Source of the DNA: Thioalkalivibrio thiocyanodenitrificans ARhD 1
GTDB taxonomy: Bacteria; Pseudomonadota; Gammaproteobacteria; Ectothiorhodospirales; Ectothiorhodospiraceae
DNA length: 64,000 nucleotides
Assembly: GCF_000378965.1 (NCBI RefSeq)
Contig: NZ_KB900536.1
Span: 755,583 to 819,582, forward strand
Reading direction: 5' to 3'
A model generated the notes under the pieces. The model had not been told where the DNA came from, ran no database searches, and worked only from the letters and a program-made list of their open reading frames with translations. The first letter of the stretch is position 1. Every line of letters begins with the position of its first letter. Positions 1 through 64,000 of the stretch are shown piece after piece. The translations under genes were made by a program, and so were the position numbers.

Positions 1-194
1 TGGCCCGTCCGATCACACCGCAGCAGGCCCGATTGCCCACCGGCAGCTTCGTCGCGCCCACCAATCTCGAGTTCTACCTGCTTGGCAACGAACCGTGGCA
101 TGACGCCGATGCCGGCGAAGACCGCCAGGACGGTGATGCCCTTTCGAATCGCCGCGATGGCGGCACCGCGGGACGTTTCGGTCACGACATGTGA
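1..194 (+). CDS. cpaC: CpaC/RcpA-type Tad secretin, C-terminal end (partial)
   Basis: The open frame enters from the left edge (first full codon at base 3) and stops at 192-194, giving the last 63 residues of a protein. The stretch LPTGSFVAPTNLEFYLLGNE resembles the end of pilus secretins, the outer-membrane ring through which a Tad pilus passes. The identification rests mainly on position: it lies directly upstream of a small lipoprotein gene and of cpaE-cpaF-tadB-tadC. The N-terminal domains and the secretin core are outside the window, so nothing can be said about completeness. Confidence 0.6.
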   Translation, partial: ARPITPQQARLPTGSFVAPTNLEFYLLGNEPWHDADAGEDRQDGDALSNRRDGGTAGRFGHDM

Positions 195-227
195 GCGCGT
201 TGCGTACCCATATACGAGGACAATCGC

Positions 228-479
228 ATGCACACCGTTCGAGTCATGATGCTGATATCGCTATCCGTTGCACTCACGGCATGCGCCGCCCTGACACCCG
301 GAGGCGAGCGCCCGGAGTTCGGCGAATCCGTACGCCACATGATACAGATGCAGACGTACGCGCCCGGCGATGAGGTGCCATCACTGCGGGGAGACACGGG
401 GGCCGAGGCCATGGAGGCACACCGCCGGGATACGGGCACCCCGGAGCGCTTCGGAAAGGGACTGATGGGCCTGGATTAG
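228..479 (+). CDS. Small Tad-locus lipoprotein
   Basis: An 83-residue protein with an N-terminal hydrophobic segment and lipobox LTAC (Cys19), so it is probably an outer-membrane lipoprotein of the pilus locus. The mature part contains FGESVRHMIQMQTY, a pattern I associate with small lipoproteins lying between secretin and cpaE genes in Tad clusters. It occupies the place where cpaD often sits but is much shorter than typical CpaD, so orthology is not claimed. GAGGACA seven bases before the ATG is a good ribosome site. It starts 33 bases after the secretin stop and is probably co-transcribed with it. Confidence 0.7.
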   Translation: MHTVRVMMLISLSVALTACAALTPGGERPEFGESVRHMIQMQTYAPGDEVPSLRGDTGAEAMEAHRRDTGTPERFGKGLMGLD

Positions 480-567
480 CGCGAGGGGGGGACCCGCGCA
501 ACCGCGCGCTGCGGGAATGCCGGGAAAGACACTGACGAGGATTGCCATTCAAGGCGGATGAAACATC

Positions 568-1764
568 ATGCGCTATCGACTAGAAATTCTGGTGGTTGGA
601 CGTTCCAGGGAACAGCTGCTGATGCTGCAGGACCTTCTGGGGCGGCAGGGTGACGTCAACGTAAGGATCCGGCACGTCGGGAACGGCCATACCGATCCGC
701 TGTACGAGGTGGACCCGTTGCCCGATGCGCTGGTGCTGGTGCTCAGCGAGAACTGGCATGCCGAACTGTCGGCGCTGATGGAGCGCCGCGCCACCGAACG
801 CCCTCCGTTGCTGGTGGTTGGGCACGACGGCAACGTCGACCTGATCCGCGAGGCAATGCGTGCCGGTGCGAGGGACTTTTTCACCCCGCCCATCTCCGAG
901 AGCGAGCTCACGCAGTCTCTCCAGAAACTCATGCGCGACCGGATGGCGGAGGCGTCCCGGCACACGGCTCACCTGACGGCCGTCATCAACGCCAAGGGAG
1001 GCTCCGGAGCCAGCATGATTGCCGCCAATATCGCGCACCTTCTGGCCGTTACCGCGTCCGATCGTCGCACGGCACTCATGGACATGGATCTGCAGTTCGG
1101 CGCCCTGCCCCTGTACTTCAACATGACCCCGCGCAACGGCATGGTCAGGGCGCTGGAGTCTGTTGACAGCCTGGACACGATGGCCCTGGAAGGCTACGTG
1201 CAGCCCCACCAGAGCGGCCTGGACCTGCTGGCGTCCGCCCCCGACGAGTTGGTGAGCGTGGCCGATGTTCCGGAGTCGCGCGTGGAACTGCTGTTGCAGG
1301 TCATGAGTGAGGCCTACGACGACATCGTGGTGGATCTGCCGCGTTGGATCGGCGGTTCAACGGCCATGGTGCTGGAGCGTGCGGACCGGGTTCTCGTGGT
1401 CCTTCAACAGGGTGTGGCGCACCTGCGCGATGCGAAGCGCCTGATCGGCATTCTCCGGCAGGAGATCCACATCAGCGGCCCCCGGATCATCATCGTCGTG
1501 AACCGGTACGACAAGCGCAATGCGGTGAGTCTCCGGGATATCCAGGATGCACTGCCGGACCAGGATATCGTGACCTTGCCCAATGATTTCCGTCAGGTCA
1601 CGCAAAGCATCAATATCGGCAGCCCGCTGCCGGAACACGCCGCCCGGGCTCCGGTGACGCGCGAGCTGGCAAAGCTGTCCCGCCGTCTGCATGAGGACCG
1701 GCCGGGTGATGACGGCAGGAAGAGCGGCGGCTGGAGCCTGTTCGGCCTGGGCCGGAGAAGCTGA
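568..1764 (+). CDS. cpaE: Tad pilus assembly ATPase CpaE
   Basis: A 398-residue protein with a receiver-like N-terminal domain (about 1-125) and a ParA/MinD-type ATPase domain (about 133-375). The deviant Walker A is NAKGGSGAS with Lys143, followed by MDMDLQFG. In the family, CpaE/TadZ places the pilus machine at its site in the cell. The receiver-like domain has no clear phosphoacceptor Asp (LVLVLSENWH where a loop Asp would be expected), which is usual for TadZ. The gene is 17 bases upstream of cpaF. Confidence 0.93.
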   Translation: MRYRLEILVVGRSREQLLMLQDLLGRQGDVNVRIRHVGNGHTDPLYEVDPLPDALVLVLSENWHAELSALMERRATERPPLLVVGHDGNVDLIREAMRAGARDFFTPPISESELTQSLQKLMRDRMAEASRHTAHLTAVINAKGGSGASMIAANIAHLLAVTASDRRTALMDMDLQFGALPLYFNMTPRNGMVRALESVDSLDTMALEGYVQPHQSGLDLLASAPDELVSVADVPESRVELLLQVMSEAYDDIVVDLPRWIGGSTAMVLERADRVLVVLQQGVAHLRDAKRLIGILRQEIHISGPRIIIVVNRYDKRNAVSLRDIQDALPDQDIVTLPNDFRQVTQSINIGSPLPEHAARAPVTRELAKLSRRLHEDRPGDDGRKSGGWSLFGLGRRS

Positions 1765-1781
1765 TTGAGGAGTAGACCGTC

Positions 1782-3149
1782 ATGGGCCTGAAGGAACGGT
1801 TCGGAAATGGTGATGGCCGCAGTGCCGAGAACGGGCGAACGGCCTGGGCACAGCGCAGCCAGCGTTCCGGGATGCTGAGTCTCACGGCGCCGGAACAGGA
1901 ATGCAAACAGCAGCTCTTCAAGCAGCTTGTGAAGGTCCTGGACCTCTCCCTTCTCGGCGGTCTGGATGACAAGGACGCGCGCGCCGAGATACAGCAGGTC
2001 TGCGAGAACCTCATGGCCGAGGAGGCGCTGCCAATCAATGCCGGCGTCCGCCAGCGTATCATCTCCGAGCTGCAGGACGAGGTGCTGGGACTGGGTCCAC
2101 TGGAAACGCTGCTGGCGGACAGGACCGTAGCGGACATCCTGGTCAACGGAGCCAACCAGGTCTACGTGGAGCGGCAAGGGAAGCTGGAACAGACCGCCCT
2201 GCGCTTTGACAGCGACCGGCACCTGATGACCATCATCGACCGCATCGTCTCAAGCGTGGGTCGCCGGATCGATGAATCCTCCCCCATGGTGGACGCGCGC
2301 CTGCGGGACGGTTCCCGTGTCAACGCCATCATCCCTCCCCTGGCGGTCGACGGGCCCATGCTCTCCATTCGCCGCTTCGCCGTGGATCGGCTGACCGCGG
2401 AGAATCTGGTCGAGATCGGCACGTTGACGCCGGTCGCGGCACGGTTGCTGGAATCGGTGGTGAAAGCGCGGCTGAACGTGCTGATCTCCGGGGGCACCGG
2501 GGCCGGCAAGACCACCCTTCTCAATGTCCTGTCGGGCTTCATTCCGCACCGGGAACGCATCGTCACCATCGAGGATTCCGCAGAGCTTCAGCTCCAGCAA
2601 CCCCACGTGGTGCGCTTGGAGACCCGTCCTCCCAACATCGAAGGCAAGGGCGAAGTGAGCCAGCGCGACCTGGTACGCAACAGCCTGCGCATGCGCCCGG
2701 ATCGTATCATCGTGGGCGAGGTGCGCGGTGGCGAAGCGCTGGACATGCTTCAGGCCATGAATACCGGTCACGACGGATCCCTGACCACAGTCCATGCCAA
2801 CAGCCCCCGCGATGCATTGACCCGGGTGGAGAGCATGGTGGCCATGAGCGGCGTCAACCTCCCTTCACGACCTCTGAGGGCCCAGATCGCGTCCGCCATC
2901 GATGTGGTCCTGCAGGTGGAGCGCCTGGAGGACGGCAGGCGCCGGGTGGTGAGCATGCAGGAGATCAACGGCCTGGAGGGAGAGATCATCACCATGTCGG
3001 AGATCTTCCGGTTCCAGCGCGAGGGGCTGGATCAGGATGGCAACGTGCTGGGCCAGCTCAAGGCCACCGGCATCGTGCCCAGATTCCATGACCATCTCAA
3101 GCGCAGGGGCCTTGACCCCGGCCTTGACGTGTTCGAACCCGGACGCTAG
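1782..3149 (+). CDS. cpaF: Tad pilus motor ATPase CpaF/TadA
   Basis: A 455-residue secretion-type ATPase that powers pilus extension, and in some species retraction. It shows the conserved N-terminal domain with [10 protein letters not shown], Walker [10 protein letters not shown] at residues 237-245, the acidic [11 protein letters not shown]-like box (TIEDSAELQ), the Walker B region [12 protein letters not shown] and the His box [13 protein letters not shown]. Length and motifs match CpaF closely, and nothing appears missing. It is followed two bases later by tadB, so translation is probably coupled. Confidence 0.96.
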
Positions 3150-3151
3150 CC

Positions 3152-4135
3152 ATGTCCTGGACCATCTCCGATGAAGTGATCTTCCTCGTCATGATATTCG
3201 TGGCGGCGTTCCTGCTGGTGCAGAGTTTCATGCTGCCCGTCTTCGGCGAGAACCGGCGGGCACGCAAACGCCTCAGGAAACGGCTTAAGTCCATGGAAGG
3301 CATGGAGGGCCAGGCCGGTCATATCTCGCTGGTGCGCAGCAGGTTCCTGCGGGAACTCTCCCCGTTGGAGCGCTGGCTGGAGGCTCTGCCGGGAATGCAA
3401 TCCCTGGAACGGCTGATCGAACAGGCCGGGCACGAGACACCGGCCTATCGGGTGGTCCTCAGGGCCCTGTTGCTGGGCGTCGGCACCGGGCTGGCGTTCG
3501 GCTACCTGCTTCCCCATCCGGCGATGGCCCTGATCGTCGCGTTGTTGGCGGGTGCCTACCCCTTCATCCGGTTGTCCATGGACAAGTCCCGGCGTCTGGC
3601 CAGGTTCGAGGAGCAACTGCCGGATGCCCTGATCATCATGTCCCGGGGTCTGCGGGCCGGGCATCCGTTCGCGGATGCCTTGCGTCTGGTAGCCGAAGAG
3701 ATGCCCGACCCGATCGGCAGCGAGTTCCGAACCACCTTCATGGAGATCAACTACGGCGGTGATGTCCGCATGGCCCTGGGCGGCCTGTTGAACCGGGTGC
3801 AAAGCGTGACCGTCATGGTCTTCGTGACCTCGGTGCTGATCCAGAAGGACACCGGGGGCAATCTCGCCGAGCTTCTGGACGGGCTCGCGGGAGTCGTTCG
3901 TGACCGATTCCGCTTTCACCGCAAGCTGCGGACCCTCTCGGCCCAGGGGCGGATGGCCGGCTGGGTCCTGTCACTCATACCATTCGCGCTGGCTGCGGTG
4001 CTCTCGGTGGTCAATCCGAAGTTTCTGCCCATGCTGACCCAGGATCCCACGGGCCGACAACTGGTCGTGGCCGCATTCGTTCTCATGGTCATCGGCATCA
4101 TCTGGATGCGGAAGATCGTGCGGATCGACGTATGA
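3152..4135 (+). CDS. tadB: Tad inner-membrane platform protein TadB
   Basis: A 327-residue membrane protein with an N-terminal transmembrane segment, two more around residues 105-140 and a C-terminal pair (about 270-320). Between them lies the soluble T2SSF domain (ARFEEQLPDALIIMSRGLRAGH through KDTGGNLAELLDGLA). TadB and TadC form the inner-membrane platform that the CpaF motor acts on. The gene starts two bases after the cpaF stop. Confidence 0.95.
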   Translation: MSWTISDEVIFLVMIFVAAFLLVQSFMLPVFGENRRARKRLRKRLKSMEGMEGQAGHISLVRSRFLRELSPLERWLEALPGMQSLERLIEQAGHETPAYRVVLRALLLGVGTGLAFGYLLPHPAMALIVALLAGAYPFIRLSMDKSRRLARFEEQLPDALIIMSRGLRAGHPFADALRLVAEEMPDPIGSEFRTTFMEINYGGDVRMALGGLLNRVQSVTVMVFVTSVLIQKDTGGNLAELLDGLAGVVRDRFRFHRKLRTLSAQGRMAGWVLSLIPFALAAVLSVVNPKFLPMLTQDPTGRQLVVAAFVLMVIGIIWMRKIVRIDV

Positions 4136-4148
4136 ACGGAGACATGTC

Positions 4149-5114
4149 ATGGAACCGCTAGGCAACCTGATCGCCCTGCTCGACGAGCTCATGACTAACC
4201 CCGAAGCGGCACAAATCGGGTTCGCCGCCATGATGGGGCTGGCGGCCTTTACCCTGATGGTGGCGATGATGCTGTTGCTCGCGGGTCTGGCAGACCCATT
4301 GCGCCGCCGGCTCCAGCATCTCGAGCAGGACGAGGGCGAAAAGCGCACAGGGTCGATCATGATGCGGCTGTTCGCACCCGTGGGCGATTACCTGGTGCCC
4401 ACCGAGCGTGAAAACCGCTCCAGGGCGGCCCTGCGCCTGCGCCACGCAGGGATTCGTTCACCCACCGCATTGCGGGCTTTCTACGGAGCAAAACTGGCCC
4501 TCGCCGCTTTGCTGCCGCTGGTCGTCCTCGGCGTTGTCACCACCTTCTTCCGGGTATCGGTAACCGCAACCCTGCTGTTCGCCATCTCCGCCGCCCTCGG
4601 CGGCTACCTTCTGCCTACCCTGTGGCTGGAGCGGGCCATCCGCCGGCGCACCCGCGCACTGCGCCGCGGCCTGGCGGATGCCCTGGATCTGCTGGTGGTC
4701 TGCAGCGAAGCCGGGCTCGGACTGGGACAGGGAATCCAGCGTGTCGCGGAGGATCTGGAGGTCAGCCACCCGGAGTTGTCGGACGAACTGCTGCTGTTCA
4801 ACATGCAGACGCGCGCCGGTATGGACAACCGGGAGGCGTTGCGGGATCTGGAGGAGCGTACCGGTGTGGAGGACATCCGGGGCCTGGTGACCACGCTCCT
4901 GCAGAGCATGCGGTTCGGCACGAGTATCGCGGCAACGCTGCGGATCTTCGCCGCCGAGATGCGTGACAAGCGCACGCAGGAGGCCGAGGAAAAGGCGGCC
5001 AAGGTCAGCACCAAGATGCTCTTTCCGCTTGTCTTCTGCGTGTTTCCAAGCTTCTTCGTGGTCGCGTTGGGGCCGCCGATGCTGGGCGCCATGGCGGCGC
5101 TGGGCGCACGCTGA
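4149..5114 (+). CDS. tadC: Tad inner-membrane platform protein TadC
   Basis: A 321-residue membrane protein of the T2SSF family. It has an N-terminal transmembrane segment, a hydrophobic pair near residues 110-160, the cytoplasmic motif LADALDLLVVCSEAGLGL and a C-terminal membrane segment after EAEEKAAKVSTKMLFPL. It is the paralogue and partner of TadB. The gene lies 13 bases after tadB in the same orientation. Confidence 0.95.
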   Translation: MEPLGNLIALLDELMTNPEAAQIGFAAMMGLAAFTLMVAMMLLLAGLADPLRRRLQHLEQDEGEKRTGSIMMRLFAPVGDYLVPTERENRSRAALRLRHAGIRSPTALRAFYGAKLALAALLPLVVLGVVTTFFRVSVTATLLFAISAALGGYLLPTLWLERAIRRRTRALRRGLADALDLLVVCSEAGLGLGQGIQRVAEDLEVSHPELSDELLLFNMQTRAGMDNREALRDLEERTGVEDIRGLVTTLLQSMRFGTSIAATLRIFAAEMRDKRTQEAEEKAAKVSTKMLFPLVFCVFPSFFVVALGPPMLGAMAALGAR

Positions 5115-5150
5115 ACCCCTGTCGCCGACCCCGCGGTCGAGGACCATATC

Positions 5151-6098
5151 ATGAGCCTGAAGAAAACCGGTTCCAGGAAGCTTCTTCCGGCACTGGCGTT
5201 GAGCGCGATCCTGGCCGGATGCGCCAGCATTCCCCGAAACGAAAGTCCGGATGTCTACGGGATGCTGTACGACGGTGAATCCACCGCCGCCTATGCCACC
5301 GCGTTCCCGGTAGGGAGCCCCGCGGAAGCTTACGGGAACGGTGACATGGCCGCGCGGGCGGGGGATTTCGACCGCGCCCTTTTCGAGTATATCCGCGGTC
5401 TGCGTCTCGAGTCGGAACCGGTGGCGGAACCCCTGTACCGGATCGGCACCATACATCACCAGCGGGAGAATCACCGGTTGGCCGAACTGGCCTATCGCTG
5501 GGCACTGGAGGTGGATCCGGATCACGGGGCGGGCGCCACCGCGCTCGGCATCATGCAACTGGAGAAGCGCCAGTATGTCGAGGCGGCGGCGCAGCTTGAG
5601 TCTGTCACCCGAAGCGGCAACGCGAACTGGCGCACCTACAATGCCCTGGGAATCCTGTCGGACCTTCACGGGGACTTCGAGGAGGCCGCGCGCCACTTCA
5701 GCGATGCCCTGAACGCCAGTCCCGGGAACCCGGTCGTCCTCAATAACCTCGGATACTCCCGCTACCTGGCGGGAGACCTGGAAGGTGCGCGCGCGGCACT
5801 GCGCCAGGCACTGCGCGGCAATCCACGTTACGAACTGGCGTGGCGAAATCTCGGTCTGGTGCACGCACGCGAAGGCAATTACGACGCCGCGCTGGATGCC
5901 CTTGCCAGAAGCGGCACCGAGGCAGAGGCCTACAACGATATCGGCTACGTGTCCATGGTAGGCGGACGGTATTCCGAAGCAACCTTCTTTTTCCAGGAAG
6001 CGATGCGCCGATCGCCCGCGTTCTATGCAACCGCCAGCGAGAATGCCAGACACCTGGAACGCCGAATCCGAAGAAAGGCGGCTTCCCGGCAGGACTGA
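5151..6098 (+). CDS. tadD: Tad TPR lipoprotein TadD
   Basis: A 315-residue lipoprotein: hydrophobic leader ending in lipobox LAGC (Cys24), then tetratricopeptide repeats over roughly residues 60-300 (for example RTYNALGILSDLHGDFEEAA and LNNLGYSRYLAGDLEGA). In Tad systems TadD is a periplasmic-facing pilotin or scaffold for the secretin. It sits 36 bases after tadC. Confidence 0.92.
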   Translation: MSLKKTGSRKLLPALALSAILAGCASIPRNESPDVYGMLYDGESTAAYATAFPVGSPAEAYGNGDMAARAGDFDRALFEYIRGLRLESEPVAEPLYRIGTIHHQRENHRLAELAYRWALEVDPDHGAGATALGIMQLEKRQYVEAAAQLESVTRSGNANWRTYNALGILSDLHGDFEEAARHFSDALNASPGNPVVLNNLGYSRYLAGDLEGARAALRQALRGNPRYELAWRNLGLVHAREGNYDAALDALARSGTEAEAYNDIGYVSMVGGRYSEATFFFQEAMRRSPAFYATASENARHLERRIRRKAASRQD

Positions 6099-6134
6099 GG
6101 GCACCCGCCGCGGATCTCGCCCGGAGTCACGACG

Positions 6135-6578
6135 ATGAGAATCGGCATACGAAGGAAACAACGGGGATCCGAACTGGTGGAGTTCGCCATTACGGCATGG
6201 CTCCTGTTCGTGCTCCTGTTCGGCATCATCGAGTTCAGCGTGGCGCTCTTCGACAAGGCCACAATAACGAACGCCGCCCGGGAGGGTGCACGCCACGGCA
6301 TCCTGTTCCGCCCGGATCCGCGTGACCTGGCGGCCGAGAATGCCGCCATCACGCAGGCCATCAACGACTACGCGTCCTCCTACCTCATCTCGCTGGGCGG
6401 AGAGGCCGAGATGGCGATCGCCATTCAGCGCTCGAACGGAGGCGGCACCTTCAATGTGGGTGATGAACTTACCGTGACTGTCACCTATCCATACCAGTTC
6501 ATGCTCATTCCGGGATTCATCGCGGGCTTGGGCGGCGGCATCGACCTCTCCTCAACATCGGTCATGCGGGCGGAATAG
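6135..6578 (+). CDS. tadE: Tad minor pseudopilin TadE
   Basis: A 147-residue protein with the TadE signature near the N-terminus: QRGSELVEFAI followed by one long hydrophobic helix (about 20-42) and NAAREGARHG. TadE is processed by the prepilin peptidase after the basic leader and acts as a minor pilus component. It lies directly before tadG (two-base gap). Confidence 0.93.
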   Translation: MRIGIRRKQRGSELVEFAITAWLLFVLLFGIIEFSVALFDKATITNAAREGARHGILFRPDPRDLAAENAAITQAINDYASSYLISLGGEAEMAIAIQRSNGGGTFNVGDELTVTVTYPYQFMLIPGFIAGLGGGIDLSSTSVMRAE

Positions 6579-6580
6579 AC

Positions 6581-7852
6581 ATGCTTCACAATCACGTCTC
6601 CCGGCACCGGTTTGCAGCGTCGCGGCCGCGCCAGCGCGGGGCCTCCATCGTGCTGGTGGCCGTATCGCTGGTCGTCCTTTTGGGGTTGGGTGCCCTGACC
6701 CTGGACGGCGGCAACCTCTACGTGGCCCGTAACGAACTGCAGAACGCATCGGATGCGGGTGCGCTCGCCGGTACCCGCATGCTCTACCTTCCTGACGGTT
6801 CCATGGTGAATGCGGGCGCCAACCAGATTGCACACGATGCCGCCATCGCCAACAGCAGCCAGGGCACACCGGTGGAAGTGGTCAGCGTACAGCGGGGACA
6901 CTGGAGCTTCACCACCAGGACCTTCACGCCCAATCCTTCCCTGGAACCGGTGGATCTGTTCAACGCATCGACGACCGAACTGGACCTGAACCTGAACTTC
7001 ATCAACGCCATGGAAGTGATCACGCAGAGAAGTGCTACACCGGTCCAGGCGTTTCTTGGCTCTGTGTTCGGATTCAGCGGCTACTCCGTATCGGCCCGGG
7101 CGGTCGCCTACATCGGTTTCGCGGGGACTCTGCGGCCCGAGGATGTCGACCAACCCATCGCCATCTGTAGCGATGCCATTACGGATGGAAACGAGTTCTC
7201 ATGTAACGTGGGGCGTTTCATTCCGGATCATTCGGACACCGGCGGCTGGACCAACTTCCGGCATGACGACAGCGGCGCCACCAATGCCAACGAACTCAAT
7301 CAACTGATCTGCAGCAGCGGCAACCCCGATGAAATGCACTTCGGCGATGATATTGCAACCAACAACGGACAGGTGCAGTCAGCCTTCAACTCACTGTATG
7401 CCTGCTGGAAGGAAGAGACCGAGCAGGAGCGGCTATGGAACCTGACTCTTCCGGTGATCGACTGCTCGGGCGGCATCGCCCCCAGCAATCCGCTCGTCGG
7501 CGCGGTCAACCTCAATATCGTGTGGATCGAGGACAGGGGCATTGCCAACAGGATAGACGATGATGCGCCCTGGCAGATGGAACTGCCCCCACTCGATGGC
7601 AACGATGTGTCTCCGGGCTCCTGGAGCAACGATGACCCTGACGGGACCCGGCGCTGGGATGACTTTGTGGAAACCTTCAATATCCGCATGCCGGATGGAA
7701 GCCATGCCTACTGGAGCGATGATCCCCAGGAACGGGGCTGGAAGCAGAAGACCATCTACTTTCTTCCCGATTGCGCCCCGCACGAACCGATCGGACGCAC
7801 GGGTGGAGAGAACTTCGGCGTGCTCGCCCAGATCCCGGTGCTGGTGGACTGA
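6581..7852 (+). CDS. tadG: TadG-like pilus-associated protein
   Basis: A 423-residue protein. Its N-terminus RQRGASIVLVAVSLVVLLGL and ELQNASDAGALAGTR are the Flp/TadG-like pattern of one N-terminal membrane helix followed by a large exported domain. The C-terminal 250 residues are acidic and low in recognisable motifs. TadG is usually the last gene of a tad operon, and here it is followed by a convergent regulator. I see no von Willebrand MIDAS signature, although some TadG proteins carry one. Confidence 0.88.
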   Translation: MLHNHVSRHRFAASRPRQRGASIVLVAVSLVVLLGLGALTLDGGNLYVARNELQNASDAGALAGTRMLYLPDGSMVNAGANQIAHDAAIANSSQGTPVEVVSVQRGHWSFTTRTFTPNPSLEPVDLFNASTTELDLNLNFINAMEVITQRSATPVQAFLGSVFGFSGYSVSARAVAYIGFAGTLRPEDVDQPIAICSDAITDGNEFSCNVGRFIPDHSDTGGWTNFRHDDSGATNANELNQLICSSGNPDEMHFGDDIATNNGQVQSAFNSLYACWKEETEQERLWNLTLPVIDCSGGIAPSNPLVGAVNLNIVWIEDRGIANRIDDDAPWQMELPPLDGNDVSPGSWSNDDPDGTRRWDDFVETFNIRMPDGSHAYWSDDPQERGWKQKTIYFLPDCAPHEPIGRTGGENFGVLAQIPVLVD

Positions 7853-7991
7853 TTGCCGGACGCGAGGGTGGGCGACCCATCGGGTGACCGTGGTACCTCA
7901 AGGACCGATTCAAGCCGGCTGGAGCGAGTACACCCCCGCCACAGCACGCAGAACGGCTGCCGCAGTAGAAAAGGGTGGCGAGATATGCGGG

Positions 7992-8912
7992 CTAGTCGCC
8001 CGGACGCGGCTCTGGTTTCGGCAATCCCAATGTCAGACCCTGATGCCGCGTGCTGGCCGGGACAGGCTGTAATCGCGCTTCCGCACCCGGCTGCCCACCC
8101 CCGGTCGACCTCCCCTGCCGGGCCGCCGCCACACGGTAATGCGAGGGGGTATCGCCCACGTAACGATGGAACGTACGTGTGAAATACGACAGATCGTGAA
8201 AGCCGACATTGAAGCAGACATCGGTGACCGAAGCTCCCGGATGGGCGAGCATGCGCTTCGCCTCCTCGATGCGCGTGCGTTGCACGTACTCCTGAAATGT
8301 CATCTGGTAGTGACGCTTGAAGATGCGGCTGAACTGAAACGGGCTCAGCCTGCAGATCGCGGCCGCCTCCGCCTGAACGATCTTCCCGTGCAGATTGCGC
8401 GCTACATACGTGGAAATCGGGTCCAGGGCAGACGAGTCACCCGGTGCGCCGACACCTCTCATTCGTGCCTCTGGCGGAATCACATTAGGGGGCGTCAATG
8501 TGCCCCGCAGCGGCCGTCGCCCCATGTCGTGGTCCGGCCGGATGGTCGACAACTCGTTGAGTACACACAGGAACCTGTCAACATCCACGGGTTGGACGAA
8601 GAAGTCCCGTACACCCGCGCGAAATGCCCAGACCGCCAGCGGTTCCGAATGCGCCTGGGTGATCATGAGCAGCGGCACGGAGGGCATGCGTTCCTTCACC
8701 AGGCGCAATTCCGCCAGCCCGGGAAGGTCTGGGTAGTCGTACTGAAAACAGGCCACCAGCGGCGCTTCCTGCGCCAGGATCGGCAACGGCGACTCGCCCG
8801 GAAGGATCCGCCGAACCCGGTAGCCGCTCTCCTGCATTCCCGCAATGTATGCGTCGTTCGTGGCATCCCTGATATTGCGTACCACGATCAGGACGCGACC
8901 CCCTGTTTCCAT
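7992..8912 (-). CDS. Receiver-AraC family transcriptional regulator with degenerate receiver
   Basis: A 306-residue protein. I place the start at 8912 because AGGGAG lies eight bases before that ATG; the frame is open further upstream but has no better site. Residues 5-120 read as a CheY-like domain (RVLIVVRNIRDATNDAY, LLMITQAHS, RAGVRDFFVQPVDV). The aligned phosphoacceptor position is Gln57 rather than Asp, and the conserved Lys is Gln in VQPVD. The C-terminal 100 residues are an AraC-type double helix-turn-helix (AICRLSPFQFSRIFKRHY, VTDVCFNVGFHDLSYFTRTF). It is convergent with the tad operon and is a candidate phosphorylation-independent regulator of it, but its target is not shown by the sequence. 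Confidence 0.88.
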   Translation of the reverse strand: METGGRVLIVVRNIRDATNDAYIAGMQESGYRVRRILPGESPLPILAQEAPLVACFQYDYPDLPGLAELRLVKERMPSVPLLMITQAHSEPLAVWAFRAGVRDFFVQPVDVDRFLCVLNELSTIRPDHDMGRRPLRGTLTPPNVIPPEARMRGVGAPGDSSALDPISTYVARNLHGKIVQAEAAAICRLSPFQFSRIFKRHYQMTFQEYVQRTRIEEAKRMLAHPGASVTDVCFNVGFHDLSYFTRTFHRYVGDTPSHYRVAAARQGRSTGGGQPGAEARLQPVPASTRHQGLTLGLPKPEPRPGD

Positions 8913-9783
8913 GACCGGTACTCCCTGACATGCGCTGCCCGATGTCCCGGATGGCAGCCATCGTGGCCGGCGCTGCGGCATGGCAAAAGTCGTGCGTAGG
9001 TACTTGTTGTCCGCCTGGTGCCCCGGTCTTGTGTGATTGCTTAAGAAAGTTTTCCAATGATATGAAAAGCAAAGATATTCGAGGCTATCGCGCGTTTGTC
9101 CGGAAACCTGACGCAATGCCATCGATAAATGTGACGGGGACACTTGACATAAGTGTAGGCAATGTAATAGGGAATTCAAGCATGAACACTACGGACGAAG
9201 GTCCGGGGCCAACGGTCCTGGCGATGGTCGACCCCGGACACGAAGCACGCTCAGCAAACCGTTTTCACGGCGGGGTTGCGCGGCAAACCGCGCCTGCGGG
9301 TCGTTGCCATCCCCGTCGCCCGGTTCACCACCTTCGGCGGCATCTTGAGATCGCCATTGCCCGGCCGCCATTAGCTGGGCTCCCGAGGTGATCCCGTAGG
9401 CCGCCAGCCACACCCCATCCTTCCGGCTTCCTGTACCGGGGAGTGCCCTCACCACCCATGCGGTGGTGCAGGAACGCTATCCACGCAATGGCCGATGGGC
9501 CCCGAAGCGGGGAATCCCGGAGAACCAGGGAGTCCGGCGGCGGCGCGTGGTGCGTCGCTTCGGGAGAATTCCAAGGGTGTTTGTGATAGCTTGGACACGA
9601 AATGATCACATACGATTTTTCTGCCCTGATCATGTCCCTGGAGCGGCGATCCGACTTCTCCTCTGCAGGAAGTCAGGTTCAGGTATGCGCTGATCCGGCT
9701 CCGGACGAACACCCATCAATGACCCGCGGATGAAAGGAACCACGTAACTCCGAGCCACGTCGTAATTGTGAGAAGACACCTAC
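8913..9783. other. 870-bp intergenic region, no convincing gene
   Basis: This gap lies between the AraC regulator and maeB. It has an AT-richer stretch at about 9040-9180, including TTGACA at 9144-9149 with weak -10 candidates. A 69-codon frame at 9181-9391 follows but has no family likeness and no convincing ribosome site. The rest (9400-9780) has only short frames. It is large enough to hold promoters for both flanking genes and possibly a small RNA, but I see no hairpin plus T-run. Confidence 0.5.
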
Positions 9784-12060
9784 ATGGACAAGACCACACT
9801 CGATCAAGCCGCCCTCGACTACCACCTGCTCCCCACTCCCGGGAAGATCTCGGTGGTACCCACCAAGGGACTTACCAACCAGCGAGACCTGGCACTGGCC
9901 TATTCGCCGGGCGTGGCGGCCGCCTGCAAGGCGATCGAGGCCGATCCCGCGCAGGCGGCAAGGCTTACGGCACGGGGCAACCTGGTGGCCGTGGTGACCA
10001 ACGGCACGGCGGTACTGGGCCTGGGGGCCATCGGACCCCTGGCGGCCAAGCCGGTGATGGAAGGCAAGGCGGTTCTGTTCAAGAAGTTCGCCAACATCGA
10101 CGTGTTCGATCTGGAGCTCGACGAACGGGATCCGGACAAGCTGGTGGACATGATTGCCGCGCTGGAGCCGACCTTCGGCGGCATCAACCTGGAAGACATC
10201 AAGGCGCCCGAATGCTTCCAGATCGAAAGCCGCCTGCGCGAGCGCATGAATATCCCCGTGTTCCACGACGATCAGCACGGCACGGCCATCGTTGTGGCGG
10301 CTACGGTGCTCAATGGCCTCACCCTGGCCCGCAAGGAGATCAGCGAGGTCAAGCTGGTCACTTCCGGCGCCGGGGCCGCCGCCCTCGCCTGCCTGGATCT
10401 GCTGGTCACCCTGGGCTTGCGCATGGAGAACATCTGGGTGACCGATCGACAGGGCGTCGTCTACAAGGGGCGTGCCGACGAGATGGAGCCCTTCAAGGCA
10501 CGCTATGCCCAGGAGACCGAGGCACGCACCCTGGGAGAGGCCATCGATGACGCTGACGTATTCCTGGGCCTGTCCGCCGGCGGCGTGCTCAAGCCCGAGA
10601 TGGTGGCGCGCATGGCCCCCTCCCCGCTCATTCTGGCCCTGGCCAATCCGGATCCGGAGATCCTGCCCGAGGAGGTGGCCACGGTACGCGACGATGCCAT
10701 GATGGCCACCGGGCGCTCCGATTACCCCAATCAGGTGAACAATGTCCTGTGTTTTCCGTTCATCTTCCGCGGCGCCCTGGACGTGGGCGCGAAGGCCATC
10801 ACCGAGGAGATGAAGGTGGCCGCCGTGCGTGCCCTGGCCGACCTGGCGCGCGCCGAGCCCTCCGATCTGGTTGCCAAGGCCTACGGCGAGGACAACCTGC
10901 GCTTCGGACCTTCCTACCTGATACCCAAGCCCTTCGACCCCCGGTTGATCGTGAAGATCGCGCCCATGGTGGCCAAGGCGGCCATGGAGTCCGGGGTCGC
11001 CACCGCGCCCATCGACGACCTCTGGAGCTATCGCGACCAACTGAACAACTTCGTCTACCAGTCAGGCTTCATCATGAAACCGGTGTTCGCCGCCGCAAAG
11101 GCCGCCCCCCGGCGCGTTGTGTTTGCGGAGGGTGAGGAAGAGCGGGTACTCAGGGCCATTCAGACGGTGCTCGAGGAGGGGCTGGCGGAACCCGTGCTGA
11201 TCGGCCGGCCGGACGTGGTGCAGATGCGCATCGACCGGATCGGACTGAAACTGGAGCCGGGCAAGGATTTCGAACTGGTGAACCCCGATTCCGATCCCCG
11301 CTACCGGCCGCTGTGGACCGATTACCATGAACTCATGGGCCGCAAGGGCGTCACCCCGGAGATCGCCAAGCAACTGATGCGCAGCGACACCACGCTGATC
11401 GGCTGCATGCTGCTGCGTCATGGCTATGTGGATTCGCTGATCTGCGGCGTGACGGGAAGCCTCGCCACCCATCTGCAGCACGTGTCCGACGTCATCGGAC
11501 TGGCACCGGAGCAGCGCAACTTTGCCACCATGAACCTGCTGATGCTGCCGCGCGGCACCATGTTCATCTGCGACACCTACGTGAACGAGGATCCCGATGC
11601 CGAGACCATTGCCGAGATCACCGTCATGGCCGCGGAAGAGGTGCGCCGCTTCGGGCTGACACCCAAGGTCGCCCTGGTGTCACACTCCAACTTCGGCAGT
11701 GTCCGATCTGCCGCGGCCCGCAAGATGAGCGAGGCGCGGGCCATCATCGAGCGCATGGCGCCGGGACTGGAGGTGGACGGCGAGATGCATGCGGACGCCG
11801 CCCTCAAGGAAGAACTTCGCGAGCGCCTGTATCACGGTTGTCAGCTCAAGGGCGAGGCCAATCTGCTGATCATGCCCAACGTCGGCGCCGCCAACATCTC
11901 CTTCAACCTGCTCAAGGCCTCCAGTGGCGAAGGGGTGAGCGTCGGTCCGATCCTGCTCGGTGCGGCGCGGCCGGTGCATGTACTCACGGAGACCGCCTCC
12001 GTGCGGCGCCTGGTGAACATGACGGCGCTGGCGGTGGTGGAGGCGCAGAAAGAGAGTTGA
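9784..12060 (+). CDS. maeB: NADP-dependent malic enzyme MaeB (malic enzyme-phosphotransacetylase fusion)
   Basis: A 758-residue protein of the long MaeB type, decarboxylating malate to pyruvate with NADP. Residues 1-420 form the malic enzyme part ([47 protein letters not shown]). Residues 430-758 form a phosphotransacetylase-like domain ([13 protein letters not shown] through [29 protein letters not shown]), regulatory rather than catalytic in known members. It stands alone, with gaps on both sides. Confidence 0.95.
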
Positions 12061-12378
12061 ACGATCCGGTGAACCGATCTCTGGTGAGATGCAGGCCCGG
12101 ACATCGGCGCACGGATGAAGACGACGCGAAGGGCACCACCTGTCCCCTTGCGTGGCGATGTCGTCGATGCACGTCCGCACTCGACGTCCCTTTGCATCTC
12201 CCGCAACTTCCGGGCAAACCCGGGGTCAACGGCGTATTGGGCCCGTGCAGCGTCCTGATGCCCCGCCTCATGCACGGAACGGACGATGCCCCCTCGACAG
12301 AACACCCGGGTCAACGACCCGCGCCTCTCATGCGTTAGGCTCACAAGGCCCTCCGACGCCGGAACACAGCGAATCCCG
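12061..12378. other. 318-bp gap before the RND operon
   Basis: No supported gene. A minus-strand stretch at about 12180-12278 translates to HEAGHQDAARAQYAVDPGFA and onward, faintly like the end of FlgJ/Bax glucosaminidases, but there is no start or supporting context. The promoter of the RND operon should lie in the right half; I cannot pick convincing hexamers. Confidence 0.4.
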
Positions 12379-13593
12379 ATGAAAAAGCTGGCACTCCCCC
12401 TGATCCTGATCGTCGCTGCGGGCGCTCTCCTGTGGTGGTGGACCTCCCCCGGTGATGACCCCGGCCGCTCCTCCGCCCCTGCGGGCCCCGCGGCCGTTCA
12501 GGGGGCCCGGGACCGGGTCGTGGCCGTGACCGCCGCGCCGGTCGAGAACAGGGACATACGGGATATCGCCCGGTTCACGGGGTCTCTGACGGCGGCCAGC
12601 CGGGTTGAGATCACCCCCCGCGTCACGGGGCGGCTGGATCGACTCCACGTGGACATCGGCGACACGGTGCGCCGAGGCGACCTTCTCGCGAGCCTTGAGA
12701 CGGACATGTTCGAACAGGAGTTGCAACAGGCCCGCGCGGAACTGGCCGTGGCACGGGCGAGCCTGTCCGAGGCCGAGGCATCCCTGGAAGCGGCACGCCG
12801 CGCGCTGACCCGCACCCGTGAGCTGCGGGAGCAGCGGGTGGCTTCCCAGTCCGAGCTGGATGCCGCCGAAACCGAGGTCCAGGCCCAGGCCGCGCGGCTG
12901 GAGCTGGCCCGCTCACAGATCGCTCAGCGGGAGGCCGCCCTGCAGGGCGCCCAGATCCGTTTCTCCTACACGGAGCTGCGGGCGGTCTGGCACGGGGATG
13001 ATTCCGAGCGCCTGGTGGCGGAGCGCTTCGCCGATGAAGGCAGCATCCTGCAGGCAAACAGCCCGCTGCTGGCCCTGGTGGAACCGCACCCGCTGCGGGC
13101 GGTCGTGTTCGTCACCGAGCGCGACTATGCGAAATTGCAGCCGGGGCAAACCGTCTCACTCACCACGGAGGCCTACCCGGGGGAACACTTCCACGGGATC
13201 GTTTCGCGGCTGGCACCCGAGTTCCGGGAAACTTCGCGCCAAGCCCGGGTGGAGATCAATGTGCCGAACCCGGACCTGCGGCTGCGCCCGGGCATGTTCG
13301 TGGAGGTCCGCATCCAGGTCCGTCACGTGGAAAACGCCACAGTGGTTCCGGTGGACGCCCTGGTTGAGCGGGACGGGGCGCCGGGCGTGTTCCGTCTGCA
13401 GGATGCTGAAGACGGTGCGCGGGCCCGGTTTGTGCCGGTGGGCACCGGGATTCGCGACGGCACATGGGTGGAGATCCGCACACCGGAACTGGAGGGCCGG
13501 GTGGTGACGCTCGGGCACCACATGCTCAGTGACAGCAGCCGTGTGCAGGTGGTGGACACCGACCAGATGGATGTTCAGGGTGCCCGCCGATGA
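12379..13593 (+). CDS. RND efflux periplasmic adaptor (membrane fusion protein)
   Basis: A 404-residue adaptor. The start at 12379 is chosen because MKKLALPLILIVAAGALLWW is a clear membrane anchor or signal; the frame is open upstream without such a feature. Domains in order are barrel-sandwich half (GRLDRLHVDIGDTVRRGDLLAS), alpha hairpin coiled coil (about 105-190, rich in ARAELAVARASLSEAEASLE), second lipoyl half, beta-barrel (AVVFVTERDYAKLQPGQTVSL) and membrane-proximal domain. It bridges the inner-membrane pump and the TolC-like channel encoded next. Its stop overlaps the pump start by four bases (ATGA). Confidence 0.94.
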   Translation: MKKLALPLILIVAAGALLWWWTSPGDDPGRSSAPAGPAAVQGARDRVVAVTAAPVENRDIRDIARFTGSLTAASRVEITPRVTGRLDRLHVDIGDTVRRGDLLASLETDMFEQELQQARAELAVARASLSEAEASLEAARRALTRTRELREQRVASQSELDAAETEVQAQAARLELARSQIAQREAALQGAQIRFSYTELRAVWHGDDSERLVAERFADEGSILQANSPLLALVEPHPLRAVVFVTERDYAKLQPGQTVSLTTEAYPGEHFHGIVSRLAPEFRETSRQARVEINVPNPDLRLRPGMFVEVRIQVRHVENATVVPVDALVERDGAPGVFRLQDAEDGARARFVPVGTGIRDGTWVEIRTPELEGRVVTLGHHMLSDSSRVQVVDTDQMDVQGARR

Positions 13594-16500
13594 ACGTGGC
13601 GCGGTTTACAGTCCCGCGGCCGGTCTTCACCGTCATGGTCACCCTGATCGTGGTGACCCTTGGACTGATGGCCCTTTCGCGACTTCCCATCGACCTGCTG
13701 CCCGACATCACTTACCCCACCATCACCGTGGCCACCAGCTACGCCAATGCCGGCCCCGAGGAGATGGAGCAACTGGTGACCCGCCCGGTCGAGGAGGCGG
13801 TGGCGGCCGTGCCCGGGGTTCAGGAGATCACGTCAACTTCCGCGGAAGGCAGCAGCAACGTGCGAATCTCCTTTGGCTGGGGTGCCAACCTGGACGAGGC
13901 CACGAACGACGTGCGCGACCGCCTGGAGCGCATCGTCAACCGCCTTCCCGAGAACGCGGATCGCCCCAGGGTACGCAAGTTCGACACCGCCCAGTCCCCG
14001 GTGATGCTGCTGGGTGTCTCGGGCCGCCTGGACCCCATCGAGATGCGCGAGATCATCGACGACCGCATCCGTCCGCGCCTGGAGCGGGTACCGGGCGTGG
14101 CGGCTGTGGACGTCTGGGGCGGCCTGGAACGCGAGATCCGCGTGGAGGCCTTTCCGGAGCGGCTCCAGGCCCTGGGGCTGAGCCTTGAGGACATCCGGAC
14201 CGCATTGCGCGACGCGAACGTCAATGTGCCGGCAGGCGACATCGCGCACGGTCGCCTGGACCTGCGGGTACGCACACCGGGAGAGTTCACCAGCCTGGAG
14301 GAGCTTCGCGGCACGGTGGTAGCGGTGCGCGAGGGCGCGCCCATCACCCTGCATCAGGTAGCCCAGGTGCGCGACACCCATCAGCGCATCACGCGCATCA
14401 TCCGCATTGACGGGGAACCGGGCGTACGCCTGGCCGTGCGCAAGCAGTCCGACGCCAATACCGTGGAGGTGGCGCGCGCCGTGCAGCGGGAGGTGTACCG
14501 CCTGAACGCGGATTTTCCCCAGCTCGGCATCACCGTGCCCATCAATAATGCGCGTTATATCGAGCGTTCCATCGAGAACGTGAGCCGCTCCATCCTGTAC
14601 GGCGGCAGTCTGGCGCTGCTGGTGCTGCTGTTTTTCCTGCGCAACCTGCGCTTCACGCTGGTGGCGGCCACCGCCATCCCGGTATCGGTCATCGCCACCT
14701 TCGGCCTCATTCATTTCGGCGGGTTCACCCTCAATCTGATGACCCTGGGCGGGCTTGCCCTGGGCGTCGGGCTGATGGTGGACAATGCCATCGTGGTGAT
14801 CGAGAACATCGCCCGCCGGCGGGCTGAAGACGATCTGGAGCCGGCGGAGGCCGCGGTGCACGGCACGGGGGATGTGTCTGCCGCCATCATCGCCAGCACC
14901 CTGACCACGCTCGCCATCTTCCTGCCCATGTTCTTTGCGCAGGAACTGGCGGGCATCCTGTTCAGGCAACTGGCGTTCGTGGTCGCCTTCTCTCTCTTCT
15001 GTTCCCTGCTGGTGGCACTCACCCTGGTGCCCATGCTCATGGGCCGGCGGGTCACCATCACCCCGCGCAAGACGATCGGCCCCGTCTCCGCCCTCGGGGC
15101 CGGTGCGAGGCGGATGGTGGAGGAACTGGAGTCCGGCTACCTGCGGGCGCTGGACGCCAACCTGCGCCAGCGCTGGTTCATCATCGTGCTTAGTGCGGGT
15201 CTGTTCGTCCTCGCCCTGGCCCTCGTCCCCCGGCTCGGCACGGAGTTCATGCCGCCCACGGACGAAGGCGAGCTGCGCGTGGGTATCGAGATGGCGCCCG
15301 GGACACGCCTGGAGGTGATGGATGCCCAGGTACGGCGCATCGAGGAGATCGTACAGGAGCAGGTCCCCGAGATACGGAGCACGGTCGTGAGCGTGGGCAC
15401 TTCCGGATTATGGGCAACATCGCCGGCAACCGCCCGGATCCGGCTGGCCCTCGCGCCGCTGGCGGAACGCTCCCGCTCCAGCGAGGCCATCGCCGCCGAT
15501 CTGCGCCGCCATCTTTCGGGCATGCCGGGCACAACGATCCGGGTTCGGGCCAGTCAGGGAATGATCCTCCGCGGACTCGGCGGAGAGGAAGGCGAACGGC
15601 TCACCGTGGAGGTGCGCGGATTTGATCTGACGCAGCTGGACGGCATCGCCCGGGAGGTGGCGGCGCGACTGCGCACGGTGGAGGGGATCACCGACGTGCG
15701 CATGGGCCGCGACGAAGCACAGCCCCAGCAGATGGTGCGCATCGACCGGGCCCGGGCGGCGGATCTGGGCGTGAGTGTCGCGCAGATCGCCCGCACCCTG
15801 GAAACGGCGCTGGGCGGTGGCGGCGCCGGCGAATTCCGGGCGGGAGGCACCGAGACCCGAATCTGGGTGCAGCTTGATGATGCCGAGCGCCTGTCCCTGG
15901 ACGATATCCTTCGCCTCACCCTGCCCGGCCGCGACGGGGAGCCCGTTGCCATGCGCAACCTGATCACCTTCGAACTGGGCGAAGGTCCCACCACGATCCA
16001 GCGCAAGGAACAGCAACGCATCAGTACCGTATCCGCCAATATCGCGGGGCGGGATCTGGGCTCCGTGGTGACCGATGCCCGCGTACGGATCGGGGAACTC
16101 CCGCTGCCCCGCAACGTGGACGTGCTCTTCGCCGGCGACTTCGAGGAACAGGAGCGGGCCTTCTCGGAGCTCGCCGTGGCACTTATGATGGCCGTTGCGC
16201 TGGTTTACATGGTCATGGCGAGCCTCTACGAATCCCTGCGCGATCCGCTGATCGTGATGATGGCCGTGCCGATGGCGCTCATCGGCGTGGTGAGCCTGCT
16301 GCTTGTGACCGGCTCCACCATCAATGTGCAGTCCATGATCGGCGTGATCATGCTGGTGGGCATTGCCGTGAACAATGCGATCCTGCTGGTTGATCAGAGT
16401 GCCCGGCTGCACCGCGGTGACGGCTGGGCGGTCGCGGATGCAGTGCGCGAAGCGTCCCGCCGGCGCATGCGCCCCATCCTCATGACCTCGCTGACCACGA

Positions 16501-16694
16501 TTCTCGCGCTGCTCCCGCTGGCCATCGGTATCGGTGAAGGCGGTGAGGCCCAGGCGCCCATGGCCAGGGCGGTGATCGGCGGGCTGATCAGCTCCACACT
16601 CATCACCCTGTTTCTGATCCCGGCCCTGTATACCCTGTTTCATGGCAACCGTACCCGGACAGTCAAAGGACCCGCTGCATGCGCCACAACCTGA
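13590..16694 (+). CDS. RND efflux pump, AcrB/HAE1-like
   Basis: A 1034-residue inner-membrane proton-driven exporter. It begins MNVARFTVPRPVFTVMVTLI with TM1, has two large periplasmic loops and the TM4 proton-relay region LALGVGLMVDNAIVVIENIA, then the equivalent second-half motif GIAVNNAILLVDQ. The single relay Asp in TM4 and the overall length fit the hydrophobic-compound (HAE) branch better than heavy-metal CzcA, but substrate cannot be read from sequence. It overlaps the adaptor by 4 bases and the outer-membrane channel by 16. Confidence 0.94.
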   Translation: MNVARFTVPRPVFTVMVTLIVVTLGLMALSRLPIDLLPDITYPTITVATSYANAGPEEMEQLVTRPVEEAVAAVPGVQEITSTSAEGSSNVRISFGWGANLDEATNDVRDRLERIVNRLPENADRPRVRKFDTAQSPVMLLGVSGRLDPIEMREIIDDRIRPRLERVPGVAAVDVWGGLEREIRVEAFPERLQALGLSLEDIRTALRDANVNVPAGDIAHGRLDLRVRTPGEFTSLEELRGTVVAVREGAPITLHQVAQVRDTHQRITRIIRIDGEPGVRLAVRKQSDANTVEVARAVQREVYRLNADFPQLGITVPINNARYIERSIENVSRSILYGGSLALLVLLFFLRNLRFTLVAATAIPVSVIATFGLIHFGGFTLNLMTLGGLALGVGLMVDNAIVVIENIARRRAEDDLEPAEAAVHGTGDVSAAIIASTLTTLAIFLPMFFAQELAGILFRQLAFVVAFSLFCSLLVALTLVPMLMGRRVTITPRKTIGPVSALGAGARRMVEELESGYLRALDANLRQRWFIIVLSAGLFVLALALVPRLGTEFMPPTDEGELRVGIEMAPGTRLEVMDAQVRRIEEIVQEQVPEIRSTVVSVGTSGLWATSPATARIRLALAPLAERSRSSEAIAADLRRHLSGMPGTTIRVRASQGMILRGLGGEEGERLTVEVRGFDLTQLDGIAREVAARLRTVEGITDVRMGRDEAQPQQMVRIDRARAADLGVSVAQIARTLETALGGGGAGEFRAGGTETRIWVQLDDAERLSLDDILRLTLPGRDGEPVAMRNLITFELGEGPTTIQRKEQQRISTVSANIAGRDLGSVVTDARVRIGELPLPRNVDVLFAGDFEEQERAFSELAVALMMAVALVYMVMASLYESLRDPLIVMMAVPMALIGVVSLLLVTGSTINVQSMIGVIMLVGIAVNNAILLVDQSARLHRGDGWAVADAVREASRRRMRPILMTSLTTILALLPLAIGIGEGGEAQAPMARAVIGGLISSTLITLFLIPALYTLFHGNRTRTVKGPAACATT

Positions 16695-18361
16695 CTTTCC
16701 TCATTCTCCCGCTGGCGATGCTGGCCCTGCCCCTCGCGGCACAGCAGGCCGGTGAGGACACGCGCCCCGGTGACGCGGGCCGCGCGCAGGTGGAAACGCG
16801 CGGTGTGGATCTGCACACATCGGACGCGGATCCACAGGCGCATCGGGTGGATGCGGACGGCGCGGCAACCGGAGATGACGACCCGAGTATCGGATTGCGC
16901 CTGGGTCTGCCCGAGGACTGGAAGCCCGGTGCGCCGTCCGCCGAGGCGCTGCAGATCTCGGTGGAGAATGCGGTGTATCTGGCGCTGCGCCACAACCGCG
17001 CTCTGTCCGTGGAACAGTTGCGTCCGTTGATCGCGGGAACCTTTGAGGCCACGGAGCGCGCCGTGTTCGATCCGATCCTCTTCGCGGAGGCCGGTACCGG
17101 GCGGGACCGCGTGGTACGGCAGCTCGAGGAGGTCGAGGAAGTGGACCTGATCTCTTCCGAGCGGGATTTTCTCGAAGGGGGCATCAGTCAGCGCTTTCCC
17201 ACGGGCACCCAGGTGGAACTGAGCCTGCGCAGCGTGCGCACCGATTCCAGCCGCATCGAGGAACAGCAGTTCAGCGCCCGGGCTGGGGTGACCCTTACCC
17301 AGGCCCTGCTGCGCGGCGCCCGGGTGGAATCCAACATGGCCCGGCTGCGGCAGGCGGAGCTGGACACTCTTGCCTCGGAGTACGAACTGCGCGGGTTCGC
17401 CGAGGCCCTGGTGGCGGACGTGGAACAGGCCTACTGGGAGTACGTCCTGGCTGATCGCCGCACGGAGATCTTCGCCGAGGCCCTGGCGGTGGCCGAGCAG
17501 CAGCTGGACGAGACGCGCAGCCGCATTGCGGTGGGTCAGCGTGCGGAGACAGAAGAGACGGCCGCCCTGGCGGAGGTGGCCCTGCGCCGGCAGGGGCTTA
17601 TCGATGCGCGTGCCGGCAAGGCCGGTGCACGGATGCGCCTGCTGCGGCTGGTCAACCCGGCGGGCGCGGACTGGACCACGGAGATCGTGCTCGAGGACGT
17701 GCCCGAGGCGGCCGGTGCCGCCCCGGACCCGGTCGGTATGCACGTTCAGCTGGCACGCCAGCTGCGACCCGAGCTCAACGAGTCGCGCATCCGCGCGCGC
17801 CGTGGCGAACTGGAGGTCATCCGCACCCGTCAAGGTCTGCTGCCGCGCCTGGATCTTTTCATCACCCTCGGCGAATCCGGCTACGCCAATGCCTTCGGCC
17901 GCGCCTGGCGGGACGTGGACGGCCCCGGCTATGACTACAGCCTCGGCCTGCGGTTCGAGGTGCCCTTCGGCAACCGGGCCGCCCATGCCGAATCCCGGCG
18001 CGCACGCCTGACCCGTCAGCAATCACTGGAAGCAGTGGCCAATCTCGCCCAACTCACGGCCCTGGACGTGCAGACCGCATGGCTCGAAACGGAACGTACC
18101 CGTGAACAGATCAACGCCACCCGGGTAACGCGCGAACTGCAAGAAGAGGTCCTGCGCGCCGAGCAGGCGCGTTTCCGTGTGGGCACCGGCACCGCCCTGG
18201 CCCTCGCCCAGGCGCAGCGGGACCTGCTGGAGGGACAGCTCGAAGAGGTGGAGGCCATCATCCGTCACCGCCAGGCCCGCACCGACCTCTACCGCCGCAG
18301 CGGCACGCTGCTCATACGGCGCGGCATCTCGGCACCGGGGGATGAAGAGGTGGTGCTCTGA
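16679..18361 (+). CDS. TolC-family outer-membrane efflux protein
   Basis: A 560-residue protein with a signal peptide (MRHNLTFLILPLAMLALPLAA) and two OEP repeats rich in long coiled coils (about 95-310 and 345-545, for example EYVLADRRTEIFAEALAVAE). It forms the trimeric exit duct for the pump encoded just upstream, with which it overlaps by 16 bases. It is longer than TolC because of an acidic 60-residue linker after the signal. Confidence 0.93.
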   Translation: MRHNLTFLILPLAMLALPLAAQQAGEDTRPGDAGRAQVETRGVDLHTSDADPQAHRVDADGAATGDDDPSIGLRLGLPEDWKPGAPSAEALQISVENAVYLALRHNRALSVEQLRPLIAGTFEATERAVFDPILFAEAGTGRDRVVRQLEEVEEVDLISSERDFLEGGISQRFPTGTQVELSLRSVRTDSSRIEEQQFSARAGVTLTQALLRGARVESNMARLRQAELDTLASEYELRGFAEALVADVEQAYWEYVLADRRTEIFAEALAVAEQQLDETRSRIAVGQRAETEETAALAEVALRRQGLIDARAGKAGARMRLLRLVNPAGADWTTEIVLEDVPEAAGAAPDPVGMHVQLARQLRPELNESRIRARRGELEVIRTRQGLLPRLDLFITLGESGYANAFGRAWRDVDGPGYDYSLGLRFEVPFGNRAAHAESRRARLTRQQSLEAVANLAQLTALDVQTAWLETERTREQINATRVTRELQEEVLRAEQARFRVGTGTALALAQAQRDLLEGQLEEVEAIIRHRQARTDLYRRSGTLLIRRGISAPGDEEVVL

Positions 18362-18410
18362 GCCGACAGTCAGACGTGATCGACATGGCGTAGTGAGTGG
18401 CCACCCCTTT

Positions 18411-18474
18411 CGCCCGGAGGACCGGGCTCCTACAGGGGGATCAAGGCACGCGTAGGAGCCCGGTCCTCCGGGCG
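18411..18474. repeat. REP-like inverted repeat, copy 1
   Basis: A perfect 23-bp inverted repeat (18411-18433 and 18452-18474) with an 18-base loop; the right arm begins GTAGGAGCCCGGTCC. It lies between two convergent genes (TolC-like channel and comC), where such a hairpin can act as a bidirectional terminator. Two related copies occur at 34446-34510 and 53801-53875. Confidence 0.88.
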
Positions 18475-18639
18475 ATTCTGCCCGCCCCAAACCCCGTTCG
18501 CCCGCCACCGGCAATGCGAGCGCATGGGCGAAACTCCGGACGGGTTGTATCCCGAGGCCGGGTCCTGTGACGGGATTCCGGTTCAATGCGAGGTGTCGGC
18601 ACAGGTGTGGATCCCGGGCCGTTGTCCCACACCATACAC

Positions 18640-19644
18640 TCAGCCGTTGGCAAGCGCCTGAATCTTTTCCATCAGCGCGTCCGGGACCTCCACGCCATTC
18701 TCCCGAGCCGCCTGTTCCAGCTGATAGCGACGGGCGCCTGGCAGGCGGACACCCTCGTCCTCGAGCATCTTCGTGATCAGCGTCTCCATGCGCTCCAGGT
18801 AGACCTGGCGGCCGGCAAGGGCCTCCGGGTCAATGATCAGGAACGCCTGGCCGATGCGCGGCTGGTTGCCCTCGTCGCTGAAGAAGGAATCCGCCTCGAA
18901 GCCGAAGGCGGCACCGGTCAATGCGCAGCACAGGAGTTCCACCGTCAGCGCCAGCATGGCGCCCTTCACCCCGCCGGCCGGCGCCATGCTGCCGGACAGG
19001 CCGGCCTGGGCATCCGTGGTGGGGTTGCCTTCGGCGTCCATGGCCCAGCCCTCGGGGATGGGCTCTCCCTTCTGGGCCGCCACCATGATCTTGCCCCGGG
19101 CCACCTGGGACAGGGACAGGTCCACCATCAGTGGCAGTCCGTCCTGGCGCGGAAACACGGCGGCGATGGGGTTGGTGCCGAACAGCGGCGTCTGCCCGCC
19201 CCAGGGGGCAATGGCGGCCGGCGAATTGCCGAAGGCCAGCGCCACCATGCCGGCCTCGGCGGCGGCACGCAGGTGCAGAGCCGCTGCGCCGAAGTGGTTG
19301 CTGTTGGTCACACCCACGAATGCGACACCATGATCCCTGGCACGGTGAATACCCTCCTGCACGGCCAGCGCGCAGGCCGGATAGGCCATGCCGCAGGCGG
19401 CGTCCACCAGGCAGGCACCACCATGTTCGCGGATCACCTTCGGTACCGCCGAGCCGTCCGTTCGCCCGTTCTTCAGATGGGCGCAGTAGAGCGGCGTGCG
19501 CGAGACGCCGTGGGAGGCAAGCCCCTGGGCATCGGCGTCCACGAGGGCGCGGGCAGCGCTGGCCGCCATGGCGGGGTTGGCGCCGCAGTTCTCGAACGCG
19601 CGGGTCACCAGTTCGGTCAGTTCATCAAGGGCGATCTGTGTCAT
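18640..19644 (-). CDS. comC: ComC-like sulfolactate/malate dehydrogenase (Ldh_2 family)
   Basis: A 334-residue NAD(P)-dependent 2-hydroxyacid dehydrogenase of the malate/L-lactate dehydrogenase (Ldh_2) fold: QGLASHGVSRTP, catalytic-region NSNHFGAAALH, PWGGQTPLFGTNPIA and DLSLSQVARGK. In sulfolactate degraders, ComC oxidises (R)-sulfolactate to sulfopyruvate and with SlcC racemises sulfolactate. The assignment to comC rests on being the last gene of the suyAB-slcC run; by sequence alone it could act on malate or a sulfonated malate. GAGGAAG precedes the start. Confidence 0.8.
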   Translation of the reverse strand: MTQIALDELTELVTRAFENCGANPAMAASAARALVDADAQGLASHGVSRTPLYCAHLKNGRTDGSAVPKVIREHGGACLVDAACGMAYPACALAVQEGIHRARDHGVAFVGVTNSNHFGAAALHLRAAAEAGMVALAFGNSPAAIAPWGGQTPLFGTNPIAAVFPRQDGLPLMVDLSLSQVARGKIMVAAQKGEPIPEGWAMDAEGNPTTDAQAGLSGSMAPAGGVKGAMLALTVELLCCALTGAAFGFEADSFFSDEGNQPRIGQAFLIIDPEALAGRQVYLERMETLITKMLEDEGVRLPGARRYQLEQAARENGVEVPDALMEKIQALANG

Positions 19645-19676
19645 GGTCTTCCTCGGGGTGTCTTACAATTATTGAG

Positions 19677-19764
19677 CCACAGAGGGCACAGAGGCAGGCA
19701 CGGGATCCTGGGTCGTCGAAGGTTCTCCCGTCTTTATTCTCTGTGACCTCTGTGACCTCTGTGG
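19677..19764. repeat. CACAGAGG-type interspersed inverted repeat
   Basis: CCACAGAGGGCACAGAGG at 19677-19694 is answered by CCTCTGTGACCTCTGTGG at 19747-19764, an 18-bp inverted repeat with one mismatch. A further CTCTGTG lies at 19739-19745. This kind of CACAGAGGNCACAGAG repeat is scattered in many gammaproteobacterial genomes. Here it lies between slcC and comC inside the operon and could affect the message of the last gene. Confidence 0.8.
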
Positions 19765-19806
19765 CAGATGTCTTTTTCTGCATGCCTGTGCGCCAATGGG
19801 AGCGGA

Positions 19807-20733
19807 TCAGCCCAGGGCTTCGGCCACCCGCTCGGCGATCAGGCGGCTCACCCGGGTGTTGGATTCCTCGGTCACGCCGGCGATATGGGGCGTGAGCACC
19901 AGATTGGGCACATCGGCCAGCACACTGCCCGCCGCCAGGGGCTCCTTGTCGAACACGTCCAGCGCGGCGCCGGCCAGATGGCCGTCCTTGAGCGCGCGGG
20001 CCAGGGCGAATTCGTCGATGATACCGCCTCGCGCCGAATTGATGAGCACCGCCCCCCCGCGCATGGCGGCAATGCGTTCTGCATCAAACAGGTTACGGGT
20101 CTCGTCTGTGAGCGGAATGTGCAGGGAGATCACGTCGGACTCGGCCAGCAGCCCGTCCATGTCCAGCAGCCGGGTGCCGGTCTGCGCGAGCACGGGGGCA
20201 TCGGCCTCGATATACGGGTCGTAGGCCACCGTCTCCATGCCGAGGCCCCGGGCCAGCTTCGCTGTGAGCTGACCGATACCGCCAAAACCGGCAAGCCCCA
20301 GTGTCTTGCCGGCCAGTTCACGGCCCCTGGAGAGCGCGGGTCGCGGCCACTCGCCGGCGGCCACCCGGTCACTGGACAGGTAGGCGCCGCGCAGCAGCAT
20401 CATGGCGGTGCAGATCACGTACTCGGCCACGGCCAGCGCATTGGCACCGGTGGCGGGAATCACCTGTACGCCGCGCTCGGCGCAGGCGGGCTGATCGATG
20501 TTGTCCAGCCCCACACCCAGGCGGCCCACCACCTTCAGTCCGGGGGCCTGCTCGAGCAGTTCCGGGCGCACCTGGGTGCGGTTGCGCACGATGAGGGCTT
20601 CGCAATCGGCCAGCAGCGGCGCGAGCTTGTCGGGCTCGTCCACCAGCGTGGGCCCGTAATGGGTGTCCAGACGCGAGGAAAGCCATTCCACCGCGTCGGT
20701 GTCCATGAACTCGGTAATGACGATACGAGGCAT
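19807..20733 (-). CDS. slcC: (S)-sulfolactate dehydrogenase SlcC (D-isomer 2-hydroxyacid dehydrogenase family)
   Basis: A 308-residue protein of the phosphoglycerate-dehydrogenase-like family with the nucleotide fold LGLAGFGGIGQLTAKLA, the catalytic Arg in NSARGG, Glu in DVFDKEP and His in LTPHIAG. In Chromohalobacter salexigens, SlcC is the NAD-dependent (S)-sulfolactate dehydrogenase. The gene is four bases downstream of the sdhA-like stop and clearly part of the leftward run. Confidence 0.85.
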   Translation of the reverse strand: MPRIVITEFMDTDAVEWLSSRLDTHYGPTLVDEPDKLAPLLADCEALIVRNRTQVRPELLEQAPGLKVVGRLGVGLDNIDQPACAERGVQVIPATGANALAVAEYVICTAMMLLRGAYLSSDRVAAGEWPRPALSRGRELAGKTLGLAGFGGIGQLTAKLARGLGMETVAYDPYIEADAPVLAQTGTRLLDMDGLLAESDVISLHIPLTDETRNLFDAERIAAMRGGAVLINSARGGIIDEFALARALKDGHLAGAALDVFDKEPLAAGSVLADVPNLVLTPHIAGVTEESNTRVSRLIAERVAEALG

Positions 20734-20737
20734 TGTT

Positions 20738-22468
20738 TCAGGTTCCTGTGGATTCTTCGGGATTCAGAAGGGACTCACCGGGCGCCACCCGTGTAAAGCG
20801 CACCTGCCCGGTGTCCATGATGAACTGCTCATCCCGGTATCGGATCTGGGTGAATACGGAGCTGCCGAGATCACCGGCGTCCGTGAAATCTTCGCGGTAG
20901 TGGGCGCCGCGGGAGTTCTCGCGCCTGAAGGCCGCCGTGGCGATGGTGCGGCTGACCATGATGAGATTTCGCAGGTTCATCCAGTCGTGCCAGCTCACGT
21001 TGTACGCCCGGCTGCCATTGCCGACGCCGACCTCTTCGAGGCTCCCCGCCAGGTCATCCAACTCGCCCAGGGCGCGCCTGAGGTCCACCTCGTTGCGCAT
21101 GATGCCCACCCGGTCCCACATGATGTCGAAGAGCGATTCCCGCAGGGGCGTGAGATCGCTCATGGGCTTGTCCAGGGGACGCATGCATTCGTCCACCACC
21201 TGTTCGATCACGGCATTGTCCGGATCGCGGAAGGCGCCCTCCCGGGGCACCCACCCGGCCATGCTGTCACCCGCCACCCCGCCGAACACGGTGGAGTTGG
21301 CCACCCCGTTTCCGCCCAGGCGGTTGGCCCCGTGCACGCCGCCGGTGTCCTCGCCCGCGGCGAACAGGCCGGGCATGGCCGTGGTGCAGTCCGGATTGAA
21401 CGTCACGCCGCCCATCATGTAGTGCGCGGTGGGCACCACTTCGACCAGTCCGCCGGCCAGGTCAAAGCCGCAATCGGCACAGCGTTCCACCATGCCCTTG
21501 AATCTTGTGCGCACATCGTCAGGACCCAGATGGCTCATGCGGATATGCACGCCCCCGTTGGGGGTGGTGCGGCCGGCGCGCATCTCGCTGTAGATGCCCC
21601 GGGATACGATGTCGCGGGTGGCACGCTCGGCACGCGCGTCATACTGTTCCATGAAACGCTCACCGTTGCCGTTGAGCAGATGCCCGCCGGCACCGCGCAG
21701 GCCCTCCTCCAGCACGGTCCCGGTCATGCGCGTATGGTCCCCCGCCAGCAGGCCGGTGGGATGGAACTGCACCATCTCCATGTCCCGCAATGCCAGGCCG
21801 GCGCGCAATGCCATGGCCATGCCATCACAGCTCTTGTCGCCGCTGGGGGTATGGTACTTGTACATGGTGGGGCCACCCCCGGTGGCCAGCAGCACGGCGC
21901 GGGCCTGCACGAACCGGAAACCGCCGCTGCGCATGTCGATCATGAGCACGCCGGAGATGCCGGAGCCGTCCTTCGCCGGGACGATCGCAACGGCCCGGTG
22001 CTCCTCCATGCGCTCCACATCCCTGGCCCAGACCTGCTCGGCCAGGCGGTTGATGATCTCGATGCCGGTGAGATCGCCCTTGTGCACGGTGCGGTCAAAG
22101 GTCTGCCCGGCAAAGGCCTTCTGGTGCAGGGAACCGTCCGGATTCCGGTCGAAGAAGCAACCGAGCTCGTTCTCGAGTTCGTGGACCCGCTCGACGGCGG
22201 TGGTGACGAGCTTCCAGGCGAGATCCTGGTCCGGCAGCCACTTGCCGCCCTCGATGGTGTCCATGAAGTGGCGCTCGATGGAATCGCCCGGCGCCAGGGC
22301 CACGTTGTAGCCCCCCTGCACCATGCGCGTGCAGCCGCACTTGCCCAGCAGGCCCTTTACGGCCACGGTGACCTTGAGGTCCGGCGCGGCGCGCTTGGCG
22401 TGCAGGGCGGCGAACAGGCCTGCCCCGCCCGATCCCAGGATCAGGATGTCGGTCTTGACGGTGTCCAT
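20738..22468 (-). CDS. SdhA/FrdA-like flavoprotein, divergent
   Basis: A 576-residue flavoprotein of the succinate dehydrogenase/fumarate reductase family: FAD fold ILILGSGGAGLFAALHA, then MVQFHPTG, GERFMEQY, RDIVSRGI, VVPTAHYMMGGV and HGANRLGGNG. Active-site His, Arg (RDIVSR), His (AHYMMGG) and Arg (GANR) of the family are present. The His that carries covalent FAD (usual RSHT) is Cys46 (GCTRMVQGG), and the loop before LRGAGG differs (TVLEEG for VTEG, with about six extra residues). It is therefore a distant branch, possibly with non-covalent FAD and a different dicarboxylate substrate. The partner subunits are encoded upstream in the same run. Confidence 0.82.
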   Translation of the reverse strand: MDTVKTDILILGSGGAGLFAALHAKRAAPDLKVTVAVKGLLGKCGCTRMVQGGYNVALAPGDSIERHFMDTIEGGKWLPDQDLAWKLVTTAVERVHELENELGCFFDRNPDGSLHQKAFAGQTFDRTVHKGDLTGIEIINRLAEQVWARDVERMEEHRAVAIVPAKDGSGISGVLMIDMRSGGFRFVQARAVLLATGGGPTMYKYHTPSGDKSCDGMAMALRAGLALRDMEMVQFHPTGLLAGDHTRMTGTVLEEGLRGAGGHLLNGNGERFMEQYDARAERATRDIVSRGIYSEMRAGRTTPNGGVHIRMSHLGPDDVRTRFKGMVERCADCGFDLAGGLVEVVPTAHYMMGGVTFNPDCTTAMPGLFAAGEDTGGVHGANRLGGNGVANSTVFGGVAGDSMAGWVPREGAFRDPDNAVIEQVVDECMRPLDKPMSDLTPLRESLFDIMWDRVGIMRNEVDLRRALGELDDLAGSLEEVGVGNGSRAYNVSWHDWMNLRNLIMVSRTIATAAFRRENSRGAHYREDFTDAGDLGSSVFTQIRYRDEQFIMDTGQVRFTRVAPGESLLNPEESTGT

Positions 22469-22510
22469 GAAGCCCTCTTCCGGTGACAGTGAATGGGTTT
22501 GAACCAGCGG

Positions 22511-23125
22511 CTACCTGGAGGCGACGCCCAGGCTCGCCAGCACTGCGTCACGCCGTTTGGCTCCTTCCTCGCGCACATGGTCGTAGAGACTGTTGCCGGT
22601 GCTGTCCATGGCCACAAGAAGCGGGCCGAATCCCTTGATGCGGAACTTCCACAGGGACTCCGGGTTGAGATCGTCCAGATCCACGTCCTCGATGGCCTCC
22701 ACCCAGGTGGTCTCGAGCGCCGCGGTTCCACCCACGATGGCGAGATACACGCCGCCCAGATCCTGGAACGCCTGCAGCGAGTCATTGAGCAGTCCGCCCT
22801 TGCCGATGATCATGCGCACCCCGTACTGCTCCATGAGCGGTCGGGTGAAGCGTTCCATGCGTGCGCTGGTGGTCGTGCCGATGCACACCGGTGCATAACC
22901 GGCCGGATACTCATCGCTCTTCTCCACCTTGCGCACGTTGGGCGCGGTGTGGATGACCGCGTGGCCGTTGAGGTCAAAGTGCGTGGTGCGCCCCCGGTCG
23001 AACATGTGGATCTGGGTGGCGTCGCGGATCCCGAACAGGGTCCCGTTGAGGGTGACCGTGTCGTTCACACGCCAACTGCGGATGGTCTCCTCGGAGACCG
23101 GGGTTGTGATGTCGTGATGTGCCAT
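22511..23125 (-). CDS. Class I fumarase/tartrate dehydratase beta subunit-like
   Basis: A 204-residue protein matching the C-terminal (beta) half of iron-sulfur fumarases: TLFGIRDATQIHMF, GTTTSARMERFT, MIIGKGGL. With the alpha subunit it would hydrate fumarate or a related unsaturated dicarboxylate. GGAG lies seven bases before the ATG. The gene follows the alpha subunit after ten bases, so the two are produced together. Substrate specificity between fumarate, tartrate, mesaconate-like and other acids cannot be read here. Confidence 0.85.
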   Translation of the reverse strand: MAHHDITTPVSEETIRSWRVNDTVTLNGTLFGIRDATQIHMFDRGRTTHFDLNGHAVIHTAPNVRKVEKSDEYPAGYAPVCIGTTTSARMERFTRPLMEQYGVRMIIGKGGLLNDSLQAFQDLGGVYLAIVGGTAALETTWVEAIEDVDLDDLNPESLWKFRIKGFGPLLVAMDSTGNSLYDHVREEGAKRRDAVLASLGVASR

Positions 23126-23135
23126 TTGCGTGCTC

Positions 23136-24011
23136 CTAGAAGCCGTAGGTAACGCCTTCCGGCGTGAACCGGGCCGAGGCCCGGCGCGCGGAATGGCATT
23201 GCATGTTGACGGCCACCGGATTCATGGTGATGTGGGTCGCGGCCAGTTCCACGTGCACGGCAAAAGCCGTCGAATCGCCGCCCAGACCCTGGGCGCCCAC
23301 ACCCAGCTCGTTGACCACCGCCGAGAGTTCCTCCTCGAGCTTGCGCCCCTCGGGATCCTGGCAGTGGGAGCCCAGCGGACGGGTGGCGGCCATCTTGGCC
23401 ATGTGCACGCACAGTTCCGAGGTGCCGCCCACGCCCACACCCACGATGGTGGGCGGGCAGGTCTTGCCGCCCGCTTCCAGCACGCGATCGACCACGAACG
23501 CCTTCACCGCGTCGATGCCTTCCGCCGGAATCGCCATGCGCAGCCAGGAATTGTTCTCTGAGCCGCTGCCCTTGGGGATCATCTCCAGGCGCAGTTCATC
23601 GCTGGTGTCGTCAAAGTCGAAATGGATCACCGGCACCCGCACGCCCGTGGAAGTGTGGTTGTTCTTCCGGGTCAGGGGATGCACCACGGAGGACCGCAGC
23701 GGATGTTCCGTGGTGGCCCGCTCGCAACCCCTGCGAATGGCTTCCTTCAGCATGGCCCCGTCGAACTGCACGTTGCGGCCGACGATGACATTGTAGATGG
23801 GCACGCCCGTGTCCTGGCACAGCAGGTTGTCGGTATCCTCGGCGACGGCGATATTCTGGATCATCGTGCCGAGCACCGCCTTGCCGGTATCGGAGGTCTC
23901 CCGCTCGCTGAGCCGGTCAAATCCTTCCTTGATATCGGGAGGAAGGACCTTGAGGGCGCGGATGTAGAGTTCCCTCGCGGCCTCCTCCACAGCATTCGGA
24001 TCGATGTTCAT
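23136..24011 (-). CDS. Class I fumarase/tartrate dehydratase alpha subunit-like
   Basis: A 291-residue protein. The start at 24011 is set by GGAG nine bases upstream and by the family N-terminus. It carries the three iron-sulfur Cys positions in LLCQDTG, GTSELC and NMQCHSARR, together with IPKGSGSENNSW and GAQGLGGDSTA. This is the alpha subunit of heteromeric oxygen-sensitive hydratases. It is followed by its beta subunit and, after that, by the SdhA-like gene, an arrangement suggesting successive steps on one dicarboxylate. Confidence 0.87.
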   Translation of the reverse strand: MNIDPNAVEEAARELYIRALKVLPPDIKEGFDRLSERETSDTGKAVLGTMIQNIAVAEDTDNLLCQDTGVPIYNVIVGRNVQFDGAMLKEAIRRGCERATTEHPLRSSVVHPLTRKNNHTSTGVRVPVIHFDFDDTSDELRLEMIPKGSGSENNSWLRMAIPAEGIDAVKAFVVDRVLEAGGKTCPPTIVGVGVGGTSELCVHMAKMAATRPLGSHCQDPEGRKLEEELSAVVNELGVGAQGLGGDSTAFAVHVELAATHITMNPVAVNMQCHSARRASARFTPEGVTYGF

Positions 24012-24197
24012 GTGTGTGACTCCATCTTTCTCTCGGGGCCCGCCGGCGCATCCGGCGTACGGCCCATCGGTGAATCGCCCTGCACCGGCCGTGCATGCGG
24101 CCAGGCGCGCAGGGTCCTGACAGTCTCGCGGTCTGGTGCCTTCATGGAGCGCCCCATGGGCGCCCGAACGCACCGGATCACCTTTTCAACCCTGCGG

Positions 24198-24935
24198 TCA
24201 GATCAACAGCAGGGCGCCGGAGACGATGAACAGCCCCAGCATCAATCGGCGGAATCCGGCCTCGCTGGTGCGCTGAAACAACTGCAGGCCGATATAGCCG
24301 CCGGCGGCCACGAACGGCACGCACCACAGGATGTCGTAGAGGGTCTGCCTGCCGAGTGTGCCGGTACCGCCGAACCACGCCAGCGTATAGAGATGAACCA
24401 GCAGCACGTAGGGCTGGAACACCCCCCGCTGCTCCTGGGCGCTCCAGCCGCGAAGCCCGCACCAGAGGCTGGGGAATACCCCGTTCAGGCTCGTGGAGCC
24501 GCCCATGAAACCACCCAGCCCGCCGACGCCGGCATCCAGTACCCTGCCCGTGCGGCGGGACAGCGGCAGCACCGGCATCGCCGCCCGGCTGAGCATATAC
24601 AGACTGTAGACGATCAGCAGCGCCCCCACAGTCTGGCGGATCAGGGCCGGATCCACGTGCCGCAGCGCCGCCACGCCCAGGGGCACCCCCAGCGCCGCGC
24701 CGATCAGGAACGGATTCAGACGCTTCATGTCCACGGAGGACCACAGCCGCCAGATGAGCGCGAGGTTCAATACCGTCGAACAAAGGATCACCAGGGGCAC
24801 GGCCCGTTCCGGGGAGATGGCATGCAGCCAGATGGCCATGCCCACCAGCCCGAAGGCGAAGCCCGAGGCGCCGGCTGCCAGCGAGGCCGCGAAGGCCCCG
24901 AAGGTCAGCACCGTCAACTCAAACCACATAGGCAA
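24198..24935 (-). CDS. TauE/SafE family sulfite exporter-like membrane protein
   Basis: A 245-residue protein with about seven or eight transmembrane segments and the internal repeat pattern of the family (AASLAAGASGFAFGLVGMA, GGLGGFMGGSTSLNGVFPSLW). TauE-type carriers export sulfite produced by desulfonation, and related genes accompany suyAB in known sulfolactate degraders. The start lies 17 bases inside the end of the preceding membrane anchor gene, so they are translationally linked. Confidence 0.85.
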   Translation of the reverse strand: MPMWFELTVLTFGAFAASLAAGASGFAFGLVGMAIWLHAISPERAVPLVILCSTVLNLALIWRLWSSVDMKRLNPFLIGAALGVPLGVAALRHVDPALIRQTVGALLIVYSLYMLSRAAMPVLPLSRRTGRVLDAGVGGLGGFMGGSTSLNGVFPSLWCGLRGWSAQEQRGVFQPYVLLVHLYTLAWFGGTGTLGRQTLYDILWCVPFVAAGGYIGLQLFQRTSEAGFRRLMLGLFIVSGALLLI

Positions 24936-25263
24936 AGACCACGCCGGCGATGACCGTCAGTCCGGCGGCCACTGCCAGCAGGTCTTTCTGCCACCCGCGC
25001 CAGGCGAGGAACTCAAGCGCCATGAGACGCAATCCGCCGGTCAGGTGGGCGGCCAGCAGAATCACCAGGCCGGCTTCGGCAAACTTCACCAGAGGCCGGT
25101 CGGCCCAGGCGAAAAACTCATCCATGCGTGCCGCCTCGTTCAACGCCATGCCCAGCACCCAGAAATGGAACGGCAGGAACAGGGTCAACACGATGCCCGA
25201 GATCCGATGCACCAGGAAGGCCCACCAGGCCGGATGATTGCGCGCACGCCAGTCGGTCTTCAT
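24919..25263 (-). CDS. SDH-like membrane anchor/cytochrome b subunit (second)
   Basis: A 114-residue protein with three transmembrane segments; the start at 25263 is where homologous sequence begins (MKTDWRARNHPAWWAFLVHR). It has the family pattern LVHRISGIVL, FLPFHFW and AAHLTGGLRLM, whose His residues could bind heme b. It overlaps the preceding anchor gene by four bases. It would pass electrons from the flavoprotein and iron-sulfur subunits to quinone. Confidence 0.82.
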   Translation of the reverse strand: MKTDWRARNHPAWWAFLVHRISGIVLTLFLPFHFWVLGMALNEAARMDEFFAWADRPLVKFAEAGLVILLAAHLTGGLRLMALEFLAWRGWQKDLLAVAAGLTVIAGVVFAYVV

Positions 25264-25598
25264 GCGAACACCCCCCAGACGGCGCGCATGCCCCAGATGC
25301 CAAGGGCGAGCGCGAGAATCACCAGCAGGATGTCGACCCAGGCACCGCGCCGGCCCAGCCATTCATCCAGAACGGCGCGCATGCCCACTGGCGCGTGTAC
25401 GACCACCGCCAAAAGGAACACCACGTAGAACAGGAACCAGAGCCAGTTGCCCTGGGTACGCTCCAGGATGGCGGCCGCCGACAGGTCACCCCGCATGGCG
25501 ACGATGATGGTCACCAGGTGAATGAACACGCACACGCCCAGCACCATGGCGCTGATGCGCTGAGCCGCCCACAATCGCGCCTGGGTGCCGGTTCTCAC
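25260..25598 (-). CDS. SDH-like membrane anchor/cytochrome b subunit (first)
   Basis: A 112-residue three-helix protein with AAQRISAMVLGVCVFIHLVTI and FLLAVVVHAPVGMRAVLDEW, typical of succinate dehydrogenase anchors, with two candidate heme-ligand His residues. It overlaps the iron-sulfur subunit gene by four bases and the second anchor by four bases, giving order B-C-D. The A subunit gene is displaced 3 kb downstream, after the exporter and fumarase genes, which is unusual for sdh operons. Confidence 0.82.
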   Translation of the reverse strand: MRTGTQARLWAAQRISAMVLGVCVFIHLVTIIVAMRGDLSAAAILERTQGNWLWFLFYVVFLLAVVVHAPVGMRAVLDEWLGRRGAWVDILLVILALALGIWGMRAVWGVFA

Positions 25599-26311
25599 AG
25601 ATCACCCCGCAGCGCCGCCTTCATGACGGCGCGTTTGAGTCCGGCAATCCCGGCGGTGGGGGAAATGTGCTTCGGGCAGCGTTCCGTACAACTTACATGG
25701 GTATGGCAGGCGAGGCAGCCGGCGTCGTCTCCCACGGCGCGCAGGCGCTCGTTGCGGGCACCGTCACGCTCATCGTTGATCAGAGTCCAGGCGCGATTGA
25801 GCGCGGCCGGGCCAAGGTAATCGGGCCGCCACTGCACCACGTCGCAGGACGCGTAGCACACGCCGCAGCCGATGCACTCGATGCCGGCATCGGCATTCCT
25901 GCGTTCCGGGGAATCCGGCCTGACCCGGGCGAAAGGGTCCTCGCGGGTGGCGGTGGGATGGAACTGCCCACGCGCCCTCGCCCACTTGTCGAAAAACGCC
26001 GACATGTCCGTGACCAGGTCACGGACAACCGGCAGGTGCGCCAGGGGCGCCAGTTCCAGTGCGCCGTCCTTTGCCACCTTGGAGACATGGGTCCGGCAGG
26101 TCCATCGGGCCACGCCGTTGACGGTCATGGCACAGGAGCCGCACATGCCCACCCGGCAGGCGAAACGGTACGCAAGCGTGGGGTCCATGTGACGCTGAAT
26201 GTGGCTCACCACATCCAGCACGGTCTGGCTCTCGAGCCGCGGCACCTCGAATGTCTGGTACTCGCCCTGCTCGTCTCCCCGCCACACGCGGACCTGCAGG
26301 ATATCCGACAT
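25595..26311 (-). CDS. SDH/FRD-like iron-sulfur subunit
   Basis: A 238-residue protein. I choose the ATG at 26311, preceded by GGAG at ten bases, over an upstream ATG without a ribosome site. A [2Fe-2S] ferredoxin domain (ACRVGMCGSCAMTVNG plus WTC) is followed by a C-terminal two-cluster domain (CIGCGVCYASC, CLACHTHVSCTERCP). All cluster ligands are present. It links the flavoprotein to the membrane anchors. Confidence 0.9.
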   Translation of the reverse strand: MSDILQVRVWRGDEQGEYQTFEVPRLESQTVLDVVSHIQRHMDPTLAYRFACRVGMCGSCAMTVNGVARWTCRTHVSKVAKDGALELAPLAHLPVVRDLVTDMSAFFDKWARARGQFHPTATREDPFARVRPDSPERRNADAGIECIGCGVCYASCDVVQWRPDYLGPAALNRAWTLINDERDGARNERLRAVGDDAGCLACHTHVSCTERCPKHISPTAGIAGLKRAVMKAALRGDL

Positions 26312-26399
26312 GGAAAATGACTCCGGATGGTGACTGGAACGGGCCACGCAAGAACAGCCGGCCTGACCACATGACGGGCCAGGCCGGTGTACAGCGTGC

Positions 26400-27563
26400 T
26401 TACGCGCTTCGGTACAAGCGCGTCAGGACGAACTCACGATGACCCAGGGCCTCGGCCGCGGTCATGCGGCCATTGGCGGTGCGGATCATGCACTCGAGCA
26501 GGGCCTGACCCGCGTCGTCCATGTTCATGGTCTTCTGCAGCAGACCCGTGACGTCCACGTCCACGTGTTCGCTCATGGTGCGCACCGTGCGGGGGTTGGC
26601 CGTGATCTTGATCACCGGCACGATCGGGTTGCCAATCACGTTGCCCTGCCCCGTGGGGAAGAAGTGCACCACGTAACCGCCGGCGGCCACGAGGGTGACC
26701 ATCTCGGCCGCAGCGGATGAAGAGTCCATGAAGAACAGACCGTCACCCTTGGGCTCCTCGGCGGGCTCCAGCACCCCGTGCACCTTGCACTTCTTGCCGA
26801 TCTTCTGGATGTTGCCCAGGGCCTTCTCCTCGATGGTGGTCAGACCACCCTCGATATTGCCCTTGGTGGGCTGGGAGTCGGACAGGTCGTTGGTCTTGTT
26901 CTCGTTGATGAAATCGTTGTAGGCGCTCCAGGTGGCCATGAAGTGATCCGCCACCTCCTTGCTGATGCAGCGATCGCGCACCAGGTGTTCGCCGCCGGTG
27001 ATCTCGGAGGTCTCCCCGAACACCAGGGTGTTGCCGTTCTCATAGAGCCGGTCGAAGGCCGCGCCGACACAGGGGTTGGCACCCAGGCCGGAGGTGGTGT
27101 CGGACTCGCCGCACTTGGTGGACACCCACAGTTCCTTGATGGGGCACGGCTCGCGTTGCAGCTCGCTGGCCCACTGCACGAACTCCTTCGCCTTGCGGGA
27201 GGCGGCGGCGATGGTGTTGATATCGCCATTCTGTTCGATGCTGAAACCGGCAACCGGCTTGCCGCTCTCGGCAATGCCGTCGACCACCTTCTGGGTCCAG
27301 CCGGGTTCGATGCCGATGACCACCACGGCGGCCACGTTGGGGTTGCGCCCGGTGCCAATCAGGGTGCGGAAGTGAAGTTCCAGATCCTTGCCGAACTGCA
27401 GGCGGCCATAGGGATGCGGCAACGCCAGGGTGCCCTTGATGTTGTTCGCAACGGCCTCACTGGCGGCATTGGACAGATCGTCGAGGGGAAGGATGATCAC
27501 GTGGTTGCGGACACCCACGCGGCCGTTCTCACGGCGATAACCGAGAATTGTCTGATCAAGCAT
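26400..27563 (-). CDS. suyB: 3-sulfolactate sulfo-lyase large subunit SuyB
   Basis: A 387-residue protein of the UxaA/altronate dehydratase family ([57 protein letters not shown]). With SuyA it cleaves 3-sulfolactate into pyruvate and sulfite. The ATG at 27563 follows GGTGG at eight bases; a GTG at 27575 is the alternative and would overlap suyA. Other UxaA-family dehydratases look similar, but the surrounding slcC, comC, cuyA and TauE genes make SuyB the best reading. Confidence 0.88.
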
Positions 27564-27568
27564 GTGTG

Positions 27569-27850
27569 TTACCACCGTTTCGTCTTGAGGTTGTGAACAT
27601 GCACGTGCTCGCCTGCCTGGGCAGGCTTCACCATGCGCCCGATGTCCGTGCTGTACTTGATGACGGTGTCACCGTCAGCCAAGTCGCGGATCGCGAATTT
27701 ATGGCCAATGGGGATGTCGTTACGGACCTTGACCTTGAGGTCCTTGTCCTGGTCCATGATCCAGCCATTGACCTCCTGGCCGGCCTTGACCCCCTCAACC
27801 ACGACGACCCCCACTGAGTCGTTCTGGTCATGAACGATGAAATGAATCAT
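27569..27850 (-). CDS. suyA: 3-sulfolactate sulfo-lyase small subunit SuyA
   Basis: A 93-residue SAF-domain protein ([32 protein letters not shown]), matching the small subunit of SuyAB. The start at 27850 has a near-perfect ribosome site (GGAGG, five bases upstream); longer readings of the frame lack one. It is the first gene of the leftward run and therefore marks where regulation acts. Confidence 0.9.
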
Positions 27851-27987
27851 GTTTCCTCCGGTACCTGGCGTTGTACAGTTGATGCCCTTCCGCATGAAAA
27901 TCACCGTCCGGGCACCGCCATTTCTGGCGGTGCAGCCCCGGTTCGGCGGCGGCATTCCGACAAGCGTAGTACGCCTCGAAAAATAAT

Positions 27988-28004
27988 TCAACTATATGAC
28001 CTAG
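27988..28004 (+). promoter_or_regulatory. 17-bp putative operator, copy 1
   Basis: TCAACTATATGACCTAG, identical to the copy at 28178-28194 and in the same orientation. It lies 138 bases upstream of the suyA start, where the leftward promoter is expected (TATAGT on the minus strand at 27991-27996 is a -10 candidate). The obvious candidate protein is the GntR regulator encoded at 32740-33492. Confidence 0.65.
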
Positions 28005-28160
28005 CTGAGTAAGGTGATTTTGTGCTCAGGCCCCGGATTTCCCCCGCTCTTGGCCCCGGTGAAGGGTCGCAGTCAGATATCTCGGTAATTCGTTGGATCC
28101 CTGTCTACACTTGCAATTCGGGCCGCCACGCATGAGGCCGCCCGGTTCACCGGGTCCGGA

Positions 28161-28188
28161 TTGACAAAACAAACATATCAACTATATG
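28161..28188 (+). promoter_or_regulatory. Putative sigma-70 promoter for the TTT transporter operon
   Basis: TTGACA at 28161-28166 and TATATG at 28183-28188 with a 16-base spacer. The -10 element lies inside the second copy of the 17-bp repeat, so a protein bound there would block RNA polymerase. Transcription would begin near 28195, leaving a 200-base leader before the first gene. Confidence 0.6.
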
Positions 28189-28194
28189 ACCTAG
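28178..28194 (+). promoter_or_regulatory. 17-bp putative operator, copy 2
   Basis: This second exact copy of TCAACTATATGACCTAG is 190 bases from the first. It overlaps the -10 region of the rightward promoter, which favours a repressor site. Confidence 0.65.
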
Positions 28195-28394
28195 ACTTGT
28201 TAAATGACTCGTGCTAGCTTCCAAAAACCCGTGCACCGGGGATAAAAAGCCCATAGGGAAAACGAGGAAGGATCCTGCATGCCGCGATCCATTGGTTTTC
28301 GGGATCTCACCGGGGCCCTGGCAATCGGCATGCGCAGGTATCAATCAAAAGACGGTTGGCAAACCATCGAGAAGAATGTAACTGGAGGAAAACC

Positions 28395-29354
28395 ATGTTC
28401 AAGCTATTGAAACGATCCGCCCTGGTGGGCGCCTGCCTGGCCGGCGCCCTCGGTATGGCGGCCGGTCCCGCCGCTGCCGCGTTCCCGGAGCGCACGGTCA
28501 CCTACGTGAACCCGTTCAGCCCCGGCGGTGAGTGCGACATCGTCCAGCGCATGCAGCAGGAACCCCTCAAGCAGGAACTGGGGCAGGACGTGGTCATCGA
28601 GTACCGTGAAGGCGGCGGCGGCGCCGTGGGTTGGGCGCACGTGAGCCGGCAGCGGGCCGACGGCTACACCTTCGCCTGCTTCAGTATCCCGCATATCATC
28701 GCCCAGCCGATGGTCCGCAATCCCGGTTACCAGACCGACGATCTGCAGATCATCTACACCTACCACTCCACGCCGCAGGTCCTTGTGGTCCGCGAAGACA
28801 GCCCCTTCAAGACCCTCGAGGACTTCATCAACGCCGCCAAGGAAAACCCCGGTTCCATCACCGTGGGCGGCACCGGTACGGCCAGCGGCAACCACCTCGG
28901 CGCCGTGCGTCTCATGAGGGCGGCGGACATCCGCCTGACCTGGATTCCGTTCCCGGGTTCCGGCCCGACCATCCCGGCGCTCCAAGGTGGCCACGTGGGT
29001 GCGTTGATGACCAACTCCACCATGTACGTTCAGAACAAGGACCGGTTCCGTGCCCTGGCCGTGTCGACCGAGGAGCGCGTGCCGTTCATCCCGGACGTGC
29101 CCACCTTCAAGGAACTGGGTTACGACGTGATCGAGGCCATCTACCGCGGCGCCCTGGGTCCCGCGGGCATGCCTGAGGAGGCCGTCAACCGCATCGCCGA
29201 GGCCCTGGACAAGGTGAACCGCGCCCAGGCAGAGCGCAAGCAGGAGATGGGCTTCCAGATGCACTATTACGGTCCGAAGGAAAGTGCCGAGCTCGTGGAG
29301 CGTCTGAAGGTCGATTACGGGGCGCTGCTCGAAGAACTGGGCATGGCCCGGTAA
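28395..29354 (+). CDS. slcH: TTT-type periplasmic solute-binding protein (SlcH-like)
   Basis: A 319-residue Bug/TctC-family binding protein with a signal peptide (MFKLLKRSALVGACLAGAL to AAAAFPERT). The ATG at 28395 follows GGAGG at six bases and fits the signal peptide; an upstream ATG does not. It has the family loops YVNPFSPGGECD and GGTGTASGNHLG. Binding proteins of this family bring carboxylates to a TctAB-type membrane pair. Sulfolactate is the likely ligand from context; a sulfonated dicarboxylate is possible. Confidence 0.85.
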   Translation: MFKLLKRSALVGACLAGALGMAAGPAAAAFPERTVTYVNPFSPGGECDIVQRMQQEPLKQELGQDVVIEYREGGGGAVGWAHVSRQRADGYTFACFSIPHIIAQPMVRNPGYQTDDLQIIYTYHSTPQVLVVREDSPFKTLEDFINAAKENPGSITVGGTGTASGNHLGAVRLMRAADIRLTWIPFPGSGPTIPALQGGHVGALMTNSTMYVQNKDRFRALAVSTEERVPFIPDVPTFKELGYDVIEAIYRGALGPAGMPEEAVNRIAEALDKVNRAQAERKQEMGFQMHYYGPKESAELVERLKVDYGALLEELGMAR

Positions 29355-29380
29355 TCACCATCTTTATGTAGGAACTGAAC

Positions 29381-29414
29381 CGTTGAACGGGGTCCCCAGG
29401 GACCCCGTTCAACG
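29381..29414 (+). promoter_or_regulatory. Strong hairpin between binding-protein and permease genes
   Basis: A perfect 16-bp inverted repeat (29381-29396 and 29399-29414) with a two-base centre, so about 14 bp would form in RNA. No T-run follows. Such hairpins after binding-protein genes commonly protect the upstream message and reduce expression of the membrane subunits, which fits the stoichiometry needed here. Confidence 0.7.
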
Positions 29415-29549
29415 ATTTCAGGAGGCATCCCGTGCTTCCGGGCCGCCTCAATGGTTCTCACCCGTACCGTTCAAAGCGGGCGGAGATGTACCGGGACAAC
29501 GTCCCGCAAACACGTACGATACCTATCCAGACTCAGAGGCGACGCCGAC

Positions 29550-31073
29550 GTGATCGAATCTGTCATTTCCGGCTTGATGGCCGTTCTCGGCTGGGAAGCC
29601 CTGTTGCTGGTCGTCGCGGGCACGATCGTCGGCCTGTTCGTCGGCTCGGTGCCCGGGCTCACGGCCACCATGGCCCTGGCGCTGCTGGTGCCGTTCACAT
29701 TCACCATGGATCCGCTCAGCGCGATGGTGCTGCTCGGAGCGGTCTACGTATCTTCCATGTATGGCGGAGCATTCACCGCCATCCTGATCAACACGCCGGG
29801 AACGCCGGGGGCCATCGCAACGACCCTCGACGGATATCCCATGGCACAACAAGGCAAGGCGGAACTGGCCATTCTGGCCGCCACCGTGGCATCGGTGGTG
29901 GGCGGCATCATCAGCGTCATCTTCGTTTTGCTGCTTGCAGCACCGCTGACCGAGATCGCCATCCGGTTCGGGCCTGCGGAGTATTTCTGGGTGGCGGTCC
30001 TGGGCCTCAGCCTGATCGGCGCGCTGTCCACGGGCTCCCTGGTCAAGGGCCTCCTCGGCGGCGCTATCGGCATGCTCATCGGCACCATCGGAGTGTCACC
30101 CCTGGGCGGCGAATCGCGATTCCTGTTCGGCACGTCCACCCTGCAGGGGGGCGTGAACCTACTGGTGGCCCTGATCGGCATCTTCGCCATACCCGAACTC
30201 ATCCGGCTCGCGGCAACCGCCATGCGTACGGTCGACGTCGATTACTCGCGAGGCGGCGAAAAACTCAGTCACGTCTTCAGGATCACCCTGGCAAAGCCTT
30301 TCAACGTCATCCGGTCATCGGTGATCGGGCTGATCATCGGCATCATCCCGGGCGCGGGCAACAACGTGGCGGGCCTGGTGGCCTACAACGAGGCGAAGCG
30401 TGCCTCCAGTGACTCCCAGAGTTTCGGCAAGGGCAACGTGGACGGGGTGATCGCCTCGGAAGCCAGCAACAACGCGGCCGTGGCAGGCAGTGTCGTGCCC
30501 CTGCTCACGCTGGGTGTCCCCGGTTCGCCGCCGGCGGCAGTGATGCTGGGCGCGCTCATGCTGCACGGTATCCGGCCCGGCACGGCCCTGTTTGTGGAGA
30601 CCGGCACCCTCGCCTACGGGTTCATATTCTCCCTTGGCGTATCCGCGATCGCACTGCTGGTGGTGGGCGTGATCGGCGGCCGGCTCATCTGCCGGGCGGT
30701 CTGCTCGGTACCGCTCGGCTACCTGGTTCCGACGATCGCGTTCATGACCATCCTGGGCGCCTACTCGATGCGCAACAGCCTGGTGGACGTGTTCATGATG
30801 ATCGGACTCGGGGTGTTCGCCTACGTGGTGCGCTACTTCGGCATCCAGGCTGCACCGATCGCTCTGGGGCTCATTCTCGGGCCGATCGCCGAAGACGGGT
30901 TCGGCATGGCCATGCTTCAGGGCACCGCCCGCTTCGGCCCGGACGCGGCCGCACTGGCGCTGTTCACCAATCCGTTATCGTGGATGCTGATCGCCCTGAC
31001 GGTACTGACCCTGATCTGGCCCGCGGTCCAGAACTACCGTGGCCGCAAACGTATCCTGGTACAAGGCGAGTGA
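29550..31073 (+). CDS. TTT transporter large membrane subunit (TctA family)
   Basis: A 507-residue protein with about twelve hydrophobic segments and the conserved loops GLFVGSVPGLTATMALALL, GAFTAILINTPGTPGAIATT and ASNNAAVAGSVVPLLTLGVPGSP. I place the start at the GTG at 29550, which gives the usual family length and has GAGG about ten bases upstream; an upstream ATG at 29451 would add an unlikely basic tail. It imports the ligand of the preceding binding protein with a cation gradient. Confidence 0.88.
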   Translation: MIESVISGLMAVLGWEALLLVVAGTIVGLFVGSVPGLTATMALALLVPFTFTMDPLSAMVLLGAVYVSSMYGGAFTAILINTPGTPGAIATTLDGYPMAQQGKAELAILAATVASVVGGIISVIFVLLLAAPLTEIAIRFGPAEYFWVAVLGLSLIGALSTGSLVKGLLGGAIGMLIGTIGVSPLGGESRFLFGTSTLQGGVNLLVALIGIFAIPELIRLAATAMRTVDVDYSRGGEKLSHVFRITLAKPFNVIRSSVIGLIIGIIPGAGNNVAGLVAYNEAKRASSDSQSFGKGNVDGVIASEASNNAAVAGSVVPLLTLGVPGSPPAAVMLGALMLHGIRPGTALFVETGTLAYGFIFSLGVSAIALLVVGVIGGRLICRAVCSVPLGYLVPTIAFMTILGAYSMRNSLVDVFMMIGLGVFAYVVRYFGIQAAPIALGLILGPIAEDGFGMAMLQGTARFGPDAAALALFTNPLSWMLIALTVLTLIWPAVQNYRGRKRILVQGE

Positions 31074-31077
31074 TGAC

Positions 31078-31560
31078 ATGACGAACATGAAATCTTACAA
31101 CACCGATCTCATCGCCGGCGCCGGGGCCCTGGCCATCGCCGCCCTGTTCGGCTTTGCGCGCGAGCCCTGGACACCGTTGAGTGCACGCTGGCCCAACGCC
31201 ATCCTGGTGTTCATCCTGATCTGCGCCGTGTTCCTGCTCATCCGTGCCTTTATCAAGCCGGAGCGCTCCCCGCTGTTCGATGAAGGCAGCCGGGTGCGCA
31301 TGGCGGTCTCGGTCGTCCTGCTGCTGGTGTGGGCAACAATGATGGAGTATCTGGGTTTTGTCGTCACCAGCGTCCTGATCTTCTACGCCTTCTGGTGGTA
31401 TGTGACCCGGGCCGCCAAGAAAGTGGAGGGCGATGCTTCCCCCATCGGCCTGATCGCCTATCTCCGGGCCGCCGGGGTCGTTATCGCGCTGGTCGGCACG
31501 TTCTATTTCATATTTGCCAGGTATCTCTATGTGCCGCTCCCGCGGGGAATCCTCATCTAG
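31078..31560 (+). CDS. TTT transporter small membrane subunit (TctB family)
   Basis: A 160-residue protein with four hydrophobic segments, typical of TctB (NTDLIAGAGALAIAALFGF, VVLLLVWATMMEYLGFVVTS). It begins four bases after the large subunit stop. Together with the two preceding genes it forms the tripartite tricarboxylate transporter. The order here is binding protein, large, small. Confidence 0.82.
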   Translation: MTNMKSYNTDLIAGAGALAIAALFGFAREPWTPLSARWPNAILVFILICAVFLLIRAFIKPERSPLFDEGSRVRMAVSVVLLLVWATMMEYLGFVVTSVLIFYAFWWYVTRAAKKVEGDASPIGLIAYLRAAGVVIALVGTFYFIFARYLYVPLPRGILI

Positions 31561-31602
31561 GGTGCGCCCGGAGAATCGTTAACTCAAAGGAGAGTCCGTT
31601 TC

Positions 31603-32613
31603 ATGCACCTGTCCCGCTATCCCCGTCTGCACTTCGCGCATCTCCCGACTCCGCTGGAGCCCATGGAGGCCCTGTCGAAGGAACTCGGAGGGCCCCGGTT
31701 ATGGATCAAGCGCGATGATTGCACCGGGCTGGCCACCGGCGGCAACAAGACCCGCAAACTGGAGTTCCTGATGGCCGATGCCCTGGACCAGGGCTGCGAC
31801 ACGGTGATCACCCAAGGGGCGGTCCAGTCCAACCACGCCCGCCAGACGGCGGCCATCTCTGCCAAGCTGGGATTGCAGTGCCACATCCTGTTGGAGAACC
31901 GTACCGGCTCCTCTGACCCGGATTACCTGGGCAACGGCAATGTACTGCTGGACAGGCTGCTGGGCGCCAGTGTCTCCACCCGTCCGGGCGGTGCGGACAT
32001 GGCCCGCGAGATGGACCTGCTCGCGGACCAACTGCGCGCGGACGGACACAAGCCCTACATCATCCCGGGCGGCGGTTCCAATCCGGTGGGTGCCCTGGGC
32101 TACGTGAATGCCGCGCTGGAGCTGCTCACCCAGGCCAATGCCATGGGGCTTCGCATCGACCACGTGGTCCATGCGACCGGCAGTGCGGGCACCCAGGCCG
32201 GTCTCGTCACCGGGCTGTCGGGCGCGCGCAGCGGCATCCCCGTACTGGGCATCAGCGTCCGTGCGCCCCGGGAGGTTCAGGAAAAGGCGGTGTTCGAACT
32301 CGCGCGGCGTACGGCAGAGCATCTGGGCATCGGTGACGTGATCGCCCGGGAGGACGTGGTGGCCAACAGTGACTACGTAGGCGAAGGCTATGCCCTGCCC
32401 ACGGAGGGCATGGTGGAGGCCGTCAAGCTGCTGGGCCGCACCGAGGCGATCCTGCTTGATCCCGTCTATTCCGGCAAGGGCATGGCGGGCCTGATCGATC
32501 TGGTCCGCAAGGGTCACTTCAGGAAGACCGACAACGTGGTGTTCCTGCATACCGGGGGCAGCGCTGCCTTGTTCGGTTATCCGGACATCTACGGGTTATC
32601 GCCGGAGGGTTGA
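31603..32613 (+). CDS. cuyA: L-cysteate sulfo-lyase CuyA-like PLP enzyme
   Basis: A 336-residue PLP enzyme of the D-cysteine desulfhydrase/ACC deaminase family. [13 protein letters not shown] supplies the PLP Lys49, with [12 protein letters not shown] and the phosphate loop [10 protein letters not shown]. CuyA releases sulfite and ammonia from L-cysteate, giving pyruvate. D-cysteine desulfhydrase is the close alternative by sequence, and the sulfonate context decides for CuyA. AAGGAG precedes the ATG at eight or nine bases. Confidence 0.82.
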
Positions 32614-32739
32614 CCAGGTATCCGTCCCGCGTTTCCAAATATCCAGATGATTCGGGTAACATAACTCAGTTGTAGAGGCTGCCCGGGTCCGCCGGAAAGG
32701 CCACTGAACCCTGGTGATCACGGACATGGAGATCCACGC

Positions 32740-33492
32740 ATGATAGATGGGACGATCAGCGCGGCCGATATCGGACACGGCCCCCTGTACAAGCGGGTCA
32801 AGAGCCTGTTGACCCAGAGCCTTGCCGATGGCGAATGGAAGCCCAACGAGGCCATCCCCAGCGAATCCCGCCTGGCCGAACGTTTCGATGTGAGCATCGG
32901 CACGGTGCGAAAGGCCATTGATGAACTGACCGCCGAACGCATCCTGGTGCGTCAGCAGGGGCGCGGCACCTTTGTCGCGGCCCATACCCAGAATCGCTTT
33001 CTCTATCACTTCTACCACGTGGTCGGCGAAGACGGCATCAAGCGCTTCCCCACCCCCGAGCTTCTGCAGTTCCGCCGCATCCGGGCGGAACCGAACGTGG
33101 CCATGCGCCTGGGCATCGAGAAGGGAGCACGGGTGATTCATGTGCGCAATCTGCTCCGCATCGAAGGTGCGCCGGTGGAAGTCAACGACATCTATCTGGA
33201 TGCCGAGGTCTTCGAGGGGCTGGATCGCGACACCTTCAGCAACCGGCCCGGCACGATCTATCAGCTCTACCAGGAACGCTTCCGGCTTAATATCATCCGC
33301 ACCATGGAACAGCTGCGCGCGGTGGCCATCGGAGAGACCGAGGCCCCCCTCCTGCAGCTGGCACAGAACGCACCCGTACTCCAGGTTACCCGAGTCGCCT
33401 ATACCTATCACTCCCAGCCGGTGGAATACCGTTGTTCCCTGGTGAACACGACCCATCACGTCTATCAGAGCGACCAGGAAGTCCGGGGGTGA
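32740..33492 (+). CDS. GntR (HutC-type) transcriptional regulator
   Basis: A 250-residue regulator with an N-terminal winged helix (residues 15-75: KPNEAIPSESRLAERFDVSIGTVRKAIDEL) and a C-terminal UTRA ligand domain (about 95-245). It is the only DNA-binding protein of the region and probably controls both the transport and desulfonation runs through the 17-bp sites. Known sulfolactate clusters also use other regulator families, so its ligand is unknown. GGAG precedes the ATG. Confidence 0.88.
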   Translation: MIDGTISAADIGHGPLYKRVKSLLTQSLADGEWKPNEAIPSESRLAERFDVSIGTVRKAIDELTAERILVRQQGRGTFVAAHTQNRFLYHFYHVVGEDGIKRFPTPELLQFRRIRAEPNVAMRLGIEKGARVIHVRNLLRIEGAPVEVNDIYLDAEVFEGLDRDTFSNRPGTIYQLYQERFRLNIIRTMEQLRAVAIGETEAPLLQLAQNAPVLQVTRVAYTYHSQPVEYRCSLVNTTHHVYQSDQEVRG

Positions 33493-33550
33493 GATGGCCG
33501 GATTCCTGTTCCAGGGAATCTGACACTCACTGCCGCCGGGGACGCCGCCG

Positions 33551-34441
33551 GTGAACGTGGCGTCCCTCCTCATTCCGACGTTTGCCCTGGTCCTGATCGG
33601 GTATCTGCTGCGCCGTTACGGCGGCTTCAGCCGACCCTTCTGGTCGGATCTGGAACGGCTCATTTACTACGTCCTGTTCCCTGCCCTGTTGTTCGGGGCC
33701 CTGGCAAGCCGTCCGCTGGAACTGGGCCAGGCGGCCCCGATGATCTACACGGGCGCGATCTTCATCGTCGCGGGCATGATCCTGGGTTACGGCGCGCGCT
33801 GGCTGTTCAGGCTGACGCCCATTGCGTTCGCATCCGCCTATCAGTGCAGCTTTCGGTTCAACGGCTACATCGGGTTCGCACTGCTTGGCAGTTTGTACGG
33901 CCAGGACGGTATCGCCGCCTTCGGTCTGCTCGTCGGCTTCATGGTCCCCCTCGCCAACGTGGCGTCCGTATGGGCGCTGGCCCATCACGGTCAGGGACGC
34001 CTGTGGCGCGAGATCCTCGGCAACCCGCTGATCCTGTCCACGTTCAGCGGGCTTGTGTGGGCGGGGCTGGGCCTCCCCCTCCCCGGCATGGTGGACACGA
34101 CTCTGCAGTTTCTGGGGCAGGCCGCCCTGCCGATGGGACTGATCGCCGTCGGCGCGGGACTGCGGATCGTGATCTCCGGGCACCAGATGGGCGCCCTGGT
34201 CTACCTGACGGCGGTCAAGCTGCTGGCCGTCCCTGCGATCGCCTGGTGGGTCGGTGGCTTGTTTGATCTTCAGGCGGAATATCTGGCCGCCGCGGTGGTC
34301 ATGGCTGCCCTGCCCACGGCATCTTCCGCCTACATCCTCACGGTGCGCATGGGAGGCGACGGCCCGCTGGTGGCGTCCATCGTCGCGGTGAACATGCTGG
34401 GGGCGATCGTTACGCTGTCGCTCTGGCTGTCGCTGTTGTAG
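33551..34441 (+). CDS. AEC (auxin efflux carrier) family membrane transporter
   Basis: A 296-residue protein with ten hydrophobic segments in two halves (MNVASLLIPTFALVLIGYLL, SFRFNGYIGFALLGSLYG, GLVWAGLGLPLPG, AAVVMAALPTASSAYI), the AEC pattern. The start is a GTG at 33551 without a strong ribosome site. Members move small organic acids or amino acids. It follows the GntR gene by 58 bases and may or may not belong to the sulfonate region; export of a carboxylate or sulfonate intermediate is possible. Confidence 0.8.
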   Translation: MNVASLLIPTFALVLIGYLLRRYGGFSRPFWSDLERLIYYVLFPALLFGALASRPLELGQAAPMIYTGAIFIVAGMILGYGARWLFRLTPIAFASAYQCSFRFNGYIGFALLGSLYGQDGIAAFGLLVGFMVPLANVASVWALAHHGQGRLWREILGNPLILSTFSGLVWAGLGLPLPGMVDTTLQFLGQAALPMGLIAVGAGLRIVISGHQMGALVYLTAVKLLAVPAIAWWVGGLFDLQAEYLAAAVVMAALPTASSAYILTVRMGGDGPLVASIVAVNMLGAIVTLSLWLSLL

Positions 34442-34445
34442 CCCT

Positions 34446-34510
34446 GTAGGAGCCCGCTCCCGCGGGCGATGCCGAAGCTCGGGCGATCGCCCACGGGAGT
34501 GGGCTCCTAC
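34446..34510. repeat. REP-like inverted repeat, copy 2
   Basis: 25-bp arms at 34446-34470 and 34486-34510 with two mismatches and a 15-base loop; the left arm begins GTAGGAGCCCGCTCCCG. It again lies between convergent genes (AEC carrier and mtiP). Confidence 0.87.
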
Positions 34511-34517
34511 AATGCTG

Positions 34518-35264
34518 TCACACTTCCTCGATGATCGCTTCCAGCAGGTGCCGCACGTTCGCCATGGCGGCGGCGATGTTCTCCTGGACCTCATCCATGG
34601 TGATCTCCCCCTCGCCGCGCCCGGCTGCCCAGTTGGCCACCACCGCGCAGGTGGCATACGGCAGTTCCATTTCCCGTGCCAGCACCGCTTCGGGCATGCC
34701 GGTCATGCCCACCATGTCGCAGCCGTCACGCTCCAGGCGGTTGATCTCGGCAGCGGTCTCCAGGCGAGGGCCCTGGGTGGCGGCATAGGTGCCCTGCTCC
34801 ACGGCATCGATGCCGATCTTGCGGGCGGCGCCAATGAGCCGCTGCCGCAGCACGCCGTCGTAGGGCTCGGTGAAGTCCACGTGGGTCACGTGGGTGAGAT
34901 CCTGGTCGAAGAAGGTGTGCGCACGGGACCAGGTGTAATCGATGATCTGATCCGGAAAGGCAATCCGGCGGGGGCGCATCTCCGGATGGATGCCGCCGAC
35001 GGCGGCAACCGCCACCACGCCATGGACACCGGCATGCTTGAGTGCCCAGAGGTTGGCCCGGTAATTCACCTGGTGCGGGGGAATCGTATGGCTGTAGCCG
35101 TGACGCGCCAGGAACACCACCTCGCGACCGGCCAGGATGCCGTGGGTGAGCGGGCCCGAGGGTTCTCCATACGGGGTGTGCATCACCTCCCGACGGGATA
35201 TCTCCAGCCCCTTGAGAGAGGTGAGGCCCGTGCCTCCGATAATGGCCAGGATGGTGTCAGTCAT
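34518..35264 (-). CDS. mtiP: S-methyl-5'-thioinosine/thioadenosine phosphorylase
   Basis: A 248-residue purine nucleoside phosphorylase of the MTAP type (IIGGTGL, FLARHGYSHTIPPHQVNYRAN, TQGPRLETAAEI, MVGMTGMPEAVLARE). The start at 35264 is where the family begins (MTDTILAIIGG). I favour methylthioinosine phosphorylase because gammaproteobacteria such as Pseudomonas use that route and because hpt, which consumes the hypoxanthine product, is the neighbouring gene. Methylthioadenosine specificity cannot be excluded. Confidence 0.82.
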   Translation of the reverse strand: MTDTILAIIGGTGLTSLKGLEISRREVMHTPYGEPSGPLTHGILAGREVVFLARHGYSHTIPPHQVNYRANLWALKHAGVHGVVAVAAVGGIHPEMRPRRIAFPDQIIDYTWSRAHTFFDQDLTHVTHVDFTEPYDGVLRQRLIGAARKIGIDAVEQGTYAATQGPRLETAAEINRLERDGCDMVGMTGMPEAVLAREMELPYATCAVVANWAAGRGEGEITMDEVQENIAAAMANVRHLLEAIIEEV

Positions 35265-35381
35265 GATGTGTTGCCCATGGGTTCGTGGCGGGCCCGGACA
35301 GGCGGGCGGATCCACGCCCGTTCAGCCGGCAGGGCCTGAGCGTGCTGCGGCACGCCACTGGTCCGGCCCATAAGAATGCAT

Positions 35382-35939
35382 TCACATGCCGTTCACTGCA
35401 TAGATGCCCGCGGCGTTGCGCAGGTACTCCTTGTAGTCCATGCCATAACCGAACACGTAGCGGTCCTCCACCTCCACGCCCACGAAATCCGCCTGAATAT
35501 GCGGATCACGACGCTCGTGCCGCTTGAGCACGAGCACGGCGCTGTACACGGCGGCGGCATCATGCTGATGGCAGTAGTCCAGGATGCCCGACAGCGTTCG
35601 GCCCTCGTCCAGGATATCGTCGATCACCAGAACGGTACGGCCTTCCAGCGGAAACTGGGGACGCACCAGCCAATGAAGTTCCGCGGCCCCCTCGACGTCT
35701 CCCCGGTAGCGGGTGGCATGCAGATAATCCAGCTGCAGGGGGAAGTTCAGCCGGGTGAGAAGGTGGCCGGCGGCCACCAGGCCGCCATTCATGACGCAGA
35801 GGATGAGCGGGTCGCGATCGCCCAGGACTTGCGTGATCTCGCGGCCCAGACGATCCAGGGCCTGTTCCACCGATGCCCGGTCGTGAAGGCAGTCCGCTTC
35901 GCGCCATACCCGCGCCGCCTGTTCGGCAGTGATCGTCAT
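35382..35939 (-). CDS. hpt: Hypoxanthine-guanine phosphoribosyltransferase
   Basis: A 185-residue type I phosphoribosyltransferase with the PRPP-binding loop RTVLVIDDILDEGRTL and LCVMNGGLVAAGHLL. It salvages hypoxanthine or guanine to IMP or GMP. Located 117 bases upstream of mtiP on the same strand, it would take up the hypoxanthine that the phosphorylase releases. Confidence 0.88.
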   Translation of the reverse strand: MTITAEQAARVWREADCLHDRASVEQALDRLGREITQVLGDRDPLILCVMNGGLVAAGHLLTRLNFPLQLDYLHATRYRGDVEGAAELHWLVRPQFPLEGRTVLVIDDILDEGRTLSGILDYCHQHDAAAVYSAVLVLKRHERRDPHIQADFVGVEVEDRYVFGYGMDYKEYLRNAAGIYAVNGM

Positions 35940-35983
35940 TGTGCCAGCTTACCGCCGACGGCCGAGGATGACACCCTGACCCG

Positions 35984-36352
35984 TCAATACGTGAAAGTGA
36001 CGGTGTTGTCGTCCATGGCCTCGCTGATCACGTACGCGCCACCGACGGTTTCATCGATCTCGGGAATCAGGTCATCGCCCCACAGGTCCAGGGTGGGCGT
36101 ACAGACCTTGAACTTGACGCCCGCTTCGGCTGCATCCTTGATGAAGTCATACACCGATCTGGGGCTTCCTTCCTGGATGAACAGCTTCTCCGCCACGCCC
36201 TTCCTGGCAAGTTCGCCGGCGCGCCCGGTCATGATCACCTCCACTTCGTATTCCATGGCGGCGGCCACGGTGGCCTGGAAGAATGGCGCCCCCAGTTCCG
36301 ACGGGTTGGTGGGGTCGGTGTTGACCATGACGATCAGCAGCTTGTCAGCCAT
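35984..36352 (-). CDS. DsrE-family protein
   Basis: A 122-residue protein with the DsrE/DsrF-like fold pattern (MADKLLIVMVNTDPTNPSEL, EVEVIMTGRAGELARKGVAE, GVKFKVCTPTLDLWG). One conserved-looking Cys lies in KVCTPTL. Relatives take part in sulfur relay or are uncharacterised, and I assign no function. The start at 36352 has CCGGAG about twelve bases upstream. Confidence 0.8.
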   Translation of the reverse strand: MADKLLIVMVNTDPTNPSELGAPFFQATVAAAMEYEVEVIMTGRAGELARKGVAEKLFIQEGSPRSVYDFIKDAAEAGVKFKVCTPTLDLWGDDLIPEIDETVGGAYVISEAMDDNTVTFTY

Positions 36353-36555
36353 AACGGTATGTCTCCGGAGCAGGGTCGCTTTCAGACAAAGTGCCGCATT
36401 ATAGGCATGCCACACGGCCAAGACCAGCCGCCCGGCAGTACCCGCAAGACGCGATTCGCCTCCGGCGGGCACGTTGATCATAACTCCGACGCGGCCGGCC
36501 GATCCGCTCGCCGTGACGGGCTGTGCTCGCCAGGAACGATGGGGAGATATGCGGG

Positions 36556-37599
36556 CTAGACATCCAGTTCCAGAAGCGGCGAGTCATCAAGGTTTTCCAT
36601 CGCCTGCCGTGCCCGGCGCCAGGCAGCGGACTCCACGAGCACGTCCCAGGCGATGCCCTTGCGTCCGTGCATGCGGACCAGCCGCGCGATGGAGACCGGA
36701 TCCGGCTCCTCGTCGAGGGCGTCCAGGACCCGCACCGCGGCATCCGGATGATTGCAGACAAGCACCATGTCGCAACCCGCCCCGAGCGCGGCGCGGGCCC
36801 GCTCCGGAAAATCACCCATGCACTCGGCGCCGGCCATGCTCAGATCGTCGCTGAAGATCACGCCCGCGAAGCCCAGCCGTTCACGCAGCACCCCGCGCAA
36901 CCAATGGCTGGAGAATCCAGCCGGCAGCGAATCGCATTGTTCGTAGATCACGTGGGCAGGCATGATCCCGGCCAGCCCGTAATGAATCATGCGCTCAAAA
37001 GGCAGGATATCGCCGTCCAGGTCCGCCGGATCGCGCCGGTCCACCGGCAGCGCCAGGTGGGAGTCCTCGCGTACCCCGCCGTGGCCGGGAAAATGCTTCC
37101 CCACCGCTGCCATGCCAGCGTGCCCCATGCCACTCATGAAATGACGGGCCAGATCGGCCACCACCTCGGCGTCCCGATGAAACGCCCGGTCTCCGATAAC
37201 CCCGCTCAGGCCGTGGGACAGATCCAGGACCGGGGCGAAACTGAAATCGACTCCCACCGCGCGCAACTCAGACGCCATCAGCCATCCGGCCATGCGTGAC
37301 AGCTCCCGTGCACGTGCCGGGTCGCGGTCATGACATTCCCCCAGCCGCGCCGCCGCAGGCAACCGGGTGAAGCCTTCCCGGAAGCGCTGCACCCGGCCCC
37401 CTTCGTGGTCCACGGCCACGAGAAGCCGTGGCGTACGCAGGGCATGGATCTCCCGGACGAGTTCCGTGAGTTGCGCGACAGACTCGAAATTGCGGGTGAA
37501 CAGGATCACGCCGCCCGCGCGCGAATGAGCCAGCAGGCGCGCTTCCGTCCGGGACAGCGAAACGCCCTGCAGATCGAGCATGACCGGGCCCAGAGACAT
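36556..37599 (-). CDS. nagZ: Beta-N-acetylhexosaminidase NagZ
   Basis: A 347-residue family 3 glycosidase of cell-wall recycling. VAVDHEGGRVQRFR and the loop GKHFPGHGGVREDSH (catalytic His) are present, as is the nucleophile Asp in IFSDDLSMAGA. It removes GlcNAc from anhydromuropeptides in the cytoplasm. I place the start at 37599 (AAGG upstream); the frame is open 279 bases further but that part has no family likeness. Confidence 0.93.
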   Translation of the reverse strand: MSLGPVMLDLQGVSLSRTEARLLAHSRAGGVILFTRNFESVAQLTELVREIHALRTPRLLVAVDHEGGRVQRFREGFTRLPAAARLGECHDRDPARARELSRMAGWLMASELRAVGVDFSFAPVLDLSHGLSGVIGDRAFHRDAEVVADLARHFMSGMGHAGMAAVGKHFPGHGGVREDSHLALPVDRRDPADLDGDILPFERMIHYGLAGIMPAHVIYEQCDSLPAGFSSHWLRGVLRERLGFAGVIFSDDLSMAGAECMGDFPERARAALGAGCDMVLVCNHPDAAVRVLDALDEEPDPVSIARLVRMHGRKGIAWDVLVESAAWRRARQAMENLDDSPLLELDV

Positions 37600-37757
37600 C
37601 GTTTCGACCTTGCGTGCTTGAACGAGTTTGCCATTGTACCGAAAGCGCCCGATCCACGGTCCGCCGACGCGGCCAGGATCGGCACACCACCGGGTGATGC
37701 GTCCGCGGCACTGGCCCCCGTCATCCGGGCCGACCCGTTCTTCGCCCCTTGCAATCG

Positions 37758-37783
37758 AAAAAAAGGGGTGCACGAGGCACCCC
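37758..37783 (-). terminator. Rho-independent terminator, minus strand
   Basis: On the minus strand the sequence reads GGGGTGC, a five-base loop, GCACCCC and then seven T. No minus-strand protein gene lies immediately upstream, so it would end either a small RNA starting near 37870 or antisense transcription. Confidence 0.65.
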
Positions 37784-37805
37784 AAAGCAGGAGGAGTTTT
37801 GAGAC

Positions 37806-37991
37806 ATGGCCAACAAGATGCAGAGACACAGTCCAGTCGGTCACGCGTATAACCAAGCACAGTGCATGCCATATGCATTTATATTTGTAATCATTGTGTT
37901 GTGGAATATACTTGGTGTGATGTTGCACCAAAGGAGCGCGTGCCCGCCACGGACTGCGCCTACCTGGTGCAGGCAGGGTTCGGCCGGGTAA
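37806..37991 (+). CDS. Possible small membrane protein
   Basis: A 61-codon frame preceded by AGGAGGAG nine bases before the ATG, one of the best ribosome sites in the window. It encodes one hydrophobic segment (MPYAFIFVIIVLWNILGVML). The C-terminal third looks unselected, and the gene overlaps an AT-rich promoter-like stretch, so it could be fortuitous. No family is recognised. Confidence 0.35.
   Translation: MANKMQRHSPVGHAYNQAQCMPYAFIFVIIVLWNILGVMLHQRSACPPRTAPTWCRQGSAG
37885..37912 (+). promoter_or_regulatory. Putative promoter of the Lpp-like lipoprotein gene
   Basis: TTGTAA at 37885-37890 and TATACT at 37907-37912, 16-base spacer, in the most AT-rich stretch of this gap and 220 bases before the lipoprotein ATG. 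It is the only good promoter candidate for that gene. Confidence 0.45.
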
Positions 37992-38133
37992 AGACACACC
38001 GACCCGTTCCATGGTCGGATCCGGCAAAGCAGGCTGCCATTGCCGTTCCATGCAGTTCAGGCGGTTGCGCCAACCCGAATCAGTCGTCGGGTTGCCCCTG
38101 CAGCCGATTCCACTCATTGTCGGGGAGATCATG

Positions 38134-38445
38134 ATGTCCGGAACCATACAACGTTTGAGCGCACTTTCCGCGCTGGCTCTGTCACTCGCCCTGCTGGGCG
38201 GTTGCGCCACCACCGCGGATCTTCAGCAGGCCCGCTCCACGGCGGATGAGGCCACCGCAGAAGCGAGCCAGGCCCGCACCGAGGCCCGTCAGGCACGCTT
38301 GGCCGCCGAGCAGGCCACCCGCACCGCCAACGAGGCCCGCGACCTGGCTGCCGAGGCCAACCGCAAGGCCGATGCGGCACTGGAGGAGACCGCACGGCTT
38401 CGGGAGGCCATGGATCGCATGTACGAGCGCGGCACTCCGAAGTAG
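38134..38445 (+). CDS. Alanine-zipper outer-membrane lipoprotein (Lpp/OprI-like)
   Basis: A 103-residue protein with a lipoprotein signal ending LLGGC, followed by a long Ala-rich heptad helix (ADLQQARSTADEATAEASQA onward) that would form a trimeric coiled coil. It resembles Lpp/OprI murein lipoproteins, which tie the outer membrane to peptidoglycan, but the final Lys needed for attachment is preceded by GTP and followed by the stop (GTPK). GGAG fits the second of two adjacent ATGs best. Confidence 0.82.
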   Translation: MSGTIQRLSALSALALSLALLGGCATTADLQQARSTADEATAEASQARTEARQARLAAEQATRTANEARDLAAEANRKADAALEETARLREAMDRMYERGTPK

Positions 38446-38563
38446 GGACGGCGCAACCCGGCGCGCAGCCACACGCGCGCCCGGGCCAGGCAGGCCCGCA
38501 GTGGAACGTGGGGGGCGGAAACGAACGGATGCGTTCGGGGGTTTCCGACTGCCGGGAATGAAA

Positions 38564-39819
38564 CTACCGCAAAGCGGCCTCACCCGATGCATTCAGACTG
38601 ACCACATGGCCGTTCTCGCCCAACGCCTCGCGGATCACTTCCGCCAGGGCCCTCGCCTCCCCGGCAGTGCTCGCGGGCCCCACCAGCACCCGGGTCAGGG
38701 TCTGCCGTTCCCGCCGCTCATCGTCCAACCGCACCGTGAATCCCGCCTGTTTCAGGCGTGAAGCCAGCCTTTGCGCGTTGTCAGCCATACTGAAACTGCC
38801 CATCTGCACGTACCAATGCTTCGCCTCGCCTTCGCCCGTTGGTCCCCTGTCCTCGGGGGCCGGGGGACGGGTGCCGGCGGTTTCGGTGATCCCCGGCCCC
38901 TGATCGAACACCCCCACCGGCTCCGGGATGCCGGTGCGCGCCATGGCCACCTGGTGGACCGCGTCCCAGTCCACCCGGGCCATGCGCGAGCCCGTGGCGG
39001 CCACCACGGCCCGCACGGCCGGGGTCAGATTGTTGGGTTCCTGCAGTTCCTCCAGGACCGGATGGGCCTCCAGGTACAACGTATCGCCGGACCAGCCCGC
39101 TTTCACGGGCTCGTTCACGATATGCACGTGCGTGCCGACCGGGATGCGGCTGAAGAGATGCTCGATGTCCGCCGGCCCGAGGCGGATGCAGCCGTGTGTG
39201 GCCCGCATGCCGATGCCTTCAGGCCAGTTGGTGCCGTGAATCAGGTAACTGGGCCGGCTCAGGCGCATGGCGAAATCACCCAGCGGATTGTCGGGCCCCG
39301 GCGGGACCCGGGCCGGCAGAGACTGCCCCCGGGCCGCGTAGGCTTCGCGCACGGACGCGGGCGGATGCCAGGCGGGCCGCTCGGTCTTCTCGATCACGGA
39401 CAGAGTGCCCACCGGCGTGGACCAGTCCATGCGTCCGATGCTCACCGGGTAGGTCATCAGCTCGCCGTCTCCCGGCGTGAAATCGTAGAGCCGCATCTCG
39501 GGCAGGTTGATGACGATCCCGGAACGCCGGGTCCGGGGCAGCACATGTTGACGGGGCAGCACCACCGGGGTCCCCTCCCCCGGAACCCAGGGGTCCACGC
39601 CGGGGTTGGCATTGCGGATCGCCTGATACCCCAGTCCATGGGCGCGCGCGATGTCGATCAGCGTGTCCTCGTAACGGGCATGGACCGTCAACAGTTCACC
39701 CACCAGGTCCGAATCCGGATCCAGGACCCGCACCGCCTGTTCCGCGGCATCATCCCCGGCATCGACGGCACAGAACGGCAGGACCAGTAACAGCAATACG
39801 CCCGCCAGGACGTTGCCCC

Positions 39820-39823
<4 letters not shown>
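38564..39823 (-). CDS. L,D-transpeptidase with LysM and SPOR domains
   Basis: A 419-residue exported protein: signal peptide (about 1-22), LysM-like domain (about 44-92, [20 protein letters not shown]), YkuD catalytic domain (100-236) with His196 and ATHGCIRLG (Cys212), and a C-terminal SPOR domain (about 335-410, [20 protein letters not shown]). The family forms 3-3 crosslinks or attaches lipoproteins to peptidoglycan. SPOR domains bind denuded glycan at division sites, so the fusion suggests septal targeting. Its start overlaps the uvrB stop (ATGA). Confidence 0.9.
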
Positions 39824-41844
<2,021 letters not shown>

Positions 41845-41964
41845 TGGGCTTATCTTAACCGCCGTCTTTGCGTATCATTCATATGTTTTGCGCCGTGATC
41901 GGGTATTGTCCCGGCACGGCCCTCCCAACCGCCCCATCCACAACCTGACATACCGGACACGACC

Positions 41965-43146
41965 TTGGACATCAAGCTTTCCACCCGCGTTCAGCGCATC
42001 AAGCCCTCCCCCACCCTGGCGGTAACCGCCCTGGCCGCGCAGCTCAGGGCCCAGGGCCGCGACATCATCGGCCTGGGTGCCGGTGAGCCCGATTTCGACA
42101 CGCCCGAGCATATCAAGGAAGCGGCCATCGCCGCCCTGCACGCGGGCAAGACCAAGTACACCGCGGTGGACGGCATCGCGAGCCTGAAGCTGGCCATCAT
42201 CGACAAGTTCAGCCGTGACAACGGGCTGACCTATGAAGCGGACCAGATCCTGGTTTCCTGCGGCGGCAAGCACAGCATCTTCAACCTGCTGGAGGCCCTG
42301 CTGGACGAGGGCGACGAGGTGATCATCCCGGCGCCCTACTGGGTATCCTACCCGGACATGACCCTGCTGGCCGATGGCACGCCCGTGATCGTGTACACGG
42401 ATCAGACCCAGGGCTTCAAGATGACCCCGGAGCAGCTTGAGGCGGCGATCACCGGGCGCACCCGGCTGCTGATGCTCAACAGTCCCTCCAACCCCACCGG
42501 AGTGGCCTACAGCCGCGAAGAGCTGCGCGCGCTGGGCGACGTGCTGTTGCGCCACCCGCAGGTGCTGGTGGCCACCGACGACATGTACGAGCACATCCTG
42601 TTCAGGGATCAGTCCTTCTGCAACATCCTCATGGCCTGCCCCGAGCTCTATGACCGCACCATCGTGCTCAACGGTGTCTCCAAGGCCTACTCCATGACCG
42701 GATGGCGCATCGGCTACGCGGGGGGCCCAAAGAAGCTCATCGGCGCCATGAAGAAGATTCAGTCCCAGAGCACCTCCAACCCCACCTCCATCGCCCAGGC
42801 GGCGGCCGAGGCGGCGCTCAAGGGGGACCAGAGCTGCGTGGCCACCATGCGCAGCGCCTTCGAGCAGCGCCACGACTACCTGGTGGAAGCCCTGAATGCC
42901 ATACCGGGCGTGGAATGCCTGCCCTGCGATGGCACGTTTTATTGCCTGCCAAGCATCAAGGGCGCCATGCAGTCCCTGGGCCTTGAGACCGACACGGCCT
43001 TTTCCGAACGGCTGCTGGAGAACGGCGTGGCCCTGGTGCCCGGCTCCGCCTTCGGCGCCGACGGCCATGTGCGGATCTCGTTCGCCACCAGCATGGACAA
43101 TCTCAAGCAGGCGGTGGCGCGTATTCACCAGGCGGTGGAGGGCTGA
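41965..43146 (+). CDS. aspC: Aspartate aminotransferase (class I)
   Basis: A 393-residue PLP aminotransferase (LGAGEPDFDTPEHIKEAA, LNSPSNPTGVAYS, PLP Lys in NGVSKAYSMTGWRIGYAG, VRISFAT). It uses a TTG start at 41965, chosen because the family N-terminus (KLSTRVQRIKPSPTLAVTA) follows at once and no ATG or GTG is available upstream. It converts aspartate and 2-oxoglutarate to oxaloacetate and glutamate. It is divergent from uvrB. Confidence 0.92.
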   Translation: MDIKLSTRVQRIKPSPTLAVTALAAQLRAQGRDIIGLGAGEPDFDTPEHIKEAAIAALHAGKTKYTAVDGIASLKLAIIDKFSRDNGLTYEADQILVSCGGKHSIFNLLEALLDEGDEVIIPAPYWVSYPDMTLLADGTPVIVYTDQTQGFKMTPEQLEAAITGRTRLLMLNSPSNPTGVAYSREELRALGDVLLRHPQVLVATDDMYEHILFRDQSFCNILMACPELYDRTIVLNGVSKAYSMTGWRIGYAGGPKKLIGAMKKIQSQSTSNPTSIAQAAAEAALKGDQSCVATMRSAFEQRHDYLVEALNAIPGVECLPCDGTFYCLPSIKGAMQSLGLETDTAFSERLLENGVALVPGSAFGADGHVRISFATSMDNLKQAVARIHQAVEG

Positions 43147-43162
43147 AGGCCCTCCCCCTGCC

Positions 43163-43190
43163 TTGACCGTGATCCGCCGCTTCCTATAAG
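43163..43190 (+). promoter_or_regulatory. Promoter of tRNA-Asn
   Basis: TTGACC at 43163-43168 and TATAAG at 43185-43190, spacer 16, ending 14 bases before the mature tRNA. This is a textbook sigma-70 arrangement, just after the aspC stop. Confidence 0.8.
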
Positions 43191-43204
43191 ATGCGCGGCT
43201 TCAT

Positions 43205-43280
43205 TCCCCGGTAGCTCAGTCGGTAGAGCGGGTGACTGTTAATCACTAGGTCGGCGGTTCGAGCCCGTCCCGGGGAGCCA
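43205..43280 (+). tRNA. tRNA-Asn (GTT)
   Basis: A 76-base cloverleaf with acceptor TCCCCGG/CCGGGGA, D stem GCTC/GAGC, anticodon loop CTGTTAA (GTT at 43238-43240), T loop GGTTCGAGCC and encoded GCCA end. Its 3' 49 bases serve as the left attachment site of the adjacent island, and it remains intact after integration. Confidence 0.97.
43232..43280 (+). repeat. attL (49-bp, within tRNA-Asn)
   Basis: The last 49 bases of tRNA-Asn, from the anticodon arm to CCA, identical to 52106-52154. Recombination anywhere in this block restores the tRNA. It contains TCACTAGGTC, also found twice beside the integrase gene. Confidence 0.93.
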
Positions 43281-43296
43281 TAAAAACAATGACTTA

Positions 43297-43322
43297 GGCC
43301 ACTTTCGATAGGTGGCCTTTTT
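43297..43322 (+). terminator. Terminator after tRNA-Asn
   Basis: GGCCAC, nine-base loop, GTGGCC followed by five T. It lies on the island side of attL, so it was brought by the element and replaces the chromosomal terminator displaced to 52173-52206. Confidence 0.8.
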
Positions 43323-43337
43323 CGTTTCTGGGGAATT

Positions 43338-43357
43338 TGTATGGCGGGTGTATGGCG
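43338..43357 (+). promoter_or_regulatory. Left-arm integrase site candidate (paired TGTATGGCG)
   Basis: TGTATGGCG at 43338-43346 and 43349-43357, 11 bases apart. The same pair with the same 11-base step occurs at 51969-51986 near the right end. Paired, helically phased repeats close to both att sites are typical of arm-type binding sites of tyrosine integrases. Confidence 0.6.
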
Positions 43358-43411
43358 CAAACTGGCAGGGCATGGACACCCTGCTATCCTCTGCCCGGGC
43401 CGCCTTCGCCT

Positions 43412-43696
43412 CTAAGCCGCGACGCACCGCACAGGGAAGTCAGCGCACGCGTTGGCGGTCCACCCTCTCCAGGCTGCAATGGCCGCAGCATGTGCCGTGA
43501 GTTCGCCACGGATCACGGATTCTGCAAGCTGGGGGTTATCGCGTTTCAGGCGGGCGATGGTGTGCTGTTGGGATGTGCCGTAACTTAACCGGATATTATC
43601 CGCTTTACCTCCACCCTCCGGCCTTCCCTGTTTCTTCGCTGGCTCCACCTGCTCCAGCAGCAAGGCCCGGCACTCCTTGTCCTGCCCGCCTTGCAC
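43412..43696 (-). CDS. Hypothetical island-end protein, possibly truncated
   Basis: A 94-residue frame containing SYGTSQQHTIARLKRDNPQL and AESVIRGELTAHAAAIAA. That pattern occurs at the end of several uncharacterised phage and island proteins, usually followed by GFRKR-like residues. Here it changes after AAIAA, and the frame is close to the island edge, so it is probably a shortened remnant. No function is known. Confidence 0.45.
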   Translation of the reverse strand: MQGGQDKECRALLLEQVEPAKKQGRPEGGGKADNIRLSYGTSQQHTIARLKRDNPQLAESVIRGELTAHAAAIAAWRGWTANACADFPVRCVAA

Positions 43697-43700
43697 CCAT

Positions 43701-43733
43701 AAAAAAGCCGCCCGGCATCACGCAAGGCGGCTT
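43701..43733 (-). terminator. Terminator of the protease-capsid transcript
   Basis: On the minus strand AAGCCGCC (43726-43733) pairs with GGCGGCTT (43705-43712) and runs into six T. It lies 45 bases beyond the capsid stop, so the capsid gene ends its transcription unit. Confidence 0.8.
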
Positions 43734-43777
43734 TACCCTTCGGGCAGGCCGGGTCAGCCCACAGGGTTTACTCGCCC

Positions 43778-44890
43778 TTAGAAGCTACCATGCACAATCG
43801 CAGTCGGAAGGATCACGGTCACCGTGCTGCGCATCTCCGCCCGAATCGTCACCAGGTTCCGCTGGACGTTGGTTTCGTCCTGCTCGAACATCTCCACGGT
43901 GACATTCTGCCGATCCCACAAAATGGCCGCCCGGTTGAAGTCGGCCACCAAGAACTGACCTTGCGGCATGGAGTTCGACGGCACCACGGGAAGCCCCCAC
44001 AGCATCGCAGCAGAGGCCGCAGGGCCGCCCATAAGGTAGCGGTCCTCGTTATCCTTCAGGCGCGTGATTGCTCGCCAGTCAGCGACGTTCAGCACGATGC
44101 CGGAGGCCGAATAATCCGCCACCTCCACCTGCTCGATTGCCCGGGACAGGGTATCCAGGTGGGTATCGCCGGTGGCGGGTCCGGTGAAGGCGGTCGCGTT
44201 CTGGATCAGGCCGGACATATTCGACCCGGTGCCGTTGCCGGTAAGCACCTGCACTTCCTCGGCCAGCCCGACCCCGTAACGCATCCGCCGATCCAGGTAG
44301 AGGCCCAAGGCGGCCTGATCGCTCAATGCCTGCTTGGATACCTTGATGAAGTGCGCGATGGTGCGCACGGGGGCCTCGATCAGTTCAAAGGTCAGATCCG
44401 TTTCGGCCTTCTCGGCACCCTCGGACGCCTGGGGCGCGGCATTGTTGGAGAACGCCAGTTCCCGCGTGACCTCCACCAGGTTGGAATCCGCCTGCATGAC
44501 CGGCAGCAGGTCGCGGATACGCAAGGACCGCTCGGCAGGCATGACAATACCGGGCATCCGGGTCGCGGGACTGAGCGTTGACCCGGGCTGTGCAGGGGAA
44601 CCTTCATCGCCGGTAAGCGTGTTCTTCGACAGCAGGTCCACGTCCAAGCTCATTTTCACATGCTTGGCGTTGCCCGAGGCCAGGGCCTTGAACTGCTCGG
44701 ACTCCACCACGGCGCGTCCGAAGTCATGCACGGTCCCGGAGTTCGCGGGACGCATCCCGCCAGCGCCTTTCTGCTCGACCTCGTGAAGCCGATTCTGCAA
44801 CTCGTGGACGGCCTCGCCCATGGTTTTGATCTTGCCGCCGAACTGCTCAACGGCGGCCTTGTTTTCTTCGATAATCTGCTTGAGTTCCAT
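43778..44890 (-). CDS. HK97-family major capsid protein
   Basis: A 370-residue phage capsid protein: N-terminal scaffold-like coiled coil (about 1-45, IIEENKAAVEQFGGKIKTM), a region likely removed by the protease encoded just upstream, then the HK97 core (RIRDLLPVMQADSNLVEVTRE, TIAHFIKVSKQALSD, VLTGNGTGSNMSGLI, GLPVVPSNSMPQGQFLVADF). It looks complete. It would self-assemble into a head, possibly smaller than that of a helper phage. Confidence 0.92.
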   Translation of the reverse strand: MELKQIIEENKAAVEQFGGKIKTMGEAVHELQNRLHEVEQKGAGGMRPANSGTVHDFGRAVVESEQFKALASGNAKHVKMSLDVDLLSKNTLTGDEGSPAQPGSTLSPATRMPGIVMPAERSLRIRDLLPVMQADSNLVEVTRELAFSNNAAPQASEGAEKAETDLTFELIEAPVRTIAHFIKVSKQALSDQAALGLYLDRRMRYGVGLAEEVQVLTGNGTGSNMSGLIQNATAFTGPATGDTHLDTLSRAIEQVEVADYSASGIVLNVADWRAITRLKDNEDRYLMGGPAASAAMLWGLPVVPSNSMPQGQFLVADFNRAAILWDRQNVTVEMFEQDETNVQRNLVTIRAEMRSTVTVILPTAIVHGSF

Positions 44891-44903
44891 CGTTCGTACT
44901 CCG

Positions 44904-45533
44904 TCAGGAAGCGAATAGGTTGTTCAGTTCGCGCAGTGCCTCGGCCAGTTCTTCGGCCTCGGCCTGCTCATCGGTTTTGAGAAGTTCGCGGTAGCCGCCG
45001 GACATGAGCCGTTTGGCCTGTCTGGCGGACAAGCCGACTTCGCGCAAGGCGGATTCCAGGGTGCGCGGGGAAGTGATATCCACGGATAGATTCTTGACCC
45101 CGGTCAGACGGGCACCAGCAGCCGCAGGGACACCCACAAAGCTAATCTCGAATAGATCCAGCTTCTTCAGTATCCGGGCACCATGCGCATAGTCCGCGCC
45201 ACCCTCGGCAAGCCTGAAGCCGATGGACAGGCCAACGGCGTCTGCCTTCGATAGCTCGTAAGCTTCACGTCCGGCGTCTGTCTTTAGCGCGAGTTGACCG
45301 CGTACCAGCAGCCCGGCGTCCGTCTCGCGCACCTCGGACCACTTGCCCGCAACTTTCGATTGATCGTGGTGAAGCAGCATCGCCGGGAGGCGCTTTTTTA
45401 GGGTGTCGCTAAACGCACCAGGCATCACCACGTCGCCCTGGGCATCCTGCTCGCCATAGGGCGAAGCAATGCCTTCCACGATGCCTTGCGGCGTGGTCGC
45501 GGCCTTGAGTTCAAACAGGAGATTTTCAGTCAT
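44904..45533 (-). CDS. HK97 prohead protease
   Basis: A 209-residue U35-type serine protease with EGIASPYGEQDAQGDVVMPGAF, the His in PAMLLHHDQSKVAGKW and the Ser in ADAVGLSIGFR. It cleaves the scaffold part of the capsid protein encoded 13 bases downstream. Both catalytic positions are present, so it may be active. Confidence 0.9.
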   Translation of the reverse strand: MTENLLFELKAATTPQGIVEGIASPYGEQDAQGDVVMPGAFSDTLKKRLPAMLLHHDQSKVAGKWSEVRETDAGLLVRGQLALKTDAGREAYELSKADAVGLSIGFRLAEGGADYAHGARILKKLDLFEISFVGVPAAAGARLTGVKNLSVDITSPRTLESALREVGLSARQAKRLMSGGYRELLKTDEQAEAEELAEALRELNNLFAS

Positions 45534-45650
45534 GGCGACCTCTCCACAGTTAAACGTCCGGCGTTGCCGGTCCTGTGCAGTGCGTCGCGCACTCGCTCCG
45601 GTGGGTCTGGCCTCGCACGTCGCGCACGGGCCAGCGGGAGCAATACTGTA

Positions 45651-45678
45651 AGTTTATACACTGCCCGGGCATTGTCAA
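45651..45678 (-). promoter_or_regulatory. Promoter and embedded operator before protease-capsid genes
   Basis: On the minus strand TTGACA (45678-45673) is followed after 16 bases by TAAACT, or after 14 by TATAAA. The spacer is the near-perfect palindrome ACACTGCCCGGGCATTGT (45658-45675, plus strand), with TGCCCGGGCA perfect at its centre. A protein bound there would block the head genes. Confidence 0.55.
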
Positions 45679-45929
45679 TGCTCCTTGGGTGCCAGCAGGT
45701 CATGAATGCGCTCATCGGCAACGGTCAGCAGCCGGGCAGCGGCCTGGGGTTCACCCGACTCGATATGCTCAACGGCACGGCGGAAGGTGAGTTCCGCCAT
45801 CTGCAAACTCAGTGCTTGTATGTGGATGGTTTTCTCCAGCAGCGTCATGGGGCCTTGCCAGGACTCCGGCAGTGTCTCGCGTGGCGGGGACTCGGGAATC
45901 AACTCGTTTACGTCCGCGTAATCACTCAT
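45675..45929 (-). CDS. Small island protein (84 aa)
   Basis: The start is at 45929 (MSDYADVNELIPESPPRETL); the protein is acidic and helical (LLEKTIHIQALSLQMAELTF). It overlaps the preceding 56-codon gene by eight bases, supporting both as real. No family is recognised, though a small head or packaging accessory would fit the location. Confidence 0.6.
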   Translation of the reverse strand: MSDYADVNELIPESPPRETLPESWQGPMTLLEKTIHIQALSLQMAELTFRRAVEHIESGEPQAAARLLTVADERIHDLLAPKEH

Positions 45930-46092
45930 CGGCGGCACCCTCCAGGGCAGCGCGGATATCCCGGGCCAGGGTCTTGAGTGAGTCCGTAAGGTCGGGCACG
46001 GACTGCGCGAAGTTCTCGGCCTTCACCTCCAGCGCGGTCAAGGCGGAACCCTCGGCAATGGCGTTCCAATCGGGCAATTTGCGTTCATTCAT
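45922..46092 (-). CDS. Very small island protein (56 aa)
   Basis: A 56-residue frame, MNERKLPDWNAIAEGSALTA to the stop at 45922, acidic and helical. It overlaps both neighbours by eight bases (ATGA-type), the tight packing expected of a phage operon. It is below usual length cut-offs. Function unknown. Confidence 0.55.
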   Translation of the reverse strand: MNERKLPDWNAIAEGSALTALEVKAENFAQSVPDLTDSLKTLARDIRAALEGAADE

Positions 46093-46411
46093 GGGTCTGT
46101 TCCTCGTCGGTCAGAAGCCCGTGACGGGCCAGATACTCACGCTCGGCCTCAGCCTCGGGGCGCGGCTCCGGGGCATCAAACTTCCACCAGGCAAACGGGC
46201 GGGTTCCGGCGTTCGTGGCGCTCCACTCGGCAAGCAATTGATCCCGGTGGCGCTCCCAGTCCCGGCGCATCCGCTCGTCGTCACAAATCGTCTCCGGCAG
46301 GTAGCTGTGATACCCAAGCCCAGCCAGCCAGCACGGCCCATTGAGCAATTCGCCCCGGCACCAGGCATCCAGGGCGGAACTACGCAGTTTTCGGGTTCTG
46401 TTCGTCGGCAC
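46085..46411 (-). CDS. Phage-type hypothetical protein (108 aa)
   Basis: A 108-residue protein with GTRPFAWWKFDAPEPRPEAE and EYLARHGLLTDEE, a pattern I have seen in uncharacterised proteins near terminase genes of prophages and islands. It overlaps the next small gene by eight bases and follows the small-terminase-like gene by eight. I assign no function. Confidence 0.65.
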   Translation of the reverse strand: MPTNRTRKLRSSALDAWCRGELLNGPCWLAGLGYHSYLPETICDDERMRRDWERHRDQLLAEWSATNAGTRPFAWWKFDAPEPRPEAEAEREYLARHGLLTDEEQTHE

Positions 46412-46419
46412 GGTTCACC

Positions 46420-46731
46420 TCACGCGGCCATGGGCGGACGGCCCACAGCCTTCAGGGGCTCGGTATCGAAGTTCAGTTGCCGCATGGTGGCGGCGGCCTG
46501 CTTCTCCGCGTCACGCAGGACGCCACAAAGCGGGTGCGCCTTGCCGTCCATCAACAGCCCGTCCCGGTCGATCTGCTCCCGCGCCTCCCGGGCTAACTGG
46601 AGTGACCGGCAGAGTTGGTGCAGGAGCACCAGGCCGGGCGCGTCCTGCACGTCGTAGTCGGCCTGCAATCGCCGGTAGATATCCGCCTCGGGCGCGGCCA
46701 GCGTTTCAGGTGGTGCAAATCTGTTCGTCAT
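46420..46731 (-). CDS. Small terminase subunit-like protein (P27-type)
   Basis: A 103-residue protein. LETL-type N-terminus (RFAPPETLAAPEADIYRRLQ), LLHQLCRSLQLAREAREQI, and the later REL-like end resemble P27-family small terminases, which choose the DNA to be packaged. Satellites use their own small terminase to redirect a helper's packaging machine. The likeness is moderate. GGAGAAGAAGG precedes the ATG. Confidence 0.6.
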   Translation of the reverse strand: MTNRFAPPETLAAPEADIYRRLQADYDVQDAPGLVLLHQLCRSLQLAREAREQIDRDGLLMDGKAHPLCGVLRDAEKQAAATMRQLNFDTEPLKAVGRPPMAA

Positions 46732-46841
46732 GCCTTCTTCTCCTTACCCGCGCACGCGGGAATCCTTAGTTGCGATAATTCGTGACTGCCCCTTGCGGTC
46801 CGTCAGGCGTTGCCATTCCACTTTCGGACACCCCCTCCCCC

Positions 46842-47054
46842 TCACTTCTCGCCCGTCCAAGCTCGCGTCCCATCCGGTTCTGCATCGCCCGCCAGGTCGG
46901 CAGCCGTGACGCCTCTCGCCTGCAGTGCCGCCTTTAGCTTCGCCAGTGCCCGGCGCTCGATGAGTCCCACCAAGGCACCCGACACGCCTAGCTCGGCGCC
47001 CACCTCGTCGTGGGTCATCAAGGCCAGGTTGTCGGGCACACGCTTACGCGGCAT
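46842..47054 (-). CDS. Small sigma-region-4-like HTH protein
   Basis: A 70-residue protein with ALMTHDEVGAELGVSGALVG and LIERRALAKLKAALQARG, like region 4 of sigma factors or a related helix-turn-helix. It may activate the downstream packaging genes, as small HTH proteins do in other satellites. Confidence 0.6.
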   Translation of the reverse strand: MPRKRVPDNLALMTHDEVGAELGVSGALVGLIERRALAKLKAALQARGVTAADLAGDAEPDGTRAWTGEK

Positions 47055-47113
47055 GCGTCAGCCCCACCCGATCAGCCAGAATCCCGAAATCAGCGCGGCG
47101 TGCACGTCCACGG

Positions 47114-47308
47114 TCAGCGCTCCATCATCGGCATGGTGCAAATCATCTCCATTAGGTCGCGGGCATGGGCCATTGCCGGGTCGTCCATGCTCATGCGGTC
47201 GCGCAGCCGGTCCGCCTCCAGATAAAGCTCTATACGAAAACGGTTGTACGCGTTGCGCTCGGCCTGCGAGAAAGCCTTGTTTGCAGTGCTCCAGAAGGTC
47301 GTTTTCAT
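47114..47308 (-). CDS. Small island protein (64 aa)
   Basis: The start is at 47308, with GAGG seven bases upstream (MKTTFWSTANKAFSQAERNA). It is charged and helical, ending MEMICTMPMMER. It lies 13 bases after the primase-like gene. Function unknown. Confidence 0.5.
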   Translation of the reverse strand: MKTTFWSTANKAFSQAERNAYNRFRIELYLEADRLRDRMSMDDPAMAHARDLMEMICTMPMMER

Positions 47309-47321
47309 GTCATCGCCTCGC

Positions 47322-48986
47322 TCAAAATGGTTTGCAGTAACCACAACCCTCACCACCACAGCGGGGGCAGACTCCGGGGTCGTCGTCCTGAGATGGTCTG
47401 CAATCCATGCCCGCTTTCCCCGCATTACCCGCATAGCGCGGGGGTTGCGGGTATTGCGGGTCAGGATTCCGGCCTCTCTCTTGGTAGGTGTGCGGGTCTT
47501 GCGGGTGTTGCGGGTATGAAATACGGGCAATCTCAGGAGGACGGACGTCCCACCTCACTACCTTGTCGTGGTTAACGCCGTCGTCGTGGTCAACACGCCA
47601 TCCGGCCTTGCGCATGACCGGGGCCTGGCGTTTCAGCCGTGCTGTCACGCTCCGTGCGTTTGCGGGCCAGCCTTTCGGGGGCCGCTCCGGCGTGATGCTG
47701 CCCAGCAGCTCGGCAGACGTCCCAGAGAACCCGCCCGGGTATTGCTTGGCGATTGCCGAGACGAAGGTGTCCCCCTCCAGGGAGTCAGCCGCCATCGCGC
47801 CCTGCTTGCTCATGTAGTAGGTGAGTCCGCTCGTCCCCATCACCCTGTCGGTGGCCGCGAGGATGCGCACGAAGTCGGCCATCCGGGGTTTGGAGTCAAG
47901 ACGGACAGAGGGAAGTACACCCGCGACACCCGCAACCAGGTCCAAAACTGCCCCCAGCACCTTGGGGTGCACCCTATCCCACAGGGGCCAGATATCGGAA
48001 TCGCACCGGCGCTTGTCATCGGGAATAATCTCCAGATGGATGGGCAGCATCCGCTCCGCGAGGTCGCCGCGAAGCGTGCCCAGGTCGATACCGTTTATCA
48101 GGACGCAGCGGCGAAAGGAAAAGACCGCGTGTTCTCCGTCGGTGTACAGCTTGCGGCGCACGTCGCCATCACCAGTTACAGCACGGCAGATTGAATCACT
48201 CAGCCAGTCCGCGATATCGGATAGGTTGTCCAAACCCACAACCCATGACCCTGCGGCAGCAGTCACCCACGCCTCTGCGTCTCTTGGCGGTTTGCGGATG
48301 GGCACAGGCCCGGGGTCAATGGCACGGATCAGCATTTTGCCTGCGGTCGTCTTCCCGGTTCCCTGTTCGCCCATGAACGAGAGCACGCAATGGGCTATCT
48401 CTCCGAAGAATGCTGACGTCAGCCATGCCGCAACCAGGGGGCGGTCGTTCTCGGCTACATTCAGCATGTCCCACAGGATGGACATATCCGCGCCGCGTTC
48501 AGGCTCGGGTAGTGCGCCGTTTAGTGCCGTGCGCTTGAACAGGACGGGAGGCTTATCAACAATCTCCCACCCGCTACCCGTTATGCGCACTGCGCGGCCC
48601 GTATTGTCCCCAAGGTCCAGCCAGTGCGCGCCGCCATGCTCAGCGACACGAAGGTATAAATCTTCCGGTGCGGACTCCTGCGCCATACCCTCGATAACCA
48701 AGAGCGCGTCGGCCAGGGCCTGCTGAGGCGCGGCACGGCCAGCAGTTCGGAAATAATCCCGGGCAAGCTGGCCCCGAAGTGACTGACGATTACCTCTTAA
48801 GGTCGCGACCACCTTGGGGCCGGACAGCGGGACCGCGAAACACTCGCCATCCCCGGATATCCCGAACCTGTACTTCTTCTGCGCAAGCTCCACCAGTATG
48901 GTGGCCGCCGACTTCTTGGTCTCGCCATCGTCAGGGCTAGAGCGCGGAGTCACTTCAATATCAACATCATCATGCCGCACGCTCAT
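47322..48986 (-). CDS. Primase/helicase-like replication ATPase
   Basis: A 554-residue protein with a P-loop GEQGTGKTTAGKMLIRAI and downstream WVVGLDNLSDIADWLSD (Walker B-like), typical of replication ATPases fused to or standing in for primases on phages and satellites. The C-terminus has a run of YPQ/HPQ repeats and ends in a four-Cys zinc ribbon (CPRCGGEGCGYC). I do not see the N-terminal archaeo-eukaryotic primase motif clearly. It probably starts autonomous replication of the excised element. Confidence 0.75.
   Translation of the reverse strand: MSVRHDDVDIEVTPRSSPDDGETKKSAATILVELAQKKYRFGISGDGECFAVPLSGPKVVATLRGNRQSLRGQLARDYFRTAGRAAPQQALADALLVIEGMAQESAPEDLYLRVAEHGGAHWLDLGDNTGRAVRITGSGWEIVDKPPVLFKRTALNGALPEPERGADMSILWDMLNVAENDRPLVAAWLTSAFFGEIAHCVLSFMGEQGTGKTTAGKMLIRAIDPGPVPIRKPPRDAEAWVTAAAGSWVVGLDNLSDIADWLSDSICRAVTGDGDVRRKLYTDGEHAVFSFRRCVLINGIDLGTLRGDLAERMLPIHLEIIPDDKRRCDSDIWPLWDRVHPKVLGAVLDLVAGVAGVLPSVRLDSKPRMADFVRILAATDRVMGTSGLTYYMSKQGAMAADSLEGDTFVSAIAKQYPGGFSGTSAELLGSITPERPPKGWPANARSVTARLKRQAPVMRKAGWRVDHDDGVNHDKVVRWDVRPPEIARISYPQHPQDPHTYQERGRNPDPQYPQPPRYAGNAGKAGMDCRPSQDDDPGVCPRCGGEGCGYCKPF
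47446..47515. repeat. Iteron-like TGCGGGT repeats in the replication gene
   Basis: TGCGGGT occurs at 47446, 47455, 47491, 47500 and 47509, each step within a group being nine bases. An inverted ACCCGCA lies at 47427-47433. They encode the Pro/Gln repeats of the replication ATPase, but the spacing also resembles iterons of an origin. Confidence 0.6.
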
Positions 48987-49362
48987 GGCGGTCCCCCTTC
49001 ACCTGCGCCCTGTACCGGATGCCGGCGTGAATGTCGAAAATCCTGTTTGTGCCATCCGATAGGATTGCCCGGACGGTTTCCATCAGATGATTGCCGTCCA
49101 CGGCCCCACATCGCCACAGCAGCAGCGGCTCGGACGCGGCGCAAAAGCGCCAGTCGAAGGACCAGGGGTCGGCATCGGGCGGGCATAGAGTGACAAGGCG
49201 GTGGTCGTGCCATTCACGGGCCACGGTCCAGGCATCCGATCCGCAGCAGACGATGATGCTCGGGTTCTTACCGTCCGCACTGGTGCCCCACCAGCCGGAC
49301 AAGTCTCCACGAAGGGCCTCGGCTATCTGGCGGCCATAGGGCGGCAGTTTGCGGGCGGTCAT
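48970..49362 (-). CDS. Hypothetical island protein (130 aa)
   Basis: The start is at 49362 (MTARKLPPYGRQIAEALRGD). It contains WWGTSADGKNPSIIVCCGSD and DPWSFDWRFCAASEPLLLWR, the latter like uncharacterised proteins next to satellite primases. It overlaps both the preceding zinc-finger gene (4 bases) and the ATPase gene (17 bases). Function unknown. Confidence 0.65.
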   Translation of the reverse strand: MTARKLPPYGRQIAEALRGDLSGWWGTSADGKNPSIIVCCGSDAWTVAREWHDHRLVTLCPPDADPWSFDWRFCAASEPLLLWRCGAVDGNHLMETVRAILSDGTNRIFDIHAGIRYRAQVKGDRHERAA

Positions 49363-49619
49363 CGTCCACCCCCCACCAGGTTGCGGGCGGCCTTCACGTG
49401 ACGTTTGGCAAGAGACCAGCGCCAGCACGTCGGGCACATGGTCGCCCAGGGCCTCGACTCGGGTCTTGACCACTGAATACCGCAATTTCGACACAAGGCA
49501 GGATGGACGGGCGGCGGGGGCGTGGTAGAATCACCGTACAGTTCGCTCAGTAATTGAATCTGTGCCCCTGCCGCCCCCGTCGCCGTTGCCCCGGCTCGGG
49601 GGTTCCCTTTTCTGGGCAT
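49359..49619 (-). CDS. Small zinc-finger-like protein (86 aa)
   Basis: Start at 49619 (MPRKGNPRAGATATGAAGAQ). Two Cys pairs (LCRNCG and MCPTCWRW) suggest a zinc ribbon. It overlaps its neighbours by one and four bases, so it is firmly part of the operon. Function unknown. Confidence 0.6.
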   Translation of the reverse strand: MPRKGNPRAGATATGAAGAQIQLLSELYGDSTTPPPPVHPALCRNCGIQWSRPESRPWATMCPTCWRWSLAKRHVKAARNLVGGGR

Positions 49620-49822
49620 CAGGCGGCCTCCCCATCCTTGATGGACAGCATCCGTGCCTCGTAGTCCGCCGGCCAATCAAGCCGACCGTTTGGCAGCTTG
49701 CGAGGGATCAAACCGTAGTAAGAGCCCCGGCGGCAATAGTGCTCCCGAACGGTGGACGGCTGCACATGCGCAAATCGGGCAACCTCCTCCGTGCTGGCGC
49801 CATACTTGATTGTGTCGGTCAT
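49619..49822 (-). CDS. AlpA/excisionase-like DNA-binding protein
   Basis: A 67-residue protein with ASTEEVARFAHVQPSTVREH and PRKLPNGRLDW, the MerR/AlpA-type winged helix in which the tail reads like LPNGRL. In satellites such proteins activate the integrase or help excision. It is probably the first gene of the replication operon. Confidence 0.7.
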   Translation of the reverse strand: MTDTIKYGASTEEVARFAHVQPSTVREHYCRRGSYYGLIPRKLPNGRLDWPADYEARMLSIKDGEAA

Positions 49823-49923
49823 GCTTTTGCACCTATCGCAATGGGTTTATGCGTCAGGTGCTTTATACAAACCGATAGGCGAATAGCTGGGCTATGTCGC
49901 ACCCTGAAAGTGCGACGGCAGGA

Positions 49924-50523
49924 TTACTTGCGCAGGCGTTGCACCTGCTTTCGGAAGGCGTCGTATGTGATGGACCCGGACCCCAAGTCATAAAATGCCT
50001 TGCCGTTGACCGTCTTTTCTTTAATGTCGCGGAATCCAGCCGACTCAAGTTCCGCATACAGTTGGGGCCACAGTTCCACGGGCTGTAGGTAGTCCCCAAG
50101 CTCATCAAGCCGAAGCGCAACCCGCTTTATTGCGGCCTGAACATCGTCCTTGCTTGCCCATCGCGCTTCAGCGCCCTTGCGCCCCTTGTCGGCAGCCATC
50201 GTGCGCGTTTCCCAAAGGTGATAATCCTCCAGCGCCCGCGCCCATGCGTCGTGAAGCTTCAGCCAAGTAAACCGAAGGTCCTTTCCATCCTCATGATGCT
50301 GAAACGCCTGGTCCAGCAGACGCACCAGCGGTGCCTTGTGCCCGTGCTTGCCCTCGGCCTCTATGGCGCGGTCCATTTCGTCGGGAAGGCTCTCCACGTC
50401 ACTTCTCAGGCGCCCCAGTTGGGCCATGTGGTCGGCGGGCAGCTCAATGGTCTTGGCTCTCGCGTGAAGCGCCCTGGTCGCTTGCGCGGCGGCGTCGAAG
50501 CGGGCTTTCAACTTTTCGACCAT
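49924..50523 (-). CDS. Hypothetical island protein (199 aa)
   Basis: The start at 50523 overlaps the integrase stop by one base (TGATG), so it is co-translated with integrase. The protein is helical and charged (KLKARFDAAAQATRALHARA, AADKGRKGAEARWASKDDVQ). No family is recognised. The position after integrase could suit an excision or immunity function, but nothing in the sequence shows it. Confidence 0.65.
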   Translation of the reverse strand: MVEKLKARFDAAAQATRALHARAKTIELPADHMAQLGRLRSDVESLPDEMDRAIEAEGKHGHKAPLVRLLDQAFQHHEDGKDLRFTWLKLHDAWARALEDYHLWETRTMAADKGRKGAEARWASKDDVQAAIKRVALRLDELGDYLQPVELWPQLYAELESAGFRDIKEKTVNGKAFYDLGSGSITYDAFRKQVQRLRK

Positions 50524-51893
50524 CACTTGCCCCCCCGTATATTCACCACCTTGGCGGGTTTCTCGGCGGCTATGGCTGCAAGCCTCCTTTCCCACTTCGC
50601 CAGCGCCCGGCGCTTCTCATCGGCGTATGAATGGCGGTCATAATGGGCCACCTGTACGCCTGCAAGTCCGTGGCTCAGGAGTTGGGCGCGGATCTCCCGG
50701 CTTATCCCCATTCCTGCAAGCAGGGTTTCACAGGTGCGGCGCACGTCGGCCACGGTGAAAGGCTCGCCACCCATCGCGGCGGCTATCTCGGCAAGGCGTT
50801 TTCCGGGGGTTCCGGCGTCCATGCGGCGGCGTCGCTGGAAAAAAAGATGTGGGGCGTCCTGCTCCTTCGCCCGGGTCACCAGATCGGAAACCATCGCGGC
50901 GGCTTTCGGTGCCAGCGGCAACAGGTGTTCCCTCGGGGTCTGGCGGCGCCCCTTAGCGTCAAAAAGTCGCATTGTCTTGGTATCCGGGCTCCAGTCCTCC
51001 ACCCTCGCCCGCAGGAGTTGCGCGATACGTTGCCCTCCCGCATACAGGGCAAGCCTCAACGCCTGGTCGGCCAGTTCGTCGCCCAGGCCATTCATATAGG
51101 CGCGTAGCTCATCGGGCGTTAGAGTCCGGTCACGAGGTTTGACCGGGATCGCGGCGATAGGCTGGACGGGGTTCACCTCGACGGCAAACGGGATCAGGTC
51201 GGACGGCAGGCGGGCATCAAAGGGCGCACGGGCGGCGGCGTTGTACGCGGCGCTCAGATAGCTTCTCAATGCCCCGGCGGTCCTCTCCTTCCCCTTCTCC
51301 ATCACTCTGCGAACTATGGCGGCAATCTCAAGCGGGGCCACGTCCCGGGCAGGTTTGTCAGCCACCTCGGGAAAGGGCGTGAAAACGTGGCGCTCAAACA
51401 TGGTTCGCGTAGCGGCGGCGCTTGCTCGCTTGCCCTTCGCCTCCAGGTGTCGGCTATACGCTTCCAGCAGGGCGCGTGTCGTGTGCTTGGCGCGGGCCTC
51501 GGCCTCTTTGCGCACCCTCTCCTGCTCGGCCCGCTTGGCGGCTCTGGCGGCCTTCTGCTCTCTCTCCGCTTCACGGGGGTCTATGCCCTGATCCACCATT
51601 GATTGCAGCCGTGCGGCCTCCTGACGGGCTCCACGCTGGATTTCCTTTCGATTGGCACCCTTCCCGCTCCATGTGGATTCAAGCGGCCAGTCTCGACAAT
51701 CCCCAAGCGTGATACGGATCAGCTTCCCGTCTAGCGTTCCCTCAAAGACGAACGCCTTTCCGCCCTGTGTTGCCCTGACGGCGAGACGGGGGGAAAGAGT
51801 ATCTCTCAAGAACACCTGTTGCTTGCCGGGCGGGCACTGGAAGGCATCAATCCGGGCCAGGGTCAGGCGGTCGCGGTTGCTCTGTGCTTTCAT
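50523..51893 (-). CDS. int: Tyrosine-type site-specific integrase (P4-like)
   Basis: A 456-residue integrase with the DUF4102 arm-binding N-terminus (LSPRLAVRATQGGKAFVFEG) and the catalytic domain holding Arg (YAGGQRIAQLL), second Arg (TVADVRRTCETLLAGMG, where the box position often His is Ala), LLSHGLAGVQVAHYD with the Tyr nucleophile. The start at 51893 is set by GGAG six bases upstream. It sits near attR, the end away from the intact tRNA. Confidence 0.92.
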   Translation of the reverse strand: MKAQSNRDRLTLARIDAFQCPPGKQQVFLRDTLSPRLAVRATQGGKAFVFEGTLDGKLIRITLGDCRDWPLESTWSGKGANRKEIQRGARQEAARLQSMVDQGIDPREAEREQKAARAAKRAEQERVRKEAEARAKHTTRALLEAYSRHLEAKGKRASAAATRTMFERHVFTPFPEVADKPARDVAPLEIAAIVRRVMEKGKERTAGALRSYLSAAYNAAARAPFDARLPSDLIPFAVEVNPVQPIAAIPVKPRDRTLTPDELRAYMNGLGDELADQALRLALYAGGQRIAQLLRARVEDWSPDTKTMRLFDAKGRRQTPREHLLPLAPKAAAMVSDLVTRAKEQDAPHLFFQRRRRMDAGTPGKRLAEIAAAMGGEPFTVADVRRTCETLLAGMGISREIRAQLLSHGLAGVQVAHYDRHSYADEKRRALAKWERRLAAIAAEKPAKVVNIRGGK

Positions 51894-51926
51894 GGTCGAC
51901 TCCATACATGGGCCACACAATGATTC

Positions 51927-51964
51927 CCTGTCACTAGGTCGGATTCATCTCCTGTCACTAGGTC
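51927..51964 (+). promoter_or_regulatory. Paired core-like sites beside the integrase gene
   Basis: CCTGTCACTAGGTC at 51927-51940 and 51951-51964, 24 bases apart. Both include TCACTAGGTC, which is also in the att core at 43243-43252. They lie between the integrase start and attR and could be auxiliary integrase or excisionase sites, or an autoregulatory operator of int. Confidence 0.55.
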
Positions 51965-51968
51965 AGGA

Positions 51969-51986
51969 TGTATGGCGTATGTATGG
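51969..51986 (+). promoter_or_regulatory. Right-arm integrase site candidate (paired TGTATGG)
   Basis: TGTATGGCG at 51969-51977 and TGTATGG at 51980-51986, the same 11-base step as the pair at 43338-43357. An inverted CCATACA lies at 51902-51908. Confidence 0.6.
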
Positions 51987-52105
51987 AGTTTAGAGCAATG
52001 CCGCTCAATATGGAACAATGCAATAATGACGCTAAGTAGCTGTTACTTCATAGTAAATGGCGTTGATTAGCGTTGCGTGATATTGCACCGAATTGGGGCA
52101 TTTTC

Positions 52106-52154
52106 GTGACTGTTAATCACTAGGTCGGCGGTTCGAGCCCGTCCCGGGGAGCCA
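52106..52154 (+). repeat. attR (49-bp copy of the tRNA-Asn 3' end)
   Basis: Identical to 43232-43280. It is preceded by unrelated island sequence, so it is not a working tRNA but the displaced original 3' end. Confidence 0.93.
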
Positions 52155-52172
52155 AAAAAGAGAAGCAAATAC

Positions 52173-52206
52173 GGGGGGTTAGGTCATAAAGACCGGCCCC
52201 CTTTTT
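52173..52206 (+). terminator. Chromosomal terminator displaced from tRNA-Asn
   Basis: GGGGG and GGTC arms pair with GACC and CCCCC and run into five T. It lies at the same distance from attR as expected of the original tRNA terminator before integration. Confidence 0.7.
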
Positions 52207-52278
52207 CGTGCCTGAAAGCCTGTTGTCACTGAATCTGTCACCAGTTTTCACCTAGCGGCCTGCACCCGCACCACCAGC

Positions 52279-52336
52279 CTGCTATCCTCACCCCCGGGCC
52301 GCCTTCGCCCTCAATGCCGACGCCCACAGGGAAGTC
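52279..52336 (+). repeat. Short repeat, copy B (others at 43381-43441 and 53239-53283)
   Basis: Begins CTGCTATCCTC, includes GGGCCGCCTTCGCCCT and ends CCACAGGGAAGTC. Copies A and C share the core GGCCGCCTTCGCC and the end CACAGG(G/A)AAGTC. One copy is inside the left end of the island and two are beyond its right end, on either side of hicBA. Confidence 0.7.
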
Positions 52337-52488
52337 CAAGCGCTGGCGTCAGCGTATCCTGCCCATACGCAAACTGAGTGCAGCCCGTCAGCTTTTTGGT
52401 CATTTCCTCCCGCACCTCCATTGTTTTTGTGACGAATGTCGCACTTTCCTAGATATGACGTCTATAATGATTATGTATCTGAACGAAG

Positions 52489-52518
52489 AAGGTCCCGTGT
52501 CTCATGCGGGGCCTTTTT
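52489..52518 (+). terminator. Terminator-like hairpin in the hicBA leader
   Basis: AAGGTCCC pairs with GGGGCCTT (one G-T pair) and a run of T follows. It lies 28 bases before hicB, so it would attenuate transcription from the TATAAT-containing promoter upstream or end a short RNA. Confidence 0.55.
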
Positions 52519-52545
52519 GTGTCTTAACGGTCGACTGGAGTCACC

Positions 52546-52896
52546 ATGCAACCAAAACAGCTAGTCGTTCGTTGTTTCGCAGAGAGCCGCCATGGAGTAT
52601 GGCAGGCGTTCTGTATCGATCTGAATTTGGCTGTTCAAGGAGAATCCCAGAGAGAGGTTATTGATAAGCTGGGTGATATGATCGTCGATTACCTAATTGA
52701 CGCACTTGAGGGTGAAGACGAGAAGTTCGCTGAACAGCTTTTGGATCGGCCGGCACCTCTATCCTTGCGTCTACGATATCACTGGTACGCCTTTATCCAG
52801 CGTTGCACCCGCTTGCACAGTGATTTACATGGGGCGTTTCAGAAAGCCTTGCCTCTCACAATTTCCAGACATAATGGGCCAGCCCATCAGGTTTAA
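52546..52896 (+). CDS. hicB: HicB-type antitoxin
   Basis: A 116-residue protein with the HicB partial RNase-H fold (ESRHGVWQAFCIDLNLAVQG, ESQREVIDKLGDMIVDYL). It would neutralise HicA and repress the operon. TGGAG precedes the ATG. The order is antitoxin first, reversed from the classical hicAB. Codon use is clearly more AT-rich than the surroundings, consistent with acquisition. Confidence 0.82.
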   Translation: MQPKQLVVRCFAESRHGVWQAFCIDLNLAVQGESQREVIDKLGDMIVDYLIDALEGEDEKFAEQLLDRPAPLSLRLRYHWYAFIQRCTRLHSDLHGAFQKALPLTISRHNGPAHQV

Positions 52897-53144
52897 TGGG
52901 CTGGCGACATCCACCGCTTACGTGCAAGGACGTTAAGCGGATACTCAAGCATCTTGGCTTCAAGCCCAGACCAAGAAAAGGCACGTCCCATGAACAATGG
53001 GTCAAGGAAGAAAACAACCGTCTGTTTAAAGTCACAGTAGATTGCCCCAAATCACCCTTTAGCCAAGACCTGATCACATCTATGGCTGCTCAAGCCGGAG
53101 TAACCAAGAAGCAATTCTATGCGGTATTGAATAAGAAGAAATGA
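52896..53144 (+). CDS. hicA: HicA-type mRNA interferase toxin
   Basis: An 82-residue protein with TCKDVKRILKHLGFKPRPRK and GTSHEQWVKE, where the His is the expected catalytic residue of HicA double-stranded-RNA-like interferases. It overlaps the hicB stop by one base (TAATG), which couples translation. It is a little longer than the usual 60-70 residues. Confidence 0.82.
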   Translation: MGWRHPPLTCKDVKRILKHLGFKPRPRKGTSHEQWVKEENNRLFKVTVDCPKSPFSQDLITSMAAQAGVTKKQFYAVLNKKK

Positions 53145-53238
53145 GCGAACAAGTGCCGCATGGCAAACAGTCTCTACGCTTGCATATCCAGCAATTCGGC
53201 CTAGGACCTAACCCCGCCATCGATCCAACCATCATCAC

Positions 53239-53283
53239 GGGGGCCGCCTTCGCCCTTCGTGCCGAACGCCCACAGGAAAGTCT
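53239..53283 (+). repeat. Short repeat, copy C
   Basis: Shares GGGCCGCCTTCGCCCT and GCCGAACGCCCACAGG with copy B at 52279-52336. Together they flank hicBA. Confidence 0.65.
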
Positions 53284-53343
53284 AGGCGGCATTTTCGATG
53301 AAGTCATTGGGCCGGTGGTCCACCCTTGCAGCGCCAGAAAATA

Positions 53344-53538
53344 ATGAATCTGGCTCATCCATCAATAGTTGCTGCGTTTCTGCTTGGGGCCATCGTCGGC
53401 GCATCTGCAGTCTACGTCGTTATACCGAAAGGGCCGTCCAACTTCGACGAATGCGTTTTGACTCATGGTAGTAACGCCAGCAATATGGTGATGCTCATGG
53501 AAGTGCAGCGTCGGTGTAGGAATCTCTTCCCAGAGTAA
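53344..53538 (+). CDS. Small membrane protein with FDEC motif
   Basis: A 64-residue protein (ATG at 53344; an in-frame ATG at 53326 is possible) with one membrane helix (IVAAFLLGAIVGASAVYVVI) and a short tail containing FDECVLTHGSNASNM and RRCRNLF. Small proteins with an FDEC...C pattern after a helix are scattered in bacteria and have no known function. It is followed by a hairpin at about 53583-53620 resembling the one that ends the island at 43701. Confidence 0.6.
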   Translation: MNLAHPSIVAAFLLGAIVGASAVYVVIPKGPSNFDECVLTHGSNASNMVMLMEVQRRCRNLFPE

Positions 53539-53800
53539 TCTAATCTCTTTCGGCCGCTTCCACGCGATCCAGCACCCACAAAAAAGCCCGCCAACGCATC
53601 ACGTGCAGCGGGCTACCCTACCCCCCTGGTTGTTGCTCTGGTCGGTATGCGCATTCCGGCGAACGTGACCGATCATTCCGTTTGATCGTGACCGATTTTG
53701 GCGCGGCGGCCGGAATGGACGGTCACGATGCCGGAAACGGCGGTCACGTTGGGCCGGAATACGCACTTCCGGGCGAAGTGCCAAGCAAACACCCCAGCAC

Positions 53801-53875
53801 CGTAGGAGCCCAGTCCCCTGGGCGATCCGGTCCGGCACCGGTGAGTCACCCTTCGCCCGGAGGACCGGGCTCCTA
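53801..53875. repeat. REP-like inverted repeat, copy 3
   Basis: 24-bp arms at 53801-53824 and 53852-53875 with three mismatches. It lies between a plus-strand gene and the minus-strand folK-folP gene, again a convergent gap. Confidence 0.85.
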
Positions 53876-53928
53876 CGGGAAGCCCCCTGCATCGCAGCAA
53901 CCCTCCGAATGAACAACCTATTGAGAGA

Positions 53929-55221
53929 TCACAGCCCGGGTGTCACAAGGTGTACCCAGCCCCGATAAGCCGAGACATGCATGGGCACGTTATGAATCCG
54001 GATGATGTCCACGCCCTGCGCACACAGATTCAACGAGCCGCCCAGGGTCGTCAGGTCCTTGTCGCTCACGTCCGGGCTGGAGAAGTCCTTCATGAAGGAC
54101 TTCCTCGAATGGCCGACCAGGACCCGCAGGCCATGACGACGGAACCGGGCTGATTGCTGCAACAGCTTCAACGATTGCAGGCTGTCCTTGCCGAAGCCGA
54201 TGCCGGGGTCGAACACGATCCGGCCGAGGTCCAGACCGGCCTTGTCCCAGCTTTCCATCTGCGCCATCAGCCAGTGCTCCACGGTGGCCACCGGATCGCA
54301 ACCCGGCGGCAGAACCCTGTCCCTGCTGGCCGGGATGCTGACGTGATGCATGGCGATCCAGTCCTTGCCGCTCGAACGTGCCAGTTCCCGCATCCCGGGC
54401 GAGGTCAGACCGCTCACGTCATTGATGATGTCCACGCCCAGCTCCAGTCCCCGCCGGGCCACCTCGGGATGATAGGTGTCCAGGCTCAGCAAGGGGCGCA
54501 AGGGATCATGAGCGAATTTGGACGAGAGCCGGGTGAGCACCGGTTCCAGGCGCGCCCACTCGTCCGCGGCGCCGAGGGGCGTCGCCCCCGGGCGGGTCGA
54601 TTCGGCACCGATGTCGATGATATGGGCACCTGCCGAAACCATGGCATCCACGTGCGGCTCGATCCGGTTCCAGTCCATGAACAGGCCCCCGTCGGAGAAC
54701 GAATCGGGGGTCACGTTGACGATGCCCATCCACAGCGGAATGTGGTGCGTCAGTTCCCGCGACCAGTCCAGCAGGGTCCGGTTTCCGAGGCCGGGAACGG
54801 TCAGACGCGGTTCCAGTGCGACCATGGGCGCCAATACAAAACCCCGCCGATGCAGATCCGCATGCGGAATGGTCAGGCCGCCCCCGGCAAGCTGCCGGTC
54901 CCCCCACAGCAGGATATCGATGTCGATGGGGCGCGGTGCCCAGCGAGATGTGTCGCCCCGCCCCATCCGCGCCTGGATATCGACGATCCATTCCCGCAAC
55001 TGCCGGGGCTCGCAGCCGACCTCGCCTTCCAGGGCCAGATTCAGGTAAGGCAGATTCCAGTCGGCGGGGGCGTCGTCCGGCAACAAAGCCGGCGATTCCA
55101 CCACCGGCGAGACTCTCAGCCGTTTGAGACCCCGGGCCTGCAGCAGCCCGATGGCCTGCCGCAGGTTTTCCCGCCGGTCACCCAGATTGGAACCGAGACT
55201 CAGATAGATCCGCATAGTCAT
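53929..55221 (-). CDS. folKP: Bifunctional HPPK-DHPS (FolK-FolP fusion)
   Basis: A 430-residue fusion for folate synthesis. Residues 3-160 are HPPK (IYLSLGSNLGDRRENL, RPIDIDILLWG). Residues 165-430 are dihydropteroate synthase (MGIVNVTPDSFSDGG at 167-179, IDIGAESTRPGATPL, VFDPGIGFGKD, VLVGHSRKSFM). It makes dihydropteroate from 6-hydroxymethyldihydropterin, ATP and para-aminobenzoate. All key motifs of both enzymes are present. In most gammaproteobacteria the two are separate genes. ATG at 55221 or 55215 are equally likely starts. Confidence 0.93.
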   Translation of the reverse strand: MTMRIYLSLGSNLGDRRENLRQAIGLLQARGLKRLRVSPVVESPALLPDDAPADWNLPYLNLALEGEVGCEPRQLREWIVDIQARMGRGDTSRWAPRPIDIDILLWGDRQLAGGGLTIPHADLHRRGFVLAPMVALEPRLTVPGLGNRTLLDWSRELTHHIPLWMGIVNVTPDSFSDGGLFMDWNRIEPHVDAMVSAGAHIIDIGAESTRPGATPLGAADEWARLEPVLTRLSSKFAHDPLRPLLSLDTYHPEVARRGLELGVDIINDVSGLTSPGMRELARSSGKDWIAMHHVSIPASRDRVLPPGCDPVATVEHWLMAQMESWDKAGLDLGRIVFDPGIGFGKDSLQSLKLLQQSARFRRHGLRVLVGHSRKSFMKDFSSPDVSDKDLTTLGGSLNLCAQGVDIIRIHNVPMHVSAYRGWVHLVTPGL

Positions 55222-55543
55222 TGAGGCCGAAGGATCGGAGGGCATCTGACTGTCAGGCAGCCGGACCCCACTCCACCGACCGTCTCGGATGATCGCAAGC
55301 CGCCTGCGTAGGCGCGGCGGGTGCCAGGGACGGTGGCGTGAGCGTAGAAGGTGCCCAAGAATAAGAGATCGAGGATTGGAAATCCAACCCGAGAGCGCAC
55401 GCCTGCCCGGCGACGGCAACTGTGGGCATTCGGAAACCGACTACACGCCGGCTGCGGTCATACCTTCTCCCGTTCGGGAGTCGATCTGTTCCTCCTGATC
55501 GCGCATGGTACCCCGATCGCCGGCCGTCACAGGCCGCCGGCGA

Positions 55544-56368
55544 TCATGCACCCACGGATCGATCCACTGAAGGCTGCACCGGTCTGCGCAACCGGCCCGC
55601 CAGGCGCAGAAGGCTCAACACCCCGCAGGTCAGCACCAGCATCGGGCCAAAGGGCTGATCCAGCGCAATGGCAAGGACAAATGCGATGACATAGGCAACC
55701 GTCGCGATCGCCGCCGCGAGCAACAGCACCCATCGCCAGCCCCGGGACAGCGCCCAGGCGATCCAGGGCGGCACGAACACCAGCGCAAACGCGGCCATGA
55801 CCCCAAAACTCGTCGTCGCCAGCGCAACAGCTGCCACCACCAGCAGATCGAACAGAACATGATGCCGCCACGCCGGGATGCCATTAGCCGAGAAATGATC
55901 GGGGAAGAAGCAGGACATCAGCAGCCGTTTGGAAAGCCAGGGGAAGATCGCTGCCCCCACAACCAGAAGCAGGAGTGCCGACACCAGATGCCCCTGGCCG
56001 GTGAAGTAAAGCTGCCCATCCATCAGCGACTTGCTGACCATGTCTCCATGGGCCGTGAAGGCCGCGGCCACGAGGGCCACACCCCAGCCGATCAGGATGA
56101 AGACGGCAAAATGATCATTGCCGGCCCGCTCAAGCAGACCCTTGGCGATGGCGACGAGGCCGGCCGCGACCAGCGCCCCGGCCATGACCGGCGCATGTAT
56201 CACCACCGCGAGTACGCCGCCGGCGGCAGCCACCTGTGCATAGGCCAGCGCGGCCAGCCACTCGTTACGCAGTCGCAGATAAACACCGGCCACCGCCGCC
56301 AGGGGCGCGAGCACCAGTCCGGTCACGAAGGGCAGATGAAACAGGGGATCGAGGAGCAGTTCAAACAT
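55544..56368 (-). CDS. Zinc/manganese-type ABC transporter permease
   Basis: A 274-residue membrane protein with about eight segments of the ZnuB/TroC family (MFELLLDPLFHLPFVTGLVL, AYAQVAAAGGVLAVVIHAP, SFGVMAAFALVFVPPWIAW). It starts at 56368 and overlaps the ATPase stop by one base (TGATG). It forms the membrane channel of the metal importer. Confidence 0.85.
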   Translation of the reverse strand: MFELLLDPLFHLPFVTGLVLAPLAAVAGVYLRLRNEWLAALAYAQVAAAGGVLAVVIHAPVMAGALVAAGLVAIAKGLLERAGNDHFAVFILIGWGVALVAAAFTAHGDMVSKSLMDGQLYFTGQGHLVSALLLLVVGAAIFPWLSKRLLMSCFFPDHFSANGIPAWRHHVLFDLLVVAAVALATTSFGVMAAFALVFVPPWIAWALSRGWRWVLLLAAAIATVAYVIAFVLAIALDQPFGPMLVLTCGVLSLLRLAGRLRRPVQPSVDRSVGA

Positions 56369-56949
56369 CAGCGGTCCACCGGGAAACTGCGTGAGCAGAC
56401 GGCCTCGATGAAGGACGCATCGTGACTGACCAGCAGCAGGGTCCGGCCGTCGCGCTCCTCCCGGATCAGGCGGCTCAGCACTGCATTCGTGGTGGGATCC
56501 AGGTTGTTCGTGGGTTCGTCGAGAAGCACCAGATCTGCCGGGCTGCCGAGACAGGCCCAGATCTGCACGATCTGGAACTGCCCGCCGCTGAGTTGATCCA
56601 TACGGCAATGCAGTAACCGGGAGACCTCGTCCGGCGGGTTCCGGTGGACAGCGCCGGTGAGCCGGACCAGGTCCTCGCCCGTAAGGGGGAACTCGTGCGG
56701 GCGCACCGGGAGTTGTCGATGGTGCGCCAGCCGAAGGCCCGGCCGTTTCCGGATACTGCCGCCAAACACCCGGGCAACGCCCGTGATGGCCTTCAGGACC
56801 GTGGACTTGCCGGCGCCGTTGCTGCCCAGCAGACCCAGCACTTCGCCCGGGTGGAGATCGAAACTGAGCGGGCCGACCACCGGCCGCGCATAGCCCGCCA
56901 CCAGCTTCTCGCAGCGCAGCACCGGTTCGGATGTCATCGAAGACGCCAT
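56368..56949 (-). CDS. Zinc/manganese-type ABC transporter ATPase
   Basis: A 193-residue ATPase with Walker A LGSNGAGKST, signature LSGGQFQIVQIW, Walker B LVLLDEPTNNLDP and His loop VSHDASF. It is shorter than the usual 230-250 residues because the C-terminal tail is missing. It lies five bases after the binding-protein gene. Confidence 0.87.
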   Translation of the reverse strand: MASSMTSEPVLRCEKLVAGYARPVVGPLSFDLHPGEVLGLLGSNGAGKSTVLKAITGVARVFGGSIRKRPGLRLAHHRQLPVRPHEFPLTGEDLVRLTGAVHRNPPDEVSRLLHCRMDQLSGGQFQIVQIWACLGSPADLVLLDEPTNNLDPTTNAVLSRLIREERDGRTLLLVSHDASFIEAVCSRSFPVDR

Positions 56950-56954
56950 TGCCG

Positions 56955-57839
56955 CTACAGGGTGCCGGCCATCGCCTTCACCCACTGATCGATCAGCTCC
57001 AGGTAGGCCCGGGCATCCGCGTCCAGGGGCGGGTCCAGTGGCAGGGCGTACAGCGTCCATCCCAGTTCCTCGGCAATGAACCGGGGTCCGCGCTCGGGAT
57101 GATGCGCGGCGCGGATCACCACACCCTCGCTTCCTTCCAGTTCCCGCACCAAATCCCGGAGGTGTCTGGCGGTGGGCGGAATGCCGGGCAGCGGCTCCAC
57201 GTAGCCGAGGACGGGAACCCCCAGCCGGGTCGTCAGGTAACTGGCATCCTCGTGGTAGGCAATCATGCCCGGTGCCCCGCTCACCTGTTCCTGCCAGACC
57301 GGGAGGCGCTGTTCCACCTGGCGCGCGAAGGCCTCGGCGTTTGCGCGGAAGCGTTCCGCATTTGCCTCGTCAAAGCGTGCAAGACGTTCGGCCAGCGCGC
57401 GGCCCACCTGCGCCATGCGCACCGGATCCATGTTGACATGGGGATTTCCGGTCGGATGAACGTCGCCAAGTGCCCGATCCGCGGGACCTCCTGCGCCGAT
57501 CAGCTCCACTTGTGCCGCCGCCTCGAAATAGCCGATTTGTCCGGGATTCAGTGCCGGGTTTGCCGCCCCCTGGAGGGCCGCCGGCAGCCAGCCGACCTCC
57601 AGTTCCGCGCCCACGGACACCACCAGATCGGCCCGCCTCAAGGCGGCCATCATGCTCGGGCGTGCCTGCAGGTAATGCGCATCCCGGTCCGGCGGGGCGA
57701 GTACCCGAACCGAAACCGCGTCGCCCCCCACCGTTCGGGTCAGCATGCCCATGGTCGAGGTCGTCGCAATCACTTCAACCGTCGCTTGCGCCGTCACTGC
57801 TGCCAGCAGCAGGATCAGGCCGGTCAACAACTTGTACAT
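56955..57839 (-). CDS. Zinc/manganese-type ABC periplasmic binding protein (ZnuA-like)
   Basis: A 294-residue exported protein with a signal peptide (MYKLLTGLILLLAAVTAQAT). AGGAG is eight bases before the ATG at 57839; the ATG at 57845 is too close to it. Family features VEVIATTSTMGMLTRTVGGD, the metal-ligand His regions DAHYLQARPS and NPHVNMDP, and AYHEDASYL are present. There is no His-rich loop, unlike many ZnuA. It delivers Zn or a similar metal. Confidence 0.85.
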   Translation of the reverse strand: MYKLLTGLILLLAAVTAQATVEVIATTSTMGMLTRTVGGDAVSVRVLAPPDRDAHYLQARPSMMAALRRADLVVSVGAELEVGWLPAALQGAANPALNPGQIGYFEAAAQVELIGAGGPADRALGDVHPTGNPHVNMDPVRMAQVGRALAERLARFDEANAERFRANAEAFARQVEQRLPVWQEQVSGAPGMIAYHEDASYLTTRLGVPVLGYVEPLPGIPPTARHLRDLVRELEGSEGVVIRAAHHPERGPRFIAEELGWTLYALPLDPPLDADARAYLELIDQWVKAMAGTL

Positions 57840-57953
57840 CAACATATCTCCTGTCGTCTGCAGATTCCCCGGGCGGCGAAACCTTGCGCCGTCCGTGCCG
57901 GAGAGAACGCGCGGTTCACCGATGATCCTGTCCGCCCCGCACGACTGCGTGAA

Positions 57954-59468
57954 TCAGAATTTGTGGGCACCGTGCACCCCCAGCGCCATCTGGAACTGGA
58001 GCATGAATGCCCATTCCGGGTCCTGATCGTAATAATCCGAGCGATTGAGCTGGGCCCGAAACATCGAGAACTCGGTCGGACGGAAGGTCACACTGCCGGC
58101 GTATCGGTAGGAGGTCCCGAAGTCGGCGAAAAAATCATCCTCGACCAGGGCATTCCTGTTGGTCAGGCCCAGGGCCTCGGCACGCAGGCCTGCCTGCCAG
58201 CGCGGGGCGAATCCGTAAAGGGCCTGGAGATAGAGCCCGTCCTGCCGGGCCGTGGCCGATTCGGCATGCGTGATCTCGAGGCTTCCGTTCTGGAAACGCA
58301 TCTCCCGGAAATCGGCGTCGACTTCCCGGTAGAAATATTCGCCTTGCACGACCCAATCCCCATGGCCGTAGTTGCGGCCGGCATCGTACTTGTAAACGGC
58401 GTCCAGCCCGGCAAACCATGCGCTGCCTTCCCAGGATTCATACCGCAGGCTGGAATGCAGGTCGTCCCGCTGGAACGCCCGGGCGTAGCCATAGGACAGG
58501 CCGAACTGCGCCGCATGATCGTAGCCAAGGTCCGGGCCGAACTTCGCGAACCCCGTGATCAACCGTGGGCCGGATTCGTCGCTGAAGGGATTGTCGTCGC
58601 GCCAGCGGACCCTGACGGGATTGCCATCGGCATCCGGCAGCACGGTCACGTGCTCGACCCTTCCCGCACCCACGTAGGGCGAGATCCCGTCAGACTCACC
58701 CTGAAGAAGCTCGATCCCGAACTGGCTGTAGAACGGCGTGGCCGGCATCCAGGTCAACTGCACCCCGGTCTCCTGCAGACCGTGATCCCCGAACAGGAAC
58801 TCGTTCACCAGCGGCCGGTCGACGAAAGCCCAGTCGTGCGGGTGCTGCGCATTGATGTAGCCGACATCGGAGAGGAACTTGCCCACCTTGACCTGGAGTC
58901 CCGCCGGCAGGTTGCGGGTGGTGGCGTAGGCCTCCTCCACCTCGACGCCATGCTCATCGAACGCCAGCGTGGCAAGGGCATCGAAATAGGGATCGACTGT
59001 GGCGGTAAAGGTCAGTTCCGTCTCCCGAAGATTGAAACCCTCCTCAAGCCCGTGATCATCGCCATGGCCATGTCCGTGATCGTGGCCACCCTCGAAGCCC
59101 GCCGGATCCTCGATCGAGCCACTCTGGTGGTACTGGACCATGTCCACGATGATCGAGATACCGGGGTTGAAGGCAGAGCCGGAAGTCACCCGGTCTCCGC
59201 CAAGCACCGGCAGGGGCACCAGCTCTGCGCCGGGCACATTGCTGCCGCGGGGCGGCTCCTGTGCGGCAAGGGCGGTGGACGAGAACGCCACCACCAACGC
59301 CGCGAACAGCGTGCCCGGTGTCGGGACACCGGCTGTCCTGCCGGGCAGGGTGATCGTCTCGATACAAGTCCCGGAAGATGAACCCGTTCTGGCCATGGGG
59401 ACATTGGACACACGCGCAAATTTCTTGCGCACCGGTATGGAAGCGATGGATGACAGCCATGAACTCAT
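57954..59468 (-). CDS. Outer-membrane beta-barrel with His-rich loop, zinc-linked
   Basis: A 504-residue protein. The start at 59468 has AAGGAG six bases upstream, which makes the leader unusually long: the hydrophobic core (TLFAALVVAFSSTALAAQ) begins only near residue 53. The mature part contains GGHDHGHGHGDDHGLEEGFN at its start and then alternating aromatic strands ending in Phe, typical of a porin-like barrel. It is probably the outer-membrane entry for the metal carried by the ABC importer encoded downstream on the same strand. Confidence 0.75.
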   Translation of the reverse strand: MSSWLSSIASIPVRKKFARVSNVPMARTGSSSGTCIETITLPGRTAGVPTPGTLFAALVVAFSSTALAAQEPPRGSNVPGAELVPLPVLGGDRVTSGSAFNPGISIIVDMVQYHQSGSIEDPAGFEGGHDHGHGHGDDHGLEEGFNLRETELTFTATVDPYFDALATLAFDEHGVEVEEAYATTRNLPAGLQVKVGKFLSDVGYINAQHPHDWAFVDRPLVNEFLFGDHGLQETGVQLTWMPATPFYSQFGIELLQGESDGISPYVGAGRVEHVTVLPDADGNPVRVRWRDDNPFSDESGPRLITGFAKFGPDLGYDHAAQFGLSYGYARAFQRDDLHSSLRYESWEGSAWFAGLDAVYKYDAGRNYGHGDWVVQGEYFYREVDADFREMRFQNGSLEITHAESATARQDGLYLQALYGFAPRWQAGLRAEALGLTNRNALVEDDFFADFGTSYRYAGSVTFRPTEFSMFRAQLNRSDYYDQDPEWAFMLQFQMALGVHGAHKF

Positions 59469-59511
59469 TTCGGACTCCTTTGTCGATGTGTAGCAGCAAA
59501 CCAGATTAATA

Positions 59512-59528
59512 ATGTAATTACGTTACAT
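59512..59528. promoter_or_regulatory. Zur-like palindrome upstream of the His-rich channel
   Basis: ATGTAATTACGTTACAT is an inverted repeat (ATGTAA-N5-TTACAT) 44 bases before the channel gene start, in an AT-rich patch. It resembles the ATGTTATA...TAACAT pattern of proteobacterial Zur boxes. It would let zinc repress the whole channel-importer run. Confidence 0.6.
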
Positions 59529-59747
59529 GCCCACAAAGGACGACATCCTGCATCCAACACATTCTTGCGGACTTCCCCATAAGTTTCCCCTTATGGGTGG
59601 CCGGTTTTCCGCCGCGTGGAACGTCCTCCCGGCGGAATGTCCTTCCTGAGCCAACCGTTGGCGGGCACCAGAGGTCCCGCGGTTCCGGCTCCCCGTGCAC
59701 TTCGGCGCGTTACCACCGCGCAGGCCATATGCCCCGGACAGAACGCG

Positions 59748-60578
59748 TCAGGCGAGCAGTGCCAGCCCCTCCTCCCGCGTGCGGGGCAACGGCGCGTCGG
59801 GGGCCAGCCTTCCCGACGCGCGGGCCTTCAGGCCCAGTTCCAGCAGAAACGGCCGTTTCAGCGAAGCGCCGGCCAGCGATTCGCAATCCCCCAGCACCGT
59901 CTCGGTCGGACCGTGCGCTGTCACCCGGCCGGCTGCGAACAACGCGGCATCGTCGGCCCAGCGCCACGCCAGATCCACGTCGTGGGTCGTAATCACCAGG
60001 GTGGTGCCTGCTGCCTTCAGCCGCTCCAGCGCCGCGAGCAGATGCACAGCCCCCCGGTGATCCAGCCCGGCGGTGGGTTCATCCAGCAGCAGGATCTCGG
60101 GCCGCATGGCCACCGCTCCGGCAATGGCAGCGCGCTTTTTCTGGCCGAAGGAAAGCATGTGGGTCGGGCGCTCGGCCAGATCCGCAATCCTGAGGGCGTC
60201 CAGTGCCTCCTCCACCCGGGCGCGCGCCTCGGTTTCAGTCAACCCCAGGTTGAGCGGGCCGAACGAGACATCCTCGAACACGGTGGCGGCGAACAACTGG
60301 TCATCCGGTTCCTGCAGCACCAGGCCGACCCGCCGGCGCCACGGCGACAGTTCCCTGCGTGAATATCCGCACGGGACACCCTCCAGTGACACCGTACCGC
60401 TTCGGGGCTTCAGAGTGCCATTGAGATGCAGGAGCAATGTGGTCTTGCCGGCACCGTTGGGTCCCAGAATGGCCAGTGTACGGCCGCGCCGGACAGCCAA
60501 GTCCAGCCCGTCCAGCGCCGCCTCGCCCCCGGGATAGGTGTAGCCCAGTCCGGCGGCGCTGAGGATCACATCGTCCAC
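59748..60578 (-). CDS. cbiO: Cobalt/nickel ECF transporter ATPase (CbiO)
   Basis: A 276-residue ATPase starting with GTG at 60578 (GGGAG six bases upstream), overlapping the cbiQ end by 13 bases. It has [59 protein letters not shown] and LLLDEPTAGLD. The EPDDQLF pattern is typical of ECF ATPases. It energises uptake through CbiQ and CbiM. Confidence 0.92.
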   Translation of the reverse strand: MDDVILSAAGLGYTYPGGEAALDGLDLAVRRGRTLAILGPNGAGKTTLLLHLNGTLKPRSGTVSLEGVPCGYSRRELSPWRRRVGLVLQEPDDQLFAATVFEDVSFGPLNLGLTETEARARVEEALDALRIADLAERPTHMLSFGQKKRAAIAGAVAMRPEILLLDEPTAGLDHRGAVHLLAALERLKAAGTTLVITTHDVDLAWRWADDAALFAAGRVTAHGPTETVLGDCESLAGASLKRPFLLELGLKARASGRLAPDAPLPRTREEGLALLA

Positions 60579-61390
60579 AGGGAACTCCCGGCAATGACCG
60601 TCAGCAACGCGACGATGGCCGCCAGGCGCACCGGCGAGACGGGCCGGCGCGCGGCCAGCGTGGGAAGCGTGCCGTCGAAGCCACGGGCCGCCAGGCCCAC
60701 CTCCATGCGCCGCGCACGGTCCAGCGCCCTCGGCAGCAGAGCCGCAGCCATCGACCCGGTGGACCGGACCGAACGGCGCCATCCGTCATGGCCCAGCCGC
60801 GCCGCCTGACTGGCGGTGACGGTGCGGGCCGTGCGTTCCAGCAGGAAGATGAAGCGATACGTGGACAGTGCGACCTCGGCCAGTTCGGACGGCAACCCGA
60901 GCCGCCGGGCGCCCCGCATCAGTTCGGCTGCGGGCGTGGTGGTCGTCAGCAGCAGCAGGCACGCGACGGCGGCGGATCCACGCACCAGCACGCGGATGGC
61001 ATCCTGCGCCCCCGTGAACGCAAACCCGTCAGACACCGAGATGGCCACGGCTGCCGAGCCGAGCAGAATAAATCCGAACGGAGCGGCCGCCGTGCGCAGC
61101 CACCTTCCGGGCGGCGTGCCGGCAGCCAGGGCGGCGATCAGGGCAGTCCCCAACACCAGTACACCGCCCGGCCAGGGCGGCACCACCAGGGCCAGGACCA
61201 GCAGACCCAGGGCAAGCAGCGCCTTCTCGGCCAAGGGTGGCGCATGCCATCGAGCGGCGCGGGCCAGCCGGCCGAGGCGGCCCGTCATGCCGGCGAACCG
61301 TCCGGCAGGGGATAGGCGATCCCCGTTCAGACGTCCGTCGAGCGCCCCGGCGGGGGAATCCGTCGAGGACCAGGTCCTTTCAGCGCTCAT
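60566..61390 (-). CDS. cbiQ: Cobalt/nickel ECF transporter transmembrane protein (CbiQ)
   Basis: A 274-residue membrane protein with four to five helices and the coupling motif pair near TYRFIFLLERTARTV and MEVGLAARGFDGTL (ARGF-type ECF-T signature). Its start overlaps the cbiN end by 11 bases. It couples the ATPase to the substrate subunit. Confidence 0.9.
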   Translation of the reverse strand: MSAERTWSSTDSPAGALDGRLNGDRLSPAGRFAGMTGRLGRLARAARWHAPPLAEKALLALGLLVLALVVPPWPGGVLVLGTALIAALAAGTPPGRWLRTAAAPFGFILLGSAAVAISVSDGFAFTGAQDAIRVLVRGSAAVACLLLLTTTTPAAELMRGARRLGLPSELAEVALSTYRFIFLLERTARTVTASQAARLGHDGWRRSVRSTGSMAAALLPRALDRARRMEVGLAARGFDGTLPTLAARRPVSPVRLAAIVALLTVIAGSSLWTM

Positions 61391-61664
61391 CCGGCTTCCT
61401 CCCGCGGCGTGCCGTCACGCGGCCCAGCACAAAACCCAGCAGGCCGGCACCACCGGCGGCCTGGAGCGCGAAGAACATGCTTTCCACCTCGTCGCTGGGC
61501 GGGCTCCACAGCGGCTCGAACCAGGGCTCGTAGCCGGTCTCCTCGATGGCCGCCTGGGCCATGTCATCCGCTCCCTCGTAGTCGCCCGGCAACGACAGCA
61601 GCAGGGGCGCCGCGACGATCAAGGCGGCCGCCAGCAGCAGGATGAAATTCATGCGTGTGCTCAT
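61380..61664 (-). CDS. cbiN: Cobalt ECF transporter small subunit (CbiN)
   Basis: A 94-residue protein with two membrane helices and the conserved [40 protein letters not shown]. CbiN is typical of cobalt rather than nickel systems, where NikN or NikL is used instead, so cobalt is the better guess. It overlaps cbiM by four bases. Confidence 0.9.
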
Positions 61665-62317
61665 GCCTTGGCCTCCACGCGAAAGTTGAGCAGACCCCGG
61701 GCGGCCAGTGCGCCGATCACCACCACGGTCAGCAATGCCTCGGCCACCGCCAGCGGCACCTGGGTCACCGCGAAGATGCCGGCGAACTTGGCGAACGCGG
61801 CCATGACACCGCCTTCGGCCTCGGGAAACGCCAGGGCAAGCTGCGCCGACGTCACCAGGTAGGTCCCCATATTGGCGGCAAAGGCCCCGGCGAACACCGC
61901 GGGGGCCAACCCCAGACCCAGACGGCGCCCCAGCATAAACGTGCCCCAGGCCAGCCAAGGGCCGACGATGGCCATGGAGAACACATTGGCGCCGAGCGTG
62001 GTGATGCCGCCGTGGGCCAGCAGCAGCGCCTGGAATACCAGTACGACGGTGCCGATCACCGTCATGGCCTGGGGCCCGAAGGCCATGGCACCCAGGCCCA
62101 CCCCGGTGGGATGCGACGAGGAGCCGGCCACGCTGGGAAGCTTGAGCGCCGACAGCACGAATGCGAAGGCACCCACGGCACCCAGCGTCAGGCGCGCCTC
62201 CGGATTGTCGGTGAGCTGGCGCTTGAGCCGCCGCGCGCCGACCACCACGAACGGTGCCGAGACCAGGCTCCACGCCACGGCATGCTCCACCGGCAGGAAA
62301 CCTTCCATAATGTGCAT
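61661..62317 (-). CDS. cbiM: Cobalt ECF transporter substrate-binding membrane subunit (CbiM)
   Basis: A 218-residue protein beginning MHIMEGFLP, the conserved N-terminus whose His coordinates Co(II) or Ni(II). It continues with [37 protein letters not shown] and about seven helices. It is the first gene of the cbiMNQO run. Confidence 0.94.
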
Positions 62318-62475
62318 GCAAAGCCTCCTTCAGGATCCGCTTGCGCCTGCAACCGGCAAGCGCTCCGGGACGGTGTCCGGCCGCGTCATGGGCACAGGCT
62401 GCGTCTCGTCACGCCCGGGAGCCGAGCGCAGGAAGGAGAGCATTGGACGCATACCGGACCCCCTTGGACTGAGAC

Positions 62476-62506
62476 GTTATACCGTACGATGGATGTTATA
62501 TAGTAC
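62476..62506. promoter_or_regulatory. Direct repeats upstream of cbiM
   Basis: GTTATACCGTAC (62476-62487) and GTTATATAGTAC (62495-62506), 19 bases apart, lie 160 bases before cbiM in an AT-rich patch. They are likely regulatory (metal or cobalamin response), but no known box is recognised. Confidence 0.5.
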
Positions 62507-62547
62507 TGAGCGTAAGAGCGATGGAAGTCCCGGTCCAAAACTTTTTT

Positions 62548-62563
62548 CCTATGGGCCCATAGG
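62548..62563. promoter_or_regulatory. CCTATGGGCCCATAGG palindrome
   Basis: A perfect 16-bp palindrome followed by CATAAACCTATG, giving a second CATAGG/CCTATG pairing. It lies between glcF and cbiM. It has an A-run rather than a T-run on the leftward strand, so it is more likely a protein site than the terminator of glcF. Confidence 0.5.
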
Positions 62564-62585
62564 CATAAACCTATGAAGGCAAGGG

Positions 62586-63902
62586 TTATTCCGATGGCTT
62601 TCCTGGGGTACTGCCCGACGCATGCAGCGTTTCGTCCAGCAACTGGATCCAGTGCACGACCGGCAGTGGTGAAGCGGCCGCCAGGTGCGTCATGCACCCG
62701 ACGTTCGCCGTGGCGATGAGTTCCGGACCGGTCTCCAGCAGGGTTTGCAGCTTGTGCGTGCGCAGGGAATTCGCCAGTTCCGGTTGCAGGACCGAGTAAC
62801 TGCCCGCGGAACCGCAGCACATGAAACGATAGGCGGCGGGGACCAGTTTGAATCCGGCGCGCCGCAGCAGTCCCTCGACCACGCCCTTCTGTTGGTGGCC
62901 GTGCTGCAGGCTGCAGGGTGACTGGAACGCGATGCGTCGTTTGCCTTGAACCGCGGATGCATCATGCAGCGGGTCTTCGCGCCATTCGCCGGCAACCACC
63001 TCCGCGATATCCCTGGTCATTTCGGAGATGCGCCTCGCCTTTTCGCCATAGTGCGGATCGTCCTGCAGAAGCTGCCCGTAATCACGCAGATGGGCGCCGC
63101 AGCCGCTGGTGGTCGTGACGATGGCCTCGGCGCCCGCCTCGATCTGCGGCCAGAGGGCATCGATACTGCGACGCATGAAGGCGCGTGCCTCGTCCGCGGC
63201 GGCCAGGTGCTGGCTCAATGCGCCGCAACAACCCCCATCGGCAGGAACGAGCCGGATTCCGAAACGGTCCAGAACGCGCGCCGCCGCCGCATTGATATCC
63301 GGCGCCAGCGCCGGCTGCACGCATCCCTGCCAGACGAGCATGCCGCGGTCATGTGCGCGCTCAGGCCAGGGACCGGCCCGTCGCCGCTCCGGGATTCTCA
63401 CGCGCAGATTTTGCGGCAGGAATCGGCGCAGGGCCTGTCCCGTGCGCAGCAATGCGGTAAACCGGTATCTGTATGCAACGATGGCACGCACGGCACGGCG
63501 CGCGAAGCGCTCTTTCAGCGGGCGCGGCGTTTCCTTCTCGACCAGCTCCCGCGCGATATCCAGCAGGCGGCCGTAGCGAACCCCTTCCGGACAACTGGAT
63601 TCACAGGACCGGCACGTCAGGCAACGATCAAGATGCAATTGCAGGTTGGCGCCCAGCGTGCGCCCCTCCAGCGTTTGCATGGTGTAGGCCGGAGGCAGCG
63701 TGGAGGCATCCGGCGTACGTCCCTCGAACAGCAGCTTGATCAGGTAGATGCGTCCGCGCGGTCCGTCCCACTCGTCGTCCAGCAGCCGGAAGGTCGGGCA
63801 GGTAAAGGTGCACTGACCGCATTGCACGCACGGCAGCAGCAGTGATTCGACCTCGCGTCCCAGCGTGGTACCACGGAACCTTTCAGCAAGTTCGATCTTC
63901 AT
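62586..63902 (-). CDS. glcF: Glycolate oxidase iron-sulfur subunit
   Basis: A 438-residue protein with two [4Fe-4S] motifs (CVQCGQCTFTCP, CLTCRSCESSCP) and two CCG-type cysteine-rich domains (DGGCCGALSQH, FMCCGSAGSYS). With GlcD and GlcE it oxidises glycolate to glyoxylate at the membrane. All Cys positions are present. The flanking gene to the right is on the same strand. Confidence 0.92.
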   Translation of the reverse strand: MKIELAERFRGTTLGREVESLLLPCVQCGQCTFTCPTFRLLDDEWDGPRGRIYLIKLLFEGRTPDASTLPPAYTMQTLEGRTLGANLQLHLDRCLTCRSCESSCPEGVRYGRLLDIARELVEKETPRPLKERFARRAVRAIVAYRYRFTALLRTGQALRRFLPQNLRVRIPERRRAGPWPERAHDRGMLVWQGCVQPALAPDINAAAARVLDRFGIRLVPADGGCCGALSQHLAAADEARAFMRRSIDALWPQIEAGAEAIVTTTSGCGAHLRDYGQLLQDDPHYGEKARRISEMTRDIAEVVAGEWREDPLHDASAVQGKRRIAFQSPCSLQHGHQQKGVVEGLLRRAGFKLVPAAYRFMCCGSAGSYSVLQPELANSLRTHKLQTLLETGPELIATANVGCMTHLAAASPLPVVHWIQLLDETLHASGSTPGKPSE

Positions 63903-63931
63903 GCCGGTCCTCCAGGGGAAGCGATGGCAGC

Positions 63932-64000
63932 TCAGTGCCGGTGATGGTCGTGTCCGTGGCTTCCGTGCCCTGATGCGTGCGGCGCTTCGCGGTGCACCGG
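63932..64000 (-). CDS. His-rich C-terminal end of a gene (partial)
   Basis: The last 22 residues of a minus-strand gene, ending HGSHGHDHHRH, cut by the window edge. It ends 29 bases before glcF. By position it should be glcE, but a His-rich tail is not a GlcE feature and points to a metal-handling protein. It cannot be identified from this piece. Confidence 0.5.
   Translation of the reverse strand, partial: PVHREAPHASGHGSHGHDHHRH

Follow-up and report, generated by a model that had tools for sequence, protein, structure and literature searches.

3-Sulfopropionate is the sulfonate analogue of succinate. According to the accessible text of PMC11489063, gut Firmicutes such as Enterococcus gilvus make it from dihydroxypropanesulfonate, Cupriavidus necator forms it from homotaurine, and Bilophila can obtain an electron acceptor from it, H2S being the end product of this respiration. 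The same text states that bacterial degradation of 3-sulfopropionate had no earlier report, and it cites a thesis (J. Mayer) in which the breakdown of homotaurine by Roseovarius nubinhibens runs from 3-sulfopropionate through sulfoacrylate to sulfolactate. A review, in the part available, terms the mechanism of 3-sulfopropionate breakdown in Bilophila unclear (PMC12890257). In our literature survey, which took in a minority of subscription papers, no title or abstract assigned genes to the oxidation of 3-sulfopropionate or sulfosuccinate. For sulfolactate, a set described from Chromohalobacter and Paracoccus comprises the SlcC/ComC racemase, the (R)-sulfolactate lyase SuyAB and the sulfite exporter TauE (PMC12421959, accessible text).

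For complex II and its homologues, the accessible parts of two papers report that covalent attachment of FAD raises its potential by roughly 100 mV, that succinate oxidation depends on this, and that L-aspartate oxidase and the soluble fumarate reductases, which hold FAD non-covalently, carry out fumarate reduction only (PMC9557727, PMC10238741). Homologues with non-covalent FAD reportedly cannot oxidise succinate (PMC9557727, same part). In E. coli fumarate reductase, Thr244 hydrogen-bonds a carboxylate of the substrate at the transition state, and Arg287 serves in proton transfer (PMC10238741, accessible text); we take these to be the MTEG Thr and the GPRD Arg of FrdA, assuming that the initial Met is unnumbered.

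A complex-II-type flavoprotein in an eleven-gene run

The window, by which we mean the whole stretch of 64,000 nucleotides analysed, contains a minus-strand open reading frame of 576 aa (22468..20738), here called sdhA'. It is gene 9 of an 11-gene minus-strand run, suyAB-sdhBCD-tauE-fumAB-sdhA'-slcC-comC, in which intergenic gaps range from -17 to 186 bases, three starts having been shifted to a downstream ATG. Judging from this spacing, the run is likely co-transcribed. Its genes and the divergent neighbors are:

27569..27850, minus strand: suyA-like small subunit, 93 aa, with a weak match to the galactarate dehydratase N-terminus; kept beside suyB in relatives
26400..27563, minus strand: suyB-like putative (R)-sulfolactate sulfo-lyase large subunit (PF04295 and PF20629, D-galactarate/altronate dehydratase superfamily)
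25595..26311, minus strand: sdhB-like iron-sulfur subunit (PF13085; TIGR00384, 189.2 against a cut-off of 88; start predicted)
25260..25598, minus strand: second Sdh_cyt membrane anchor (PF01127)
24919..25263, minus strand: Sdh_cyt anchor, cytochrome b556-like (PF01127; TIGR02970, 50.2 against a cut-off of 52.3; start predicted)
24198..24935, minus strand: TauE/SafE family permease, proposed sulfite exporter (PF01925)
23136..24011, minus strand: fumA, class I fumarase alpha (PF05681; NF004885, 305.5 against 276; start predicted at an ATG)
22511..23125, minus strand: fumB, class I fumarase/tartrate dehydratase beta, proposed sulfoacrylate hydratase (PF05683; TIGR00723, 146.8 against 145.15)
20738..22468, minus strand: sdhA', complex-II-type flavoprotein with Cys46 and Glu254, of a separate clade (PF00890 and PF02910)
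19807..20733, minus strand: slcC-like D-2-hydroxyacid dehydrogenase (PF00389 and PF02826)
18640..19644, minus strand: comC-like Ldh2-family dehydrogenase (PF02615; best match NF040650, L-sulfolactate dehydrogenase, 224 against 500)
28398..31560, plus strand, divergent from the run: tctC/tctA/tctB-like tripartite tricarboxylate transporter, named by eye, a candidate for uptake
31603..32613, plus strand, divergent from the run: cuyA, cysteate sulfo-lyase (NCBIfam equivalog NF052482, 554 bits against 450)

No curated SuyAB model in the profile libraries searched matched the window's suyA or suyB, and the sole solved structure matched by the SuyB-like protein is galactarate dehydratase; the names suyA, suyB and slcC are given by superfamily membership and by synteny with comC and tauE. 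The tctC ORF matched no NCBIfam family; relatives of the tct ORFs adjoin the module elsewhere and are annotated as such on plasmids. A malic enzyme at 9784-12060 was considered as a sulfomalate-decarboxylating step and rejected, being of the MaeB type with a phosphotransacetylase domain (1193 against 1178); an RND-efflux-like set, recognised by eye, separates it from the run.

SdhA' has both the FAD_binding_2 (PF00890) and the Succ_DH_flav_C (PF02910) domain, and with its co-encoded iron-sulfur subunit and membrane anchors it belongs to the broad complex II superfamily. It scores below the cut-off of all 25 best NCBIfam families displayed (31 matched), the top match being TfrA (NF004900, 505.8 bits against 718), and it fails the curated SdhA/FrdA models (TIGR01816, 334.8 against 727.35; TIGR01812, 426.2 against 567.3). 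Its own genome encodes, elsewhere, an ordinary SdhA-like protein with the FAD histidine and a NadB-like protein. In a quick maximum-likelihood tree of 107 rows, from which one fragment (L118) was dropped, the 88 rows of the SdhA' family lie on one side of a branch with an SH-aLRT of 100 and a stem of 3.38. The other 19 rows comprise SdhA, FrdA, NadB and further homologues, with names taken from PDB records for FrdA and Sdh1 and from motifs for the rest; several of them are long-branched, so their order among themselves is unsure. On this tree the SdhA' family is a single clade outside SdhA, FrdA and NadB, and a placement within ordinary SdhA, the outcome that the preliminary description had named as telling against a distinct protein, is not what it gave.

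The residue changes that had first drawn attention to this protein hold up. Aligned with E. coli FrdA, it reads KCGCTRMVQGG instead of RSHT..QGG, with Cys46 at the position of the FAD histidine; the FHPTG, AHYMMGG and GANRLGG motifs are retained, and TVLEEGLRGAGG stands in place of (V/M)TEGCRGEGG. This loop is 6 residues longer than that of E. coli FrdA. We rejected loop length as the key difference, since the loop of M. smegmatis Sdh1 is just 2 residues shorter than that of SdhA', and length by itself is therefore not distinctive. In all 128 rows of the family alignment, of which at least one pair (L090/L149) is the same gene, Cys46, Glu254, Arg282, Arg285, His236, His349 and Arg383 are invariant, and loop position 247 holds Arg (117 rows), Lys (10) or Trp (1). 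The 20 non-family rows used for comparison have His (11), Ala (5), Ser (2), Asn (1) or a gap (1) at position 46, Thr (15), Ser (3), Asp (1) or Gln (1) at position 254, and Leu (18), Thr (1) or Ile (1) at position 282, which sits 3 residues ahead of the catalytic Arg. Glu254 occupies the site of FrdA Thr244, and the catalytic Arg (FrdA Arg287) is kept as Arg285. Glu254, Arg282 and Arg/Lys247 were not among the observations of the preliminary description.

A quinone-linked oxidation by an enzyme that lacks the FAD histidine would require that FAD be bonded through Cys or that the substrate couple have a lower potential. The invariance of Cys46 fits a Cys-FAD link, and a motif kept for other reasons would look alike. 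Arg247 and Arg282 may compensate for the anion of Glu254 near a sulfonate, in a pocket that is poorly modelled: the AlphaFold model of SdhA', built from a 9-row alignment, has a mean pLDDT of 70, with active-site segments below 50.

Linkage to desulfonation genes

A contig scan returned at least 580 relatives of sdhA', and the best 80 loci, many on short contigs, were analysed. Among the 48 loci that span 19 kb or more, counting any match over half of the query and weak paralogues included, sdhB, sdhC and sdhD were each present in 47, fumA and fumB each in 44, tctC in 26, suyB and comC each in 22, slcC in 12 and tauE in 7. Over the best 80 of the at least 580, the counts were 27 for suyB, 33 for comC and 16 for slcC (the dehydrogenases at 40% identity or more; contig ends cut many loci). 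FumA in these best 80 of the at least 580 was of a close type (68-77% identity) in 49 loci and of a distant type (33-37%) in 18, the close type accompanying 26 of the 27 suyB loci and the distant type none; a class I fumarase-type hydratase stays with the complex despite this change of type. A conserved thiamine-diphosphate enzyme, at 43% identity or more, was found in 39 of 120 loci.

Desulfonation genes absent from the locus are often present elsewhere in the genome. From the 53 genomes without suyB in the sdhA' locus (among the best 80 of at least 580 relatives), 30 were tested, and 24 of them encode SuyB (67-78% identity) at another site. Nine SuyB-less genomes, namely the six left from these 30 and three of the class sample described below, were searched for Xsc and CuyA; over the curated cut-offs, each was found in 5/9, and one or both in 7/9. 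The genome of locus L033, with no desulfonase over cut-off, has a SuyB-like protein of 32% identity and a CuyA-like protein at 369 bits against 450, and in that of L046 no SuyB, Xsc or CuyA was found. An evenly drawn sample of the class (369 genomes, the window's included) yielded sdhA' in 9, SuyB in 13, Xsc in 21 and CuyA in 11. SuyB, Xsc or CuyA occurred in 9/9 genomes with sdhA' versus 18/360 without it (p 1.5e-11, or 2e-10 without the window's genome), although two same-genus pairs among the nine mean that the genomes are not fully independent.

The GTDB family of locus L090, titled Rhodobacteraceae, has sdhA' in 33 of 295 genomes. All 32 loci examined among these 33 contain sdhA'BCD and fumAB, with fumA at 30-35% identity to that of the window, together with tauE in 17, tctA in 11, slcC in 1, and comC and suyB in none. 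A CuyA-like protein is encoded in 3/32 (one at 66% identity, two at 38-40%). Single loci add a sulfoacetaldehyde dehydrogenase, SauS (L152; 703 against a cut-off of 600), a SorA/SorT-like sulfite oxidase (L172; 168, under the cut-off of 600) and a YeiH-type exporter (L151; 118, under the cut-off of 233). Xsc exceeded its cut-off in 28/33 genomes with sdhA' versus 24/47 without (p 0.002), these 47 being taken from the 262 genomes of the family that lack sdhA'. In the five Xsc-less genomes, CuyA (66-68%) lies within about 10 kb of the module in two (G397, G446) and the thiamine-diphosphate enzyme does so in four (G446, G473, G506, G635), an observation that is biased because four of the five loci were extended solely for their missing Xsc.

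SdhA' also occurs in 15 plasmid records, annotated as FAD-binding protein in 12 and fumarate reductase in 1 and unannotated there in 2, and its surroundings were examined in 8. The window's run recurs in Methylobacterium radiotolerans, where it includes two genes of the UxaA family, a gene for an NAD(P)-dependent oxidoreductase and an Ldh gene, and where DctA and ABC genes take the place of TctABC. Hydroxyacid and Ldh dehydrogenases, TctABC, YeiH and TauE accompany the module in Paracoccus versutus, whereas Pseudomonas sp. MPC6 has an extra methylmalonate-semialdehyde dehydrogenase-like gene, with TctABC, TauE and a sulfite oxidase. On the NT-26 plasmid, the genes downstream on the same strand encode YeiH-like, TauE and TRAP proteins, a sulfolactaldehyde-reductase-like protein (324 against 348) and a succinate-semialdehyde dehydrogenase (691 against 646); no desulfonase is annotated in the stretch examined. 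The latter pair would match the needs of a route from 3-hydroxypropanesulfonate to 3-sulfopropionate, but this YihU-like/SSADH pair could instead serve the conversion of dihydroxypropanesulfonate to sulfolactate. Sulfitobacter THAF37 has TauE, TctABC and the thiamine-diphosphate enzyme, with a 3-sulfinopropanoyl-CoA desulfinase 11 kb away, and in Sulfitobacter S190 and P. seriniphilus TctABC adjoins the module and no desulfonase is annotated nearby.

XcbC-type enzymes of bacterial coenzyme M synthesis yield sulfoacrylate. In Haloarcula sp. GH36, sdhA' (50% identical) stands with SdhB, TauE, a ComC-like gene (35%; 340 bits against 500) and two SuyAB-like genes of the UxaA family, the larger of which shares 33% identity with SuyB of the window; anchors are not annotated. 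This locus has no class I fumarase; a protein encoded on the other strand exceeds the cut-off for an argininosuccinate lyase (323 against 279.5) and also matches XcbC, there below the cut-off (257 against 575). It may be a hydratase or simply an argininosuccinate lyase.

A proposed route for 3-sulfopropionate and its alternatives

These observations on SdhA' are more than chance, and the protein is a complex II variant that likely takes part in C3-sulfonate catabolism. The suggestion of the preliminary description that it acts on a different substrate is well supported by the loss of the FAD His and of the catalytic Thr, by the separate clade and by the linkage to desulfonation. Since an FAD anchor and a substrate contact are lost and the neighbors are those of sulfonate desulfonation, SdhA' probably oxidises a sulfonate that resembles succinate rather than succinate itself. 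What recurs from locus to locus is a core of one dehydrogenase complex with one hydratase, for which the simplest substrate would be 3-sulfopropionate. We therefore favor, with a probability of about 0.6, the reading that SdhA' provides catalysis in a membrane-bound 3-sulfopropionate:quinone oxidoreductase of the complex II type, as its catalytic subunit, and we infer the substrate, the sulfoacrylate intermediate, the stereochemistry and the direction from genomic context. SdhA' with SdhB and the two Sdh_cyt anchors would convert 3-sulfopropionate to 3-sulfoacrylate, passing two electrons to the quinone pool, and the class I fumarase FumA/FumB would add water to give (R)-sulfolactate. SuyAB would cleave (R)-sulfolactate to pyruvate and sulfite, and TauE would export the sulfite. 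By the naming rules (R)-sulfolactate has the spatial arrangement of L-malate, and it is the enantiomer cleaved by SuyAB, so that a racemase would presumably be unnecessary here; SlcC and ComC would interconvert the sulfolactate enantiomers via sulfopyruvate, and CuyA and Xsc would offer alternative desulfonation routes.

Some features sit poorly with 3-sulfopropionate as the substrate. Glu254 adds an anion where the FrdA Thr bonds a carboxylate, and is not obviously suited to a sulfonate; in Haloarcula the one candidate for the hydratase is the argininosuccinate-lyase-like protein of the other strand; the simple scheme leaves the thiamine-diphosphate enzyme without a part to play; and no recognised desulfonase is present in the genomes of L033 and L046. 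The last two points would be explained by a dehydrogenase for some other compound, sulfonated or not (a longer sulfonate, for example), whose product reaches sulfolactate only sometimes and whose pathway includes the thiamine-diphosphate enzyme. That enzyme lies near the module in 26/80 loci (best of at least 580) and in 11/32 of the Rhodobacteraceae, and a local suyB is found in just 27/80 (many on short contigs) and 0/32. We nevertheless consider such a compound unlikely, as the commonest stable core, a dehydrogenase and a hydratase, is an exact fit to 3-sulfopropionate and every class-sample genome with sdhA' has SuyB, Xsc or CuyA. Sulfosuccinate, at which the preliminary description hinted, would be oxidised to sulfofumarate and hydrated to 3-sulfomalate, which ComC or SlcC would oxidise to sulfo-oxaloacetate; decarboxylation to sulfopyruvate and then reduction would give (R)-sulfolactate for cleavage by SuyAB. 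Such a route would use every enzyme gene of the window's run, both dehydrogenases included; comC or slcC is present in 25 of the 27 suyB loci (best 80 of at least 580), and a trianion would be well matched by the net +1 charge that Arg247, Arg282 and Glu254 bring close to the pocket. The sulfosuccinate route calls for an additional oxidative decarboxylation, however, whereas 3-sulfopropionate reaches (R)-sulfolactate directly, and is for this reason the less likely of the two. In addition, the suyB loci L015 and L089 have neither dehydrogenase within the stretch examined, the Rhodobacteraceae loci keep sdhA'BCD and fumAB in all cases, yet slcC in 1/32 and comC in 0/32, and SlcC/ComC are already accounted for as a sulfolactate racemase (PMC12421959, accessible text). 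A sulfosuccinate dehydrogenase is on this evidence improbable.

Less credible still is an enzyme for succinate or fumarate, either a succinate dehydrogenase isoenzyme or a fumarate reductase, that lies by chance in a sulfonate run. The full SdhABCD-type set and the conserved Arg285, His236, His349 and Arg383 are what such an enzyme would have, but in all 128 rows it would have to work without the catalytic Thr and without the FAD His, the latter reportedly needed (PMC10238741, PMC9557727, accessible parts). The same genome has an ordinary SdhA with His (L002), and neither the separate clade nor the association with desulfonation genes would be explained; we regard this reading as very improbable. 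A bolder version of the 3-sulfopropionate reading, which we offer as speculation with low odds, is that a complex II branch marked by Cys46, Glu254 and Arg282 holds Cys-linked FAD and runs 3-sulfopropionate through sulfoacrylate and sulfolactate to sulfopyruvate, mirroring with sulfonates the steps of the TCA cycle from succinate to oxaloacetate. It would be fed by homotaurine, 3-hydroxypropanesulfonate or homocysteate, the thiamine-diphosphate enzyme being an undescribed desulfonase or a sulfo-2-oxoacid decarboxylase.

Comparison with known systems

The SdhA' family is common: 9 of the 369 class-sample genomes (the window's included) and 33 of the 295 genomes in L090's GTDB family have it. 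If the 3-sulfopropionate reading is true, the module would provide genetic markers for a sulfonate-cycle step to which the literature surveyed assigns no genes, and would correct records that read just FAD-binding protein or fumarate hydratase. It would also constitute a natural experiment on what stands in for the covalent bond between His and FAD, and for the catalytic Thr, of complex II.

Like complex II, the SdhA' system has a two-domain FAD flavoprotein, an iron-sulfur subunit and two anchors, and retains the catalytic Arg along with the conserved His residues and the other Arg; unlike complex II, SdhA' has Cys46, Glu254 and an Arg282 in place of Leu, forms a long-stemmed clade of its own and lies in a sulfonate run. 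The thiol:fumarate reductase TfrA, compared by profile score, is the best curated family for SdhA' and is still missed by far, and the partners of SdhA' are SdhB and two Sdh_cyt anchors, not TfrB. L-aspartate oxidase (NadB) shares the fold family, and the FAD His is absent in the NadB-like rows compared, but SdhA' falls in a different clade and comes with an iron-sulfur subunit and membrane anchors. As for metabolism, the window's sdhA' is flanked by the SlcC/ComC/SuyAB/TauE functions of the sulfolactate mineralisation set, all adjacent by homology and synteny, and differs from that set in the inserted dehydrogenase-hydratase pair, through which a reduced C3 sulfonate could be channelled into sulfolactate. 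The intermediates predicted here, 3-sulfopropionate, sulfoacrylate and sulfolactate, are those of the R. nubinhibens pathway in the thesis cited in the accessible text of PMC11489063.

Desulfonation genes of the window and its contig

31603-32613 of the window: cuyA, cysteate sulfo-lyase

Because CuyA passes its curated cut-off, the window carries two C3-sulfonate desulfonation systems, and Xsc is encoded on the same contig, about 240 kb past the window's end.

Enzymes encoded near the module in relatives

L184, 13724-15349: thiamine-diphosphate enzyme (also L054, L064, L079, L086, L172 and others)
L183, 15409-16899: methylmalonate-semialdehyde dehydrogenase-like gene
L181 (Sulfitobacter THAF37), 24415-25587: 3-sulfinopropanoyl-CoA desulfinase

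An acetolactate-synthase-like thiamine-diphosphate enzyme of about 524-560 aa is encoded close to the module of sdhA' (the complex-II-type flavoprotein gene), sdhBCD and fumAB in 26 of the best 80 of at least 580 loci of sdhA' relatives, and it is also close to the module in 11/32 loci of the Rhodobacteraceae set. In an NCBIfam profile search it fell below the cut-off for all of the 25 best families listed; perhaps it acts as a desulfonase or a sulfo-2-oxoacid decarboxylase. Five loci carry the methylmalonate-semialdehyde dehydrogenase-like gene close to the module (L183 and, at 60-63% identity to it, L075, L079, L085 and L086) and possibly encodes a 3-sulfopropanal dehydrogenase.

3-Sulfopropionate and 3-sulfinopropionate are chemically close compounds. 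The Sulfitobacter THAF37 desulfinase (635 bits vs a cut-off of 600) is encoded about 11 kb from the module, and locus L168 has a 71% relative.

Other repeated neighbours

L186, 16383-16697; L182, 16365-16679; L183, 17135-17461: NIPSNAP-family small protein
L037, L025, L027, L030, L031, L065, L072: sulfatase-like protein (cluster 18, named by eye)

The NIPSNAP-family protein recurs close to the module in 5 of 120 loci, the sulfatase-like protein in 10 of the best 80 of at least 580.

A hydratase candidate in Haloarcula

L185 (Haloarcula sp. GH36), 10284-11786, adjoining sdhA': argininosuccinate-lyase-family protein

This protein scores above the ArgH cut-off and also gives a score against the model for XcbC, of coenzyme M synthesis. 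Beside sdhA', Haloarcula sp. GH36 encodes an argininosuccinate-lyase-family protein, whereas bacteria encode a class I fumarase.
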